Assembly: GCA_028710605.1 (NCBI GenBank)
Contig: JAQTTU010000003.1
Span: 248,001 to 312,000 of the forward strand
Source of the DNA: Sideroxydans sp.
GTDB taxonomy: Bacteria; Pseudomonadota; Gammaproteobacteria; Burkholderiales; Gallionellaceae
Direction of reading: 5' to 3'
Length of the DNA stretch: 64,000 nt
How positions within the stretch are numbered: position 1 is the stretch's first letter; each line of letters begins with the position of its first letter. Positions 1-64,000 of this stretch are shown piece after piece. The notes under the pieces are model-generated. The model worked only from the letters and a program-made list of their open reading frames with translations, did no database searches and was not told the origin of the DNA. Made by a program: the position numbers and the translations under genes.

Positions 1-1546
1 CGAAAATCAGCAGCGCGGGATTTTTCAGGATGGCGCGCGCAATCGCCACGCGCTGTTTTTCGCCGCCGGAAAGTTTCAGGCCGCGCTCGCCCACCATGGT
101 GTCGTAGCCGTCGGGCAGACTTTCGATGAAGTGATGGATGTGCGCCGATTGCGCGGCACGCAGGATTTCTTCGCGCGTCGAATCGGGCCTGCCGTAAGCG
201 ATGTTGTAATAAATGGTGTCGTTGAACAGCACCGTGTCCTGCGGCACGATGCCGATGGCGGCGCGCAGGCTGGCTTGCGTCACGCGGCGGATGTCCTGTC
301 CGTCGATAAAAATTCCGCCCGTGTTCACGTCGTAAAAACGGAACAGCAGCCGCGACAAAGTTGACTTGCCCGCCCCGCTCGCGCCCACCACCGCCACGGT
401 ATGTCCGCTCGGGATGTCGAAGCTCACCTCGTGCAAAATCTCGCGTGCCGGATCGTAATGAAATCCGACATGCTCAAAACGCACGGAGGCCTTTTCCAAC
501 AGTAGCGGCTGTGCGTCCGGTGCATCCTGCACTTCGCGGTTCTCGTCCAGCAAACGGAACATGCGTTCCATGTCGGCCAGCGCGTTCTTGATCTCGCGGT
601 AAACGAAGCCGAGGAAATGCAGCGGCATGTAGAGCTGGATCATATACACGTTGACCAGCACCAGATCGCCCACGGTCATGGTGCCCTTCACCACGCCGTC
701 CGCCGCCAGCAGCATCAGCAGCGTCACGCCGATGGCGATGATGATGCTCTGCCCGGCGTTGAGCGCGGCCAGCGAAGTCTGGTTGCGCACCGCCGACACT
801 TCCCAGCTTTTCATTTGATCGTCGTAGCGCGCGACTTCGTAGCGCTCGTTGCCGAAATATTTCACCGTCTCGTAGTTGATGAGACTGTCGATGGCGCGCG
901 TGTTGGCCTTGGAATCCATCTCGTTCATGGTGCGCCGGAACACCATGCGCCACTCGGTGATGGCCAGCGTGAACGCGATATACAGCACCAGCGTGGCGAA
1001 GGTGATGATGGCGAACCACGGGTTGTATTTGACGAACAGGATGCCCGCCACCAGCCCGATCTCCAGCAGCGTCGGCAGGATGTTGAACAGCAGAAACGTC
1101 AGCAGAAAACTGATGCCGCGCGTGCCTCGCTCGATGTCGCGCGACACGCCGCCGGTTTGCCGCTCCAGATGGAAACGCAAACTCAGGCTGTGCAAATGTT
1201 CGAACACCTGAATCGCCACGCGGCGGATGGCGCGCTGCGTCACCTTGGCGAACAGCGCGTCGCGCAACTCGCCGAACAAGGTGCTGAACAACCGCAGCAA
1301 GCCGTAACCCACGATCAGGAACGCCGGGATCACCAGCATCGCCTGCGGCTTGCTCATCGCGTCCACGATTTCCTTGAGCACCAGCGGCACGGCCACATTG
1401 GTCAGCTTCGCCAGCACCAGCAACACCACCACCGCCGCCACGCGGCCTTTGAATTCCAGCAGATAAGGAGTCAGGCTTTTGATCACGCGCCAGTCGGTGC
1501 GTGTGGCGGGAGCGGGAGAAGGCGAAGAAGAATGATGGTGACGCAT
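1..1546 (-). CDS. ABC transporter, permease + ATP-binding protein (Atm1/HMT1-type exporter), C-terminus off window
   Basis: Reverse-strand reading gives MRHHHSSSPSP...; contains Walker A GASGAGKSTLSRLLFR and signature LSGGEKQRVAIARAILKNPALLIF; open to window edge (absent from ORF track because incomplete). Confidence 0.9.
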   Translation of the reverse strand, partial: MRHHHSSSPSPAPATRTDWRVIKSLTPYLLEFKGRVAAVVVLLVLAKLTNVAVPLVLKEIVDAMSKPQAMLVIPAFLIVGYGLLRLFSTLFGELRDALFAKVTQRAIRRVAIQVFEHLHSLSLRFHLERQTGGVSRDIERGTRGISFLLTFLLFNILPTLLEIGLVAGILFVKYNPWFAIITFATLVLYIAFTLAITEWRMVFRRTMNEMDSKANTRAIDSLINYETVKYFGNERYEVARYDDQMKSWEVSAVRNQTSLAALNAGQSIIIAIGVTLLMLLAADGVVKGTMTVGDLVLVNVYMIQLYMPLHFLGFVYREIKNALADMERMFRLLDENREVQDAPDAQPLLLEKASVRFEHVGFHYDPAREILHEVSFDIPSGHTVAVVGASGAGKSTLSRLLFRFYDVNTGGIFIDGQDIRRVTQASLRAAIGIVPQDTVLFNDTIYYNIAYGRPDSTREEILRAAQSAHIHHFIESLPDGYDTMVGERGLKLSGGEKQRVAIARAILKNPALLIF

Positions 1547-1615
1547 GGCGTATTCGGTGAAATTTTGCGAGGGCGCATTATAGCCGCTCCGGGCAGCCCC
1601 ACCCTACGCCCGACA

Positions 1616-1653
1616 ACCTCGTGAAGATGCCCGTCAATAGGCGATCTTCACGC
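1616..1653. repeat. REP-like dispersed palindromic element (half copy)
   Basis: cctcgtgaagatgcccgtcaataggcgatcttcacg; same core recurs about 10 times in window. Confidence 0.85.
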
Positions 1654-1670
1654 TAAAGCAAGACAATTCA

Positions 1671-1815
1671 TTAGCCGAAACGTCCCCTCCCCCTTGCAGG
1701 GGGAGGGTTAGGGAGGGGGTAGAAATGCGACCGTTCAACAACTCTACCCCCATCCCAGCCTTCCCCTGCAAGGGGGAAGGAGCGAGTTCGGTTCAAATGG
1801 GTTATTGGGTTAAAG
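1671..1815. repeat. Long inverted repeat (CCCCTCCCCCTTGCAGGGGGAGGG...CCTTCCCCTGCAAGGGGGAAGG)
   Basis: Shares long stretches with 22835-23030 inside the baiN-like CDS. Confidence 0.85.
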
Positions 1816-1828
1816 CACACCGGAATAA

Positions 1829-2413
1829 TTATTGCCCGAGGGCGTAATAATCGCTCTGCCCCTCAGTGTTCGCCAGCCACTTGACCGGCCAGCGGTAGTA
1901 ATACCAGAAAGCATTCTGGTCGTAGATGTCGGGCGTGCCCCACACGTGATGCTCGATCTCGAATGTCAGCTCGACAAAACGCCGGTCGGCCACTTCCACC
2001 CGGTACTTGATCGAGTCCGGCACTTCCAGATCGTGGAAGGCGAAACCGTTCAACACACCATGTAGCCGCCAGCGCTCAATCAGGTAGTGCGTGTACTCCT
2101 CCGAGCAATCGGAATCTGCCTCAATTGCATCAACCGCGTATTCCCAATTCAACGCCACACTTTCAATATTTTCCAGTGTCGCCTGTTCCGGTTCGCATAT
2201 CGGCTCGGGCTTGGGTTCGGGCGACAACGACCGTTTCTTGTCTTCCAGGGTTGCCAATCGCCAATAACTGGAAACGGTAATTGGACGTATGCCGGCTCGC
2301 CCGAAATTGACGCGCATCGTGGAAGGTCCGGTCACTTCAACCACAATGCCGCAGCCCCAGGCAAGCCCGTCGCAAAACACTTCATCACCGGATTTGAAGC
2401 TCGGAATAATCAT
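1829..2413 (-). CDS. Hypothetical protein (194 aa)
   Basis: Intact ORF with plausible composition; no family recognised. Confidence 0.6.
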   Translation of the reverse strand: MIIPSFKSGDEVFCDGLAWGCGIVVEVTGPSTMRVNFGRAGIRPITVSSYWRLATLEDKKRSLSPEPKPEPICEPEQATLENIESVALNWEYAVDAIEADSDCSEEYTHYLIERWRLHGVLNGFAFHDLEVPDSIKYRVEVADRRFVELTFEIEHHVWGTPDIYDQNAFWYYYRWPVKWLANTEGQSDYYALGQ

Positions 2414-2414
2414 A

Positions 2415-2516
2415 TCAATCCGCCGACGCGCAAAGGCCGATGAAGCGAAGCAGATAACTGGCGCGCTCTTCGAGCGGGTTGCCGCGCCATTTGGAAATGA
2501 ATTCGTCTGGGGTCAT
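2415..2516 (-). pseudogene. N-terminal remnant resembling class I SAM-dependent (MmeI-like) DNA methyltransferases
   Basis: MTPDEFISKWRGNPLEERASYLLRFIGLCASAD*; resembles the N-terminal (M)TPxEFIxKWxxxxLxERxxxxxxFIxLC of type II RM methylases, then stops. Confidence 0.45.
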
Positions 2517-2564
2517 GGGAGGATTATAGCGGGCTGCCAATCCAAAAAACGCAGTTAGGGGGGG

Positions 2565-2622
2565 GTAGGTGCGAATTCATTCGCACGAATTTCGTTCGAT
2601 GTGCGAATGAACTCGCACCTAC
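2565..2622. repeat. Palindromic repeat GTAGGTGCGAATTCATTCGCAC...GTGCGAATGAACTCGCACCTAC
   Basis: Inverted repeat; second copy at 14355-14414, half copy near 40957. Confidence 0.85.
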
Positions 2623-2680
2623 AAAAACAGCGGGCGAAACCCGGATGCAGCACAACATTTTTTGATTTTCCACCAGACAA

Positions 2681-2753
2681 CCTCGTGCAGATGCCCGTCA
2701 ATCGGCGTTCTACGCGATGCGTTCGATGCGGATCGCCTATTGGCGGGCGTTGA
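2681..2753. repeat. REP-like dispersed palindromic element (full copy)
   Basis: cctcgtgcagatgcccgtcaatcggcg...gatcgcctattggcgggcg. Confidence 0.85.
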
Positions 2754-2833
2754 GGAGCAACTGGCGTATTGGATATACCCGACTTGACCGACCCGGCATA
2801 TCGCCGTACAGTGCCAGCCAGGAGGAACACACC

Positions 2834-3115
2834 ATGTCAACAGCCACATCGACCGCCAGACTTGAGGCGCGCATCAGCACCGAACTGCACGCCACGCTCA
2901 AACGCGCCGCCGAAATTCAGGGACTCACCGTTTCCGACTTCGTCATCTCTGCCGTGCAGGATGCCGCACGACAAGCCATCGAACACGCGGGTGTTATCCG
3001 CTTGACGCTATCCGATCAGGAATGTTTTGCGCAGGCATTGATGTCACCCCCCAAACCCAACCCCGCGCTGAAACGAGCCTTCGCCCGACGCAAAAAATTG
3101 TTGAGCGCCGAATGA
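2834..3115 (+). CDS. DUF1778 (TacA-like) antitoxin
   Basis: MSTATSTARLEARISTELHATLKRAAEIQGLTVSDFVISAVQDAARQ; RBS ggagga upstream; ATGA overlap with acetyltransferase. Confidence 0.85.
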   Translation: MSTATSTARLEARISTELHATLKRAAEIQGLTVSDFVISAVQDAARQAIEHAGVIRLTLSDQECFAQALMSPPKPNPALKRAFARRKKLLSAE

Positions 3116-3606
3116 GCGCAACCAAGTTTCGCGTTGCGCCACTTGCAACCGAACACGACCGCACCCAATTCCGTTGCGGCTCCGCACCGCTGGATCGCTA
3201 CTTCCAGCAACAAGTCACGCAAGATGTACGCCGCCGCGTAACGGCCTGCTTTGTGGCGCTCACCGGCGAACAGCGCATCGCCGGGTATTACACCTTGGCC
3301 GCAACCAGCCTTTTGCTGAATGAACTGCCACCCGCCATCAGCAAGAAACTTCCACGTTACCCACTCGTTCCGGCAGTGCGCATGGGACGCTTGGCCGTGG
3401 ATCAGGATTTCAAAAATCTGGGATTGGGTGGTGCATTACTGGCGGATGCCATGTGCCGTGCGGCTCACTCTGAAATCACCGCTTATGCGATGGTGGTTGA
3501 TGCCAAAGATAAAAATGCTGCCGCGTTTTACCGGCATCACGGTTTTATTCCCTTGCCGGATTCGCCGTTGACTTTGTTTCTGCCGCTGGCGACAGTGCCA
3601 AGCTAA
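3112..3606 (+). CDS. GNAT-family acetyltransferase toxin (TacT-like)
   Basis: RMGRLAVDQDFKNLGLGGALLADAM GNAT motif; AAAFYRHHGF; paired with DUF1778 antitoxin. Confidence 0.85.
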   Translation: MSATKFRVAPLATEHDRTQFRCGSAPLDRYFQQQVTQDVRRRVTACFVALTGEQRIAGYYTLAATSLLLNELPPAISKKLPRYPLVPAVRMGRLAVDQDFKNLGLGGALLADAMCRAAHSEITAYAMVVDAKDKNAAAFYRHHGFIPLPDSPLTLFLPLATVPS

Positions 3607-3641
3607 AGCAAACGCTTAACAGTATCGTCTTACACCTGCAT

Positions 3642-4406
3642 CTACCCCAAAGTCTCACGGAAATACCGGTTCATTTTCACCAGCAACTCCACAGACACCG
3701 GGTTTCTGGAAATACCGGCGGCCACAACACTCAAACGCGCGATTTCGCGCTCAAGGAAGGTATGGATCGCCGGAATGCGCGCACCGTTATCCATCTCGGC
3801 ACCCGACCTTTTTTGCTCTGCAAGACTAACGATGCAAGCCTTCAACTCGCTATCGTTCACCACGCCAGCCACCAAATCGTCAAAAGCCATCGGCACCACA
3901 CCCAACCCGCGCTCTATCCACAGACACGCCAGCACCGGGCGCAACACGTAGAAATATTTCTTCAGCCACACCGTTTCGCCTTGCAGATACTCGCGGAAGT
4001 TACCCTTCGCCATGTGCAGGTAGTGGTGCAGGCAAGCCGCTGGCTGGTAGAAATCCTGCGCGAGCGCACGGTATGCCGCCATCGCCGCAGCATCTTCCCG
4101 GTACACGATAGGCGACGAAAGCCATTCCAGCAGCACCGGGTTGGATTTTTTCATCAAGCGCAGACTCTTGCGCAAATCCCAACCGTTCGCATCCAGCAGT
4201 TCGTCGATAGGCAACTCGATCACATCGCGCCCCTCCTCGACGGAGAGATACCAATTGCGCGGATGGCAATAGATGAAACGCACATCCCAATCGCTATCGG
4301 CAGATTCAAAACCCCAACCACGGCTACCGGATTCGCAGGCGAAAAGAATCCTCACATCATTTTCGGCTTCGATACGTGAGAGTGTTTCTTGAATGCGCTG
4401 ATGCAT
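3642..4406 (-). CDS. Predicted nucleotidyltransferase (YcgL/COG3541-like)
   Basis: FACESGSRGWGFESADSDWDVRFIYCHP nucleotidyltransferase motif. Confidence 0.8.
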   Translation of the reverse strand: MHQRIQETLSRIEAENDVRILFACESGSRGWGFESADSDWDVRFIYCHPRNWYLSVEEGRDVIELPIDELLDANGWDLRKSLRLMKKSNPVLLEWLSSPIVYREDAAAMAAYRALAQDFYQPAACLHHYLHMAKGNFREYLQGETVWLKKYFYVLRPVLACLWIERGLGVVPMAFDDLVAGVVNDSELKACIVSLAEQKRSGAEMDNGARIPAIHTFLEREIARLSVVAAGISRNPVSVELLVKMNRYFRETLG

Positions 4407-4462
4407 CACATTACCTTTCAAGGAAAACGCAATTTTCAAAGCGTCGAGAAATAAATTCTCAA

Positions 4463-4480
4463 GCGGGAAACGTTTCCCGC
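4463..4480. promoter_or_regulatory. Perfect 18-bp palindrome GCGGGAAACGTTTCCCGC (operator-like)
   Basis: Exact palindrome; related 16-bp palindrome at 4615-4630. Confidence 0.4.
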
Positions 4481-4614
4481 GTTCACAAAATTGCTTCAAA
4501 TCTTCACAATTTATTATGCCCAGTTGCATTGCGATTTGTTGGTTTTCAGCGAAAAACCAACAAGCGCCAAAAGACAATGCAGCTGCCAACTACTAAAGTT
4601 GAACTCAATCACAC

Positions 4615-4630
4615 CGGAAACGTTTCCGGC
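4615..4630. promoter_or_regulatory. Perfect 16-bp palindrome CCGGAAACGTTTCCGG (operator-like)
   Basis: Exact palindrome sharing GGAAACGTTTCC core with 4463-4480. Confidence 0.4.
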
Positions 4631-4790
4631 TTATCTAGCATCACGGCAACGCTTAACATTCAACCATCAGTCGCACAACACAGGAGGCAGTTAACAATGA
4701 ACAACCCCAAGCACACCCACGAGCCTTCCTACTTTGAATGCCATTTCCGAATCAATTTCAGCGAGGTGCTGGCAATCCTGGCAAGCTGGT

Positions 4791-5000
4791 TCAGAAATGA
4801 GCGCTAGCGTACAACTCGATTTGCGAAGACTTCAATGGAAGCATCACGATGGTCTCGCCGTTATCGTTACAAAACTCGACCTCGAACGCCTCATCCGTGA
4901 AGACCTCGACAATAGTGCCCAGCATCCCGGCATTAAGCCCCAACTCCGGCAATGCCGCAGTTACGCTGACGACATCCAACATTTTTAACTTGGAAGCCAT
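4791..5000 (-). CDS. DUF4926-like small protein, putative antitoxin/immunity
   Basis: LDVVSVTAALPELGLNAGMLGTIVEVFTDEAFEVEFCNDNGETIVMLPL. Confidence 0.65.
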   Translation of the reverse strand: MASKLKMLDVVSVTAALPELGLNAGMLGTIVEVFTDEAFEVEFCNDNGETIVMLPLKSSQIELYASAHF

Positions 5001-5012
5001 GTCATCACTCCT

Positions 5013-5414
5013 TCACTCCACGTGAATTTGACTTTGCGGATAAAGCAAGCGTCCGTTGCGATACAGCCGATTGATTTGCTCCGTCACCTTTTGCTCTTCA
5101 CCAATCTGTATATTCATTTCGCAGAGCAGCCAACGCTTATCGAAAACAAACCGGACGATAGACACTCCATACACGCCGTCTAACTCGCAATTGGACATGT
5201 CCAGAAATTGCAAATAGGTGCGCAGGTTCAGCCAAATTCCTTTGTTGTGCGGATCGGCCTCCCAAGCCAGCCAAATCTCGTGCGGCTGTTTGACGGTATC
5301 GGCGAAAAGACGAGCAAAACGGCGCTGTTCTGACGATAGCGCATTGATAATTTCGCCAACTTTTTCTTCAGGCATATAAACCACAACACCCGTCACATCT
5401 CGTTGTTCAGCCAT
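5013..5414 (-). CDS. Putative nuclease-fold toxin domain protein (PBECR2-like)
   Basis: VKQPHEIWLAWE...GIWLNLRTYLQFLD...RFVFDKRWLLCEMNI resembles PBECR-type domains; immediately precedes DUF4926. Confidence 0.4.
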   Translation of the reverse strand: MAEQRDVTGVVVYMPEEKVGEIINALSSEQRRFARLFADTVKQPHEIWLAWEADPHNKGIWLNLRTYLQFLDMSNCELDGVYGVSIVRFVFDKRWLLCEMNIQIGEEQKVTEQINRLYRNGRLLYPQSQIHVE

Positions 5415-5437
5415 TTGCCATCCAGAAGTTCGTCAAT

Positions 5438-5566
5438 TCAAACGCGTGATAAATTCAACGCCAACAACCTCCGCAAGATTTCCTCATCGCTCATCTCCGA
5501 CGTGTAATCGTTCCAGCCGTAAGCCTTGGCGACGGCGGCATCTGCGGCTTTGTACTCGAATACGAA
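5438..5566 (-). pseudogene. C-terminal remnant of class I SAM-dependent DNA methyltransferase
   Basis: FVFEYKAADAAVAKAYGWNDYTSEMSDEEILRRLLALNLSRV*; resembles DAAVAxAYGW...SDEEILxRLLALNL tail of MmeI-like methylases. Confidence 0.55.
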
Positions 5567-5608
5567 TCATGGAAAAAATGGCGGGTGTGACCCGCCCTAC
5601 CCGACCAA

Positions 5609-5681
5609 CCTCGTGCAGATGCCCGCCAATCGGCGATCTACGCGATGCGTTTGATGCGGATCGCCTATTGGCGGGCGTTGC
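5609..5681. repeat. REP-like dispersed palindromic element (full copy)
   Basis: cctcgtgcagatgcccgccaatcggcgatctacgcgatgcgtttgatgcggatcgcctattggcgggcgttg. Confidence 0.85.
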
Positions 5682-5688
5682 GGGGCAG

Positions 5689-6855
5689 TTACCTGTCTTC
5701 GGAGATGCCCATCGCGCCGACGAACATTCTTATCAGCACGTAGCTGATGCGCGCCAGCAGCAGGGTGAATGGCGGCACGCCGGAATCGTCCACGCGCTGG
5801 CCGCCGGTTTTGATGGCGCGCAGCAGGCTGGTGCGCAGGGCATCGGCGAATTTTTCATCGCTCACCACGACGTTGGCTTCGCGCGCCAGCAGCATGCTGA
5901 ACGGTTCGAGGTTGGACGAGCCGACGGTCGCCCATTCGCCATCGACCACGCCGACTTTGGCGTGCAGAAAGCTGTCGCGGTATTCGTAGATTTCGATGCC
6001 CGCTTCCAGCAGTTGGCCGTACAGCGCCAGCGTGGCGTAGTGCTGCATCCAGTATTCGACTTTGCCCTGCAACAGCAGCACCACGCGCACGCCGCGTTTG
6101 GCGGCATCTTTCAGCGCCTGGCGGAACACGCGCCCCGGCAGAAAATAGGCGTTGGCGATGATGATTTCATGTTTCGCGTTGGCGATGGCTTGCAGGTAGG
6201 CGTGTTCGATGTCGTGGCGGTGGCGCAGGTTGTCGCGCAACATGAATTGCACCAGCACATCGACGGTATCGTGCGGCCGCCGGTGGCGCGCGCGCCACCG
6301 GTTGATGCGGCGGCGCAGGGTCGCCCACTTGACGGTCTCCCACAACCGGCGCGTGGCTTCCTGCACCTGATGCGCGACCGGGCCTTGCACGCGCACCGCG
6401 TAGTCCAGTCGCGGCGCGTCGAAATCTTCGTTGGCCGGAATGTCGTTGATGATGTTGATGCCGCTGACGAACGCGACTTCGCCGTCCATCACCGCCAGTT
6501 TGCGGTGCATGCGGTACAGGCGGCGCTTGCGGCTGGGGCTCAGGGTGTAGGGAGAAATCTCGCGGCGGAACCATTGCACGTCCACCCCGGCATGGCGCAA
6601 TTCATCCACCCACGACTGCGGCAATTCCTCCGAGCCGTAACCGTCCAGCAGCAGATGCACGGCCACCCCGCGCCGCGCCGCGCGCTGCAAGGCTTGCGAG
6701 ATCATAAGCCCGGTCTCGTCGGCGGCAAAAATGTAGGTTTCCAGATAGACCGACTGCTGCGCCGCATCAATGTCCGCGCACAGCAGCGGAAAATAGCGCG
6801 TGCCGTTTTGCAGCAGCATCAGTTTATTGCGGCCAATCTGGAAGGTGCGGCTCAT
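5689..6855 (-). CDS. clsB: Cardiolipin synthase ClsB
   Basis: PLD-family HxK motifs (MHRKLAVMDGEVAFVSGINI; LHAKVGVVDGEWATVGSSNL). Confidence 0.9.
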   Translation of the reverse strand: MSRTFQIGRNKLMLLQNGTRYFPLLCADIDAAQQSVYLETYIFAADETGLMISQALQRAARRGVAVHLLLDGYGSEELPQSWVDELRHAGVDVQWFRREISPYTLSPSRKRRLYRMHRKLAVMDGEVAFVSGINIINDIPANEDFDAPRLDYAVRVQGPVAHQVQEATRRLWETVKWATLRRRINRWRARHRRPHDTVDVLVQFMLRDNLRHRHDIEHAYLQAIANAKHEIIIANAYFLPGRVFRQALKDAAKRGVRVVLLLQGKVEYWMQHYATLALYGQLLEAGIEIYEYRDSFLHAKVGVVDGEWATVGSSNLEPFSMLLAREANVVVSDEKFADALRTSLLRAIKTGGQRVDDSGVPPFTLLLARISYVLIRMFVGAMGISEDR

Positions 6856-6873
6856 TTTAAAACCTTAATCCAA

Positions 6874-7015
6874 GCCACAGAGGACACAGAAGAGAAATAT
6901 GCGCGTAGGCCATCTTTCTTAGTTGCCAATGCCCAAAATGCTTGGTGGATACGCTTCGCTTTATCCGCCCCAAATATTTCTCTGTGAACTCTGTGTTCTC
7001 TGTGGCAAAAAGATT
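6874..7015. repeat. Long inverted repeat of CCACAGAGGACACAGA...TCTGTGTTCTCTGTGG type
   Basis: Inverted arms; similar elements at 21674-21800 and 46555-46685. Confidence 0.7.
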
Positions 7016-7023
7016 TTTCATAT

Positions 7024-7758
7024 TCATGTTTTTTTCAACTCCGCCAGCAGCGCCGCATGGTCCGACATGCGCCTTCCGCCGTGCACCTGACAGCTCACCA
7101 CATCGAATCCGCGCACGTAGATGCGGTCGAGCTTGAACAAGGGAAACGAAGCCGGAAAACTGCGCGCGGGTTTGCCTTCGTACGAATCGAACACATCGTG
7201 CACGCCCAGTTCATGCGCCAGCGTGTGGCTCAGTTTGTTGCGCCAGTCGTTGAAATCGCCCGCGATAATCAGCGGTGCCGCGACAGGAATTTCGCCCAAC
7301 ACATGCTCCACCAAGGCAAGCGCCTGCGCGCGCCTGCCCTTGGCGAACAAACCGAAATGCGCGCACAAACAATGTATCCGCAGCCCGTCAATTTCCACTT
7401 CGCTATGCAGCAGGCCGCGACTTTCAAAACGGTGGGCGGAGACATCTTTGTTGTTGCTTTCCACGATAGGAAAACGGCTGAGAATGGCGTTGCCGTGATG
7501 CCCTTCTTCGTACACCGCGTTCATGCCGTAAGCCTGGTGCGCCCAGAATTCATCGGCCAGAAACTCGTACTGCGGTTCAACGGGATAGCCGTCATGATTG
7601 TCCGCATGCGTCGTGTGCGCCCCCTGCACTTCCTGTAAAAAAACAATGTCGGCATCCAGGCCGCGCAAATGCTCGCGCAATTCGTGCAACACCACGCGCC
7701 GGTTGAACTGCGAAAAACCTTTATGAATATTGTAAGTGGCGATCTTGAGAGAGGTCAT
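7024..7758 (-). CDS. Endonuclease/exonuclease/phosphatase family protein (YbhP-like)
   Basis: MTSLKIATYNIHKGFSQF...DIVFLQEVQG...IIAGDFNDWR...SDHAALLAEL; next to clsB as in other proteobacteria. Confidence 0.85.
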   Translation of the reverse strand: MTSLKIATYNIHKGFSQFNRRVVLHELREHLRGLDADIVFLQEVQGAHTTHADNHDGYPVEPQYEFLADEFWAHQAYGMNAVYEEGHHGNAILSRFPIVESNNKDVSAHRFESRGLLHSEVEIDGLRIHCLCAHFGLFAKGRRAQALALVEHVLGEIPVAAPLIIAGDFNDWRNKLSHTLAHELGVHDVFDSYEGKPARSFPASFPLFKLDRIYVRGFDVVSCQVHGGRRMSDHAALLAELKKT

Positions 7759-7817
7759 GCGGCGCATTTTACCGGACGCGGCGAGCAGACGTGCGCTACG
7801 TTCAACCTAAAAGAACT

Positions 7818-8067
7818 AAATTGAGCCACGGATGAACACGGATGAAACACGGATAAACAACAGTCTATCCGGCAGTTATGCCCACGGCCTAATCCTTCGA
7901 GTTACGCACGTCTTTATCCCGGATAGTTCATTAGGCCGTGGGCGCTTGTAGGAGCGAGCTTGCTCGCGAAATGCTTTCGCGAGCAAGCTCGCTCCTACAG
8001 TGAAAATACGGCCAATGGATATTCCGGGTTTATCTGTGAAAATCCGTGTTCATCCGTGGCTAACCAG
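7818..8067. repeat. Nested palindromic repeats: GCCACGGATGAACACGGATG arms enclosing GTAGGAGCGAGCTTGCTCGCGAA...TTCGCGAGCAAGCTCGCTCCTAC
   Basis: Direct inspection; inner element also at 28421-28472, outer arms also at 17211-17305 and 29073-29145. Confidence 0.8.
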
Positions 8068-10243
8068 GATTTTTTAGGGAGTCTTGCTGGCGTTCGGCAC
8101 GCGGTTTATTGGCCGTCTTGTCCTTCTGCTTCCGTTTCGCCGTACCGGCGGGAATCACTGCCGATGCGGCTGGAGGGACGACGATGGCGACGGGAGCGGC
8201 CAGCGCCGCAGCGGGCGGCGGTGCGGACGCGGGCAACATCAGCGCAAGCAGCATCACGGCGGAAAATGTCCAGCCGGAATAGGCCAACCATGCGGCCTTG
8301 TGCGCGGCGAAATGATCCGCCAGCTTGCGCAGCTTTTCGCGCATGAGCGGCCAGATTCCCGTGATCGGCAACTGGTCTATACGCGCCGCATCCAGCCCGG
8401 CTTTCTCCCACGTCTCGCGTTCGGCTTGCAGCCTGTGCTGTTCGGCCAACATCGCTGCCTGTTCGGCGGCCAGCCGCTCCTGCACGGCTGCTTCAATTTG
8501 TCTGGCCAGTGCCAACCGTTGTTCTGCCGAGGTTTGCAATTCCCTTTCGCGCGCCGCATTGGCGTTTTCCTGCGCGGCCAGTTCGGCTTCCAGCGCGGTA
8601 CGGCGCTCGAATTCCAGACGCGCGGACTGTTCAGCCGCAAGGTGGGCATCCGTCTTTTCTTTGGCTTCGCGTTCGGCTTGCAAGGTGTCTTGTGCTGCCT
8701 CTAATGCGGCTTGCTCGGCAGCCCGCCGTTCCAGCACAACCGCTTCGGCCTGACGTTCCAGTTCGAGACGATGTTCCAGCAATTGTTGCCGTTCACGCTC
8801 GCGCGCCACATTGGCCTGCTCTTTTTCGGACAGCTCGGTTTCCAGTTCTGCCGAACGCAGGCTTTCGGCTTGTGCCTGACGTTCCAGCACTATTCTGGCT
8901 TCGGCTTGTTGCTGCGCTTCGCGTTCGGCTTGCAGCTTGTCCTGCTCGGCCTGCATCGCTGCCTGCTCGGCAACCTGCCGTTGCTGTGCAGCCGCTTCTG
9001 CTTGATGTGCCAATTCGAGACGTTGTTCCATCGCTTGTTGCAGTTCGCGCTCGCGCGCCGCATTGGCTTGTTCTTTCTCGGCCAACTCGGCTTGCAGCTT
9101 GTCCTGTTCGGTTTGCATCGCGGCCTGTTCGGCCTCCAGCCGTTGCTGTGCGGCCGCTTCTGCCTGGCGCGCCAGTTCGAGACGCTGTTCCATCGCTTGT
9201 TGCAGTTCGCGTTCGCGCGCCGCATTGGCTTGCTCCTTCTCGGCCAACTCGGCTTGCAGTGCGGCGGTGCGATTGCTTTCGGCAAGTGCCTGACTTTCGA
9301 GTTCGATCCGGGCTTGAGCTTGTTGCTGTGCTTCGCGTTCGGCTTGCAATTTATTCTGTTCGACCAGCAGCGCCGCCTGTTCGGCAGCTATCCGCTCCTG
9401 CACAGCCGCTTCGGCCAAGCGCGCCAACGCGAGACGCTGCTCCATCGCTTGTTGCAGTTCGCGTTCGCGCGCCGCATTGGCATTTTCCTTTTCGGCAAAT
9501 TCTGCTTCCAGCGCTGCCCTGCGTCTGCTTTCGGCAAGTGCCTGGCTTTCGAATTCGACCCGGGCTTGAGCATGTTGCTGCGCTTCGCGTTCGGCTTGCA
9601 GTTTGTCTTGCTCGGCCAGCATCGCCGCGTACTCGGCAGCCTGCCGTTGCTGTGCTGCGGCTTCGGTCTGGCGCGCCAGTTCGAGGCGTTGTGCCATCGC
9701 TTGTTCCAGTTCGCTCAGTTCCTGCGCGGCGCGTCTTTCCTGCTCCTCCAGCGCCTGCATTCCGAGCTGCGCTTTTTCTTCCATCTGTTTGCGCGTTGCC
9801 ACGATGGACTGCGCATCCTTGCCGATGGCGATTTCCAGTTCAGACAGTTTCGCCTCGGTCGATGCGCGCACTTTGGCGATATTCTGCGCGCGCAAATTTG
9901 CCGCATTCAGGTCTTCGACCATTTTGCGCAACGACTCTTCGGCTTGCGCGTTTTCCCCGATTTTTTCCGCGAGTTCTCGCCCGATGATTTTTTCTTGCGC
10001 GAGGGGATGAGCCACGGGCTGCGCGCGCTGTGCAACCGGATTGAGCGCGACATTGCCTGCTGTTTCTTTTGGTTTGGCCGGGAGAGAATCAGCCGGTTTG
10101 GCTGCAAGGGGTTCGTCCGGCTTGGCGGGGAGACTTGCCACGGAAACATCGGCAGGCTGTTTGGATATTTTGTACTTCCCGGTCAAATCCCAGGTGGTAT
10201 CAAAGTCTGTTCTGGTGCTGAAATTTCCGTGCGGTTCAGACAT
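8060..10243 (-). CDS. Large coiled-coil repeat protein with C-terminal transmembrane segment (727 aa)
   Basis: Repeated about 84-residue Ala/Glu/Gln-rich units (AEKENANAARERELQQAMEQRLALARLAEAAVQERIAAEQAALL...); LAYSGWTFSAVMLLALMLPASA near C-terminus. Confidence 0.8.
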   Translation of the reverse strand: MSEPHGNFSTRTDFDTTWDLTGKYKISKQPADVSVASLPAKPDEPLAAKPADSLPAKPKETAGNVALNPVAQRAQPVAHPLAQEKIIGRELAEKIGENAQAEESLRKMVEDLNAANLRAQNIAKVRASTEAKLSELEIAIGKDAQSIVATRKQMEEKAQLGMQALEEQERRAAQELSELEQAMAQRLELARQTEAAAQQRQAAEYAAMLAEQDKLQAEREAQQHAQARVEFESQALAESRRRAALEAEFAEKENANAARERELQQAMEQRLALARLAEAAVQERIAAEQAALLVEQNKLQAEREAQQQAQARIELESQALAESNRTAALQAELAEKEQANAARERELQQAMEQRLELARQAEAAAQQRLEAEQAAMQTEQDKLQAELAEKEQANAARERELQQAMEQRLELAHQAEAAAQQRQVAEQAAMQAEQDKLQAEREAQQQAEARIVLERQAQAESLRSAELETELSEKEQANVARERERQQLLEHRLELERQAEAVVLERRAAEQAALEAAQDTLQAEREAKEKTDAHLAAEQSARLEFERRTALEAELAAQENANAARERELQTSAEQRLALARQIEAAVQERLAAEQAAMLAEQHRLQAERETWEKAGLDAARIDQLPITGIWPLMREKLRKLADHFAAHKAAWLAYSGWTFSAVMLLALMLPASAPPPAAALAAPVAIVVPPAASAVIPAGTAKRKQKDKTANKPRAERQQDSLKNPG

Positions 10244-10295
10244 TTTCTATACCTCGTCATGGAAGTGTAATTCAAATTATCCATTAGGCTCAAAA

Positions 10296-10420
10296 CCCCC
10301 TCCAACTCCCCCTTATCAGGGGGAGAGCAGACTCGGCTCCTCCCCTGAAGTGGGGTAGGCAGGCAATCCGCGCAGCGGATGCTCGCACAAGGGGAGGTTG
10401 GGAGGGGTTGGGTCTGATGG
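10296..10420. repeat. Degenerate inverted-repeat element (CCCCCTCCAACTCCCCC...GGGGAGGTTGGGAGGGG)
   Basis: Inverted arms in intergenic region between two coiled-coil genes. Confidence 0.6.
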
Positions 10421-10461
10421 ACAATCCGGGTTGAACAAACGACCTGCCCCGAGAACACCGT

Positions 10462-12531
10462 TCAGCGCGCGGGAGGAAGGTGCAATTCCCCCGATAATTT
10501 CAAGCTATCCTTCAAATCGGGCTGCGCGGTATTCGCCTGAACCTCCGCCTGCACGGCATCATTCCCCGCAACTGCCGCAGGCGGGGTAATGGTCTTGGCG
10601 GAGTTTTTCAAATCACTGGCTTGCGCCGCCTTCACCGGTGTTGAAGAGCGCGAGGTAAACAGCATCACGCCCAAAACCACAGCGGCAACAACCCAGCCCG
10701 AGTATGCCAGCAGCGAACGGCTGCGCGCGGGCGGTTTTTCCATGCCGTGCAGCAGCGACATCGAAGACGGAAGCACCGTCAGTTCGTGGCCTTCGACATC
10801 GTAAACATCGAGCGGTGGCAGTTCGGATTCGACCAGCGAGTTATTCTTCTCGCGCGCCTCTTGTATGGCTTGCAGCTTGTCCTGCTCGGCCTGAATGGCG
10901 GCTTGTTCGGCTGTAACAAGCTCCTGCGCGGCGGTGGCAGCTTGTTGCGCCAGTGCGATGCGTTGCGCGATTTTTTGTTGCAGCTCGCGCTCATAGATGG
11001 CTTTGGCCGCTTCCTGTTCGCGCAATTGCGCCTCCAGTTCGGCTCTGCGCGCGGCTTGTTCCTGTTCGGCGAGCGCGTTGGCACTGGCCAGGGCAGCCTG
11101 CTCGGCTTGCAGCTTGTCTTGTTCGGCCTGTCTGGCTGCCTGCGCGGCAGCGGCGGCTTGTTGCGCCAGTTCAACGCGTTGCGCGATCTGTATCTGCAAT
11201 TCGCGCTCGTGCGCGGCTTTGGCCTCTTCCTGCTCCAGCAACTGCGCTTCCAGCCTCGCCCTGCGCCCGGCTTCCGCGAGCGCAGCCCGTTCCTGCTCGA
11301 CCAGCGCGTTAGCGTTGGCCAGCGCCGTTTGCTCCTCTTGCAGCCTGTCTTGCCCGGCCTGAACGGCAGCCTGCTCGGCGGCGACACGTTCCTGCGCTGC
11401 GGCAGCGGCTTGCTGCGCCAGTGCTATCCTGTGCGCGATCTGATTTTGCAATTCAAGCTCCCGCGCGGCGTTGGCGGCTTCCTGCTGGTGCAACTGCGCT
11501 TCCAGTCCGGCCCTGCGCTCAATTTCCGCGCGCGCCGCTTGTTCCCGTTCGATCAGCGCGTTGGCGCTGGCCAGCGCCTCTTGTTCGGCTTGCAGTTTTT
11601 CTTGCTCGGCCCGCATGGCGGCCTGTTCGGCGGCGACACGTTCCTGCGCGGCAGCTGCGGCTTGTTGCGCCAACTGGATACGCTGTCCGATTTGATTTTG
11701 CAGCTCGCGCTCGCGCAGGGCGTTGGCGGCTTCCTGCTCGTGCAACTGCGCTTCCAGCCATGTTCTGCGCTCGGCCTCCGCCTTGGCCGCCTGCGCGGTT
11801 TCAGCCAGCGCGCTGGCGCTGGCCTGCGCCGCGCGTTCCGCTTGCAGCTTGTCCTGTTCCGCCTGCCGTGCGGCCTGTTCGGCGGCGACACGTTCCTGCG
11901 CTGCGGTTGCGGCTTGCTGCACCAGTTCGATGCGGTGCGCGATCTGGCTTTGCAATTCGCGCTCATGCGCGGCCTTGGCCGCTTCCAGTTGATGCAACTC
12001 AATTTCCATCGCCGCCCTGCGCTCGGCTTCGGCGCGCGCGGCATCGGCCATTTCCTTGCGCTTCAACGCGGCATCTGCGGCAAGCTTTTCCTGCTCGATA
12101 GCCTGCGGCGAACTGGCCTGCAAATCCTTTTCGATTTTTTTGCGGTACATGACAATCGCCAGCGCATCCTTGCTGATGGACGCTTCGACTTCCAGCAGCT
12201 TCGCCTCCGTTGCCGCGCGCACCTTGGCAAGGTTTTGCGCGCGCAGTTGGGCCGCATTCAGTTCTTCGAGTTTTTTGTTGAGCACGACGGCAGCGCGCGC
12301 ATCCTCGCTGATGGATGCTTCCAGTTCGCGCACCCTGGCTTCCGCGCTGGCGCGAATACTTGCCATTTGCTGCGCACGCATCTGCGCCTGGCTCAGGAGT
12401 TTCGAATATTCGGCTTCCTGGACGGACTGTGGCTGCGAAACAACCGCGTTTGTTTCGGACGGCGAAGTCGCTTCTTCCCGCTGTTGCGGCAGCACCCAGG
12501 TTTTTTCAAAATTTGTGCCGCGATCTTCCAT
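10462..12531 (-). CDS. Large coiled-coil repeat protein, paralogue of the downstream gene (689 aa)
   Basis: Same 84-residue repeat (HEQEAANALRERELQNQIGQRIQLAQQAAAAAQERVAAEQAAMRAEQEKLQ...); C-terminal SLLAYSGWVVAAVVLGVMLF. Confidence 0.8.
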   Translation of the reverse strand: MEDRGTNFEKTWVLPQQREEATSPSETNAVVSQPQSVQEAEYSKLLSQAQMRAQQMASIRASAEARVRELEASISEDARAAVVLNKKLEELNAAQLRAQNLAKVRAATEAKLLEVEASISKDALAIVMYRKKIEKDLQASSPQAIEQEKLAADAALKRKEMADAARAEAERRAAMEIELHQLEAAKAAHERELQSQIAHRIELVQQAATAAQERVAAEQAARQAEQDKLQAERAAQASASALAETAQAAKAEAERRTWLEAQLHEQEAANALRERELQNQIGQRIQLAQQAAAAAQERVAAEQAAMRAEQEKLQAEQEALASANALIEREQAARAEIERRAGLEAQLHQQEAANAARELELQNQIAHRIALAQQAAAAAQERVAAEQAAVQAGQDRLQEEQTALANANALVEQERAALAEAGRRARLEAQLLEQEEAKAAHERELQIQIAQRVELAQQAAAAAQAARQAEQDKLQAEQAALASANALAEQEQAARRAELEAQLREQEAAKAIYERELQQKIAQRIALAQQAATAAQELVTAEQAAIQAEQDKLQAIQEAREKNNSLVESELPPLDVYDVEGHELTVLPSSMSLLHGMEKPPARSRSLLAYSGWVVAAVVLGVMLFTSRSSTPVKAAQASDLKNSAKTITPPAAVAGNDAVQAEVQANTAQPDLKDSLKLSGELHLPPAR

Positions 12532-12555
12532 GTCTGTCGAATGATTTATTTCAGT

Positions 12556-13653
12556 TCAGGCATTGCCGATGCCGCGCGTCGGCAGTTTTATTTGTTGCGC
12601 GAAGTCCAGCATACGCCTGATCGGCAACACCGCGCGCGGGATGATGGCCGGATCGACCAGAATCTCGTTATTGCCGCGCTCCAGCACTTCGGCCAGATTG
12701 AGCAGGCCGTTCATCGCCATCCACGGGCAATGACTGCAACTGGTGCAGTTCGCGCCCGCACCGGCGGTGGGCGCTTCGAGGAAGGTCTTGTCCGGGCACA
12801 GCGTGCGCATCTTGTGCAGGATGCCGTTGTCGGTGGCGACGATGAACACGCTTGCAGCCGATTTTTGCGCGGCGGTGATGAGCTGCGTGGTGGAGCCGAC
12901 CGCGTCCGCCAATTGAATAATGGCGCGCGGCGATTCCGGGTGAACCAGCACTACTGCGCCGGGATATTGCGCTTTCAGCGCGATGAGTTCCTTGGCCTTG
13001 TATTCGTCGTGCACGATGCACGAGCCTTGCCACAGCAGCATGTCCGCGCCGCTCTGTTCCTGCACGTAATTGCCCAGATGTCTATCCGGTGCCCACAGAA
13101 TTTTCTGGCCCAGCTCTTTCAAATGTTTGACCACTGGCAACGCGATGGAACTGGTCACCACCCAGTCGGCGCGCGCTTTCACTTCGGCGCTGGTGTTGGC
13201 ATACACCACCACGGTGCGGTCGGGATGCGCATCGCAAAACGGAATGAATTCACGCGCCGGACAGGCCAGATCGAGCGAACATTGCGCGTCGAGGTCGGGC
13301 ATCAGAATCCGTTTCTCTGGATTCAAAATCTTCGCCGTCTCGCCCATGAAACGCACGCCCGCCACCACAATGGTTTTGGCCGCATGCTGGTGGCCGTAGT
13401 TGGCCATGTCCAGCGAATCGGACACGATGCCGCCGGTCTGCTCCGCCAAATCCTGCAAATCGGGATGCACGTAATAGTGCGACACCAGCAACGCATCCTG
13501 CTCTTTCAGCAAACGCTTGATGCGCGCGATCAACTCCGCCTTTTCGCCCGGCTCCGGCTCGCGCGCTTTCTTCGCCCACGCATGCGCCGTGCTGCAACCG
13601 GTTTGCGCGAGATCGGGCTGATCGTAGGCAATCTCGAATAATTCGTCCCGCAT
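12556..13653 (-). CDS. nadA: Quinolinate synthase A
   Basis: [34 protein letters not shown] Fe-S motif. Confidence 0.95.
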
Positions 13654-13782
13654 TAAATTCCCCTATTCCCAATATGGCGACTCTACCAGAATCCGGCACA
13701 AACTTGGACTGATGCCCCATTCTTCTTCTGCGGTATTCCGTGCACTATTTTAAACAGGATATTGATCGCAGACCAACAAATA

Positions 13783-13840
13783 CGGGCATCTCCATCAAGC
13801 GCACGGCGTAGATCGCCGTTTGATGCGGGTTGCGGGGCAG
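13783..13840. repeat. REP-like dispersed palindromic element
   Basis: acgggcatctccatcaagcgcacggcgtagatcgccgtttgatgcggg. Confidence 0.7.
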
Positions 13841-13879
13841 TTGGTGTTTTAAAAAGTGCTTTGCAGATGCGAATTGAGT

Positions 13880-14410
13880 TCAGGCTTTGACGCGCTGCGG
13901 CAATTGCAAAATCGCCGCGCGGTTACTCGGCGAAAACACTTTTTCCGCCGCTTCCTGCCAAGGCAGCCACAGGTATTTAACGTGTTCGTCAGGCGCGAGA
14001 TTCACGGGAGTTTGTTGCGGCAGTTGCAGGCCGAACACGTGTTCGGTGTTGTGCGTGGTGCCGGGCGGATAGCGGTGCAGCCAGCGGGGATAAATCTCGT
14101 ACTCGTTCTGCACTTGCCAATCGCTCAGCGCATAGCGCGCGGTATCCAGCCCGGTTTCTTCCGCCACTTCGCGCATGGCGGTTTCGCGCAGTGTCTCGTC
14201 ACCTTCGCGGCTGCCGGTCACCGATTGCCATGCGCCCGGATAGTCGGCGCGTTCCAGCAGCAGCACATCGAGAGCGGCGGTGTAGATGACGACAAGCGCG
14301 GAGATGGGTTGTTTATGGGACTGCACAAACTGAATACCGGAGTTGAGGCTATTTGTAGGTGCGAATGAATTCGCACGAATTTGGTTATTTATGTGCGAAT
14401 GAATTCGCAC
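13880..14410 (-). CDS. nudB: Dihydroneopterin triphosphate diphosphatase (Nudix); true start possibly GTG near 14326
   Basis: GAWQSVTGSREGDETLRETAMREVAEETG Nudix box; first about 20 codons fall in palindromic repeat. Confidence 0.85.
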   Translation of the reverse strand: MRIHSHINNQIRANSFAPTNSLNSGIQFVQSHKQPISALVVIYTAALDVLLLERADYPGAWQSVTGSREGDETLRETAMREVAEETGLDTARYALSDWQVQNEYEIYPRWLHRYPPGTTHNTEHVFGLQLPQQTPVNLAPDEHVKYLWLPWQEAAEKVFSPSNRAAILQLPQRVKA

Positions 14411-14414
14411 CTAC
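14355..14414. repeat. Palindromic repeat GTAGGTGCGAATGAATTCGCAC...GTGCGAATGAATTCGCACCTAC
   Basis: Second copy of 2565-2622 element. Confidence 0.85.
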
Positions 14415-14437
14415 ACAAGCTGTACCGCGCCGCGACA

Positions 14438-14833
14438 TCAACTGCCGCTTTCAAGATCATGAAAAAATACCCAGAACGGTTTTCCCTGCAAGCGCCAGAA
14501 CTCGACGGTGGCGTTGAGAATATCGTCAAGCACGATCTCGCCGGCATCTTCGCCGCGCAGCAACAGCACGTATCCCGGCGCTTCGCACCAGGAGAGATCG
14601 CCCAGCGCGTCGGCCAGCGCATCCCAATTGTGGCCGAACCAATCCGGTGCCTTGATCGCGCGCGCCAGTTCCGCCAGCACTTCGCCTTTGCCGTGCGCCG
14701 TCGCAATATCCGCCTCGAACAAGGCAAAGTCCGCGCGCTGCACCGACTCATTCAAGGCATCCAGCGAACAGTTGAGCCAATACACGCCCGCGCCATTCGC
14801 GTCTTTCAACAGATAGCACAAGTCTTCCATCAT
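14438..14833 (-). CDS. Barstar-family RNase inhibitor
   Basis: LNCSLDALNESVQRADFALFEADIATAHGKGEVLAELARAIKAPDWFGHNWDALADALGDL. Confidence 0.85.
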   Translation of the reverse strand: MMEDLCYLLKDANGAGVYWLNCSLDALNESVQRADFALFEADIATAHGKGEVLAELARAIKAPDWFGHNWDALADALGDLSWCEAPGYVLLLRGEDAGEIVLDDILNATVEFWRLQGKPFWVFFHDLESGS

Positions 14834-15369
14834 CGTTCCTCCCTGATGCGGTAGAAACTGCGGTAATGATCGTCGCTGTAATAACACTCCGGCAGTGCGA
14901 ATGGGTCGCTGCGCAGCAGCGGGGAACCCATCGGCCTACCCCTTGCGGGTACCACGCCGCATACGATACGCCGCGCGCCGCGATTGTGCACGCCCGGTGT
15001 CTTTACCGTGTACTCGTGGTAGAGGGCGCGACACGGTGGGGCGGAGCCCTTTGGTGCGGGAGCGCCCTCCTCGCACCTCCTCCCGCAAGCGGCTGACTTC
15101 GTCAGTAACGTGTCGGAGGTGCAGCCGCGCTGTTGTTGCGGCAGGATGTGTTCGTAATTGCCGAACACCACGCCGTCGCGCGGAAAGGGGAACGGGCCGT
15201 TCTTCTTGATGAGTTGCAGCGTGTCGCGCGCTTCCGGCGGCAGGTCGGCAACAGAGATGGATGAGATGGGAGCCGCTTCATGCGCATGATGGCTGCGCGC
15301 TTGGGCAAACGGCAAGCACAGCAGCAAGCCAACCAGCAGCCACCACCGTGCTTGAGTCATGCGCCGCAT
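14830..15369 (-). CDS. Secreted barnase-type guanyl-specific ribonuclease with in-frame insertions
   Basis: YHEYTVKTPGVHNRGARRIVCG...ECYYSDDHYRSFYRIRE; signal peptide; overlaps barstar by 4 nt. Confidence 0.85.
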   Translation of the reverse strand: MRRMTQARWWLLVGLLLCLPFAQARSHHAHEAAPISSISVADLPPEARDTLQLIKKNGPFPFPRDGVVFGNYEHILPQQQRGCTSDTLLTKSAACGRRCEEGAPAPKGSAPPCRALYHEYTVKTPGVHNRGARRIVCGVVPARGRPMGSPLLRSDPFALPECYYSDDHYRSFYRIREER

Positions 15370-15370
15370 G

Positions 15371-17167
15371 TTATTCCTTCGGTGCCTCTACCGCAGCCGG
15401 TTGACGCAAACGGATATGCAGTTCGCGCAACTGTTTCTCGTCCACCGGACTCGGCGCTTGCGTCAACAGACATTGCGCGCGCTGGGTCTTGGGGAAGGCG
15501 ATCACGTCGCGGATGGATTCGGAGCCGGTCATCATGGTGACGATGCGATCCAGACCGAAGGCCAGGCCGCCGTGCGGAGGCGCGCCGTATTGCAGCGCGT
15601 CGAGCAGGAAGCCGAATTTGAGTTGGGCTTCTTCCGCGCCGATGTTGAGCGCGCGGAATACCTGGCTCTGCACGTCTTCCTTGTGGATACGCACCGAACC
15701 GCCGCCGATCTCGGAACCGTTCAAAGCGAGGTCGTAAGCTTTGGCCAGACACTTGCCGGGATCGCTTTCCAACATGGACAAATGTTCGTCCTTGGGCGCG
15801 GTGAACGGGTGGTGGCAGGCGTTCCAGCGTTTGGCTTCGTCGTCGTATTCGAACATGGGGAAGTCCACCACCCACAGCGGTTCCCACGCTTTGCCGTTGA
15901 GGTGGCCTTTTTCGTGGCCGATCTTGATGCGCAACGCGCCCAGCGCGTCGTTGACAATCTTGGTCTTGTCCGCGCCGAAGAAGATGATGTCGCCGTTCTG
16001 TGCACCGGTGCGTTCAATGATGGTCTTCAATGCCGCTGCGTGCAGGTTCTTGACGATGGGTGATTGCAGTCCGGTTTCGTTCAATTGTGTGATGTCGTTG
16101 ACCTTGATGTAAGCCAAGCCCTTCGCGCCGTAGATGGTGACGAACTTGGTGTAGTCGTCGATCTCGCCGCGCGTGAACGCGCCGCCGTTCGGCACACGCA
16201 AGGCGGCGACGCGACCGTTTTCCGAATTGGCCACGCCGCTGAACACCTTGAACGCCACGTCTTTCACGGCATCGGTCACGTCGGTGATTTCCAGCGTGAC
16301 GCGCATGTCCGGCTTGTCCGAACCGTAACGGTTCATCGCTTCGGCATACGTCATGCGCGGGAACGGGTTGGGCAACATGACGTTGAGCGATTCCTTGAAC
16401 ACCACGCGGATCATTTCTTCCATCAACACCATGATCTGCTCTTCGCCCATGAACGAAGTTTCAATATCCACCTGAGTGAATTCGGGCTGGCGGTCGGCGC
16501 GCAAATCTTCGTCGCGGAAACATTTGGTGATCTGGTAGTAACGGTCGAAACCCGCCACCATCAGCATCTGCTTGAACAACTGCGGCGACTGCGGCAAGGC
16601 GAAGAATTCCCCGGCATGCACGCGCGACGGCACCAGGTAGTCGCGTGCGCCTTCCGGCGTGGACTTGGTCAGCATCGGCGTTTCGATGTCGATGAAGCCT
16701 TTGTCGTCGAGGAAGCGGCGGAAGGCGCGCGTGGTCTTGTAACGCAGCATCATGTTGTGCTGCATCTGCGGGCGGCGCAGGTCGATCACGCGATGGGTCA
16801 GGCGCACGTTCTCCGACAGGTTTTCGTCGTCCAACTGGAACGGCGGCGTGACCGCGACGTTCAGCACTTCGATCTCGTGGCACAGAATTTCGACTTCGCC
16901 GCTGGGAATGTTTTTGTTTTCCGTGCCTTCGGGACGGCGGCGCACGCGCCCGGTGATCTTCAGCACGTATTCGTTGCGCACCGATTCGGCGATCTTGAAC
17001 ATGTCGGCGCGATCCGGGTCGCACACCACTTGCGCCAGACCTTCGCGGTCGCGCAGGTCGATGAAGATCACCCCGCCGTGGTCGCGGCGGCGATGGGACC
17101 AGCCGCACAAAGTAACGGTTTGGCCGAGGTTGGTAACGTTGAGTTGTCCGCAGTAATGAGTTCGCAT
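15371..17167 (-). CDS. aspS: Aspartate--tRNA ligase
   Basis: [61 protein letters not shown]. Confidence 0.97.
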
Positions 17168-17210
17168 AGTGAGATAGTGAAACTGAAAATTACAAAAAGA
17201 AAAAATTTAT

Positions 17211-17305
17211 TTAGCCACGGATACACACGGATGAAACACGGATGAAAACAAGCATCGCGTATTGCATGGTTTTATCAGTGTTTCATCTGTGTTCATCCGT
17301 GGCTC
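17211..17305. repeat. GCCACGGAT...ATCCGTGGC long inverted repeat
   Basis: Inverted arms. Confidence 0.7.
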
Positions 17306-17313
17306 AATTGCGT

Positions 17314-17943
17314 TTATGGTTGGCTGGATTGATTGAACTTGGCAACCGCTTCGGGCGTAACCACCACGCCCATGGAAATAATGGCCTTGAAAGCCGCATC
17401 CACACTGATGTCCAGCTCTATGGTCTCGGATTTCTTCACGTAGAAATAAAATCCGTTCACCGGGCTGGGGGTGGTCGGCACGAACACACCGACGTATTCG
17501 TCGCCGTCCAGTTTGCGCGACACCTCGGCGGGTATGCTGGTTTGAAACGCCAGCGACCAAGCATCGGGATGCGGGTAACGCACCAGCAACACCTTGCGAA
17601 AAGCGTTGCCGCTTCCCGACAGCAAGGTGTCGCTGACTTGTTTGACGCTGTTGTAAATCGCATTCACAAACGGGATGCTGCGCAACATGCGATCCCAGTA
17701 TTCCAGCAGACGCTGGCCGAACACATTGCGCACCAGCAGGCCGGTGGTCAGCACCACCACTGCGGTCAAAATCACCCCCAGACCGGGAATATGTATGCCG
17801 AGTATTTCGTCTGGCTGCCAATGCTCGGGCAACAGACTCAGGGTCAGATCCAGCGTGCCGATGATGAGATTGATCACCCACAGCGTAATGCCCAGCGGAA
17901 CCCACACCAGCAAGCCGGTGAGCAGGTATTTCTTCACTGATGC
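17314..17943 (-). CDS. DUF502 family membrane protein
   Basis: KKYLLTGLLVWVPLGITLWVINLIIG...GLLVRNVFGQRLLEYWDRMLRSIPFVNAIYNSVKQVSD. Confidence 0.85.
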   Translation of the reverse strand, partial: ASVKKYLLTGLLVWVPLGITLWVINLIIGTLDLTLSLLPEHWQPDEILGIHIPGLGVILTAVVVLTTGLLVRNVFGQRLLEYWDRMLRSIPFVNAIYNSVKQVSDTLLSGSGNAFRKVLLVRYPHPDAWSLAFQTSIPAEVSRKLDGDEYVGVFVPTTPSPVNGFYFYVKKSETIELDISVDAAFKAIISMGVVVTPEAVAKFNQSSQP

Positions 17944-18179
17944 AATCCCGCCGACGGGCAGCTCGCGCAGGCCGATGGCTCGCACGCGGGTGCCGGTTTG
18001 TTCTTGAAGTCAGTCGCGTAATAGCCGTTACCCTTGAGCTGGAAGCCCGCCGCGCTGATCTGCTTGGCGAACGTTTCTTGATTGCACTCGGGACAAGTGG
18101 TCAGCGGCGCATCGCTGATCTTTTGCATCACGTCCTTTTGCGCACCACAACTGCTACAACGATATTCATAAATTGGCAT
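17934..18179 (-). CDS. FmdB-type zinc ribbon protein
   Basis: MPIYEYRCSSCGAQKDVMQKISDAPLTTCPECNQ. Confidence 0.9.
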   Translation of the reverse strand: MPIYEYRCSSCGAQKDVMQKISDAPLTTCPECNQETFAKQISAAGFQLKGNGYYATDFKNKPAPACEPSACASCPSAGLHQ

Positions 18180-18233
18180 GATTTACCCTCAAAATCGGAA
18201 GGCGCGCATTATACATTAGCTGTAGGTCGGGAT

Positions 18234-18767
18234 TTATCCCGAAAATTCGCCGGACTTGAGTCCCGACAAATTCCACTCTCCGATGGCATATCGGATCAGG
18301 CGCAGCGTCGGATAGCCCACCGCCGCCGTCATGCGCCGCACTTGGCGGTTGCGGCCTTCTCGGATGGTGAGCTGTATCCAGCTGGTCGGGATATTTTTGC
18401 GGAAGCGCACGGGCGGATCGCGCGGCCACAGCGCGGCAGGTTCGTCCATCAGCTTGGCTTCGGCGGGAAGCGTGAGGCCGTCTTTGAGCATCACGCCGCG
18501 CCGCAATTTCTCCAGCGCCTGCTCGTCCGGCACGCCTTCCACTTGCACCCAGTAGGTCTTGGGCAGTTTGTGCTTCGGGTCGGTGATGCGGTGCTGCAAT
18601 TTGCCGTCGTCGGTCAGCAGCAACAATCCTTCGCTGTCGGTATCCAGCCTTCCCGCCGCATACACATCGGGAAGATGGATGTAATCCGCCAGCGTCGGAT
18701 GCAGTCCGTCGCGGCTGAACTGGCAAATCACACCGTAGGGTTTGTTGAACAGCAGGATGCGGCTCAT
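18234..18767 (-). CDS. rRNA large subunit pseudouridine synthase (RluE-like)
   Basis: [14 protein letters not shown]...[20 protein letters not shown]...[15 protein letters not shown]. Confidence 0.9.
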
Positions 18768-18827
18768 TGCGATTACTCGAATTCTTCAAGATGCGGCAAT
18801 GTACCAGCACGGCAAACTCTGCACCAA

Positions 18828-18861
18828 CAAAAAACCCGCCGGATGAGGGCGGGCTTTTTAT
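18828..18861 (-). terminator. Rho-independent terminator downstream of tetraheme cytochrome gene
   Basis: aaaaaacccgccggatgagggcgggctttttat. Confidence 0.8.
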
Positions 18862-18887
18862 CGGAACTTAAATTGCGCAAAGACGAA

Positions 18888-19478
18888 TCAGTAATTTTCC
18901 GCGCCTTCGGGCAACTCGTGGGTGATGCCTCTATGGCAGTCGATGCAGGTTTTACCCGAGTTCGGCTTGGCCGCCTGGATGTGTTTGATCCTGGCGCTTT
19001 CGTCCTGGATCGCGGCATTCATCCCCTCGTAGCTGTGGCAGTTGCGGCATTCGCGCGAATCGGAAGCCTTCATGCGCTCCCATTCCATTCTGGCCAAATC
19101 CAGCCGCCTTGCCTCGAATTTTTCTTTGGTGTCGATACTGCCCGTCGCCTTGCCCCACAGTTCGGCGCTCGCCTGAATCTTGCGCTTCAGTTTGTGCACC
19201 CAGTCTCTCGGCACATGGCAATCGGAACAGATGGCACGCACGCCGGTGCGGTTGGAGTAGTGCACGGATTTCTTGTATTCCTGATACACGTTGTCGCGCA
19301 TTTCGTGGCAGGAAATGCAGAACTCAAGCCGGTTGGTCGCTTCCATGCCGGTGTTGAAACCGCCCCAGAAAATAATCCCGGCAAAGAAGCCGACACCCAG
19401 CAAGGCGAGCATCGAATAACGTGCGGTGGGACTGCGCAATACACCCCACCATTTGGTCATTGTTTGTTGAATTTTCAT
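18888..19478 (-). CDS. NapC/NirT-type tetraheme cytochrome c (CymA-like)
   Basis: N-terminal TM; four CXXCH: CISCH, CSDCH, CRNCH, CIDCH. Confidence 0.88.
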   Translation of the reverse strand: MKIQQTMTKWWGVLRSPTARYSMLALLGVGFFAGIIFWGGFNTGMEATNRLEFCISCHEMRDNVYQEYKKSVHYSNRTGVRAICSDCHVPRDWVHKLKRKIQASAELWGKATGSIDTKEKFEARRLDLARMEWERMKASDSRECRNCHSYEGMNAAIQDESARIKHIQAAKPNSGKTCIDCHRGITHELPEGAENY

Positions 19479-19633
19479 TTTAATGCGTTCTCCCGAAACA
19501 GCTTCAAAACAAACGGACTGCCCGCTTCACTTGCCGCGACTTTCACCCGTTTCGATTTTTTAAACTTTTTTCGATAAATGTCCGGGAAAGAAATCTCCCC
19601 GGACATCAAGGTTTGCGCGGCTAACGCACAGGA

Positions 19634-20260
19634 TTACTGGACGCTGCCGTAGTAGTTGATGACGGCTTCGATCTCGTTGTCATCAAGCGATTCCAGCTTA
19701 GGCTTCATCTTGGCCGACATGGGGCGTGTCCCGTCTTTGAAGGACTTGATCTGCGCTCTCAGATAAGCCATTTTTTGCCCGCCCAGAATACCGGCATGGT
19801 CGCTGGACACTGTGCCGGATTCGGTGTGACAGGTATCGCACTTTCTTTTGTGAATCGATTTTCCCTTGTTGGCCAGCTCCGCATCAAAAACTTGCGGCGT
19901 GCGAACAAAGGTCTGTGCGACAAAGTATTCGCCAATCTGTCCGATGTCGCTCTCGCTCAAACCGGCGGCGATTTTGCACATATCGGTTTTCGTGCCTTTC
20001 TTGCTGCCGGAACGGATTTCCGTTTCGATGCACGGTCTGATTTTTTTCTGGAATTTTTTCATCGTGGAGCTGATGTAGTCTTCCGAATAACTCGCGATGC
20101 TCGGTATGTTTGCTTCCGTGCTGACACCTTCTTTGCCGTGACATGCAAAACAAGGTTCGACCAGTTTGGTCACATCGGCAGCGGATGCTGAGGTTGAAAG
20201 CGACAGGCCGAACAGCGCCGTATAGGTCATTAATACGTATCCTGCGAATAATTTTTTCAC
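19634..20260 (-). CDS. Diheme c-type cytochrome
   Basis: Signal peptide; CFACH and CDTCH. Confidence 0.85.
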   Translation of the reverse strand: MKKLFAGYVLMTYTALFGLSLSTSASAADVTKLVEPCFACHGKEGVSTEANIPSIASYSEDYISSTMKKFQKKIRPCIETEIRSGSKKGTKTDMCKIAAGLSESDIGQIGEYFVAQTFVRTPQVFDAELANKGKSIHKRKCDTCHTESGTVSSDHAGILGGQKMAYLRAQIKSFKDGTRPMSAKMKPKLESLDDNEIEAVINYYGSVQ

Positions 20261-20573
20261 AACGAAGCCCTCTTTATTATTATCGGTTTTAACCGTCTTT
20301 TGGCAACCGACCTTTTGCTATCCGGCCAGTGTTGCCATCCAACCAATGGAGAAATTCCTGTCTTGCCATTTTGTTTTTCTCTCCCTGGCACAACGAGTGT
20401 AGCACGCCGAATATGCGTATTTATCACGCGCACTCCGGCAAATATTTTTGCAGCGACATTTTCGAAATCACCCCATTGACGACCTCACTTTTCACACCCA
20501 ATTGCATCAAGACATTCATCGGCATTGTGTGAAAGAATGCAGACTCCATGCGTGAATCAGCCAATAAAAATTT

Positions 20574-21275
20574 ATGAACCTCGCCACCTACTTCAAATCC
20601 TTCGTTCCGCATAACACACCCATTCCGTTCGCGGAAAAATTGCGCAGCGGACTGGCGGGCGGCATCGCCATCTTCGCGCTGGCCTGGGCGCTGCATCATT
20701 TACCGCAGCACGAATATCCGCTGCTGTTGCTCGGCTCGATGGCGGCCTCCGCCGTGCTGTTGTTCGCCGTCCCGCACAGCCCGCTGGCGCAACCGTGGAA
20801 TCTGGTCGGCGGGCATTTCGTCTCCGCGCTCACCGGCTGGTTGTGCGCGCTGTATATCGGCGATCCTCTGCTCGCCGCAGGCATTGCCGTCGGCACGGCC
20901 ATTTTCCTGATGTATGTTTTAAATTGCCTGCACCCGCCCGGTGCGGCCACCGCATTGACGCTGGTGCTGGGCGCAACACAATTCGAAAAAATGGGCTGGC
21001 ACTGGGTGGCGTTGATCGTGTTCGCCAATGCCGTGATCTCGCTGTTGCTGGCGATGCTCATCAACAGTGCCCTGCCGCATCGCCGCTATCCGCTGTCGCC
21101 CGTTGCTCCCGCCAAACCCGCATCCGCGCCAATCGTGGTTGCTGAAACGCAGGACATAGCGTGGGCGTTGACACAAATGGACAGCGCACTGGATATAAAC
21201 ATCGACGACCTGACGCAGATTTATGCGATGGCGCAGGAACATGCGAGATCGCGTATGGATGCAAAGCTGAAATAG
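20574..21275 (+). CDS. HPP family membrane protein
   Basis: NCLHPPGAATALT HPP motif; multiple TMs. Confidence 0.88.
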   Translation: MNLATYFKSFVPHNTPIPFAEKLRSGLAGGIAIFALAWALHHLPQHEYPLLLLGSMAASAVLLFAVPHSPLAQPWNLVGGHFVSALTGWLCALYIGDPLLAAGIAVGTAIFLMYVLNCLHPPGAATALTLVLGATQFEKMGWHWVALIVFANAVISLLLAMLINSALPHRRYPLSPVAPAKPASAPIVVAETQDIAWALTQMDSALDINIDDLTQIYAMAQEHARSRMDAKLK

Positions 21276-21279
21276 CAAA

Positions 21280-21654
21280 ATGCTTGCATCCAAAATCATC
21301 CACGTCGGCAGCGTCGCCGCCAGCTACAGCCTGTTCTTCATGCGCGGCATCTGGCTGCTGCGCGGCTCGCCCGTCATGTTGCGGCGCTGGGTGAAAATCG
21401 CGCCGCAGATTGTCGATAGCGTGCTGCTGGCGAGCGCCATCTCGCTCGCGTGGCAACTGGATTATTCGCCGCTGAACGCGCCCTGGCTGGCCGCAAAGCT
21501 CATCGCATTGCTGCTCTACATTGGACTCGGCATGCTGGCCTTCAGATTCAGCAAGACACGGAAGATGCGTTTTGTCGCATGGCTTGGTGCGCAAGCTGTA
21601 TTCTTCTACATCGTCGCGGTTGCCATCACGCACGACCCGTTGCTTTCAAACTGA
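21280..21654 (+). CDS. SirB2 family membrane protein
   Basis: IHVGSVAASYSLFFMRGIWLLRGSP...VDSVLLASAISLAWQL. Confidence 0.85.
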   Translation: MLASKIIHVGSVAASYSLFFMRGIWLLRGSPVMLRRWVKIAPQIVDSVLLASAISLAWQLDYSPLNAPWLAAKLIALLLYIGLGMLAFRFSKTRKMRFVAWLGAQAVFFYIVAVAITHDPLLSN

Positions 21655-21673
21655 AACAATTTCAACATCCATC

Positions 21674-21800
21674 CACAGAGATCACAGAGGACACAGAGCA
21701 AGAAATAGTTATTCCACATTACGCGGGCTTTGCTAAAAAGTGAATTGCTCTCGTGATGCCGCTGTTTTTCTCTGTGATCTCTGTGTACTCTGTGGCTAAT
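21674..21800. repeat. CCACAGAGATCACAGAGGACACAGAG inverted repeat
   Basis: Arms ccacagagatcacagagg / ctctgtgatctctgtgtactctgtgg. Confidence 0.7.
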
Positions 21801-21828
21801 GTTTTTCGATTCAACTGAAAGGCAAGAC

Positions 21829-22356
21829 ATGAACTCACTGCTCAATGGCGCTGCCGCCCCAAGCTTCGATGACCCGCTGGAAATGCTGCTCGCCTGCCAC
21901 GGCAGAATCACCGCGCAATGCGACACGCTGCACAAACTGGTGGAACATCTGTCGGCGCACGGCAACGATGTGCAAGCGCGTCAGGCGGCGCAAGCCATCC
22001 TGCGCTATTTCGACAGCGCCGGACGGCATCACCACGAGGACGAGGAACGCGACTTGTTCCCGCACCTGCTCGCCACCAGCGATCCTGCGGCACGCGCACT
22101 CGTGGCACGTTTGCTGAACGAACATGCGGGGACGGATGCCGCCTGGCAACGATTGCGCCCGCTGCTGCACGACATCGCCGAAGATCGTACCGCCAAACTC
22201 GATGCAAAAATCGCCGCGCACTTCATCGCACTTTTCGCGCAACACATCGCACTGGAAAACAGCCAGCTGATTCCGCTGGCGCGCAGGATACTGAACAAAA
22301 AACAACTGGAAACGCTCGGCCACAACATGGCCGTGCGGCGCGGCGTGGCATTTTGA
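21829..22356 (+). CDS. Hemerythrin domain-containing protein
   Basis: MLLACHGRITAQCDTLHKLVEHL...HHHEDEERDLFPHLL...LNEHAGTDAAW. Confidence 0.88.
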   Translation: MNSLLNGAAAPSFDDPLEMLLACHGRITAQCDTLHKLVEHLSAHGNDVQARQAAQAILRYFDSAGRHHHEDEERDLFPHLLATSDPAARALVARLLNEHAGTDAAWQRLRPLLHDIAEDRTAKLDAKIAAHFIALFAQHIALENSQLIPLARRILNKKQLETLGHNMAVRRGVAF

Positions 22357-23807
22357 AGCAGCCGCAAAAATGCGTCGCCGTCATCGGCGGCGGCCCGGCG
22401 GGATTGATGGCGGCGGAAGTGTTGGCGCGCGGCGGCGCGCACGTCGAAGTGTTCGACGCGATGCCCAGCGTGGGACGCAAATTTCTGATGGCGGGCAAAG
22501 GCGGCATGAACATCACCCACGCCGAAGACTTCGATATTTTTCTCACGCGCTACGGCGCGCGCCGCGAACACATCGAACCGCTGCTGCGCGCATTCCCGCC
22601 CGACGCTTTGCGCGCATGGATTCATGACCTCGGCATCACCACCTTCGTCGGCACCTCCCACCGCGTATTCCCCGCCGACATGAAAGCCGCACCGCTGCTG
22701 CGCGCGTGGCTGCACCGCCTGCGCGAAAGCGGCGTGATATTTCATGCGCGGCATCGCTGGTGCGGATGGGATGAACAGGGAGCATTGCGCTTCGCCACGC
22801 CGCATGGCGAACTTCGTATGAACCCAGAAAATCCATTAGCCGAAACATCCCCGCCCCCTTGCAGGGGGAGGGTTAGGGAGGGGGTAGAAACGTTACCGCT
22901 CAGCATCTCTACCCCCATCCGTGCGTGTGTTGTTGGGGCTTCAGCCCCGTACAACCACGGCCTACCCCTTGCGGGTGCAACCTTCCCCCTGCAAGGGGGA
23001 AGGAGTGGGTTTGGTTCTAATGGTTTTTTTGAAATGAAAGCTGATGCAGTAGTCCTGGCACTGGGCGGCGGCAGTTGGCCTCAACTCGGTTCGGACGGCG
23101 CGTGGGTTACATTGCTGGAACAGCGCGGCATCACCATCGCGCCGTTGCGCCCGTCCAACTGCGGTTTTGAAATTGCGTGGAGCGCACACTTCCGCGAACA
23201 TTTTTCCGGCGAACCGTTGAAGTCTGTCGCCGCCACCTTCGGCGATGTACGCAAACAAGGCGAATGCCTCATCAGCGCACACGGCATCGAAGGCGGCTTG
23301 ATTTACGCACTCTCCGCCGCTCTGCGCGACGAGATCGAACGCAAAGGCCATGCAACTTTGCATCTCGACCTGCTACCGGATTGGACTATGCAAAAAGTTC
23401 AAAACGAAGTGTCGCATCCGCGCGGCGCACGCTCGCTCTCCAGCCACCTGCAAAGCCGCCTCGGCTTGAAAGGCGTGAAAGCCAACCTGCTGCGCGAAGT
23501 ATTGAGCGCGGAACAAATGCACGACACTAATTTGCTGGCGCACACCATCAAAGCCCTGCCGCTACGCCTCATCGCCCCGCGCCCGTTAAGCGAAGCGATC
23601 AGCAGCGCAGGCGGCGTAACGTTTGCAGCGCTGGATAAAAACCTGATGCTGAAAGAACTTCCCGGCGTGTTCTGCGCGGGAGAAATGCTGGATTGGGAAG
23701 CGCCCACCGGCGGCTATCTGCTCAGCGCGTGTTTCGCCAGCGGTTATGTTGCCGGAAAAGGCGCGACAGACTGGCTCAAGCACCCCTCTGGAGATGGCCG
23801 TCAATAG
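22353..23807 (+). CDS. NAD(P)/FAD-dependent oxidoreductase (BaiN/HI0933 family) with in-frame repeat insertion
   Basis: VAVIGGGPAGLMAAEVLARGGAHVEVFDAMPSVGRKFLMAGKGGMNITHAE...; TTG start overlapping upstream TGA; insertion about 22835-23030. Confidence 0.85.
   Translation: MKQPQKCVAVIGGGPAGLMAAEVLARGGAHVEVFDAMPSVGRKFLMAGKGGMNITHAEDFDIFLTRYGARREHIEPLLRAFPPDALRAWIHDLGITTFVGTSHRVFPADMKAAPLLRAWLHRLRESGVIFHARHRWCGWDEQGALRFATPHGELRMNPENPLAETSPPPCRGRVREGVETLPLSISTPIRACVVGASAPYNHGLPLAGATFPLQGGRSGFGSNGFFEMKADAVVLALGGGSWPQLGSDGAWVTLLEQRGITIAPLRPSNCGFEIAWSAHFREHFSGEPLKSVAATFGDVRKQGECLISAHGIEGGLIYALSAALRDEIERKGHATLHLDLLPDWTMQKVQNEVSHPRGARSLSSHLQSRLGLKGVKANLLREVLSAEQMHDTNLLAHTIKALPLRLIAPRPLSEAISSAGGVTFAALDKNLMLKELPGVFCAGEMLDWEAPTGGYLLSACFASGYVAGKGATDWLKHPSGDGRQ
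22835..23030. repeat. Composite palindromic repeat inside the baiN-like CDS
   Basis: Shares attagccgaaac.tcccc, cccccttgcagggggagggttagggagggggtagaaa and ccttccccctgcaagggggaagga with 1671-1815, plus nested about 60-nt insert. Confidence 0.85.
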
Positions 23808-23822
23808 GCGATCTTCAAGGCG
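23790..23822. repeat. REP-like element (half copy) overlapping the baiN-like stop codon
   Basis: gatggccgtcaataggcgatcttca; TAG stop in gtcaatagg. Confidence 0.8.
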
Positions 23823-23920
23823 CATCAGATGAAGAGCGACTTGCCACCCGGCCAAATTGAAATGCCGCATGGATGGGCTACAATGCGCGCCACTTTGCCC
23901 CACACGAAAGGAAATGAATC

Positions 23921-24442
23921 ATGAAGCAATACAGCACACGCACCGCCGTTCTCCATTGGCTGATTTTTCTGCTGGTCGTCGCGGCATTTTTTCTTGGCCA
24001 CGAGCTGGATGAATCCAAAAATGCCGCGCAAAAACTTTCGATGTTTCCGCTGCATTTCCTGATCGGGGATCTGGCGTTGCTGCTGGTTATAGTGCGCATT
24101 TATTTCAGGAAGAAAGACGGCGAGCCCGCACCGGCCAACGCCAGCGCTCTGCTGAACAAACTGGCCACTGCCACGCACGGTCTGCTGAACCTCACGCTGA
24201 TCGCCGTGGTGATTTCCGGCATCGTCACCGTCGTCTCATCGGGCGTGATCGCGGCGCTGCAAGCGGGCGACGCAAATTTGATCCCGGATTTCGACAAGGT
24301 GGGTGCGAAGGAATTTCATGAGCTGTTTATCGGCGTGATGCTGTTGCTGCTGGCGTTGCATGTGGTCGCCGCGCTGTATCACCAGTTCATCGTGAAAGAC
24401 AATCTGATGCGCAGGATCATGATTAAGCGTTTTATGGATTGA
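23921..24442 (+). CDS. Cytochrome b561 family protein
   Basis: RTAVLHWLIFLLVVAAFFLGHEL...LHFLIGDLALLLVIVRI; HELFIGVMLLLLALHVVAALYHQFI. Confidence 0.88.
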   Translation: MKQYSTRTAVLHWLIFLLVVAAFFLGHELDESKNAAQKLSMFPLHFLIGDLALLLVIVRIYFRKKDGEPAPANASALLNKLATATHGLLNLTLIAVVISGIVTVVSSGVIAALQAGDANLIPDFDKVGAKEFHELFIGVMLLLLALHVVAALYHQFIVKDNLMRRIMIKRFMD

Positions 24443-24498
24443 GCGAAATCACAGAAGCAAATACCGGTGACCGCGCCGTTGGTGCGGCCACCGCGTAA

Positions 24499-25002
24499 TC
24501 AGCGTTTTTTCCAGCCAACCAGCAACGCAAATATCCCCAGCATCACATACGAGACCAGCGACCACTCGGGGATGCCCAGACTCAGGAACGTCCAACCTTT
24601 GGCCGCGCATTCGCCCGAGCCGTGCATCACCTCTTTCCACACGTCGGCCATCGGGAAATTTTCCAGCATGTAGTCCAGCCCGGGGCCGCAGGCGGGCACT
24701 TGATCTTTGGGCAGGTGTTGCAGCCAGATATGGCGCGAGGCCACGCCGACTCCGCTCAATGCGACCAGCGCGATCAATACCGAATAAATTTTCGCGCCTA
24801 TCGGTTTGGCGTTATGCAATGCAGCGATGAAAAACAACACGCCGATGGCGATGAAAATCACGCGCTGTACCATGCACAGCGGGCAGGGTTCTTCGTGCAG
24901 CATGTATTGCAGATAGAGCGCCGCAGCGAACATTGCGCCTACGGTGAGCGCGCCAAGCAGGAACAGCCAACGCCGGGAAATGCTTTGCCATATTTTCAAC
25001 AT
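24499..25002 (-). CDS. dsbB: Disulfide bond formation protein DsbB
   Basis: EEPCPLCMVQRV and ACGPGLDYMLENFP. Confidence 0.92.
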   Translation of the reverse strand: MLKIWQSISRRWLFLLGALTVGAMFAAALYLQYMLHEEPCPLCMVQRVIFIAIGVLFFIAALHNAKPIGAKIYSVLIALVALSGVGVASRHIWLQHLPKDQVPACGPGLDYMLENFPMADVWKEVMHGSGECAAKGWTFLSLGIPEWSLVSYVMLGIFALLVGWKKR

Positions 25003-25034
25003 ACCATCCTCGTCCAGTCGCAACACTTGAATTT

Positions 25035-25150
25035 ACCCCCTTCTCCCGCAGGCGGGAGAAGGGCTGGGGATGAGGGTCTGTGCGCTGCAACAAAATTATG
25101 TGTTACTCAACGACCCTCCCCCTAACCCTCTCCCGCCTGCGGGAGAGGAA
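25035..25150. repeat. CTCCCGC-GCGGGAG repeat element
   Basis: ttctcccgcaggcgggagaaggg ... ccctaaccctctcccgcctgcgggagagg. Confidence 0.75.
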
Positions 25151-25152
25151 AC

Positions 25153-25347
25153 TTATTCCGCCTCGTCTATCCACGTGGCCTGAATCGCTTCCAGCACTTT
25201 TTCGCCGCCGTGGCTGTGGTCGTCGTCGAACCCCTCAAGATCAACCACGTGGTTATGCAAATCGACGAAGCGGATGGTCTTTGGGTCAACGTCGGGATAT
25301 TTTTCTGCCAGCGCAATCGCGATGTCGCGCACGTCTTTCCATTTCAT
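25153..25347 (-). CDS. iscX: Fe-S cluster assembly protein IscX
   Basis: MKWKDVRDIAIALAEKYPDVDPKTIRFVDLHNHVVDLEGFDDD. Confidence 0.92.
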   Translation of the reverse strand: MKWKDVRDIAIALAEKYPDVDPKTIRFVDLHNHVVDLEGFDDDHSHGGEKVLEAIQATWIDEAE

Positions 25348-25453
25348 TTTGAATGTCCTTCCAAAATTGTGATCCACGTAGTGACCAACTGTACCCCTCG
25401 CCCACCGGGAGAGGGGGAACGGGGGTGAGGGAAAGGAACATGGCGCAGACGTT

Positions 25454-25810
25454 TCATTTTTTGTGCTGGCCTGCGCCATGTTCCTTCGCCATGTTGATGG
25501 TGTACTTGGGAATCTCGATCACCAGTTCCTGCGTGCCGACGATGGTCTGACAACTCAGGCGCGATCTGGATTCCAGCCCCCATGCTTTGTCCAGCATATC
25601 CTCTTCGAGTTCCGTGGCTTCTTCAAGGCTATCGAAACCTTCGCGCACGATGACGTGGCAGGTGGTGCAGGCGCAGGATTTTTCGCAGGCGTGTTCGATC
25701 TCTATGTCGTTCGCCAGCAATGCATCGCAAAGCGAAGTGCCTGGCTCGGCCTCGAACAGCGCACCCTTGGGACACAGTTCTTCGTGCGGCAGGACAATGA
25801 TTTGCGTCAT
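25454..25810 (-). CDS. fdx: ISC system 2Fe-2S ferredoxin
   Basis: HACEKSCACTTCHVIVREGFDSLEE...SRLSCQT. Confidence 0.95.
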   Translation of the reverse strand: MTQIIVLPHEELCPKGALFEAEPGTSLCDALLANDIEIEHACEKSCACTTCHVIVREGFDSLEEATELEEDMLDKAWGLESRSRLSCQTIVGTQELVIEIPKYTINMAKEHGAGQHKK

Positions 25811-25814
25811 CGCA

Positions 25815-27680
25815 TCACTCCAATTCGGACAGTTTGTGTCCGGCCAATGCGCTCTTCACGCTTTGATCCATGCGGCGTTGCGCGAACTCGGTGGTGGCTG
25901 AATTCAATGCCTCAACCGCGCGTTTGATCGCCTGATGATCGCTGCCGGTTATCACTTCGCGTAGCGCATCCATGCTGCTGCGGATGCGCGCTTGCGTTGC
26001 GGCATCCAGCAACGCATCGCCGTCCTGTTGCAAGGCATTCTCCACCGCTTCCAGCAATTGCGCGGCCTCGGTCTGCTGTTCGCGCAATGCGCGCGCCAGC
26101 ATGTCATCGCGCGCGTGTTGCGTGGACTCTTGCAGCACGCGGGTGATTTCATCGTCGCTCAAACCGTAGGAAGGTTTGACCACGATGTGCGACTCCGTGC
26201 CGCTGGCCATCTCGCGCGCGGAAACGCTGAGCAGGCCGTCGGCATCGACTTGAAATGTGACGCGGATGCGTGCCGAACCGGCCACCATGGGCGGGATGCC
26301 GCGCAGCTCGAACTTGGCCAGCGAACGGCAGTCGCTCACCAGCTCGCGCTCGCCCTGCACCACGTGGATGCTCATCGCGGTCTGCCCGTCTTTGTAGGTG
26401 GTGAATTCCTGCGCGCGGGCGCTGGGGATGGTGCTGTTGCGCGGGATGACTTTCTCCACCAGACCGCCCATGGTTTCCAAGCCCAGCGACAGCGGAATCA
26501 CATCCAGCAGCAACCAGTCGTCGCTGCTGCGGTTGCCCGCCAGCACGTTGGCCTGAATCGCCGCGCCCAAGGCCACCACTTTGTCGGGGTCGAGATTGTT
26601 CAGCGGAGTCTGTTCAAACAACTCGCCCACCGCATGTTGCACCTGCGGCATGCGCGTGGAGCCGCCGACCATCACCACGCCTTTGATGTCCTGCACGGTG
26701 AGCTTGGCATCGCGCAACGCGCGGCGCGTGGCCTGCAAAGTGCGCGTCACCAGGTTCTGCGTCATCGCGTAAAACTCTTCGCGGCTGAGCGACAGATCAA
26801 CCAGTTCGCCGCTGCCCAGCACCGCTGTGATCTGCGTCTGCATATAGTCGGTGAGCTGCTCTTTGGCGGTGCGCGCATGGGTCAGCAGCAGGCGCGTGTC
26901 ATGCGCGCTCAAGGCAGATAATCCGGCCTTCTCCAGCACGCCGCAATAAATGCGATGGTCGAAATCGTCGCCGCCCAGCGCCGAATCGCCGTTGGTGGCG
27001 AGCACTTCAAACACGCCTTTGGACAGGCGCAAAATCGAAATATCGAACGTGCCGCCGCCCAGGTCATACACCGCGTAAACGCCTTCGGCGGCGTTGTCCA
27101 GACCGTAAGCAATCGCCGCTGCGGTGGGTTCGTTGAGAAGCCTCAGAACATTGATTCCCGCCAATTTGGCCGCGTCTTTGGTGGCCTGACGTTGAGCATC
27201 GTCAAAGTAAGCGGGCACGGTGATGACCGCACCGACCAGTTCGCCGCCCAGTGAAAGTTCGGCGCGTTCGCGCAACACTTTGAGAATATCGGCGGAAACT
27301 TCCACCGGGCTTTTCACACCCGCCGCCGTGCGCAATTGCAGCATGCCCGGCGCATCGACAAAACGGTACGGCAGATTGCCAACTTCGCCCACATCTTTCA
27401 GTCCGCGCCCCATGAAGCGCTTCACCGAAACGATGGTGTTGTGCGGGTCTTCGCTCTGCATGAGTTGTGCCGCATGGCCAACATGCACACTGCCGTCCGC
27501 GCAATAACGCACTACCGAAGGCAAAATGGCGCAGCCGTGAATGTCGTTCAATACCGTGCTGATGCCGTTGCGTACCGTCGCCACGAGGGAATTGGTGGTG
27601 CCGAGGTCGATGCCGACGGCCAGCCGATGCTGGTGCGGTGCGGCGCTGAGGCCGGGTTCTGCGATTTGGAGTAGAGCCAT
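25815..27680 (-). CDS. hscA: Fe-S protein assembly chaperone HscA
   Basis: [18 protein letters not shown]...; Hsp70 fold; position in isc operon. Confidence 0.96.
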
Positions 27681-27724
27681 TTTTATGTTGTTTGGTAGGG
27701 TGGGCTGTGCCCACGCGTTAAACT

Positions 27725-28048
27725 TCAGTTCTCGACCTGCCGGTCGAATAACAAATCATTTTCGTAATCCTGTCCGCCGTAGAAAATGCCGATAACGGAT
27801 ACCAATTTGTCATCCACAGCGTAGGCAATCACAGTGCGTTTTTTGTAATGGGTAATGCGCACGCCGGGTCGGATGTCATCGCGGCAAACTCCCCGGTTCG
27901 GAAATGTCTGCAAACCTTCGCAAAAGGAGATGATGTTATTGGCATAACGTTCGGCGATCTCCGGCGTTATTGCAACCGCGATATATCCATAGAGTGCCGC
28001 GAGTTGATCCTGCGCTTCCGGCGAAAAAATGACGGTGTATTGCTTCAC
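27725..28048 (-). CDS. ParE/RelE-family toxin
   Basis: [61 protein letters not shown]. Confidence 0.88.
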
Positions 28049-28323
28049 GCTTTGGCGCTGGCCTTTTTGTGTGCCGCCGCGAGTGTCGCCCGCAGTTTCT
28101 CGACCATCACAGCTCGCGTCGGATCGGCTTTCAGTGCGTCATAAGCCGGCCTTACTTCTTGCAACAACCAATTCTCCATCGCGTGATCGCGCGCCATCAA
28201 AACGCGCAGCCCATCGCGGATGACTTCACTTTCGGTGGCGTATTCGCCTGTCGCAACTTTGGTTTTGACGATTTCCGCCATCTCGTTGGGCAAGGTGATA
28301 CTGAATTGCTGGGTTGTGCGCAT
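28045..28323 (-). CDS. ParD-type antitoxin (CopG/RHH)
   Basis: FSITLPNEMAEIVKTKVATGEYATESEVIRDGLRVLMARD. Confidence 0.9.
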   Translation of the reverse strand: MRTTQQFSITLPNEMAEIVKTKVATGEYATESEVIRDGLRVLMARDHAMENWLLQEVRPAYDALKADPTRAVMVEKLRATLAAAHKKASAKA

Positions 28324-28420
28324 GATTAAGCCTTTTGCAAATAGCAGGATTAAATCCTATTCTCTTGAAAATAACGCGTCAACAAACCATTCTTGTTTAA
28401 TCCGGATTGTTCATCTGTTG

Positions 28421-28472
28421 TAGGAGCGAGCTTGCTCGCGAAAGCGCTTCGCGAGCAAGCTCGCTCCTACAG
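28421..28472. repeat. Palindromic repeat GTAGGAGCGAGCTTGCTCGCGAA...
   Basis: Second copy of 7948-8000 element. Confidence 0.85.
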
Positions 28473-28501
28473 TGAAAATGCGGCTAATGGATGATCTGGT
28501 C

Positions 28502-29041
28502 TTAATCAATTTCGTTAAAAGCAGAATCTATTTCTTCCGCCAATTTCTCAAGAAATTTGAGCTTGCGCACTATACCGGAAGCGGCGGGGTAATCGTGCGT
28601 GTCATCCAGATCGACGGCGAGTTGCTGCTGCAACGTTTTCATTTCTTTTTGCATGCGCCTTTCCATTTCTTCCAGCACATTGATGTCTTTCGCCTGCTTG
28701 CCTTCTTCCAGCGCCTCGCGCCATTCCATCTGCTGCATGAGAAAGTCGATAGGCATGGAGGTGTTGCTGTCCTCCTGCGTATCCACGTCATGCAGCGTGA
28801 GCAGATAACGCGCGCGGCTCAGCGGGTTGCGCAGCGTTTGATAGCCCTCGTTGACGCGCGTCGCCCATTGCATGGACTGGCGGCGCTCGGCTTCGGAGAG
28901 ATGGGAAAATTTATCGGGATGGACTTGCGCTTGCAGCGCGCGGTAATTCTGCTCAAGCAGCGTGGTGTCGATTTGAAAACGGGCGGGCAGCGAGAGCAGA
29001 GAAAAAAAATTCTGCTGAAGATCAAAGTTGAGGGGTTGCAT
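28502..29041 (-). CDS. hscB: Co-chaperone HscB
   Basis: J-domain: LPARFQIDTTLLEQNYRALQAQVHPDKFSHLSEAERRQSMQWATRVNEGYQTLRNPLSRARYLLTL. Confidence 0.95.
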   Translation of the reverse strand: MQPLNFDLQQNFFSLLSLPARFQIDTTLLEQNYRALQAQVHPDKFSHLSEAERRQSMQWATRVNEGYQTLRNPLSRARYLLTLHDVDTQEDSNTSMPIDFLMQQMEWREALEEGKQAKDINVLEEMERRMQKEMKTLQQQLAVDLDDTHDYPAASGIVRKLKFLEKLAEEIDSAFNEID

Positions 29042-29072
29042 CAATAGGCTCTCATCAAAGGCCAAAACAATT

Positions 29073-29145
29073 TAGCCACGGATGAACACGGATTATCACG
29101 GATGTCTTATCAGTGGTCATCTGTGTTCATCCGTGGCTAATGTTT
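29073..29145. repeat. GCCACGGATGAACACGGAT inverted repeat
   Basis: agccacggatgaacacggat...atctgtgttcatccgtggct. Confidence 0.8.
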
Positions 29146-29147
29146 TT

Positions 29148-29471
29148 TTATACTTTGAAACTCTCGCCGCAGCCGCAGGAATCTTTCACGTTCGGATTAT
29201 TGAACTTGAAGCCTTCGTTCAATCCTTCGCGCGCGTAATCCAGTTCCATGCCGTTGATGTAGGGCAGACTTTGCTGGTCAACCAGTACGGTCACGCCGTG
29301 GCTTTCAAATTGCAAGTCTTCGCTGTCCACCGCATCGGCGAATTCCAGTTTATACGCCATGCCGGAGCAGCCGCTGGTGCGCACACCGACGCGCAGACCC
29401 ACGCCTTTGCCGCGCTTGGTCAAAAAATTCCGCACATGTTTCGCCGCATTTTCAGTCAATGTGATCGACAC
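29148..29471 (-). CDS. iscA: Iron-sulfur assembly protein IscA
   Basis: [20 protein letters not shown]...DSCGCGESF. Confidence 0.95.
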
Positions 29472-29480
29472 GTCTCTCTC

Positions 29481-29897
29481 CTATTTATTTCCGGTGCAGG
29501 CGGCGGTTTCCACCATCGCCCCGCTCTTCGCCTTGTAATCCGCCACTGCCGCCTTGATCGCATCTTCCGCCAGAATGGAGCAGTGAATCTTCACTGGCGG
29601 CAAGGCCAGCTCTTCGGCGATCTGCGTATTCTTGATAGCCAGTGCCTGATCCACCGTCTTGCCCTTGACCCATTCGGTCACCAGGGAACTAGAGGCAATC
29701 GCCGAACCGCAGCCGTAAGTCTTGAACTTGGCATCTTCGATGATGCCGTCCTTGCCCACCTTGATCTGCAACTTCATCACATCGCCGCAAGCCGGTGCAC
29801 CGACCATGCCCGTGCCGACAAAGGCATCGTCCTTGTTCATCGACCCGACGTTGCGCGGATTCTCGTAGTGATCCAAAACTTTTTCGCTGTATGCCAT
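29481..29897 (-). CDS. iscU: Fe-S scaffold IscU
   Basis: MAYSEKVLDHYENPRNVGSM...GAPACGDVMKLQI...LPPVKIHCSILAEDAIKAAV. Confidence 0.96.
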   Translation of the reverse strand: MAYSEKVLDHYENPRNVGSMNKDDAFVGTGMVGAPACGDVMKLQIKVGKDGIIEDAKFKTYGCGSAIASSSLVTEWVKGKTVDQALAIKNTQIAEELALPPVKIHCSILAEDAIKAAVADYKAKSGAMVETAACTGNK

Positions 29898-29918
29898 TAC
29901 TTTCTCCTCAAAACTTGC

Positions 29919-30027
29919 TGAGAGTCGCGCATAGCCCGGCTGGCAAGGCGGAGGGCTGCGCCGTTTACATCAGTGGTAAACAAGCTGCCCGACAACGCCG
30001 CCAGCCGGGCTATGCGCGACTCTCAGT
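29919..30027. repeat. Long inverted repeat between iscS and iscU (27-bp perfect arms)
   Basis: CTGAGAGTCGCGCATAGCCCGGCTGGC ... GCCAGCCGGGCTATGCGCGACTCTCAG. Confidence 0.9.
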
Positions 30028-31237
30028 GTGCCGCCCACTGCACAGTATTCATATCAATGCCTTCCTTGTACATATCCCATAAGGGGGATAGCTCGCGGAG
30101 TTTGGCAATCTTTTCGTGCAACAGCTGCACGGCGTAATCAATTTCTTCGACCGTGGTGAAACGTCCGATCGTGAAGCGGATCGAGCTGTGCGCCAGCTCG
30201 TCGTTGCGACCCAGCGCGCGCAGCACATAAGACGGTTCCAGGCTGGCGGAGGTGCAGGCCGAGCCGCTGGACACCGCGATGTCTTTCACCGCCATGATCA
30301 GCGATTCGCCTTCGACGAAGTTGAAGCTCACGTTCAAATTGTGCGGCACGCGATGCTCCATGTCGCCGTTGAGATACACCTCTTCCATGCTGGACAACCC
30401 GGCCCACAGGCGATCGCGCAAGGCGCGGATGCGCTCGTTCTCGACGGCCATTTCTTCTTTGGCGATGCGGAACGCTTCACCCATGCCGACGATCTGGTGC
30501 GTGGCCAATGTGCCGGAACGGAAGCCGCGCTCGTGACCGCCGCCGTGCATCTGCGCTTCCAGACGCACACGCGGTTTGCGCCGCACGTACAGCGCGCCTA
30601 TGCCTTTAGGGCCGTAGGTTTTGTGCGCGGAAAAACTCATCAGATCGACTTTGAGTTTTTGCAAATCAATGTCCACTTTGCCGGTAGCCTGCGCCGCATC
30701 AACATGGAACAAGATACCTTTGGCGCGGCAGATTTCGCCGATGGTGGCGATGTCCTGGATCACGCCGATCTCATTGTTCACCAGCATCACCGAGACGAGG
30801 GTGGTGTCTGGGCGCAACGCGGCTTTGAGCTTTTCCAGATCGATCAAACCGTTCGGCTCGGGATCAAGATAAGTCGCGGCAAATCCCTGCCGCTCCAGTT
30901 CGCGCACCGTGTCGAGAATGGCTTTGTGTTCGGTTTGCACGGTGATGATGTGCTTGCCTTTGTCGGCGTAAAAATGCGCCGCGCCCTTCAACGCCAGATT
31001 GTTGGATTCGGTCGCGCCGGATGTCCACACGATCTCTTTCGGGTCGGCATTGACCAAGGCGGCAACCTGTTCGCGTGCACGCTCAACCGCTTCATCCGCG
31101 ACCCAGCCGAAAGAATGCGAACGCGAAGCCGGGTTGCCGAATTTTTCGGTGAGATAGGGAATCATCTCGGCGGCCACGCGCGGATCAACCGGAGTGGTCG
31201 CCGAGTAATCCAGATAGATGGGAAGTTGCAGTGCCAT
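30023..31237 (-). CDS. iscS: Cysteine desulfurase IscS
   Basis: [20 protein letters not shown]...[19 protein letters not shown]...[21 protein letters not shown]. Confidence 0.97.
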
Positions 31238-31252
31238 GAAAACTCCCGCGAA

Positions 31253-31720
31253 TCAGACTGTGGCCGGTTGCGCGGAAATTTTCATTTCCTTCGCTGCTGC
31301 CGGATTGGCCTCTTCCTTGCACTGGCCATCCACCAACTGCTGCAAATTGATCTTGCCCAGATACTCGTGGATCGTCTCGTTGAGGCCGTACCACAGCTGG
31401 TGCGTCATGCAGGGTTTGCCGTCCTGACAATCACCTTTGGCGCTGCAATTGGTGACATCCAGCGGCTCGTCCACCGCGACGATGATATCGACCACGGTGA
31501 TCTTGCTGGCCGGACGTGCCAAGCAATAGCCGCCGCCGGGACCGCGCACACTGGCCACCACATTGCTGCGGCGCAATTTGCCGAACAGCTGCTCCAGATA
31601 CGACAAGGAAATTTTTTGACGCTCGCTGATACCCGCCAATGTCACCGGCCCGTTGCCGCTACGAATTGCCAGATCAACCATCGCCGTTACTGCAAACCGC
31701 CCTTTTGTTGTAAGCCTCAT
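31253..31720 (-). CDS. iscR: Fe-S cluster regulator IscR
   Basis: MRLTTKGRFAVTAMVDLA...SVRGPGGGYCLARPA; Cys cluster NCSAKGDCQDGKPC. Confidence 0.95.
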   Translation of the reverse strand: MRLTTKGRFAVTAMVDLAIRSGNGPVTLAGISERQKISLSYLEQLFGKLRRSNVVASVRGPGGGYCLARPASKITVVDIIVAVDEPLDVTNCSAKGDCQDGKPCMTHQLWYGLNETIHEYLGKINLQQLVDGQCKEEANPAAAKEMKISAQPATV

Positions 31721-31812
31721 ATCAATTTCTCCAAGTTAATTCAGACTCGCGCGTGAACCGCGCTTCCATATTCCTACTACCGCTAGGGGGAATAATAGAA
31801 TACCTGATTCTT

Positions 31813-32544
31813 TTAATCAACAATCTTATTCAAGTGATTGGGATCGAACTTGTCGGCGGTGGCGCGTTCCTCTTCCACCGGCACGCCCATCTTCTCCAGT
31901 TGTTGCAGGATAAAGTCGATGCGCTGATCGACGGTCACGCTGTGCCCCAACAGGCCGTGAATGGCTTTGGAGAGCGGATCATTCTGGTCGTTGCCGATGC
32001 CGTAAGCGTTGAACACGGGCGCAGCTTTTTTCTCTTCATCGAGAATGCGCGCAGGAATGCCCGCTGCCGTTGCGCCTGCCGGAACATCTTTCACCACCAC
32101 CGCGTTGGAACCGATCTTCGCGCCGTCGCCGATATGGATAGGCCCCAGAATTTTTGCACCCGCGCCTATCACCACGCCGTTGCCCAAAGTCGGATGGCGC
32201 TTGCCCTCTTTCCACGACGTACCGCCCAGCGTCACGCCGTGATACATGGTCACGTCGTCGCCGATCTCGGCAGTTTCGCCGATCACCACGCCCATGCCGT
32301 GATCGATGAAAAATCGTTTACCGATGGTCGCGCCCGGATGGATTTCGATGCCGGTCAACCAGCGCGCGAAATGCGAAGTGAAACGCGCCAGCCATTTCAG
32401 GTTAGCATGCCACAGCGTATTGGACAGGCGATGAAAAATGCGCGCGTGCAAACCGGGGTAGCAGGTCAGCACCTCGAACGTGGTGCGCGCGGCCGGATCG
32501 CGCTTGAACACACTGGCAATATCTTCGCGGATATTCTTAAACAT
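31813..32544 (-). CDS. cysE: Serine O-acetyltransferase
   Basis: Left-handed beta-helix hexapeptide repeats, [40 protein letters not shown]. Confidence 0.93.
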
Positions 32545-33286
32545 TGGGATGCTCTTCCTGATAGCGTTTTTTCAGGCGCGCATTGTACTCGGTTGCCACG
32601 GTCAGGATACCGCGCAGGATGTTGATTTCCTCATCTTCCAGCCGCGTGCGCGAATACAAACGGCGCAGGCGCTGCATCAACCGCGCCGGATTCTGCGTGG
32701 TAAAAAAGCCGATCTCGAACAGCGTCTTTTCCAGATGCGCGTACAGCCCTTCCACCCGCTCGTGCGTGGCGGGCTGAATCTCCGGCACGGTGCGTGTGAA
32801 TGAAGCCGCCGCCACACTCAACTCATAAGCGATCACCTGCACCGAGGCCGCGATGTTGAGCGAAGAGAAATCGGGATGCGACGGAATGTTCACACCCAAC
32901 TGCGCCTTACCCATTTCCTCGTTGGTCAAGCCGGACATTTCAGTGCCGAACAACAAGGCCACCGGCTGTGTAGCCGCCTGCTGCAACACCTCCGGCATCG
33001 CCTCGCGCGGCGTTTTCACCGCGATGGAAATATCGCGCAAGCGCGCCGTCATCGCCACCGTGAACACCACATCGCGCAACGCTTCGTCGATGGAGCCGCA
33101 CACCACCGCGTTGGACAATACGTCATCCGCCCCCGCCGCCATCGCCGTGGCTTGCGGGTCGGGGAAATGGCGCGGATTGATGAGATACAGATGGCGCAAA
33201 CCCATCGTCTTCATCGCCCGCGCCGCCGCGCCGATATTGCCGGGATGAGTGGTGTGGCTGAGGACGACGCGGATATTATTTAACAT
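32537..33286 (-). CDS. trmJ: tRNA/rRNA methyltransferase TrmJ
   Basis: [38 protein letters not shown]...[16 protein letters not shown]...[13 protein letters not shown]. Confidence 0.92.
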
Positions 33287-33322
33287 TAAATGCTCAATTC
33301 AAAAACGAAACTTGTGCCCGCA

Positions 33323-33422
33323 GATTACACAGATTCACTCAGATTAAAAGCAAAACGCAAACCAAAGACACACCTTGGATTAAAGGTTTTAATCTGCGTC
33401 AATCTGCGTAATCTGCGGGAAA
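33323..33422. repeat. CCCGCAGATTACACAGATT...AATCTGCGTAATCTGCGGG inverted repeat
   Basis: Inverted arms flanking spacer upstream of suhB. Confidence 0.75.
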
Positions 33423-33507
33423 ACGTATTTTTCAGGTTTATTCAAAGCGCAATACCAACTAAAATGCACGCCGGATTTCCCCAGCTCATTAAAAAGGTCG
33501 TACTGAT

Positions 33508-34305
33508 ATGCACCCCATGCTCAACATCGCGGTGAAGGCCGCGCGTCGCGCCGGCAATCTGATTCACCGTGCCGCCGACAATCTCGACCATCTCACCGTC
33601 ACCAAAAAATCCCACGCGGACTATGTCAGCGAAGTGGATCGCGCCGCCGAGCGCATCATCATCGAAGCCTTGCAGCAGGCCTATCCCAAGCACGCGATTC
33701 TAGCAGAAGAGAGCGGCGCTCAAGGCGAGTCGGAATATGTGTGGATCATTGATCCGCTGGATGGGACGACCAATTTCCTGCACGGCGTGCCGCAGTACGC
33801 CGTGTCCATCGGACTGCAACACAACGGCGTGATGACGCAGGCCGTCGTGTACGACCCGACCAGCAACGACCTGTTCACCGCCACGCGCGGCAGCGGCGCT
33901 TACCTCAACGACAAACGCCTGCGCGTGAGCAAGCGCAAGGAAATGGCCGACAGCCTGATCGGCACCGGTTTCCCCTACACCAAATTCGAAAACATGGAAG
34001 CCTATATGGCGATCTTCGGCGACCTGATGCAGAAAACCGCCGGACTGCGCCGCCCCGGCGCGGCCTCGCTCGATCTGGCATGGGTCGCCGCAGGCCGTTA
34101 CGATGGCTTCTTCGAGACCGGGCTCAAGCCGTGGGACATCGCCGCAGGCGCACTGCTGATCTCCGAAGCGGGCGGCATCGTGAGCGACCTCGCGGGCAAC
34201 CAGAACTTCATGACCAGCGGCCACGTGTGCGCGGGCAACCCGTTCATCCAGGAACAACTGCTGCAAGTCATCGCGCCGCATTTGACGGCGGAACTGAAGG
34301 GCTGA
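33508..34305 (+). CDS. suhB: Inositol monophosphatase family protein
   Basis: [40 protein letters not shown]. Confidence 0.93.
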
Positions 34306-34313
34306 TAAACGGC

Positions 34314-37241
34314 ATGGCTGCCGACGCATCCGACAACGGCATGAGCCCACAAGAAAAACACACGCCCATGATGCAGCAATACCTGCGCATCAAAGCGCAG
34401 CATCCCGGCCTGCTGCTGTTCTATCGCATGGGCGATTTTTACGAGCTGTTTCATGACGACGCGGTGCGCGCCGCCAAACTGCTCGACATCACGCTGACCC
34501 AGCGCGGCGCATCCAACGGCAACCCGATCAAGATGGCTGGCGTGCCGTATCACGCCGCCGAACAATATCTGGCGCGGCTGGTAAAGATGGGCGAATCGGT
34601 CGCCATCTGCGAACAGATCGGCGACCCCGCCACCAGCAAAGGTCCGGTCGAACGCAAAGTGGTGCGCATCGTCACGCCGGGCACCGTCACCGATTCCGCA
34701 CTGCTGGAAGAGAAGCGCGATAACCTGCTGCTGGCGCTGCATCAACGCGGCGGCAAGGTTGGATTGTCATGGATGAATCTCGCCTCCGGCCAATTCTTCG
34801 TGTGCGAAACCACCAGCGAAAATCTGCCCGCCGAACTGGAACGACTGCAACCTTCCGAACTCCTGCACGCCGAAAGCACTGCCCCGCAAGCCAGTATTCA
34901 TGCGGCTCTTCGGGCATTGCCCGATTGGCATTTCGATGTGGAAAGCGCGCGCCGCGCGCTGTGCCAACAATTTTCCACGCTCGATTTAGCCGGATTCGGC
35001 TGCGACAATTTCACTGTCGGACTGGAAGCCGCAGGCGCATTGCTCGGCTACGCCAAACTTACCCAGGGCCAGAGCATCAGTCACATCCGCAGCGTGCAGG
35101 TGTATAGCGCCGAGCGCTACGTGCGCATGGATGCCAGCACAAGACGCAATCTGGAAATCACCCAAACCCTGCGCGGCGAACCCGCCCCCACGCTGCTCTC
35201 GCTGCTCGACACCTGCGCCACCAACATGGGCAGCCGCTTGCTAGCGAACTGGCTGCATCATCCGTTGCGGGATAGAGGTGTGCTGCAAGCCAGACTCGAA
35301 GCCGTCGAACAGCTTCTACTCCCCTCCCCCGTCCCTCACCCCATGCCCTCTCCCAGCGGGAGAGGGAGTATTAACGGGGCTGGGGGTGAAGGTTTGCACA
35401 ACGAAGCGCCCACCTCACAGCCCCTCACCCCAACCCGTGATAGCTCCCTCTCCCACCGGGAGAGGGCTGGGGTGAGGGGGGAGAGGGAGCTATACCGAGA
35501 GGTGCATGACCACCTGAAACCCAGCGTTGACATCGAACGCATCACCGCCCGCATCGCCCTGCGCAGCGCGCGACCGCGCGACCTTTCCGGCCTGCGCGAC
35601 ACGCTGCTCACCTTGCCGCAGTTGCACGCCGCACTTGTAGGTCGGGTTTCAACCCGACAACACGATAATGAAGTCGGGCTAAAGCCCGACCTACATAATT
35701 CTTCGCTCCTGAAACAGTTGGCCGATGCGCTCCAAACAATCGACTCTCTTGAGCCCTACCCACCCGTTCGTCCTGAGCTTGTCGAAGCCTGTCCTGAGCC
35801 TGTCGAAGTGGGATCGTCGCACAGCGACGTGCAATTTGGCGCGTCCATTCCCCCTTCGACAAGCTCAGGGCGAACGGAAAATAAATTAGTCGAGTTGCTA
35901 CAGAAAACCCTCAAGCTCGAACCTTCTTCCGTATTGAGAGAAGGCAGTGTCATCGCCGACGGCTTCGATGCCGAGTTGGACGAATTAAGAGGCATCCAGA
36001 CCAACTGCGGCGACTTCCTGCTCGAAATGGAACTGCGCGAACGCGCGCGCACCGGCATCGACAAACTGAAAGTGGAATACAACCGCGTGCACGGTTTCTA
36101 CATCGAGGTGAGCTTTGCCAATGCGGACAAGGTGCCGGACGATTACCGTCGCCGCCAGACGCTGAAGAATGTCGAGCGCTACATCACACCGGAACTGAAA
36201 GCGTTCGAGGACAAGGCGCTCTCCGCCAACGACCGCGCACTGGCGCGCGAAAAATATCTCTACGAACAACTGCTCGACCAGCTCGCGCCGTTCATCCCGC
36301 AACTGCAACGCATCGCCGCCGCCGTCGCCGAACTGGACGTACTCGCCACCTTCGCCGAACGCGCCGCCACGCTGAATTTCAGCGCGCCGCAATTCGCCGA
36401 CGACGCGCAGATCAACATCGTCCAAGGTCGCCATCCGGTGGTGCAAGCGCAAGTCGATCAGTTCACGCCGAACGACACCGCGCTGGGCGAGACGCGCCGC
36501 ACGCTGCTCATCACCGGCCCCAACATGGGCGGTAAATCCACCTACATGCGCCAGGTCGCCATCATCGCGCTGCTCGCGCATGTCGGCTGCTTCGTGCCCG
36601 CGCAAAGTGCGGTACTGGGCGAGATCGACCAGATATTCACGCGCATAGGCGCATCGGACGACTTGGCCTCGGGGCGTTCCACCTTCATGGTCGAGATGAC
36701 CGAGGCCGCCAACATCCTGCACAACGCCACCGAGAAAAGCTTGGTGCTGGTGGACGAGATCGGGCGCGGCACCAGCACCTTCGACGGCCTCGCCCTCGCC
36801 TACGCCATCGCGCGCCACCTGCTGGAAAAAAACCGCAGCTACACCCTGTTCGCCACCCACTATTTCGAACTCACGCGGCTGGCCGAAGAGTTCGCCCAAC
36901 TCGCCAACGTCCACCTCGCCGCCATCGAACACCAGCACAGCATCGTGTTCCTGCACAGCGTGAACGAAGGTGCCGCCAGCCAAAGCTACGGCCTGCAAGT
37001 CGCCGCCCTCGCAGGCGTGCCCAACGATGTCATCCGCGCCGCAAAAAAACAACTGCTCAAACTCGAACAAAACAGCGCCGCACAGAACCCGCAGGGCGAC
37101 CTGTTCGACCAGCGGCCAGTGGAGATTGAGGAAGAACCGGAAGAACATCCGCTGTTGCAGGCGCTGCGCGAATTGCAGCCGGATGAGATGAGCCCGAAGG
37201 AAGCGCTGGAGAGGATTTATCAGTTGAAGAAGCTGGTGTAG
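34314..37241 (+). CDS. mutS: DNA mismatch repair protein MutS (975 aa) with three in-frame repeat insertions
   Basis: [68 protein letters not shown]; inserts at about 35320-35490, 35637-35697, 35762-35880. Confidence 0.96.
35320..35490. repeat. CTCTCCC(A/G)GCGGGAGAGGG-type repeat within mutS
   Basis: ccatgccctctcccagcgggagagggag...ctccctctcccaccgggagagggctggggtgagggg. Confidence 0.85.
35637..35697. repeat. GTAGGTCGGGTTTCAACCCGAC...GTCGGGCTAAAGCCCGACCTAC repeat within mutS
   Basis: Also at 40999-41053 and degenerate 45371-45430. Confidence 0.9.
35762..35880. repeat. CGTTCGTCCTGAGCTTGTCGAAG...CCTTCGACAAGCTCAGGGCGAACGG repeat within mutS
   Basis: Inverted arms and internal duplicate cctgagcctgtcgaagtggg. 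Confidence 0.9.
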
Positions 37242-37323
37242 GCGCGCCGAATAAATTGGACGATATCCTAATTTCGGCATAGGATTAACCACATCATTTC
37301 AGCACCTCAACCAAGGAGCGCCC

Positions 37324-37596
37324 ATGAAATTTTCCACACAGATCAAGCCACTCAGCTACCTCCAAGATCATACCTCCCAAATCATCCGGGACGTTTCCGA
37401 AAGCCGCGAACCGCTTCTGATTACGCAGGACGGCGAAGCAAAGCTGGTTGTCATGGATGTAAAAAGTTATGAGGAACATGAACAAACCGTCGCGCTGTTG
37501 AGAATTCTTTCCCTCGGCAACAAAGAAATCGAACAAGGAAAATTCCGCGATGCGGAAGATGTGTTTGCCGAACTGGATAAGACCGCACAGCAATGA
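37324..37596 (+). CDS. Phd/YefM-family antitoxin
   Basis: MKFSTQIKPLSYLQDHTSQIIRDVSESREPLLITQDGEAKLVVMDVKSYEE. Confidence 0.9.
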   Translation: MKFSTQIKPLSYLQDHTSQIIRDVSESREPLLITQDGEAKLVVMDVKSYEEHEQTVALLRILSLGNKEIEQGKFRDAEDVFAELDKTAQQ

Positions 37597-37922
37597 GTTA
37601 CAAGATCGTCATTCTTGTTTCTGCCGAGCAGGACATGAAGGAACTCAAGAGCTACATCGTCAATAAATTCTCTCTCGCCACTTGGCAAGACACCTACAGC
37701 AAACTCAAAGATTCCATCCGCAACCTGAAAGCCTTCCCGTTTGCCGGCTCCATACCGGAAGAGCTGGAGCGGCTGAACCTCACCCAATATCGCCAAGTCA
37801 TCTCGGGAATGAACCGGGTGATCTATGAAGTGCGGCAAGAGAACATCTACATTCATATCGTTGCCGATACCAGAAAAGATTTGAAAACGTTGCTTGCTCA
37901 GCGGTTGCTGAGAAGCGACTGA
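37593..37922 (+). CDS. RelE/ParE-family toxin
   Basis: YKIVILVSAEQDMKELKSYIVNKFS...YRQVISGMNRVIYEVRQENIYIHIVADTRKD; ATGA overlap with antitoxin. Confidence 0.9.
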   Translation: MSYKIVILVSAEQDMKELKSYIVNKFSLATWQDTYSKLKDSIRNLKAFPFAGSIPEELERLNLTQYRQVISGMNRVIYEVRQENIYIHIVADTRKDLKTLLAQRLLRSD

Positions 37923-37929
37923 CCAAGCG

Positions 37930-38134
37930 TCAACGCCGCTAAAAGAAACTGCTCAAACTCGAATAAAACTGCGCTGCACAGAATCCGCAGGGTGATTTGT
38001 TCGACCAGCGAGCGGTGGTGATGGAAAAAGCGGAAGAGCATCCACTGTTGCAGGCGCTGCGCGAATTGCAGCCGGATGAGATGAGTCCGAAGGAAGCGCT
38101 GGAAACAATGTATCGGTTGAAGAGGCTGGTATAG
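37930..38134 (+). pseudogene. Second, diverged copy of the mutS 3' end
   Basis: [61 protein letters not shown] vs MutS C-term [63 protein letters not shown]. Confidence 0.95.
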
Positions 38135-38208
38135 CAGCAAACAGTAAATAATAAATCTTCCTAACCACAACATTCTTTAACGATAAGATACGACCAGTAA
38201 CCCACAAC

Positions 38209-39312
38209 ATGGAGCAAGACGTGGCTGAAAAAACTTCAAACTGGATTCGCGACCTCCTTATTGTTCCTCTTATTGTCGGGATATTGGTTGTCATTGCGAC
38301 TTTCACTGTACCCATATTTTTTGGCGAATCAAAATCACTTAGTTATACGATTGAACCCTCGCTAGTTTACTTTGACAAAACTTCGGTTGGAAATGCAACC
38401 GTAAGAGTCAATGACATTCCCGTTTCCGAAGTCTTTACGGTAAAAGCTAAGATATGGAATTCAGGAAATGTCCCCTTAAAAGATATTTCGGTAAGATTTG
38501 AATTTTCTTCCTTCGCATCAGATGCAAAAATATTAGCTATCAATCACAACACCCAACCAGCCAAGGAGTTTGGCGCAATAAAAGAAGAAGGAAGCGAAGG
38601 GAATTCTAAGAGATACGTATTTCAACTTCTTAATCCAAACGACGAAGATACGATAGTCTTCTTAACATCTTCCCGCGCAGAACTTAAGGTCTATTCAAAA
38701 GCAGAAGGACTCAAGCTCAAGGAGATACTGCCAGACAAAGACTCAGGATTTAAATGGTACTTCGCTGCACTCATTGGAATAATGGCTTCTTTTATTAGTA
38801 GCCTTGTTGAAAACATATTTCGATATATTCGTACCAAAAATAAATCGAACGAGGAACTTTCAAACAACTCCACTGATGGAAAAAAAATTCCAATTACAGC
38901 CGCCACCCTTCGTGCAGGATTCATCGAGGAGAAAGACCTAAGTAATTTATCTATGCGTGAAGCGAATCTTGCAAATGCCAATATAAATTACAGAAAACTC
39001 ACCCACGCAAATTTTGACAACTCGAATTTATGTAAAGCCTCTTTTCAGGGTTGTGATCTGACTTTTGCATCTTTTATCAACGCAAATTTGTCTGAAACAA
39101 GTTTTTTCGATGCAGATCTTCGTAATGCCAATCTTACCGGAGCAAAGCTCATACACACGCGATTTAAGAAAGCACGTTTAGAAGGAGCAATTCTTAAGGA
39201 ATGCATCGTTGAAACTTGTGACTTCAGTGCCACTTACAATGAAAAAACAATTTGGCCTGATGGATTTGACCCAATTGGTTCGGGCGCTATTTATGTCCAA
39301 AACGCTGAATAA
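38209..39312 (+). CDS. Membrane-anchored pentapeptide-repeat protein
   Basis: Two TM segments (LLIVPLIVGILVVIATFTVPIFF; WYFAALIGIMASFISSLV) and A(N/D)LxxANL pentapeptides; visibly AT-rich. Confidence 0.8.
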   Translation: MEQDVAEKTSNWIRDLLIVPLIVGILVVIATFTVPIFFGESKSLSYTIEPSLVYFDKTSVGNATVRVNDIPVSEVFTVKAKIWNSGNVPLKDISVRFEFSSFASDAKILAINHNTQPAKEFGAIKEEGSEGNSKRYVFQLLNPNDEDTIVFLTSSRAELKVYSKAEGLKLKEILPDKDSGFKWYFAALIGIMASFISSLVENIFRYIRTKNKSNEELSNNSTDGKKIPITAATLRAGFIEEKDLSNLSMREANLANANINYRKLTHANFDNSNLCKASFQGCDLTFASFINANLSETSFFDADLRNANLTGAKLIHTRFKKARLEGAILKECIVETCDFSATYNEKTIWPDGFDPIGSGAIYVQNAE

Positions 39313-39382
39313 AGCTGAAGCCCACATAGCAGCAAAAGGTAGCAGCAAAAGGGGCCTGGCTCGCATTAGTTTCCGCAACCAC

Positions 39383-39422
39383 ACCTCATGAAAACGCCCG
39401 TCAATAGGCGATCTACAGGCTA
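39383..39422. repeat. REP-like dispersed element (half copy)
   Basis: cctcatgaaaacgcccgtcaataggcgatctacaggc. Confidence 0.8.
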
Positions 39423-39492
39423 TGACCAGCCTTGAAACACAAAGCCTCGCATTCACGCAGACCACGAAAATTCACTCCAATAACGCGCTTAA

Positions 39493-39785
39493 TCAGAACC
39501 GATAGTTCTTGGGATTAGCCCGATTTTTCCGCTCATGCAGCACCGCCAAAATTTCGACGACACGCCTTTCCGGGAAAGCTTTATAGACTACGACGTAGGG
39601 GAGTCCGTTAATTTTGAAATCTGATACGTCATCGAAATAGAAGTTCTCTTGACTGATGTACGGAAACTTTTCCAGCACAGTCAGTTGCCGATCAAACTCT
39701 TCTTGAATTCCGATTGCGACGAGGGGGGACTTTGTCTATCAGGTAGAAAACGATGTCGCGAAGATCTTGTTGGCTGGCTCCAGCC
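39493..39785 (-). pseudogene. ParE/RelE-like toxin, frameshifted at a C6 tract
   Basis: TAGASQQDLRDIVFYLIDKVPP in one frame, VAIGIQEEFDRQLTVLEKFPYISQENFYFDDVSDFKINGLPYVVVYKAFPERRVVEILAVLHERKN in the next; removing one C gives DKVPLVAIGIQEEF. Confidence 0.65.
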
Positions 39786-39799
39786 GTTCGATACGATAT

Positions 39800-40012
39800 T
39801 TATCGCGCATCTATCCGGCTCATAAGTTCCGTTTTGAGTTCGGCCATGAAATCTGCGTGCGCTGTTCTGGGCGCGTTCGGGTCGTTGGAGGCATCGAGAC
39901 CGCGCTGCACTTGCGCCTTGATCTGCCGGGCAGATTCATATTCTTCCTGTTCCAACACGGCGCGCGTCAGGTCTTCGCCTTTGGGTACTTGCTTCAATAT
40001 TGATGTGTGCAT
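39800..40012 (-). CDS. Putative antitoxin of degraded ParE-like pair
   Basis: MHTSILKQVPKGEDLTRAVLEQEEYESARQIKAQVQRGLDASNDPNAPRTAHADFMAELKTELMSRIDAR directly upstream of toxin remnant. Confidence 0.6.
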   Translation of the reverse strand: MHTSILKQVPKGEDLTRAVLEQEEYESARQIKAQVQRGLDASNDPNAPRTAHADFMAELKTELMSRIDAR

Positions 40013-40200
40013 GATTTACGTCCGGCGAACTGTTCGCCTTTATTGTAGCCCTTACCGCCCGCCACTCAAAACCTCAATCGCTGGCATGCGAATCAATTGG
40101 CTTACATTGACCATTAACCGCTTCCCCTCCTGTATCGGCTTTAGCATTCGCCAGCAAGCTGGCTCCTACAGAACAAAAAATGTTCGCATTAGTTTCACAA

Positions 40201-40260
40201 CCTCGTGAAGATGCCCGTCAATAGGCGATCCGCAAGAATCGCTTGATGCAGATGCCCGTG
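40201..40260. repeat. REP-like dispersed palindromic element
   Basis: cctcgtgaagatgcccgtcaataggcgatccgcaagaatcgcttgatgcagatgcccgtg. Confidence 0.8.
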
Positions 40261-40336
40261 TTTGCTGACTCAGCCACAGGCGCATCCGCAATCAGCAGCA
40301 GTCCATCACAGCATAGCTGTTAGACTCAATCCACTT

Positions 40337-40930
40337 ATGGACATCGCAAAAATCGCACGGCAGCTTGAGCACACCGGCTACATCGTTCTGGCTAAACCGC
40401 TGGTGAATAAATTATTGGCGGAGTTATTTACGCGTTGTCACGATGACGATCCTGCGCGGTTTCATGCGGCGCAGGTTGGGAGAGGTGCGGCGAAGCAGCG
40501 GATAGGCGCGATACGCAGCGATGTCATCAATTGGCTGGATGCGGGCAACAGCACGGATCAGGCTTTTCTGGTTTGCATGGAGGAATTGCGGCTGGGGCTG
40601 AATGCGGCGCTGTATCTGGGCTTGTTCGATTACGAGTGCCACTATGCGATCTACGGCGAAGGCGATGGTTATGCCAAGCATTCCGATGTGTTGCAAGGCA
40701 AGAAGAACCGGGTGCTGACCACGGTGCTGTATTTGAACGAAGACTGGCAGGCCAGCGACGGCGGCGAGTTGGTGGTATTTGAGCCGACGGGCAATTCGGT
40801 CATCGCCACGGTGAACCCGACCTTCGGCACGATGATTATTTTCCTGAGCGAATCTTTTCCGCACGAAGTGCTGCTCTCGCACAATACGCGGCGCAGCATC
40901 GCGGGGTGGTTTCGCGTTAGCGGCAGTTGA
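40337..40930 (+). CDS. 2OG-Fe(II) oxygenase (SM-20/P4H-like)
   Basis: ECHYAIYGEGDGYAKHSDVLQGKKNRVLTTVLYLNEDWQASDGGELVVF...FPHEVLLSHNTRRSIAGWFR. Confidence 0.9.
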   Translation: MDIAKIARQLEHTGYIVLAKPLVNKLLAELFTRCHDDDPARFHAAQVGRGAAKQRIGAIRSDVINWLDAGNSTDQAFLVCMEELRLGLNAALYLGLFDYECHYAIYGEGDGYAKHSDVLQGKKNRVLTTVLYLNEDWQASDGGELVVFEPTGNSVIATVNPTFGTMIIFLSESFPHEVLLSHNTRRSIAGWFRVSGS

Positions 40931-40998
40931 TCCACAAAACCGCAGTTAAGGAGTTTGTAGGTGCGAATTCATTTGCGGTGCAACACAGTGAATTTCCA

Positions 40999-41053
40999 TA
41001 GTTGTAGGTCGGGTTTCAACCCGACAAGTCGGGCTAAAGCCCGACCTACAAGT
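40999..41053. repeat. GTAGGTCGGGTTTCAACCCGAC palindromic repeat
   Basis: gtaggtcgggtttcaacccgacaagtcgggctaaagcccgacctac. Confidence 0.9.
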
Positions 41054-41054
41054 C

Positions 41055-41246
41055 TCAGCCAACAAGCGCGAATCGCGGCACGCTCTGCCCTTCGTGTTGC
41101 ACCTGCTCGAAGAACGCTGTTTTGGGGCGCGCCCAGATCAAGCCCTCGTCGGATTTGTAAATCATCATGATGACTTCTGGATCGGCTTCCAGACGGGCTT
41201 CGCACACGATCTCGTAGATGCCGCCTTTGTAGTGCCGGTATTTCAT
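41055..41246 (-). CDS. DUF1653 domain-containing protein
   Basis: MKYRHYKGGIYEIVCEARLEADPEVIMMIYKSDEGLIWARPKTAFFEQV. Confidence 0.85.
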   Translation of the reverse strand: MKYRHYKGGIYEIVCEARLEADPEVIMMIYKSDEGLIWARPKTAFFEQVQHEGQSVPRFALVG

Positions 41247-41285
41247 TGCTTGCTCTCCTTGCACTGCCGCACCACCGAACATAAC

Positions 41286-41340
41286 GGGAACGCCCGTCAA
41301 TAGGCGATCCACATCGTGCACTTGATGCAGATGCCCGTAT
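41286..41340. repeat. REP-like dispersed palindromic element
   Basis: cgcccgtcaataggcgatccacatcgtgcacttgatgcagatgcccgtat. Confidence 0.8.
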
Positions 41341-41985
41341 TTACTGGCTTGCGGCGCGACGGTGTTTGATGAATTCGTTGATCGCGGGGATGAATGAGAT
41401 GACCACGATGACGAGGATCATCAGGGTGAGGTTGTCTTTGATGATGGGAATGTTGCCGAAGAAGAATCCGGCCAGGGTGAGGCCGCCTATCCACGCCACA
41501 CTGCCCAGCGCGCTGAACATCACGAACAGGCGGTAGCTCATGGTGGCGATGCCCGCGACGAACGGGGCGAAGGTGCGGATGATGGGCAGAAAGCGAGCGA
41601 AGATGATGGTCTTGCCGCCGTGCTTTTCGTAGAACAGGTGGGTCTTTTCCAGATGTTCGTGTTTGATGAAGCGCTGCTTGGGGTGGTTGAGTATGCGCAG
41701 GCCGAGCAGGCGACCGACCCAGTAGTTGGTGTTGTCGCCCGCGAACGCGGCGAGCATCAGCACGGGCATGAGAATTTGCGGTTCCAGCGAACCCATGCCG
41801 CACAGCGCGCCCGCCACGAACAGCAGCGAATCGCCGGGCAGGAACGGCGCGACCACCAGGCCGGTTTCGGCGAAGATGATGGCGAACAGGATGGCGTAAA
41901 CCCACACGCCGTAATCCTGCACCAGCGCCAGCAGGTGGGTGTCCAGATGCAGGACGATGTCGATGAAGGCGGTGAGGATTTCCAT
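41341..41985 (-). CDS. DedA family protein
   Basis: FAIIFAETGLVVAPFLPGDSLLFVAGALCG...FARFLPIIRTFAPFVAGI. Confidence 0.92.
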   Translation of the reverse strand: MEILTAFIDIVLHLDTHLLALVQDYGVWVYAILFAIIFAETGLVVAPFLPGDSLLFVAGALCGMGSLEPQILMPVLMLAAFAGDNTNYWVGRLLGLRILNHPKQRFIKHEHLEKTHLFYEKHGGKTIIFARFLPIIRTFAPFVAGIATMSYRLFVMFSALGSVAWIGGLTLAGFFFGNIPIIKDNLTLMILVIVVISFIPAINEFIKHRRAASQ

Positions 41986-42056
41986 GGCAGATATTTCCGG
42001 TACTCACCCCCACCCCAACCCTCCCCCGGCGGGAGAGGGAGCAGGTGCGGAGGATA

Positions 42057-42989
42057 TTAAGGGAGAACTTCTTCGGCTTCGACTTTTTCCGGCTTGATGA
42101 AGTCTTCGCGCGATACGCCGAACATGATCAGCAGCGGGCTGGCGACCAGCACCGAGGAATAGATACTGAACAGGATGCCGATGGTCAGCGCCAGCGCGAA
42201 GTAGTGCAGCGTCTCGCCGCCGAAGAACAGCATGGAGGTCACCATCATCTGCGTGCAGCCGTGGGTGATGATGGTGCGCGACATGGTGCGCGTGATGGCG
42301 TTGTCGATGATTCCGGCGACTTCGGTCTTGCGCATCTTGCGGAAGTTTTCGCGGATCCGGTCGAACACCACCACCGATTCGTTCACCGAATAGCCCAGCA
42401 CGGCCAGCACGGCGGCCAGCACGGTAAGCGAAAATTCCCATTGGAAGAAAGCGAAGAAACCGAGAATGATAACCACGTCATGCAGGTTGGCGACAATCGC
42501 GGCGAGGCCGAATTTCCATTCGAAGCGCATCCACAAATAGCCGACGATGCCCAAGGACACCAGCAACAGCGCCATCGCGCCGTTCTCGACCAGGTCCTTG
42601 CCGACCTGCGGACCGACGAACTCGACGCGGCGCAGTTCGACCGTGGCATCCTGCTGGTGCAAGGCATCCATCACCAGTTCGGAAAGTTTCGCGCCCGCTT
42701 TGTTCTGCTTGAGCGGAATCTGGAGCAGCACGTCTTTGCTCGATCCGAAATTCAGCACTTGCGCGTCGTTGAGTCCGATGCTGCCGAGTTGGCCGCGCAC
42801 TTTTTCCAGATCGGCGGACTGCGCGTAATGCACTTCCATCACTGTGCCGCCGGTGAAATCCACACCGAAGTTCAAACCCTTGGTGGCGAGAAAGAACACG
42901 GCCAGGATGAACGTCACCAGCGAGATGCTGGTGGTCAGCTTGCCGTAGCTCATGAACGGGATGTCTTTTTTGATTCTGAAAAATTCCAT
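42057..42989 (-). CDS. secF: Protein translocase subunit SecF
   Basis: FGVDFTGGTVMEVHY...GYSVNESVVVFDRIRENFRK. Confidence 0.96.
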   Translation of the reverse strand: MEFFRIKKDIPFMSYGKLTTSISLVTFILAVFFLATKGLNFGVDFTGGTVMEVHYAQSADLEKVRGQLGSIGLNDAQVLNFGSSKDVLLQIPLKQNKAGAKLSELVMDALHQQDATVELRRVEFVGPQVGKDLVENGAMALLLVSLGIVGYLWMRFEWKFGLAAIVANLHDVVIILGFFAFFQWEFSLTVLAAVLAVLGYSVNESVVVFDRIRENFRKMRKTEVAGIIDNAITRTMSRTIITHGCTQMMVTSMLFFGGETLHYFALALTIGILFSIYSSVLVASPLLIMFGVSREDFIKPEKVEAEEVLP

Positions 42990-43094
42990 GTTATTTCCTT
43001 AAGCCTAACGAGCGCGAAAGCCATGCTCGCTTCCCTCACCCTAACCCTCTCCCGGTGGGAGAGGGAACAAACGAATCGCTACGCGATTATTTAT

Positions 43095-44906
43095 TTAACC
43101 AATGGCGACTTTATTCAGCCGCACTTTGCGGCCATAGATCAGATTGACCAGCGCGCGCGACACCAGCACGGCGCTGAAGATCGAAGTCAGGATGCCGAGG
43201 CACAGCACCACGGCAAACCCTTTCACCGGACCGGAGCCAAACATGAACAGCGCCACGCCCACGATCAGCGCGGTGATGTTGGAGTCGAGAATGGTGGCGA
43301 AAGCGTGCTCGTAACCCTCGTGGATCGCGGTTTGCGGCGGTACGCCGTTGCGCAGTTCCTCGCGGATGCGTTCGTTGATCAGCACGTTGGAGTCGATCGC
43401 CATACCCAGCGTCAGCGCGATAGCCGCCATGCCCGGCAGGGTCAGCGTGGCTTGCATCATGGACAGCAGCGCCACCAGGAACAGCAGGTTGGCACCCAGC
43501 GCCAGCACGGAAACGCCGCCGAACATCAGGTAGTAGGCGATCATGAATATCGCGATGGCGGAATAGCCGATCCAGGTGGAGTGGAAACCGCGCGCGATAT
43601 TTTCCGCGCCCAGACTGGGGCCGACGGTACGCTCTTCCACGATTTCCATAGGCGCGGCCAGCGCACCGGCACGCAGCAGCAGCGAGGTGTCTTTGGCTTC
43701 TTCGGTGCTCATCTTGCCGCTGATCTGCACGCGTCCGCCGCCGATCTCTTCGCGTATCACCGGCGCGGTGACGATCTCGCCACGGCCTTTTTCAAACAGG
43801 ATGATCGCCATGCGTTTGCCCACGTTTTCGCGCGTGGCTTCCTTGAATTTGCGCGCGCCCACGGCATCCAGATTGATGTGGACGGCGGGTTCGTTGTTGC
43901 GGCTGTCGAAGCCGGGCTGCGCGTCGTTGATGCGCTCGCCGGTCAAAATCACGCTCTTCTTCACCAGCAGCGACGAACCGTCTTTATCCTTGAAAATCTC
44001 GGTGCCGAACGGCGCAACGCCGCCCTCGCTCAAATGATGTTCGTCATCCACCAGACGCACTTCCAATGTGGCGGTACGTCCCAGAATGTCCTTGGCGCGC
44101 GCGGTGTCCTGCACGCCGGGCAGTTGCACCACGATGCGGTCCACACCTTGCTGCTGGATCACCGGCTCGGCCACGCCCAGTTCGTTCACGCGGTTGCGCA
44201 AGGTCACCAGGTTTTGCTGTATCGCCGATTCCTGAATGCGCAATTGCTCTTGCTGTTTGAGATGGGCGATCAACAGAAAGTCGCCGCCCTCTTCGCGCGT
44301 GCCGAATTCCAGCCCGCCGAAACGCTGCTTGAGCTCCGCTTCGCCTTTGGCGCGCGCATCGGCATCGCGGAATTTGGTGGTGATTGCGCTGCTGTCGCGG
44401 CTCACGCCGGAGTAGGCGATATTGGCTTCGCGCAAGGTGCTGCGGAAATCGCCGGAGGCCGATTCCAGCGCCTTGTCCAGCGCCCCCTTCATGTCGATCT
44501 GCAACAAAAAATGCACGCCGCCGCGCAAGTCCAGACCGAGATACATCGGCAACGCGCCCATGCTGGTCAGCCACTGCGGCGAACGCGCCAGCAGGTTGAG
44601 CGCCACCATGTAGTCGTCACCGAGTTCCGCGCGCAGCACGTCTTTGGCTTTGAGCTGGGTGTCGGTGTCGTCGAAGCGCGCCTTGACGCTGGTGGCATCC
44701 AGCGACATGGCGACGGGAGCCAGTTGCGCGGCTTTCAGCGCCTCTTCCACGCGCGCCAGCAATTGAGCATCCGCTTTCAGGTTGGAACGCAGCGGCAACA
44801 CTTGCACCGCCGGCGCTTCGCCATAAAAGTTGGGAAGGGTATAAATCAGGCCCAGTACCAGCGCGACCAGCACCAGCAGATTTTTCCAAAGCGGATAGCG
44901 GTTCAT
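43095..44906 (-). CDS. secD: Protein translocase subunit SecD
   Basis: YLGLDLRGGVHFLLQID...AIALTLGMAIDSNVLINERIREELRNG. Confidence 0.96.
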   Translation of the reverse strand: MNRYPLWKNLLVLVALVLGLIYTLPNFYGEAPAVQVLPLRSNLKADAQLLARVEEALKAAQLAPVAMSLDATSVKARFDDTDTQLKAKDVLRAELGDDYMVALNLLARSPQWLTSMGALPMYLGLDLRGGVHFLLQIDMKGALDKALESASGDFRSTLREANIAYSGVSRDSSAITTKFRDADARAKGEAELKQRFGGLEFGTREEGGDFLLIAHLKQQEQLRIQESAIQQNLVTLRNRVNELGVAEPVIQQQGVDRIVVQLPGVQDTARAKDILGRTATLEVRLVDDEHHLSEGGVAPFGTEIFKDKDGSSLLVKKSVILTGERINDAQPGFDSRNNEPAVHINLDAVGARKFKEATRENVGKRMAIILFEKGRGEIVTAPVIREEIGGGRVQISGKMSTEEAKDTSLLLRAGALAAPMEIVEERTVGPSLGAENIARGFHSTWIGYSAIAIFMIAYYLMFGGVSVLALGANLLFLVALLSMMQATLTLPGMAAIALTLGMAIDSNVLINERIREELRNGVPPQTAIHEGYEHAFATILDSNITALIVGVALFMFGSGPVKGFAVVLCLGILTSIFSAVLVSRALVNLIYGRKVRLNKVAIG

Positions 44907-44931
44907 TGCGACACCTTATTTTGCAGCAGGA

Positions 44932-45273
44932 TTAAACGGACTTGATCGTACCTTTGGGCAGCACGTTCTGGATGGCGGCTTTTTGTACTTGAACCACGAC
45001 GTTGTCGGCGATTTCGACCCCGATATTTTCTTCGCCCACCTTGGTCACTTTGCCGAGGATGCCGCCGATGGTGATGACTTCATCGCCTTTTTGCAGCGCT
45101 TCCATCAACGCTTTGTGTTCCTTGGCGCGTTTTTGCTGCGGACGCAGCACCAGGAAATAAAATACGGCGAGTAACGCGATCAACGGCAAAAATTCCATAA
45201 TGCCGCCGCCTTGAGCGGGTGCGCCACCTTCGGCATATGCGTTGCTGATGAACAAGTTGCTGAGGGAAATCAT
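44932..45273 (-). CDS. yajC: Preprotein translocase subunit YajC
   Basis: FYFLVLRPQQKRAKEHKALMEALQKGDEVITIGGILGKV. Confidence 0.94.
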   Translation of the reverse strand: MISLSNLFISNAYAEGGAPAQGGGIMEFLPLIALLAVFYFLVLRPQQKRAKEHKALMEALQKGDEVITIGGILGKVTKVGEENIGVEIADNVVVQVQKAAIQNVLPKGTIKSV

Positions 45274-45370
45274 TTGTTTCTTCTCCTGGCTAAAAAATCA
45301 AAGGGGCGCATTCTAACATGGATGGCATGACTGTTTTACTACGCTGCGACTCACAAGAACAGCCGGCTCG

Positions 45371-45430
45371 CAGGTCGGGTTTCAACGCGACTGCCTTGTC
45401 AAAATTATCGGGCTGAAGCCCGAGCTACGC
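45371..45430. repeat. Degenerate TAGGTCGGG...CCCGAGCTAC repeat
   Basis: caggtcgggtttcaacgcgactgcc...tcgggctgaagcccgagctac. Confidence 0.7.
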
Positions 45431-45443
45431 CCTGCGCGCCATC

Positions 45444-47706
<2,263 letters not shown>

Positions 47707-47793
47707 CCCATCAAAATACAGCAACAAAAAATAAAGGCGCGCATTGTAGTTGATGAAGCATGGCGTTTCATGGATAATTCGCGGCCTTCCCAA

Positions 47794-47918
47794 GCCGGGG
47801 TGATGAAACTGGTAGATGGGCCGGACTCACCATGGCTCGTTTACGAGACATGGCGGCGCAGGCTAACTTGCGCAGCAAGTTAAACCGCGAAGCGGTGGCC
47901 GTAGCCAAAATCCAGTGC
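47794..47918 (+). pseudogene. Interrupted/truncated tRNA-Leu copy (5' half + 77-nt hairpin-rich insert + 12 nt after anticodon)
   Basis: gccggggtgatgaaactggtagatgggccggactca (32/36 nt match to tRNA-Leu) | ccatggctcg...gtagcc | aaaatccagtgc. Confidence 0.75.
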
Positions 47919-47938
47919 TGCTTGGGATGTACACTCTT

Positions 47939-48025
47939 GCCGGGGTGATGGAACTGGTAGACGTGCTGGACTCAAAATCCAGTGCCTGAAAGGGCGTGGG
48001 GGTTCGATTCCCCCCCCCGGCACCA
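47939..48025 (+). tRNA. tRNA-Leu(CAA)
   Basis: GCCGGGG...CCCCGGCACCA acceptor; anticodon arm CTGGA-CTCAAAA-TCCAG; T arm GGGGGTTCGATTCCCCC. Confidence 0.93.
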
Positions 48026-48144
48026 AATTATTTTTCTCCTTTGTTCTTCCGAACTGTCAACGCAATGAAACGCGACCGCGTTGTTGCTTCCGACACGAGT
48101 AGTGTCTTAAACGTTTATCAACCTACTAAACAATGGAGTCTCAA

Positions 48145-48366
48145 ATGAAACTGGTATCCACTCTGATCGCCGCTGTATTCGCTGCTGCTTCTTTCTCCGC
48201 TGTTGCTGCTGATGCTGCCAAAGCTGCTGCTCCTGCTGCCAAGGCTGCTCCTGCCGCTGTTGCCGCTCCTGCTGCTGCCGCTGAAGCTCCTGCTGCAAAG
48301 GCTGCTCCCAAGGCCAAGCGCCACGGCAAGAAAAAGGCTGCTAAGGCTGAAGCTGCTGCCAAGTAA
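48145..48366 (+). CDS. Ala/Lys-rich small secreted protein
   Basis: MKLVSTLIAAVFAAASFSAVAADAAKAAAPAAKAAPAAVAAPAAAAEAPAAKAAPKAKRHGKKKAAKAEAAAK; signal peptide; terminator follows. Confidence 0.8.
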   Translation: MKLVSTLIAAVFAAASFSAVAADAAKAAAPAAKAAPAAVAAPAAAAEAPAAKAAPKAKRHGKKKAAKAEAAAK

Positions 48367-48387
48367 TATTGCATTACCGCAGTAACT

Positions 48388-48420
48388 TAAAAAAAGCGGG
48401 GGCAACCCTGCTTTTTTTAT
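48388..48420 (+). terminator. Rho-independent terminator
   Basis: aaaaaaagcgggggcaaccctgctttttttat. Confidence 0.8.
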
Positions 48421-48438
48421 TTCGTTTAAAATCCCGCC

Positions 48439-48885
48439 ATGATCTGGAAACCACACGCCACTGTCGCCGCCGTCCTCGAACAGGATGGCAAGTTCTTACT
48501 GGTGGAAGAACACACCCCGCAAGGCCTGCTATTCAACCAGCCCGCCGGACACTGGGAGGCCAACGAAACGTTGCCCGCCGGAGCCGTGCGCGAAGTATTG
48601 GAAGAATCGGCCTACGATTTCGAGCCGGAATACTTGATCGGCGTTTATCGTTGGCATTCAACCGCTTCCGACATCACTTACCTGCGCTTCGCTTTCGGCG
48701 GACGCATCCTCGCGCACCATCCCGAACAAGCCTTGGATAAAGGTATCGTCCGCGCCGTATGGATGACACCGGATGAGATTCGCGCCACGCAGACACGCCA
48801 TCGCAGCCCGCTGATCCTACGTTGCGTGGAAGATTATCTTGCAGGCAAACGTTACCCGCTCGATCTCATCACCCACTATGAGTAA
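48439..48885 (+). CDS. Nudix hydrolase (NudJ-like)
   Basis: [26 protein letters not shown]. Confidence 0.9.
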
Positions 48886-49951
48886 GTGTGTGGTTGTCGG
48901 CCTGTCCGGCGGCGTGGATTCTTCCGTTACAGCTTTATTGCTCAAGCAGCAAGGTTACGAGGTCATCGGACTGTTCATGAAGAACTGGGAAGACGATGAC
49001 GACAGCGAATACTGCTCCTCGCGCGAAGATCTGAACGATGCCGTGTCGGTGGCCGACACCATCGGCATTCCCATCGAGGCGGTGAATTTCGCCAGGGAAT
49101 ACAAAGACCGCGTATTCAGCTATTTCCTGCGCGAATACGAGGCCGGGCGCACGCCCAACCCGGACATCCTGTGCAACTCGGAGATCAAGTTCAAAGCCTT
49201 TCTCGATCACGCCATCCGCTTGGGCGCGGATGCCATCGCCACCGGGCATTACGCGCAAGTGCGCGAAGTTGACGGGTTGTTCCAGTTGCTAAAAGCCAAA
49301 GACGACAGCAAAGACCAGAGCTATTTCCTGCACCGTCTGAACCAGCAGCAACTTTCCAAAGCCATGTTCCCGCTGGGGCAAATGCTCAAATCGCAAGTGC
49401 GCGACATCGCGCGCGAACATAATCTTTCCAACCACGCGAAAAAGGACAGCACCGGCATCTGCTTCATCGGCGAACGCCCGTTCCGCGAATTTCTGACGCA
49501 GTATCTGCCGACCAAACCGGGCGATATGGTTCTGCCCGACGGCAAAGTGGTCGGACAACATATCGGCCTGTCGTTCTACACCATCGGCCAGCGCCAGGGA
49601 CTGGGTATCGGCGGTTCGCGCGAAACCACGGGCGAGCCGTGGTTCGTGGCGGGCAAGGATATGGCGAAGAACCGCCTGATCGTAGTGCAGGGGCACGACC
49701 ACCCGCTGCTGCTCAAACCGCAACTGGAGGCGCTGGACATGCACTGGATCAGCGGCCATGCGCCCGACACGTCGCGCGCTTACGCCGCCAAGACACGCTA
49801 TCGCCAGCAGGACGCGGCCTGCCGCATTTCGCTGTGCGCCGACGGCAGCGCACGTTTCGCCTTTGACCAAGCGCAGTGGGCGGTGACCCCAGGCCAATCC
49901 GTGGTGGCCTACGACGGCGACATCTGCCTGGGCGGCGGCATCATCAAGTAA
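48878..49951 (+). CDS. mnmA: tRNA 2-thiouridylase MnmA
   Basis: [54 protein letters not shown]. Confidence 0.96.
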
Positions 49952-49966
49952 ACCCAAGGAAACGCC

Positions 49967-51019
49967 ATGTCCCAATACCTGAGTCCTGAAACCATCCGTT
50001 TGCTGCTGGTACTTGTCGCCACTATCGTCGCGCATTTCATTGGCCGGCGCATGTTGCAGCACGCGGAAAAAATCTCCCAACGCACGGAAAACATCTGGGA
50101 CGATTCGTTAATTGGCGCGGCGCAAAAACCGCTCCCCGTATTGATCTGGTTAAGCGGCATTTCTTTCGCGCTGCACCTGATTCACCGTCAAACCGGCGAA
50201 CAGTTGCTCGAATACCTCCCGCCCGCCCGCACCATCGGTGTCACGCTTTGCATCGCATGGTTTCTGTTCAGGCTGATCCGCGAACTCGCCAACAACGTGA
50301 CCGCCGCACGCACTCAGGCGGGACAGGAGATCGACCTCACCACGGTGACCGGCCTGAGCAAAGTGTCGCGCATCGTGGTGCTCGTGATTGCCGGGCTGAC
50401 CGTGATGCAAACCCTGGGCTTCAGCATCTCCGGCGTGCTGGCTTTCGGCGGCATGGGCGGTATCGCGGTGGGTTTTGCCGCCAAGGATATGCTATCCAAT
50501 TTCTTCGGCGGTCTGGTGGTTCATCTGGATCGCCCATTCAATGTCGGCGAATTTATTTGCTTGCCCGACCAGAACATCATGGGCACGGTAGAAAATATCG
50601 GCTGGCGGCAAACCTGTATCCGCTCGCCGGACAAAACCGTCATGTATATCCCCAATGCCATTTTCACTTCAATCGTGGTGGAAAACCGTTCGCGCCGCTC
50701 GCACTTGCGCCTCGACCTGACCATCGGCTTGCGCTATGAAGACTTGAGCAAAGTGGCCGCCGTCAGTGCCGACATCCAGGAATTGCTGAAAAACTGCGCC
50801 GACATAGATCGGGAGCAGGTCGTCGCGGTCGGTCTGGATGAGTTTGCGGATTCATCGCTCAATCTCAAAGTCTTGGCTTTTACGCCGGTCACCGACCTCC
50901 TGAAATTCCGCGCACTCAAGCAGGGGCTGTTGCTACAAATTTCCGCAATTCTGGGCAAACACGGTGCCGATATGCCGTTCCCGACGCGGACGTTGCACAT
51001 CGTCAAAGACAACGCATGA
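49967..51019 (+). CDS. Mechanosensitive ion channel (MscS family)
   Basis: LAFGGMGGIAVGFAAKDMLSNFFGGLVVHLDRPFNVGEFICLP. Confidence 0.92.
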   Translation: MSQYLSPETIRLLLVLVATIVAHFIGRRMLQHAEKISQRTENIWDDSLIGAAQKPLPVLIWLSGISFALHLIHRQTGEQLLEYLPPARTIGVTLCIAWFLFRLIRELANNVTAARTQAGQEIDLTTVTGLSKVSRIVVLVIAGLTVMQTLGFSISGVLAFGGMGGIAVGFAAKDMLSNFFGGLVVHLDRPFNVGEFICLPDQNIMGTVENIGWRQTCIRSPDKTVMYIPNAIFTSIVVENRSRRSHLRLDLTIGLRYEDLSKVAAVSADIQELLKNCADIDREQVVAVGLDEFADSSLNLKVLAFTPVTDLLKFRALKQGLLLQISAILGKHGADMPFPTRTLHIVKDNA

Positions 51020-51044
51020 GGCAACGGGCGATGCTTTCACGTAA

Positions 51045-52448
<1,404 letters not shown>

Positions 52449-52507
52449 CCGCTTGCCCGCAAGGCAGTAACGGCGGGCATCTCCACGGGGTGTGCGTGTA
52501 TTATCAG

Positions 52508-52545
52508 CAAAACAAAAACGCCCTGTTTCCGGGGCATTTTTGTTG
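52508..52545 (+). terminator. Rho-independent terminator
   Basis: aaaacaaaaacgccctgtttccggggcatttttgtt. Confidence 0.7.
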
Positions 52546-52646
52546 GGTGATGCCGGGATCGGTCATGCTTGCTTGCGCTTTGCCGCGCTACCCGCGAACA
52601 ACCAATGCACTTGACATAGGGAAATAATTTCCCTTAATCTTCGCGT

Positions 52647-52871
52647 ATGCCTACCCTCTATCGCTTCCGCAACTGGCGCATCACCATGTATTTTGACGAT
52701 CATGGTTTGCCGCACTTTCACATTGTGTGCAACGGTCAGGAAGTCGTCGTTTTGATTGAAACTTTGCAAGTATTGGAAGGTGAAATTGATAAACACGCAT
52801 TGGTGGAAGGCTTGGCATGGGCTGCCGCCAATCAGCCGCTACTTCGCAAAACATGGGTAGATTTTCATTAA
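52647..52871 (+). CDS. DUF4160 domain protein (putative TA component)
   Basis: MPTLYRFRNWRITMYFDDHGLPHFHIVCNGQEVVV. Confidence 0.85.
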   Translation: MPTLYRFRNWRITMYFDDHGLPHFHIVCNGQEVVVLIETLQVLEGEIDKHALVEGLAWAAANQPLLRKTWVDFH

Positions 52872-52882
52872 GGAGAGCCAGC

Positions 52883-53314
52883 ATGATGCCCTACACCATC
52901 AAACACGTAACCGCACAACCAGACTTTACTTTGCTCATCGCTTGGGCGGCGGGCGGGCAAACAGAAGTGAATATCGCCGACATTATCCAACACACGCGAG
53001 GACTAGCCGCCTTGCGCGAACCTGCTGCCTTTGCTTTGGCGGGTGTAGGGGAAGATGGACTATCGGTTGCCTGGTCGCCCGAACTGGAAATTTCCGCGCG
53101 CCGCCTGTGGCAATTGGCGAACGAACAAACCAGCGATAGCCGGGCCGAATTCCGCGACTGGCTGCAACGCAACCAACTCACCCTAACCACGGCGGCGGAG
53201 GCATTGGGACTCACCCGCCGCACCATCAGCCAATACAGCAGCGGCGCTCGCCCCCTGCCCAAAACAGTGCATCTGGCACTTAAGGGTTTTGAGGCCGAAC
53301 GACAGGCGGCTTAA
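52883..53314 (+). CDS. DUF2442 + HTH domain protein (putative TA component)
   Basis: IKHVTAQPDFTLLIAWAAGGQTEVNIADIIQ...C-terminal HTH TTAAEALGLTRRTISQYSSGARPLPKTVHLALKG. Confidence 0.85.
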   Translation: MMPYTIKHVTAQPDFTLLIAWAAGGQTEVNIADIIQHTRGLAALREPAAFALAGVGEDGLSVAWSPELEISARRLWQLANEQTSDSRAEFRDWLQRNQLTLTTAAEALGLTRRTISQYSSGARPLPKTVHLALKGFEAERQAA

Positions 53315-53394
53315 AACTGCGCCTGAACGAACTGTCGCAAGGCGGCGGAATTGGCGTAACGCATTTAGCCAGTTTGCCCGCAAGGCAGTAACGG

Positions 53395-53452
53395 CGGGCA
53401 TCTCCATCAAGCGCATGCTGTAGATCGCCTATTGACGGGCATCTTCACGAGG
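53395..53452. repeat. REP-like dispersed palindromic element
   Basis: gcgggcatctccatcaagcgcatgctgtagatcgcctattgacgggcatcttcacgagg. Confidence 0.85.
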
Positions 53453-53511
53453 CATGCGCATTTATTCGATCTCTCCTCGCTCCCATTCGTTTCTCTCAGC
53501 CGTCCCTTCCA

Positions 53512-53535
53512 AATTGAGGGGATACCCCCTCAATT
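53512..53535. promoter_or_regulatory. Perfect hairpin/operator-like AATTGAGGGG-ATAC-CCCCTCAATT upstream of lipoprotein gene
   Basis: 10-bp perfect arms, 4-nt spacer. Confidence 0.4.
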
Positions 53536-53698
53536 CAGAGGATACCGCTCGCGCTCGTTCCAGACGAAGATACGACTGTGTCGGGGATTGGATTAGCGGC
53601 GACTCGCCCGCTTCGCACCCGCACTTTTCAGGGACAGTTCACCGGAGAAACGGCAACGTATTGTCTTTCCCGGATCGATAACACAGGGAGAAAACAAA

Positions 53699-55957
53699 AT
53701 GCTATTCAAACCCGCACTGCGCAAAATGGCCACACTTGGCCTGGCGTTCACCGCTATCACCGCACTTCTTCTTGCCGGTTGCGGCGGGGGAGGCTCCTCT
53801 TCAACACCGACCCCGACTGCCAGCACCTTGGGCGGCGTGGCGGCGGTGGGTTACCCGCTTGTCGGGGCGGCGGTTCAAGTGGTGTGTGCGGGCGGCAGCA
53901 CGCTCAACACGACCACCAGCAGCACGGGAACATGGCAGGTGACTTTCTCCGGGCAGACCGCGCCCTGCGCGGCGCAGGTCAGCGGCGGCACGATTAACGG
54001 TGCGGCCAATACCACGAATTACCACAGCATTTCGACTACCACGGGTGCGCTGAATGCCTCTCCGCTCACCGACCTGGTGGTGGCGAATCTGGTGGGGACT
54101 TCGACCCCGAGCACGTGGTTTGCCGGGCTAGTCGCCAACCCCGCCCCGCTCAGCGCCATCACGCAGGCCGCTGTCAATGCGTCGGTTGCCAATCTGGCTG
54201 CGGCGCTGCCGCAACTGCCGCTGGGCGCAAACAACCCGCTCACCATGACGTTCTCGGCCACGCCGGGCACAGTCGGTGACGATATGCTGGCCGCGCTGCA
54301 AACAGCCATGACCAATTCCGCCACCACTTACGCGACATTGCTGACCGATGCTTCCGCGCCCGGCTTCACCGCGCCTGCGGCGAGTTTCGGCACTGCGCTG
54401 AATACGGCTTACTTGGGCACAGCCAGCGGCGGCTCAGTCACCCCGCCCGCCACCCCCTCCGGCGTTAGCGCGAGCGCCTCCAGCACTTCGCAAATCAGCA
54501 TCTCCTGGACCAACGTTTCCGGTGCCACGTCGTACAACGTTTACCGCTCGACTTCATCCAACGTGCAGATTATCGCGGGCAACAAAATCACCAGTGGCAC
54601 ATCGACCACCAGCACTCCTTATGGCGATAGCGGACTGGCTGCCTCGACACCTTATTACTACAAAGTCACGGCGGTGAATGCGGCAGGTGAAAGCGGCGGC
54701 TCGTCCGAAGTTTCTGCAACGACGCAAGCGCCCGCCGCCCCTGCTCCGACGATTACCAGCTTCACGCCGAGCTCGGGTGCAGTAGGTACGGCAGTGACGA
54801 TTACGGGCACAAACTTCAGCACCACAGCGGCCAACAATGCCGTCAGTTTCAATGGCACTACGGCAACGGTCAGCAGCGCCACGGCCACTTCCATTTCTGT
54901 CACGGTTCCCGCCGGAGCAACGAGCGGAACAATCTCGGTGACGACTTCAGGAGGCACTGCCACTTCGGCTGCAAGCTTTACGGTTACAGCACCGCCCGTG
55001 GTGGTTGGCTCACAAATGGGCGGCGCGCGGCAAGGGGTGGCGCTTAACCTGACGGGAACGACCACGTCACCGATTGCTACAACGCTTTATTATCCTAACG
55101 GCATCGCCACGGACGGCATCTATCTATTTGTTGCCGACACAATAATGGGGGCAGTTCGCAAAGTGAACATTGCCACTGGTGCTGTCACCACGGTAGCAAC
55201 AGGCTTTAGCCGACCATATGGAATCACCACCACCGACGGTATAACGCTGTATGTGGCCAACAACTATGGGCACACCATCGTAAAAGTGGATGTCGCCACC
55301 GGAGCGGTAACACCCTTTGTCGGAACGGCGAATACCAGCGGCAGCACCGATGGTGTTGGAGCTGCCGCGCGCTTTTATTATCCGCAAGGAATTACCACCG
55401 ACGGCACAAACATCTTTGTCGCGGATTACTTCAACCACACTATCCGCAAAATCGACATCGCCACGGCGACGGTGAGCACCTTGGCGGGTTTAGCGGGTAG
55501 CTTGGGTGGCGGCGACGGTGTTGGCAGCGCAGCAAGGTTTCACCTCCCCTACGATGTCACCACAGATGGCACTTCGGTGTTCGTGTCCGATTCCGGGCGA
55601 GGCACTGTGCGCAAGATCGACATCGCCAGCCAAACCGTCACGACACTCGCCGGTTTGGCCGGCTCCTTTGGCAGCACGGATGGGGTGGGCAGCGCCGCGC
55701 GATTGGGGACTCCAACTGGCATCACCTGCGACGGCTCCAATCTCTTCGTGACCGACTATTACTACAACAACATCCGTCAGGTAAACATCGCCAGCGGCAC
55801 TGTCACCACCGTGGCCGGAGTCGCCAACATCTCCGCTGCCACCGTTGATGGAAATGCCACAACAACCCGGTTTAACGGGCCAGCAGCGGCCACCACCGAC
55901 GGGGTTTCTCTCTACGTGGTTGACCAGCTTGGCGGCACAATCCGAAAAATTCAGTAA
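53699..55957 (+). CDS. Lipoprotein with FN3, IPT/TIG and NHL-type repeat domains
   Basis: Lipobox LLLAGCGGGGSSS; FN3-like PSGVSASASSTSQISISWTNVSGATSYNVYRS; TIG-like ITSFTPSSGAVGTAVTITGTNFS; repeated GIxTDGTxxFVADxxxHTIRKxDIAT. Confidence 0.88.
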   Translation: MLFKPALRKMATLGLAFTAITALLLAGCGGGGSSSTPTPTASTLGGVAAVGYPLVGAAVQVVCAGGSTLNTTTSSTGTWQVTFSGQTAPCAAQVSGGTINGAANTTNYHSISTTTGALNASPLTDLVVANLVGTSTPSTWFAGLVANPAPLSAITQAAVNASVANLAAALPQLPLGANNPLTMTFSATPGTVGDDMLAALQTAMTNSATTYATLLTDASAPGFTAPAASFGTALNTAYLGTASGGSVTPPATPSGVSASASSTSQISISWTNVSGATSYNVYRSTSSNVQIIAGNKITSGTSTTSTPYGDSGLAASTPYYYKVTAVNAAGESGGSSEVSATTQAPAAPAPTITSFTPSSGAVGTAVTITGTNFSTTAANNAVSFNGTTATVSSATATSISVTVPAGATSGTISVTTSGGTATSAASFTVTAPPVVVGSQMGGARQGVALNLTGTTTSPIATTLYYPNGIATDGIYLFVADTIMGAVRKVNIATGAVTTVATGFSRPYGITTTDGITLYVANNYGHTIVKVDVATGAVTPFVGTANTSGSTDGVGAAARFYYPQGITTDGTNIFVADYFNHTIRKIDIATATVSTLAGLAGSLGGGDGVGSAARFHLPYDVTTDGTSVFVSDSGRGTVRKIDIASQTVTTLAGLAGSFGSTDGVGSAARLGTPTGITCDGSNLFVTDYYYNNIRQVNIASGTVTTVAGVANISAATVDGNATTTRFNGPAAATTDGVSLYVVDQLGGTIRKIQ

Positions 55958-56026
55958 TTTGTTGGTCTGATTTTTCAATGCCAACCGCCCACCTTGCGTG
56001 GGCGGTTTTCTTTCAAGCAGCTCGCC

Positions 56027-56677
56027 TCAATTCCCCGCCCGCATCACCCTGGCCACCACTTCGGCGCGGTTGTTCACTTCCAGTTTGGCGTAGATGCTGC
56101 GCACATGACCCGCTGCGGTGCTGGGCGCGATGCCCAGATGGGCGGAGAGTTCCTTCACCGTTTCGCCACGCACAATGCGGTTCAGCACGTCCTGCTCGCG
56201 TTCGGTCAAGCGCGGCATGGGCGGGTTGGCTGCGGCTGGTTTTGTCGCTTCGAGCGGCTTCGCACTGAGTTGCGCCAGCACGCGGCGCGCGATGCTGGGT
56301 GCCATGGGCGGCACGCCTTCTTTCATCGCGCTGAGTTGCGCCAGCAGTTGCGTTTGCGGCTGGCTCTTGAGCAGATAACCCTGTGCCCCGGCGCGCAGGG
56401 CATCGAACAAATGCACATCATCTTCCAACAACGTCATCACCGTCACGCCGATATGCGGCGCGCTTTCGCGGATATGGCGCACCAACTCCACGCCGGAGCC
56501 GTCCGGCAAACCGATATCGACCAGCGCCATGCTGACCGGGTATCCGGTCAAAGCCGCGCGCGCAGCGGCCACGCTATCGGCATGCACGATGTCCATTTCC
56601 GGGAAAATTTCGCGCACCAGCCCTTCCACCCACAAGCGGCATTCTTCATGGTCTTCCACGATCAGAAATTTACTCAT
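56027..56677 (-). CDS. LuxR/NarL-family response regulator
   Basis: Receiver MSKFLIVEDHEECRLWVEGLV...MALVDIGLPDGSG; LTEREQDVLNRIVRGETVKELSAHLGIAPSTAAGHVRSIYAKLEV. Confidence 0.92.
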   Translation of the reverse strand: MSKFLIVEDHEECRLWVEGLVREIFPEMDIVHADSVAAARAALTGYPVSMALVDIGLPDGSGVELVRHIRESAPHIGVTVMTLLEDDVHLFDALRAGAQGYLLKSQPQTQLLAQLSAMKEGVPPMAPSIARRVLAQLSAKPLEATKPAAANPPMPRLTEREQDVLNRIVRGETVKELSAHLGIAPSTAAGHVRSIYAKLEVNNRAEVVARVMRAGN

Positions 56678-56690
56678 GCAGCATCCTTGT

Positions 56691-58823
56691 TTATTGTTTT
56701 GCCAACAAAGGCATTTTCAGCGTCATCCGGCAGCCCGCCCCGACAGCAGCATGCCATGCGATGCTACCGCCCAATTCTTCCGCGCGCAGACGCATGTTGC
56801 GGCCACCGTTTCCCTGCGGCTGTTTGCCGTCAAAGCCGATACCGCTATCGCCGACCGTCAATTCCAGCCTCCCATCACGCACGCCGAACGCCACTTCCAG
56901 ACTCGCCGAGCGCGCGTGGCGCAAAACATTGGTAACAGCTTCGCGCAGGATGCGCGACAGGTTGATGAACTGGCGCGGCGTGAGCATGGTGTGTTCCATC
57001 CCTTCGTCCAGCAGCCAGATCAATTCCACCCCGGCCAGACGGCAACGTTCCCCCGCTTCGGCGCGCCATTCCCCGGCAGCCTCGTACAGCGGCACGGCAT
57101 GGTGGCTCAGACCGCTGACCACGCCGCGCAAATTGCGGCTGACTTGCGCCACGCGCGCGGCATGTTCGGTGTGCTGCAAACGGTGCATCAGCGTAACCAG
57201 TTCCGCGCCCACATCGTCGTGCAGATCGCGCACGATGCGCTGGCGCTCGGCTTCCGCGCCCTGTTCGCGCGCAACGTGCAACTGCACGGCGCGACGACCG
57301 AGTTCGACCAGACTTTGCGCCAGTTGCGCATCCTGCCGCGAAAACAGGCGCTTGCCCTGTTGCGCGTAGCCCAGACGCAATCCCGGTTCGCCAGCCACAC
57401 CGGGCAACAGCAGCGCGGTGCCGTCCGCCGCCAATTGCGCGCGCTCCACGCCGACTTCCGTCACCTCCAGCGCGAGCGGCTGGAAGATGCGGCGCATCAT
57501 CGCCTGCCAGCGTTGCGGCAGCGGTTGCTGCGTATCCTCGCCGAAAATGCTGGCAATCAGTTCGGGCAGATAGTGCTCGACAGTTTGCCCGGCACCGCCC
57601 ACCCATCTGCCCCACAGTTTTTGCCGCAACGGGAAATACACCCAGCCCACCAGCACCAGCGCCAACGTGAGCGACACGGACTGCCCCAGCCCCATGTCCC
57701 AAACCAGCAGCCCGTCCAGCGCCATCACCGCCATGCCGCCGATCAGCCAGACCCATAAAGCGAACCACCAGCGCTCCACATCGAACAGGCGGTAGCGGCG
57801 CACGCCGAACACGAAGCCCAGGAACATCAGACCAATCGGCATCATGCCAATCACGATAGTCGCGCCCTCTATCATCAATATGATGGTCAATAGAACGGAC
57901 AGCAGGACTACGCCGAAAAACCAGCGGAACATCGCGCGTTGTACCGGATGCTCACTTGAATGCCGCCACTGCAAAATAACCAACATTCCCAGAGACAGCA
58001 TCAGCGCAAGCGAAAAAATGTTCATGAAAATATTCGGGTTGATCGCCAGATGGGGCAGCAACAGCATCAGCGGGGTCAGCGCCACCACCGGCAGGTATGA
58101 GTAGTTGTTTGCCAAACGTGACGGATACACCATCAATAACGACAACAGTGCGCCGCTAAACAATCCACAGCCGAAGTAATTCAGAACAACCCAATTACTC
58201 GTAATTGCAGCAAATGTGATTACCGAAACCGATTGACCGCAGACAATGCAAAAAAAGCCCACCCCCAGTAACAGCAGGAAATAGGAAGCCTGCGACCTTT
58301 CCGAGAATATCCAGATAAAGCTGACCATCAGCCAGACTGCAAAACTCATCAGGAAGCCAAACCAATTATAAAAATTCAGTTGCGCAAAACCGATTGGGGG
58401 AATATCCCAAGTGACGCGCTCACCGTCGGCAAGCACGACCGTAACCCGGCTCTGTTGCATGAAATTATTCAGTTGCTCGCTGCTTTTCAAAAATGCGAGC
58501 CATTGAGGAATCGTGGTGACATCAAACAAGTCTTGAATCAGAAGATCGGGTCTGGCTTCGACCACAGAACCATCTTGACCGACCACGGAGAGAATGACAT
58601 CACCGACATCCATCTTGCCAAAAGCATGGCTGTCTTCGGGTACGCCAGTGACCACCCAACCCGCCCCATCGGGGTTGGCCGCCACGCCGATGCCAATCCA
58701 GGGTTGAACAACCATAGCCCAGATCACCAGCGCGTGAACCAGCACGCCGAGCATCGCAGCCAATACGAATTTTTGCGCCGGGCTGAATACTGCCCGCCCT
58801 CCCCCGCTGATACCCATCCCCAC
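56691..58823 (-). CDS. Membrane sensor histidine kinase (HisKA_3) with N-terminal PDZ-like extracytoplasmic region
   Basis: RIVRDLHDDVGAELVTLMHRL; multiple TMs; GVPEDSHAFGKMDVGDVILSVVGQDG. Confidence 0.9.
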   Translation of the reverse strand: MGMGISGGGRAVFSPAQKFVLAAMLGVLVHALVIWAMVVQPWIGIGVAANPDGAGWVVTGVPEDSHAFGKMDVGDVILSVVGQDGSVVEARPDLLIQDLFDVTTIPQWLAFLKSSEQLNNFMQQSRVTVVLADGERVTWDIPPIGFAQLNFYNWFGFLMSFAVWLMVSFIWIFSERSQASYFLLLLGVGFFCIVCGQSVSVITFAAITSNWVVLNYFGCGLFSGALLSLLMVYPSRLANNYSYLPVVALTPLMLLLPHLAINPNIFMNIFSLALMLSLGMLVILQWRHSSEHPVQRAMFRWFFGVVLLSVLLTIILMIEGATIVIGMMPIGLMFLGFVFGVRRYRLFDVERWWFALWVWLIGGMAVMALDGLLVWDMGLGQSVSLTLALVLVGWVYFPLRQKLWGRWVGGAGQTVEHYLPELIASIFGEDTQQPLPQRWQAMMRRIFQPLALEVTEVGVERAQLAADGTALLLPGVAGEPGLRLGYAQQGKRLFSRQDAQLAQSLVELGRRAVQLHVAREQGAEAERQRIVRDLHDDVGAELVTLMHRLQHTEHAARVAQVSRNLRGVVSGLSHHAVPLYEAAGEWRAEAGERCRLAGVELIWLLDEGMEHTMLTPRQFINLSRILREAVTNVLRHARSASLEVAFGVRDGRLELTVGDSGIGFDGKQPQGNGGRNMRLRAEELGGSIAWHAAVGAGCRMTLKMPLLAKQ

Positions 58824-59023
58824 CCCTTACGGACTCAAACAATCAACCACCGCTCCCGCCGCCATAGTCTTGCGCTATTTTTTTCGAGAAAAATTATGCG
58901 GCATGCGTAGCGTATATCTACGGAGGCAAAAGCTCAATTAAACCGGCAGAGGCCTCGCCCCAATGAGCGAACTGCGGGAAGCCCCCCATGTTCAAACATG
59001 AGCTTCGCTGCAAGCCCACAAGC

Positions 59024-59083
59024 ACGGGCATCACCATCAAGCGCATGCTGTAGATCGCCTATTGGCGGGCTTCTTCGTGAGGT
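59024..59083. repeat. REP-like dispersed palindromic element
   Basis: acgggcatcaccatcaagcgcatgctgtagatcgcctattggcgggcttcttcgtgagg. Confidence 0.85.
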
Positions 59084-59150
59084 TGTGTCGCAGCCGACAG
59101 AGTGATTACATTTCAGATCAAGAGTGAAATGAAATTCCCACCTTTTCGGA

Positions 59151-59720
59151 TCAGCGGTGCGGCGTGTCGGCGTGAAAATTCGGTCCGATCAGTTTCTTCA
59201 GGAACGCTGCTGTCGCCCAGCTATTCGGGTTCTGGAAGCGGTCGATAAATTTCTGGCCCGCACCGATTTTGAGCCGCGCCGGGTCGTCGGTCCATTGCGG
59301 CGTGAGGATGGTCGCCAGCAGCGCGTATTCGACATCCTCGGGCAACACCAGCGCTTTCCAGCTTCCGCCGGGGATCATCAGCACGGGGCGCTCCCCCTTT
59401 AGCACATTTTTTCCGACGAGGTGATGAGAAGCAACACACCTGCCCTCCTCTTCGCGGAACTCGTAATAATGCACCGGCCCGCCGTCGAGCAGGATGTGCG
59501 TATCGTCGGGTGCCAACCAGTGTAAATAGTTAATCGATCGCTCCCGGTCCAGCAGATAATAGATCGAGTCGTTGGCGCGCAATTTTTGTCCGTCCTGTTC
59601 CACCACCAGATGCGAAGTCGAGATATAACCGATGTATCCAGACTCCCCGGCGAGGGGTGTCAGCCCCAGTTCCGCGATGAGTTTTTCGGGGTGAGTCGGC
59701 TGCGGTCGCATCTGGCTCAT
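59151..59720 (-). CDS. Cupin (DUF985-like) protein
   Basis: PEKLIAELGLTPLAGESGYIGYISTS...SIYYLLDRERSINYLHWLAPDDTHILLDGGPVHYYEF. Confidence 0.65.
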   Translation of the reverse strand: MSQMRPQPTHPEKLIAELGLTPLAGESGYIGYISTSHLVVEQDGQKLRANDSIYYLLDRERSINYLHWLAPDDTHILLDGGPVHYYEFREEEGRCVASHHLVGKNVLKGERPVLMIPGGSWKALVLPEDVEYALLATILTPQWTDDPARLKIGAGQKFIDRFQNPNSWATAAFLKKLIGPNFHADTPHR

Positions 59721-61180
59721 CGCGGCAGCTCTCCGCTTTTCAGGAAAGCCAAGGCAAATTCCCGGTAGTCCGCCACCGTCTCAAAGCCAACGGTTTCCAT
59801 AAAGCCCAGGCCGTTGGATTTACCGGACAGGTCGGTATAGTCCGCCGGAGATTCCGAACACAAACCCCAGTTTGGATTGTTGAACGTGCCGTCCTGACAC
59901 CACGGGGTCGCCACGCCCGTTAACGGGTTGCCGAACAGTTTATTTTCGACTTGGCTGTATGCCCGCACCATGGGAATGACGACATCCGGCGCGCCGGGGG
60001 AGGTGCTGCCAGCGATGGGAGGAAAGGTCTGGGCAGACAATAAATTGACGTTGCCGTTGATAAAGATGGCCTTCCATTTGCCGTTATCGGGCACAAGGTA
60101 ATAGCCGTAATTGATGGCCGGGCTGTCGTTCATCGCCCCTTGCACGAAGGCCGCCCCGGTAAACGCCTGCCCGTTATCCAGGTTGTAGAACTGCCACACC
60201 CACCCGTTATACGGCGCGGGGTCTTCGACAAAAGGCACGGGGTGAACTGCTCCCTCATTGTTTTGCAGACTAGTCATCATGAGCTGGTGATCGACCCAGC
60301 CCGTCCCCGAATTGACGGTATAGCGCTTCCCCTGGACGACGATGCTGCCGCTGACAAGCAGTTGCGGCCAACTGTAGTAAATGCCGGGGGTGGGGTTCGG
60401 CGTGATGCCGGTGCCGCCGGTTTTGCCGATGCCGATGATCGCGCCGATATTCGGCACGCCCTGCAAAAAGAACGACGTGTCAACACTGAACGCTCCGTTA
60501 TTGGTCAAACTGAGGTCGATGTTCATGTTGTCGCCATCGTCCACCTTAACCGACAGCGGCATCACATCGGCCGACCCGCTCAGGGAGTCTGCACCGCACT
60601 GGAACAGGAAGTCCGCACCCGGTGCGCTGAAATTAACGGTGCCGCCTTTGAGCGGCCACTGCAAGTTGCGGCTTCTGCGGTAGATGTTGCGCGCGCCCGG
60701 CCCCATATCGACAGTGACGGTCACGCTGTTACTGGCGAGGGTAACGTCCCGATCCGTCCAGTTCGCCGCTTGCTGCGCAGATAGCCCCACCGTGCGGATT
60801 TTCTCCATGGCCAGCAGAACCGACACTCTGCCCGTATTCCCCTGCTGATCGGTCACATTCAAGTGGCAGCCCACCCAGTACCACTCCAACCCCATGTTGG
60901 CGTGCAAGTGGTGGTCGCCGGGAAAGCTCACTTGATAGGATGGCGGGGGGACATCAAAACCGACGCTGCTCGCCCTGCCCAGCAAGGTTTGGATGACACT
61001 CATGAAGTCTTCCGGGTGCGCGGTCGAATCCAGTTGACCCGCCGCTTCATACAAGCTCTGAAAATCCGGGATTTGCACCGGGTTGCCGGTGGCGGGATCG
61101 GTGATCTGGTTCACCGCTTGCTGGACGGTCAGCAGGTAACTCTGGACGACGGCGGAAACGGGGTTGCTGGTTTGTTCCAT
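59717..61180 (-). CDS. AttH/CrtC-like (lipocalin-like hydratase) protein
   Basis: PGDHHLHANMGLEWYWVGCHLNVTDQQGNTGRVSVLLAMEKIR...GTGWVDHQLM. Confidence 0.55.
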   Translation of the reverse strand: MEQTSNPVSAVVQSYLLTVQQAVNQITDPATGNPVQIPDFQSLYEAAGQLDSTAHPEDFMSVIQTLLGRASSVGFDVPPPSYQVSFPGDHHLHANMGLEWYWVGCHLNVTDQQGNTGRVSVLLAMEKIRTVGLSAQQAANWTDRDVTLASNSVTVTVDMGPGARNIYRRSRNLQWPLKGGTVNFSAPGADFLFQCGADSLSGSADVMPLSVKVDDGDNMNIDLSLTNNGAFSVDTSFFLQGVPNIGAIIGIGKTGGTGITPNPTPGIYYSWPQLLVSGSIVVQGKRYTVNSGTGWVDHQLMMTSLQNNEGAVHPVPFVEDPAPYNGWVWQFYNLDNGQAFTGAAFVQGAMNDSPAINYGYYLVPDNGKWKAIFINGNVNLLSAQTFPPIAGSTSPGAPDVVIPMVRAYSQVENKLFGNPLTGVATPWCQDGTFNNPNWGLCSESPADYTDLSGKSNGLGFMETVGFETVADYREFALAFLKSGELPR

Positions 61181-61212
61181 GTTGGTTCTCCTGTTCGTAT
61201 CGGTTGTTTGAT

Positions 61213-62340
61213 CTATCCGGCTATTCTTGTTTTGCTGGCGGGTGGAATACTCTGCTCAATCCAGGCATCACCCGATGACACCAGCAATTCTCTGGTATCG
61301 CGCGCGCCGAATTGGTAAATGACGAACATCTGTGCATCGGCCACGCCCTCGTAGCCACTGTTCAATTTCAGGGGATCAACAAACACTTGATCCGGGCACA
61401 AGCTGTTTACGCGAAAACTGATGGTGGCATGGGGAGCGATGCTCATATCGATCTTGAATTTCAGGAAATACACAATGCCGCCGGGGGTGGTATAGGTTGG
61501 CCCCAAGGGGGTGGTAACCGTATCGACAAAAACGCTCTCCCCGTTTTGCAGCAACAAAGTGGCATTGGACGGGATGGGAATGTTCTCCTCGGGAATCGTT
61601 TCGAACTGGGTGTAGTTGGAAAGATGCAGGCCATTGTCCAATTGCATATCCTGCAACGTCCAGGCGTTTTGCTTGCTCGGCCCCGAGCCTTGGGGAAATG
61701 CGCCGTATTCATGATCCATCCATGTGATGCCGCTAACTGGAATGATCTCGGTGCCTATGGTCAAGGTTCCGCTTGCCTGCAAATGGGTGAGGGAATAGTA
61801 GTAGTTGTTTTTCTGGTACGGATCGGGTTGTTTGGGGTCGATTTCCTTGCACCCGGTTCCCCACACCAATAACGGGTTCCCCCGCTGAAGCAGGTTCAAT
61901 TGCAGGGCACATGCCACGCCACTCGCGGCATCGGTAAATTGTGCTGTTACGTTCATGTGCAGCGGGTTCCCGCCGATGGAAGTCATCTCAACGCAACCAT
62001 CGGCAGTTCCGGCGCTTCCCGGCAAGCTGACATGCCACGGCTTGGACGTATCCGATTCGGCCCAGTCCGCTGGCACCGTCGCCCCCATCAGATCATTCAC
62101 GATTTGATAATGCTTTTGCGCCTTTACATCGGTAACGGCGATTTCGGTGAAGGCAAGCTCCACCGCGCCGCCTGCTCTAACGGCGCAAGCATTCACCTCA
62201 AACCCGAATTGACGGCCATCAATGCCGGTCAAAGTTCCAATGTGCCACCACCATTCGGTGGGAGCCGCGTCATGCGCATACTGGTCGCGCGGCAGTTGAA
62301 TGGGCGAGTCCACTGTATTTTTTTGCTTTTCCTGTTCCAT
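61213..62340 (-). CDS. AttH/CrtC-like (lipocalin-like hydratase) protein, second copy
   Basis: PRDQYAHDAAPTEWWWHIGTLTGIDGRQFGFEVNACAV...GITWMDHEYGAFPQGSGPSKQNAWTLQDMQLDNG. Confidence 0.65.
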   Translation of the reverse strand: MEQEKQKNTVDSPIQLPRDQYAHDAAPTEWWWHIGTLTGIDGRQFGFEVNACAVRAGGAVELAFTEIAVTDVKAQKHYQIVNDLMGATVPADWAESDTSKPWHVSLPGSAGTADGCVEMTSIGGNPLHMNVTAQFTDAASGVACALQLNLLQRGNPLLVWGTGCKEIDPKQPDPYQKNNYYYSLTHLQASGTLTIGTEIIPVSGITWMDHEYGAFPQGSGPSKQNAWTLQDMQLDNGLHLSNYTQFETIPEENIPIPSNATLLLQNGESVFVDTVTTPLGPTYTTPGGIVYFLKFKIDMSIAPHATISFRVNSLCPDQVFVDPLKLNSGYEGVADAQMFVIYQFGARDTRELLVSSGDAWIEQSIPPASKTRIAG

Positions 62341-62356
62341 AAAACCTCCTTGATAT

Positions 62357-63643
62357 TTATTGGGTGTCGCCCGCAAATGCCGGGCAGGTGCTGGGCAAAG
62401 CGTTGCTGTCTATGCCTTCGCAGTCGTTGCTAAAAGTGATGTTCCCCTTGTCGTCCGTTTTGAGTATCCAGATGCTGTCGTAGTCGGTGAACGACCATGC
62501 CGGGATTTTTTGCGCGGCTGCGGGGTTGGCGTAAACGGTATCGAACAGGTACTGCACCGCCTCCACGATGTGTTCGTGCTCCCACGCGACCAGCGTGGTG
62601 GATTTGTCGAATGCCACGCTGGAATATGGCGTGTTGCGGGTAAACAGGCTGGTCGCCAATGTGGGCGCGTCGTTCCACTGGAACTCGGCCAGCATCAGTT
62701 GCTGGTTGTGCCAGATCGCGTAAGGCGCGATCGTGAGCGAGGGGCGGATGTAAGAGCAGCTGCCATCGCAGCCGATCAGGTTGCCGGGATTGGTGGTCAG
62801 CACGTTCTTCGCATTGCCGCCCATTTTTTTCAGCAATATGTCGTTCGCCCCGATGGCGCGCCACGCGCCCTGGCACACGAAATTGCCGTTCTCGAACGCG
62901 GAGTTCGGGTGGGCTTCCACATGCCGGATCAAATACACGGTTTGGTTGGTATTGAACTGGTACTTCGAGGCATCCGGTTTCTTGGCGCTGAAGGTGACCG
63001 GCTTCTGCGGACAAGCGTAGTGCGCCGTGGGCTTCAGATGCAAATCGGGATAGCGCGTATCCGGTCGGATGTTGTCGTCATAGACGTTGATGGCGGTTCT
63101 GCCATTTTCGAGCGACAACACGAGGTATTGGTTGTAATTGCCCGGCGTGATGCCAGTGGCGGGCGCGGTAGGATCGCTCAAGGCGGCCACGGTGCTGTTG
63201 ATGAGGTCGGCGGACATGGCCATGATGTAGCTCCCGCGCGGCTGGTTGCCGAGGATGTTATTGATGATGTACGCGGGCGAGTTGTACGCTGAGATGCCGC
63301 CGCTGTTGACCAGAACATGCGTCACCTCGCGGTTATTCAGCACGGCGAACGGCTCTATGCTTTGCAGCGAGGTCATATCCTGCGCGGCGGATTGCGCGGC
63401 GAGCGAATATATCTGCCGGATATCGCGGCTCTTGCCCGCCGTGACAGTGTTGAGTTCTTGCCCGAAGCGCAGCGCGTGGTTGAAGCCTTGCACCGAAAGA
63501 TTGTTGGTCTTGGGCGCAGCTTCAAAGCTCTGCACGAAAACAATGTTCCATGCATTGCTGTTGAGCGGCGGCATAGTGTCGGCGAGTGCGGCGTGCGAAA
63601 AAGCCAACACGCAGCTGAGCCCGAAGCGGGAAAATATTTTCAT
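62357..63643 (-). CDS. Secreted histidine-phosphatase-like protein with apparently duplicated domain
   Basis: Signal peptide; TVYLIRHVEAHPNSAFENGNFVCQGAWRAIGANDIL; N-terminal half has degenerate VFVQSFEAAPKTNNLSVQGFNHALRFGQEL. Confidence 0.65.
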   Translation of the reverse strand: MKIFSRFGLSCVLAFSHAALADTMPPLNSNAWNIVFVQSFEAAPKTNNLSVQGFNHALRFGQELNTVTAGKSRDIRQIYSLAAQSAAQDMTSLQSIEPFAVLNNREVTHVLVNSGGISAYNSPAYIINNILGNQPRGSYIMAMSADLINSTVAALSDPTAPATGITPGNYNQYLVLSLENGRTAINVYDDNIRPDTRYPDLHLKPTAHYACPQKPVTFSAKKPDASKYQFNTNQTVYLIRHVEAHPNSAFENGNFVCQGAWRAIGANDILLKKMGGNAKNVLTTNPGNLIGCDGSCSYIRPSLTIAPYAIWHNQQLMLAEFQWNDAPTLATSLFTRNTPYSSVAFDKSTTLVAWEHEHIVEAVQYLFDTVYANPAAAQKIPAWSFTDYDSIWILKTDDKGNITFSNDCEGIDSNALPSTCPAFAGDTQ

Positions 63644-63738
63644 ATAAATCCTTCCTGATTAACCGCAAAAATTTGTAGTCCCTCTCCCGCTTGCGGGAGA
63701 GGGATGTAAAACAGTCAAAAATCCTTTGCATTTGCGAT

Positions 63739-64000
63739 TTATTTTGATGTCCCAGCGCTATTTTTTCCCGGCCCGAAGTAGGGGCGACGGATGATGTATT
63801 GCTGGTGTTGCGGGAACATCGCCATATAGAACTCGCTCCAGCCGCCTTGGCGCACCCGCACCAGATCGTATTTCTCGGGCAGCGTCTGCGCCCCCGCGTA
63901 AGTCTCGGGATCGCCGGTGGTCACGGTAAGCAGGTTGGAGCCGAGCTCGCTGTCCGCGAACTGGCGCAACACTTTTTTCAGTTCGTCTAGCGGGAAATCT
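63739..64000 (-). CDS. Hypothetical protein, C-terminal part only
   Basis: Open from window edge: DFPLDELKKVLRQFADSELGSNLLTVTTGDPETYAGAQTLPEKYDLVRVRQGGWSEFYMAMFPQHQQYIIRRPYFGPGKNSAGTSK*. Confidence 0.6.
   Translation of the reverse strand, partial: DFPLDELKKVLRQFADSELGSNLLTVTTGDPETYAGAQTLPEKYDLVRVRQGGWSEFYMAMFPQHQQYIIRRPYFGPGKNSAGTSK

What the first reader, a model, noticed from the sequence alone, without database searches (positions are those of the whole stretch)
14890..15123. Barnase-type RNase probably also interrupted by in-frame repeat-like segments, one shared with the BaiN insert
Expected ...QRG-YYHEYTVKTPG... is broken by CTSDTLLTKSAACGRRCEEGAPAPKGSAPPCRAL (about 15022-15123, 102 nt), and a second extension (VVPARGRPMGSPLLRSDPFALP) precedes ECYYSDDHY. 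The second contains CGGCCTACCCCTTGCGGGT, also present in the nested element at about 22960-22980. Catalytic Glu (HEY), Arg (ARRIV) and His (DDHY) are retained. With MutS and BaiN this makes three genes in 64 kb with repeat-associated in-frame expansions.
Basis: partly seen in the sequence, partly recalled or inferred. Interest (0 to 1): 0.75.

Follow-up and report, generated by a model that had tools for sequence, protein, structure and literature searches.

The report
Jumping double hairpin inside working genes
A small mobile-type DNA element that folds into two hairpins has landed, without shifting the reading frame, inside a ribonuclease gene and many housekeeping genes of iron-oxidising bacteria (Gallionellaceae), adding about 33 extra amino acids each time, and its hairpin stems change from copy to copy while staying paired.

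Summary
ORF 14830-15369(-) is an RNase Sa/barnase-type ribonuclease next to a barstar gene, with two in-frame insertions. Insert 1 (99 nt, 33 aa, 15025-15123) is one copy of a dispersed element: about 16 copies in this genome, present in 69 of 121 sampled genomes of the same family (Gallionellaceae, judged from GTDB record titles), nearly absent from the rest of the class. Insert 2 (57 nt, 19 aa, 14890-14946) belongs to a second repeat family, shared in part with the BaiN insert.

I found no description of the insert-1 element. It is two consecutive hairpins with conserved loops. The 7-bp stems differ in most copies but stay about 97% paired, far above shuffles. It is flanked by a duplicated GC. 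At 17 gene positions compared with uninserted relatives the gain is exactly 96 or 99 nt, in conserved, often single-copy genes (PEP carboxylase, GlnE, MurG, AceE and others). Of 53 copies judged in-gene from flanks alone, 51 lack an in-frame stop, so the insert is most likely translated as a floppy loop.

It works like Rickettsia palindromic elements and intragenic REP dimers, but is a different family with hypervariable, covarying stems. The mobilising enzyme is unknown.

The parts
14830..15369 (-). RNase Sa/barnase-type secreted guanyl-specific ribonuclease gene (179 aa) carrying both inserts
   Evidence: PF00545 1.8e-16; PDB RNase Sa 7e-19; orthologues found in the genus; model resembles RNase Sa/Sa2, TM-score 0.75-0.85 by target length
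15025..15123 (-). Insert 1 as seen in the protein: 33 aa / 99 nt between QQQRG and LYHEYTV
   Evidence: alignment with 28 congeneric orthologues; pLDDT below 50 over 74-102 of the modelled protein
15022..15122 (+). Double-hairpin element, whole (stem arms included)
   Evidence: covariance model R1: 118.7 bits, E 2.3e-22, the only copy in the window
15022..15028 (+). Left stem arm GAGGGCG, pairs with CGCCCTC of the middle
   Evidence: 7/7 complementary
15029..15062 (+). Alpha unit (first hairpin loop region), CGACACGG...TGCGGGAG
   Evidence: genome-wide alignment
15063..15079 (+). Middle, 17 nt: 7 nt pairing with the left arm, 3-nt spacer, 7 nt pairing with the right arm
15080..15115 (+). Beta' unit (second hairpin loop region), CTCCCGCA...TAACGTGTCG, the most conserved part
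15116..15122 (+). Right stem arm GAGGTGC, pairs with GCACCTC of the middle
   Evidence: 7/7 complementary
14890..14946 (-). Insert 2: 19 aa / 57 nt between VVP and ECYY, a copy of a second dispersed repeat family (B)
   Evidence: 8 near-complete copies plus about 20 copies of a 20-nt part in this genome; family in 24 of 34 congeners; absent from 23 of 29 orthologues
14932..14950 (+). 19-mer CGGCCTACCCCTTGCGGGT shared with the BaiN insert at 22958-22976
14438..14833 (-). Barstar-like inhibitor gene (start taken at the ATG of MMEDLCYLL)
   Evidence: PF01337 9.8e-19

Best explanation
The ribonuclease gene has been hit by two small repeat elements that keep the reading frame. Insert 1 is a copy of a non-autonomous mobile-type element of Gallionellaceae of the form GC-N5-alpha-rc(N5)-GC-nn(n)-GC-rc(M5)-beta'-M5-GC. 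Folded as a single strand it makes two hairpins. The outermost pairs of the 7-bp stems include the duplicated GC, so one insertion adds 96 or 99 nt, always whole codons. Inside genes it is translated into a flexible loop of about 32-33 residues at sites that tolerate it. Shown by computation: dispersal, GC duplication, fixed lengths, in-frame placement, stem covariation. Inferred: mobility as such, translation of the insert, continued activity of the ribonuclease, and the view that the folded (hairpin) form is what the unknown mobilising enzyme recognises. The covariation is best explained by a need for the hairpins combined with repair or template switching that copies one stem arm from the other.
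For: Multi-copy in this genome (14 good copies); in the first survey 12 of 14 lie in a gene-like ORF in frame, with two genes hit twice in tandem. At 17 distinct gene positions, each compared with several orthologues, nearly every uninserted orthologue differs by exactly 99 or 96 nt at a GC or GC-like site. Inserted PEP carboxylase and GlnE genes are the only copies found in this genome. Stems: 13.62/14 paired in 63 unique sites versus 8.80 in shuffles, maximum 9.65. In 49 aligned copies 97.6% of cells are paired and 210 cells changed on both sides versus 50 in shuffles (0/500); slid controls pair only 28-49%. Pairing falls off after position 7. Compensatory stem changes occur even between same-site insertions in different genomes: 15 double-sided versus 11 one-sided differences. 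Of 53 sites called in-gene from flanks alone, 51 have no stop in frame, and the frame with the conserved TAA is never used. Distribution: 69 of 121 genomes of the family, 3 weak others in the class. AlphaFold pLDDT is below 50 over most of both inserts with the ribonuclease strands kept.
Against: No transposase could be tied to the element: Y1 transposase numbers do not follow copy number (Spearman 0.27, p 0.12) and no autonomous copy was seen. No transcript, protein or activity data exist. The frame test relies on a simple codon score, and two of 53 sites carry stops. Many copies come from metagenome-assembled genomes, although several single-contig genomes carry it (G004, G023, G028). Coding calls for individual relatives' genes rest on ORFs and recognised motifs, not on a profile search of each protein.
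Confidence: 0.9

Rival explanations
1. The extra segments are ordinary lineage-specific loop expansions of the ribonuclease with no relation to mobile DNA.
For: Both lie in predicted loops and keep the reading frame.
Against: Both are dispersed repeats in the genome and genus. Insert 1 is absent from 28 congeneric orthologues and the same element sits in at least 16 unrelated genes with exact 96/99-nt gains.
Confidence: 0.02
2. The insert is present in the gene but removed or skipped before the protein is made (RNA excision, ribosome hopping as with the byps of yeast mitochondria, or protein splicing), so frame would not matter.
For: Strong hairpins exactly at the insert boundaries and duplicated GC at both ends.
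Against: Gains are multiples of three. The frame with a conserved stop is never used and frame use is strongly uneven (19/17/14/2/1/0). Rfam gives no match at the element.
Confidence: 0.05
3. The ribonuclease gene is a decaying pseudogene that accumulates repeats.
For: Two inserts in one 179-codon gene; the new loop directly precedes the catalytic HEY strand.
Against: The frame is intact, the catalytic motifs and the residues invariant in 28 aligned sequences are kept, and the adjacent barstar is intact. A distant ribonuclease with the same insert is also intact (L320), and inserts also sit in housekeeping genes found as the only copy.
Confidence: 0.08
4. The element is a REP-type dimer spread by a Y1 (RAYT/IS200-IS605) transposase.
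For: Paired imperfect palindromes; intragenic REP dimers are known (PMC3733652); Y1 genes occur in 21 of 34 congeners.
Against: No GTAG or CGTC tag at the unit ends, a 2-nt GC duplication, an element-rich genome without a detected Y1 gene (G029, 64% complete), no significant correlation. The Y1 genes here may serve the separate TGTAGGAGCGAGC-type REPs.
Confidence: 0.2

Closest known systems
Rickettsia palindromic elements (RPE) and Wolbachia counterparts
   Same: Short palindromic mobile elements retained in frame inside conserved protein genes and read as extra peptide (review PMC10969869; PMC3733652)
   Different: Unrelated host lineage (free-living Gallionellaceae); two hairpins with hypervariable covarying stems, GC duplication, fixed 96/99-nt gain. 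No such stem behaviour is mentioned in the passages I read; the original RPE paper was not held.
Intragenic REP dimers (GTAG/CGTC-tagged REPs)
   Same: Pairs of imperfect palindromes, dispersed, sometimes inside genes encoding 20-30 extra residues (PMC3733652)
   Different: Unit ends are CGACAC / GCGGGAG, not GTAG or CGTC; most REPs are intergenic, whereas 12 of 14 copies in the first survey of this genome lie in ORFs
Bacterial MITEs
   Same: Short, non-autonomous, inverted termini (CGACACG...TGCGGGAG against its inverse), short target duplication
   Different: No parental insertion sequence found; middle and ends vary together
Double-hairpin elements and repetitive hairpin-forming elements of fungal and sponge mitochondria
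   Same: Two hairpins in tandem, dispersed, sometimes in genes, not removed from transcripts (PMC2800124)
   Different: Mitochondrial; reported without flanking duplications for Allomyces; stems conserved rather than hypervariable in the sponge elements
RNase Sa / barnase family (PF00545)
   Same: Fold, catalytic motifs, adjacent barstar
   Different: Two repeat-derived loops

Membership tests
RNase Sa / PF00545 ribonuclease | Profile match and catalytic Glu, Arg, His motifs | tested here: met
   PF00545 60.9 bits; HEY, ARRIV, DDHY retained
RNase Sa / PF00545 ribonuclease | Ribonuclease activity and barstar inhibition | not testable with these tools
   needs expression and assay
Rickettsia palindromic elements | Palindromic repeat inserted in frame in conserved genes | tested here: met
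Rickettsia palindromic elements | Sequence homology to RPE families | not tested
   RPE sequences were not compared and Rickettsia was not searched; outside the family only three weak hits were seen in 242 other genomes of the class
GTAG/CGTC REP families | GTAG or CGTC tag at one end of a 20-40 bp palindrome | tested here: not met
   unit ends CGACAC and GCGGGAG in the 49-copy alignment
GTAG/CGTC REP families | Association with a Y1 (RAYT) transposase | tested here: inconclusive
   Y1 genes in 21 of 34 congeners, Spearman 0.27, p 0.12
MITE | Terminal inverted repeats and short target duplication | tested here: met
   CGACACG...TGCGGGAG inverted in beta'; GC on both sides in most empty-site comparisons
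MITE | Derived from an identifiable insertion sequence | tested here: inconclusive
Mitochondrial translational bypass elements (byps) | Insert not translated, so length and frame are free (own knowledge) | tested here: not met
   gains 96 or 99 nt and biased stop-free frames; direct proof needs proteomics
Double-hairpin elements | Two adjacent hairpins | tested here: met
   97.6% of pairs formed in 49 copies, strong covariation

The most novel reading that the evidence does not exclude
The stems are rewritten at or after each insertion. The folded element base-pairs through its variable arms with the target around a GC, and one arm is then copied from the other (or from the target), so every new copy carries a self-complementary imprint. 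That would make it a protein-coding mobile element whose arms act as a rewritable, partly target-guided recognition sequence. In support, arms resemble the outer flanks in the direct-repeat register more than chance even without tandem copies (left arm 2.08 vs 1.58 of 5, 0 of 5000 shuffles), and the same nucleotide site in two very divergent ribonucleases carries the insert.
Probability: 0.2. Interest if true: 0.9.

Novelty: new variant of a known kind. Interest (0 to 1): 0.7.

Why it matters
Protein-coding palindromes have been known mainly from Rickettsia and from scattered REP dimers. Here a separate family does the same in free-living iron oxidisers, in many housekeeping genes, with empty sites in close relatives that make gain, tolerance and loss directly measurable. 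The paired but hypervariable stems are an unusual evolutionary signal and give a testable handle on how such elements move. It also offers dozens of natural 33-residue loop insertions to study protein tolerance.

Tried and rejected
Rfam: no family at the element. Y1 transposase counts: no significant link. Plasmid and phage collections: no match; four viral-contig records matched, not followed. Looking at partial copies for a transposase-bearing parent: only other modules and truncations were seen, plus two half elements at the same gene sites as full ones (G004 HemW +42 nt, CysN +45 nt). Bridge-RNA (IS110) reading considered: both halves of the middle pair with the same strand as plain hairpins, unlike the two-strand guides of bridge RNAs (own knowledge), so dropped. 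A first coding survey that required an open frame is biased for counting stops, so a flank-only test was made. NCBIfam gave no hit for either protein. Weak class-level hits in G198, G187 and G213 (E 1e-4 to 5e-3) were printed and are not convincing copies of the element. My first parse of some right boundaries was off by a few nt and was corrected.

Full report
WHAT WAS CLAIMED AND WHAT IS THERE. The finding says that a barnase-type RNase gene is interrupted by two in-frame repeat-like segments, one of which shares a 19-mer with an insert in BaiN. The ORF is at 14830-15369 on the minus strand. It is a ribonuclease of the RNase Sa/barnase family (PF00545) next to a barstar gene (PF01337). Its closest solved relative, RNase Sa, aligns in three blocks with gaps exactly at the two segments. 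A search of 34 genomes of the genus with the protein gave matches in 32 (some of these matches are the element itself in other genes). Of 29 aligned ribonuclease proteins, only the one in the window has the 33-aa segment 1, and six have segment 2. Three of those six carry a longer 37-aa form of segment 2. By DNA the inserts are 15025-15123 (99 nt) and 14890-14946 (57 nt).

THE INSERTS ARE DISPERSED REPEATS. Segment 1 has 14 good copies in this genome, and 16 rows (15 distinct places, one matched on both strands) are found with a covariance model under strict filters. Segment 2 has eight near-complete copies plus about 20 copies of a 20-nt part, and its family is in 24 of 34 congeners. The 19-mer match to the BaiN insert is exact. 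The segment-1 element occurs only once in the window, so MutS and BaiN are not hit by it.

ANATOMY OF THE ELEMENT IN INSERT 1. Aligning copies gives an alpha unit of 33-36 nt, a 16-17 nt middle that varies from copy to copy, and a beta' unit of 33-36 nt. The two units have related but not identical interiors and share inverted ends (CGACACG...TGCGGGAG). The first seven and last seven nucleotides of the middle are the reverse complement of the seven nucleotides flanking the element on each side, so the whole folds into two hairpins (fold). Over 63 unique sites 13.62 of 14 positions pair, against 8.80 when flanks and middles are exchanged between copies (largest of 5000 shuffles 9.65). Pairing is about 0.9-1.0 at positions 1-7 and falls towards background beyond. 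A larger set of 122 sites shows the same on the left side and a weaker right side (0.76-0.98), in part because a group of copies was parsed with a shifted right boundary. On a gap-free alignment of 49 copies, 97.6% of cells of the double-hairpin structure pair; changes on both sides number 210 against 50 in shuffles, with slid controls at 28-49% paired. The outermost pairs of each stem are usually GC, present at both ends.

INSERTION SITES. Comparing inserted genes with uninserted orthologues gives the same picture for PEP carboxylase, PepD, GlnE, MsbA, BioD, RsgA, MurG, AceE, RecG, GreB, HemW, two sites in YgfZ, BioF, RlmN, CysN and MurC. The gene gains exactly 99 or 96 nt at a GC or GC-like dinucleotide that is then found on both sides. 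The fixed length is the sum of 5 + 84/87 + 5 plus the 2-nt duplication, and it is a multiple of three (cores of 86 or 85 nt also occur, with the total unchanged at the sites compared). The gene names rest on my reading of the translated motifs and on orthologue searches, not on a profile scan of every protein. Two orthologues in G004 carry half elements (alpha hairpin only) at sites where others have the full one (HemW and CysN). Tandem double copies occur in two genes of this genome.

IS IT TRANSLATED? In a test that calls a site genic only from coding statistics of the flanks, 53 of 122 unique sites are inside genes, and 51 of these have no stop in the element in that frame. The one frame that contains a conserved TAA is never used, and frame use is uneven. 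That fits translation with selection, and not removal or skipping. PEP carboxylase and GlnE with inserts are the only copies found in this genome. The AlphaFold model of the ribonuclease has pLDDT below 50 over much of both inserts (segments 66-72, 74-102 and 138-155) and still matches RNase Sa structures. Overall confidence is modest (mean 66). These results support tolerated, flexible loops; activity itself is not shown.

STEM EVOLUTION. Same-site insertions in different genomes differ at stem positions 15 times on both sides with pairing kept and 11 times on one side (the pairs are not all proven to descend from one insertion). Change after insertion is therefore often compensatory. Two mechanisms could do this: selection for the hairpin, or copying of one arm from the other by template switching (known from quasi-palindrome correction; own knowledge). 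The arms also resemble the sequence just outside the opposite end in the direct-repeat register more than chance, even with tandem copies removed. This leaves room for partial target matching or target capture. The window ribonuclease and a distant ribonuclease from Gallionellales RIFCSPLOWO2_02_FULL_57_47 (L320) carry the insert at the same nucleotide; host parts are only 50% identical, the insert 28/33. Repeated insertion, transfer, or descent with many losses cannot be separated here.

DISTRIBUTION AND AGENT. A GTDB pattern scan finds the beta unit almost only in Gallionella, Sideroxydans, Ferrigenium and related metagenome-assembled genomes. With the covariance model, 69 of 121 family members across 13 of 15 genera are positive, against three weak positives among 242 other genomes of the class. 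It is absent from the plasmid and phage collections. No transposase could be linked.

COMPARISON WITH WHAT IS KNOWN. In-frame palindromic inserts are known as Rickettsia palindromic elements and as intragenic REP dimers in several species (PMC10969869; PMC3733652). Neither Gallionella nor Sideroxydans is mentioned in PMC3733652, and the paper searches that I ran returned no description of this element. The present element works like those, but it fails the REP tag criterion and was not compared by sequence with RPE families. I therefore call it a new family and a new variant of a known kind. The new features are the covarying hypervariable stems and the strict 96/99-nt gain.

Noticed in passing
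22821-23040: In-frame expansion of the BaiN-like ORF is a nest of other repeats (a 100-nt repeat also at 1656-1755, a GTTGTTGGGGCTTCAGCCCCGTACAAC hairpin and the 19-mer of family B); it is not a copy of the double-hairpin element.
   Followed up: partly
L160, L165, L167, L161, L172 (ribonuclease orthologues): Insert 2 is nearly identical at DNA level between species (1 difference in 57 nt between window and L161) although the flanking host codons differ often; a longer form has 54 extra nt. Suggests repeated insertion or homogenisation at one site.
   Followed up: partly
L409 and L431 (G004): Half elements (alpha hairpin only, +42 and +45 nt) at the same sites in HemW and CysN where other genomes carry the full element.
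   Followed up: partly
L005 (G000:C3:137034-137234) and L009 (G000:C22:281840-282025): Two tandem copies of the element inside one gene (quinone oxidoreductase-like; aminoglycoside phosphotransferase-like), in frame.
   Followed up: yes
L188: PEP carboxylase of G003 has the same-site insert with a compensated left stem (GCGGTTG/CAACCGC instead of GCGGCTG/CAGCCGC) and a second hairpin whose loop sequence is replaced.
   Followed up: partly
L008, L119, L124-L126, L129, L133-L136, L141, L142, L144, L148: An apparently intergenic subfamily with longer conserved ends (TTACATATGCGCCAT...TGCGGTCATATGC) and a 16-nt middle.
   Followed up: no
L020 (G000:C9:12111-12165): A family-B copy sits inside the loop of a TGTAGGAGCGAGCTTGCTCGCGA REP, beside a Y1 transposase gene (G000:C9:12272).
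   Followed up: no
8394-12277: Long repeats of 252 nt (84 codons) in several copies, probably a repetitive protein gene.
   Followed up: no
1609-1652, 2673-2716, 5601-5644, 13759-13840, 23776-23819, 39376-39419, 40193-40270, 41272-41349, 53371-53452, 59001-59082: Another dispersed repeat with GATGCCCGTCAATAGGCGATCT core, about ten copies in 64 kb.
   Followed up: no
L480-L483: Four IMG/VR contigs carry the beta unit; possible phage or prophage carriage or misbinned host DNA.
   Followed up: no

Follow-up and report, generated by a model that had tools for sequence, protein, structure and literature searches.

The split tRNA-Leu locus

Upstream of the intact tRNA-Leu(CAA) gene of a Sideroxydans sp. 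lies the 5′ half of another tRNA-Leu, followed by a folded insert, which raises the question of what this insert is and how it came to divide a tRNA. The window examined comprises 64,000 nucleotides (contig JAQTTU010000003.1, positions 248,001 to 312,000 of the forward strand), and its features are listed in Table 1. Direct reading agrees to the base with the initial annotation, which had described the half tRNA and its 32 matches in 36 positions to the start of the intact tRNA, an insert of 77 nt (47830-47906) and a 12/12 copy of the 3′ anticodon arm. That the split falls in the anticodon loop is borne out by this reading and by a break within the loop in several genomes. ARAGORN and Rfam make a sole call at the locus, namely the intact tRNA. 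At least seven other genomes, belonging to three genera, likewise possess a half tRNA plus insert upstream of tRNA-Leu(CAA); because of this recurrence, and because the core of the insert matches a family covariance model with an E-value of ~1e-23, the arrangement is far beyond chance.

Two candidates for the insert were rejected. A tRNA intron, group I or other, is contradicted by the missing 3′ exon, 12 nt of the 3′ part following the insert, and no Rfam intron family is found at the locus even at relaxed thresholds. An integron attC site, prompted by CTAAC/GTTA boxes, was set aside on inspection, which found no paired R and L boxes with a spacer. Just 3′ of the tRNA (48146-48367) is encoded a small Ala/Lys/Pro-rich, secreted-looking protein with many AAPAAK-like motifs.

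Table 1. Features of the tRNA-Leu locus, with a separate repeat of the same genome in the last row
Feature	Position	Strand	Evidence
Sigma-70-like promoter (TTGATG, 17-nt spacer, GATAAT) of the original tRNA-Leu gene	47750..47778	+	Read directly; element-free relatives L014, L019, L024
Original tRNA-Leu 5′ half; its 3′ end (GGACTCA) is in the anticodon loop	47794..47829	+	32/36 identity to start of intact tRNA; placed with respect to the promoter as at empty sites
Element-specific hairpin CCATGGCTCG-TTTA-CGAGACATGG (X-loop-X′)	47830..47853	+	Read directly; L003, L008, L009 have related hairpins there
Conserved repeat core, ending in GCCAAAA	47851..47910	+	Covariance-model match, 84.5 bits; covariation
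Core parts: closing stem, GNA/GNA internal loop, second stem, two GNA-loop hairpins	47851..47910	+	
AAAATCCAGTGC, short copy of the 3′ anticodon arm	47907..47918	+	12/12 match to intact tRNA
20-nt spacer before the duplicated 5′ half; its end ACACTCTT is common to relic loci (e.g. L010, L011, L012, L015)	47919..47938	+	
Intact tRNA-Leu(CAA), made up of the duplicated 5′ half and the original 3′ half	47939..48025	+	ARAGORN, Rfam; empty-site comparison
Separate TTCCGGCG-type repeat	G000:C7:33124-33190 (L191); G000:C15:269364-269428 (L192)		

Empty, relic, and filled sites in relatives

The comparison with relatives that the initial annotation had proposed reveals empty, relic, and filled tRNA-Leu sites. 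In the empty ones, which include L014, L019, and L024, one intact tRNA-Leu follows straight after the promoter (..GATAATTCGC..CCTTC..); in the window the same promoter precedes the half tRNA instead. Since the original promoter precedes the half as it does the single tRNA of the empty sites, we conclude that it is the 5′ half of the original gene, whereas the intact gene consists of a duplicated 5′ half and the original 3′ half. The broken half had been called the second one, and the reverse holds; its designation as a pseudo-tRNA is correct in effect, with its relation to the intact tRNA turned around. The insert may be processed together with the downstream tRNA.

Filled sites are represented by L003-L009. 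A further set of loci (L010-L013, L015, L016, L026, L027, and L029) lacks the core but has extended leaders, some of which contain partial traces; these are read as relics, to which the tRNA-Leu copies appear to decay. At the tRNA-Leu and argF sites the presence of the core is patchy between close species, and no insertion differing between strains of one species was caught.

A half tRNA beside an intact one could also arise by ordinary tandem duplication of the gene followed by random decay. However, the insert belongs to a family present elsewhere, several genomes have their break within the loop, and an identical arrangement is seen at tRNA-Ser, so that this origin is very improbable; a simple decayed tandem tRNA is contradicted by the dispersed family.

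A dispersed repeat family

The last ~57 nt of the insert belong to a dispersed, structured repeat family, of which they form one copy; this disposes of the possibility that the insert is random single-copy sequence. A DNA search of the taxonomic family recovered the insert core from further loci in many genomes, and a targeted DNA search of ten genomes revealed one to eight copies in each, the best copies being 93-98% identical. Exact-pattern matches among named genomes are found in Gallionella, Sideroxydans, Ferriphaselus, Ferrigenium, Sulfurisoma, a Thiobacillus MAG, and a Methylophilaceae genome, all of which we take to belong to the GTDB Burkholderiales.

The covariance model was built from an alignment of 40 sequences that includes the window copy, itself first found by DNA similarity before the model existed. 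It matched 34 of 34 genomes of the genus (E 0.01) and, in the order, at least 112 of 400 genomes and at least 56 of 164 genera (E 1e-6), numbers which are lower bounds because few candidates per genome were scored. Among the 388 genomes of a class-wide sample (E 1e-7) only the genome under study was matched, which suggests that the family is restricted to the order; this sample is also a strong specificity control for the model. Further copies of the insert in its own genome had been anticipated, and four clear matches were found, the window copy and three shorter ones. One-hairpin shorter cores of 41-46 nt (L188-L190) occur in this genome: one lies at the 3′ end of dnaB, another upstream of rplU, and the third elsewhere.

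At the Rfam gathering score, copies in 20 loci gave no hit on the element. No element match was found in plasmids and the exact element pattern is absent from IMG/VR; carriage by phage or plasmid was rejected, the one match in phages being a 27-nt chance match in Bacteroides phages.

Secondary structure of the core

One branched fold is supported by compensatory changes. Its closing stem, GGC/GCC, is flanked by TTT/AAA or TTG/CAA and leads via a 3x3 GNA/GNA internal loop to a second stem; two hairpins, usually GNA-tipped, complete the fold. In alignment A1 two-sided changes are found at 8 pairs, and the observed values were reached by no shuffle. In 83 distinct copies, mostly from other families, such changes affect 16 of 22 pairs, and the covariation score is 0.317 compared with 0.095 (sd 0.006) when shuffled and at most 0.033 when slid; this alignment was fitted to the model and is thus biased towards the model fold. 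As single-stranded DNA, 47820-47918 folds more stably than 200 of 200 shuffles (z -3.1); folded as RNA, the whole stretch is moderately more stable than its shuffles (z -1.7).

The structured nature of the insert, as initially annotated, is therefore supported by covariation within the dispersed family. As to its description as a run of hairpins, covariation indicates a branched unit and no simple chain. The fourth hairpin proposed, GGC-CGTA-GCC, shows no compensatory change and up to 4 breaks in 40; the closing stem GGC...GCC with its internal loop, with which it competes, does show compensatory changes and is the better supported of the two.

Other target genes

In L132 the tRNA-Ser(GGA) gene is likewise broken at its anticodon loop, and the locus comprises a truncated AAAGCGTG together with a leader and a complete tRNA-Ser. 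In tRNA-Ser(CGA) of L182, which has the same anatomy, the break falls in the D arm. Loci at protein genes comprise, in this order, the intact gene end containing a segment X, the stop codon, a spacer, X′ (the reverse complement of X), the core, and a second copy of the gene end. The repeat adjoins an intact gene end, usually together with a second, still-coding copy, and the arm is often complementary to the target. Ten targets identified with HMMs are complete to their ends: argF, proB, metK, ftsW, nrdA, glmS, accB, acs, mraY, and dnaB. Further targets recognized by eye include serS, a NorD/CbbO-like gene, and an xerC-like gene, as well as the starts of nuoD and thiolase, where the copies lie antisense. 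Near 767-1134 of L179 (G018) a repeat copy adjoins the tmRNA gene, and a T-arm-like fragment lies upstream of this copy.

Many copies sit just after stop codons, the covariation is strong and RNA-compatible, and X′ matches X even though X is coding sequence. These properties would suit a selected RNA element, that is, a functional 3′-UTR or processing structure (e.g. a terminator or stabilizer) that evolved at gene ends, with the gene-end duplications as by-products of slippage. We consider this unlikely in view of the patchy per-site presence among close species, the position of cores inside tRNA genes and antisense at 5′ ends, and the apparent decay at tRNA-Leu.

The putative guide arm and the second gene end

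Arm and duplication statistics were obtained from 168-173 distinct copies and compared with mismatched loci or pairs. In 38% of copies, versus 0.5% of mismatched loci, the core has an inverted arm anchored to it that matches exactly over 11 nt or more. Flank duplication (score >=18) is found in 62% of 168 copies, a figure that includes tandem arrays, versus 5.6% of mismatched pairs, and the true background is below this value because some control pairs have the same target. The duplications have a mean length of 56 nt and 86% identity and mostly begin 0-13 nt after the core. Both arm X′ and flank duplication are detectable in part of the copies, not in every one.

In-use and displaced gene ends differ by 320 synonymous versus 74 nonsynonymous codons, the latter number being inflated by several misaligned pairs, and the displaced end has therefore been under coding selection for most of the divergence. 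Displaced ends that still code would be expected if, as a version of the mobile-element reading, a homing unit arrived from another species, bringing along a diverged gene end in the manner of integrative elements, and inserted at the matching site of the same gene, with no duplication on the spot. The argF gene bears on this question. A survey of the genus found most genomes empty at this site and others filled; argF genes flagged with a core have a GC3 of 0.49 compared with 0.63 for the rest (four versus 26 genes), the flag having missed at least L195 and L197, both of which carry the unit. Across five units GC3 is 0.50 in the in-use ends and 0.55 in the displaced ends, and 0.63 in element-free genes. 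At L207 the displaced end is 90-96% like relatives, whereas the in-use end is 75-83% like them, and this copy looks like an imported unit. By comparison, the two ends at L201 are 96% identical to each other, which looks like a recent local duplication. In-use argF ends are no closer between species than to native ends, which argues against import and led us to reject a single clonal argF lineage; import also leaves the acquisition of new target genes unexplained. We rate import a little short of an even chance.

Spread by target and homogenization within genomes may both occur, because the mean distance of cores is 0.205 within a target versus 0.242 within a genome, yet the copies at acs and accB of G527 have a very similar hairpin in common.

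Probable nature of the element and its mobilization

Taking as established the family, its fold, the empty and filled sites, the flank duplication, and the preservation of genes, we regard the insert as probably a copy of a small, protein-less, structured, non-autonomous mobile repeat, the insertion of which preserves gene function. A mobile palindromic unit had been among the initial suggestions, and the dispersed family and the empty sites lend it support. The structured repeat would have inserted into the native tRNA-Leu(CAA) gene at its anticodon loop and brought with it a second copy of the neighboring target segment, here the tRNA 5′ half, the outcome being one intact tRNA-Leu gene beside a fragment. 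At protein genes the same core stands between the intact end of the gene and a further copy of it. The target may be recognized by pairing through the variable arm X′ beside the core, as a putative guide, and movement would presumably occur in trans, by a putative enzyme or by host recombination. No mobilizing enzyme was found; a Y1 transposase or a reverse transcriptase as universal mobilizer was rejected, both being missing from several element-rich genomes: Y1_Tnp (PF01797) is absent from the element-rich G018, G393, G327, G177, G192, and G296, and RVT_1 from G018, G527, G393, G203, G382, G177, G192, and G329. Of these, G018 is a one-contig genome with 11 element matches and lacks both.

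Comparison with known systems

Fungal mitochondrial double-hairpin elements are two-hairpin mobile units; the element described here likewise has two hairpins, in different genomes, and we know of no flank duplication of such kind in the fungal elements. Integrative elements target conserved genes, where an intact gene remains alongside a displaced fragment; the present element does likewise, but its unit measures ~100-200 bp and, in the copies read, the distance between target copies is too short for an integrase gene. Integrative elements of this tRNA- or gene-targeting type are exemplified by the dusA islands (PMC4482086).

The bacterial MITE-like repeats RUP, Correia, ERIC, and YPAL/RU-2 are <200 bp, protein-less, folded, and dispersed, and their movement is believed to occur in trans; dyad symmetry lies within or next to the targets of YPAL, and the duplications are 3-26 bp (PMC2229807). 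The tRNA-Leu element is equally short, protein-less, folded, and dispersed; unlike these repeats, it duplicates flank segments (mean ~56 nt), leaving an intact gene end, and possesses a target-complementary arm. MITEs have terminal inverted repeats shared with an insertion sequence; the ends of the present element form a short closing stem, and an unsystematic search found no IS relative. Its flank duplications are much longer than the usual target-site duplications and may be imported. By analogy, it presumably works like a MITE-type repeat, differing by its gene-preserving flank duplication. REP/BIME sequences with RAYT are also short palindromes with several copies per genome (PMC3733652, PMC3686654), a description that fits the present element; unlike REP/RAYT it has no tagged single palindrome, and Y1_Tnp is not universal among its hosts. 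Rickettsia palindromic elements enter genes without destroying them and sit in frame inside proteins, whereas this element duplicates the gene end instead. The Rickettsia elements are palindromic and 105-146 bp in length (PMC2229807).

No description of the element was found in the open literature, most subscription journals lying outside this coverage. It would be a rather doubtful step to propose a new class of gene-preserving micro-element, in which a structured core that encodes no protein, equipped with a guide arm complementary to the target, homes into conserved housekeeping and tRNA genes via nucleic-acid pairing and supplies a replacement gene end. The family occurs in many members of the order, has no Rfam entry, and combines a strongly supported fold with an insertion anatomy that keeps housekeeping genes intact; it can mislead the annotation of gene ends and tRNAs. 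How a 60-nt folded sequence gains a target-complementary arm and a second gene-end copy is the question that it raises, and since filled, empty, and relic sites exist in close relatives, the origin of both is testable.

Tandem arrays and a separate repeat

Whole units are also found in head-to-tail arrays of near-identical units with a spacing of ~100-150 bp, at L168 (G237), L171 (G177), and L144-L147 (G527). The window's own genome contains in addition a separate dispersed repeat, TTCCGGCG..GGCCGGAATCCAGT ... CTGGATTCCGGCCTGCGCCGGAATGACGG, which flanks a variable middle; it gives weak matches to the model and seems unrelated.
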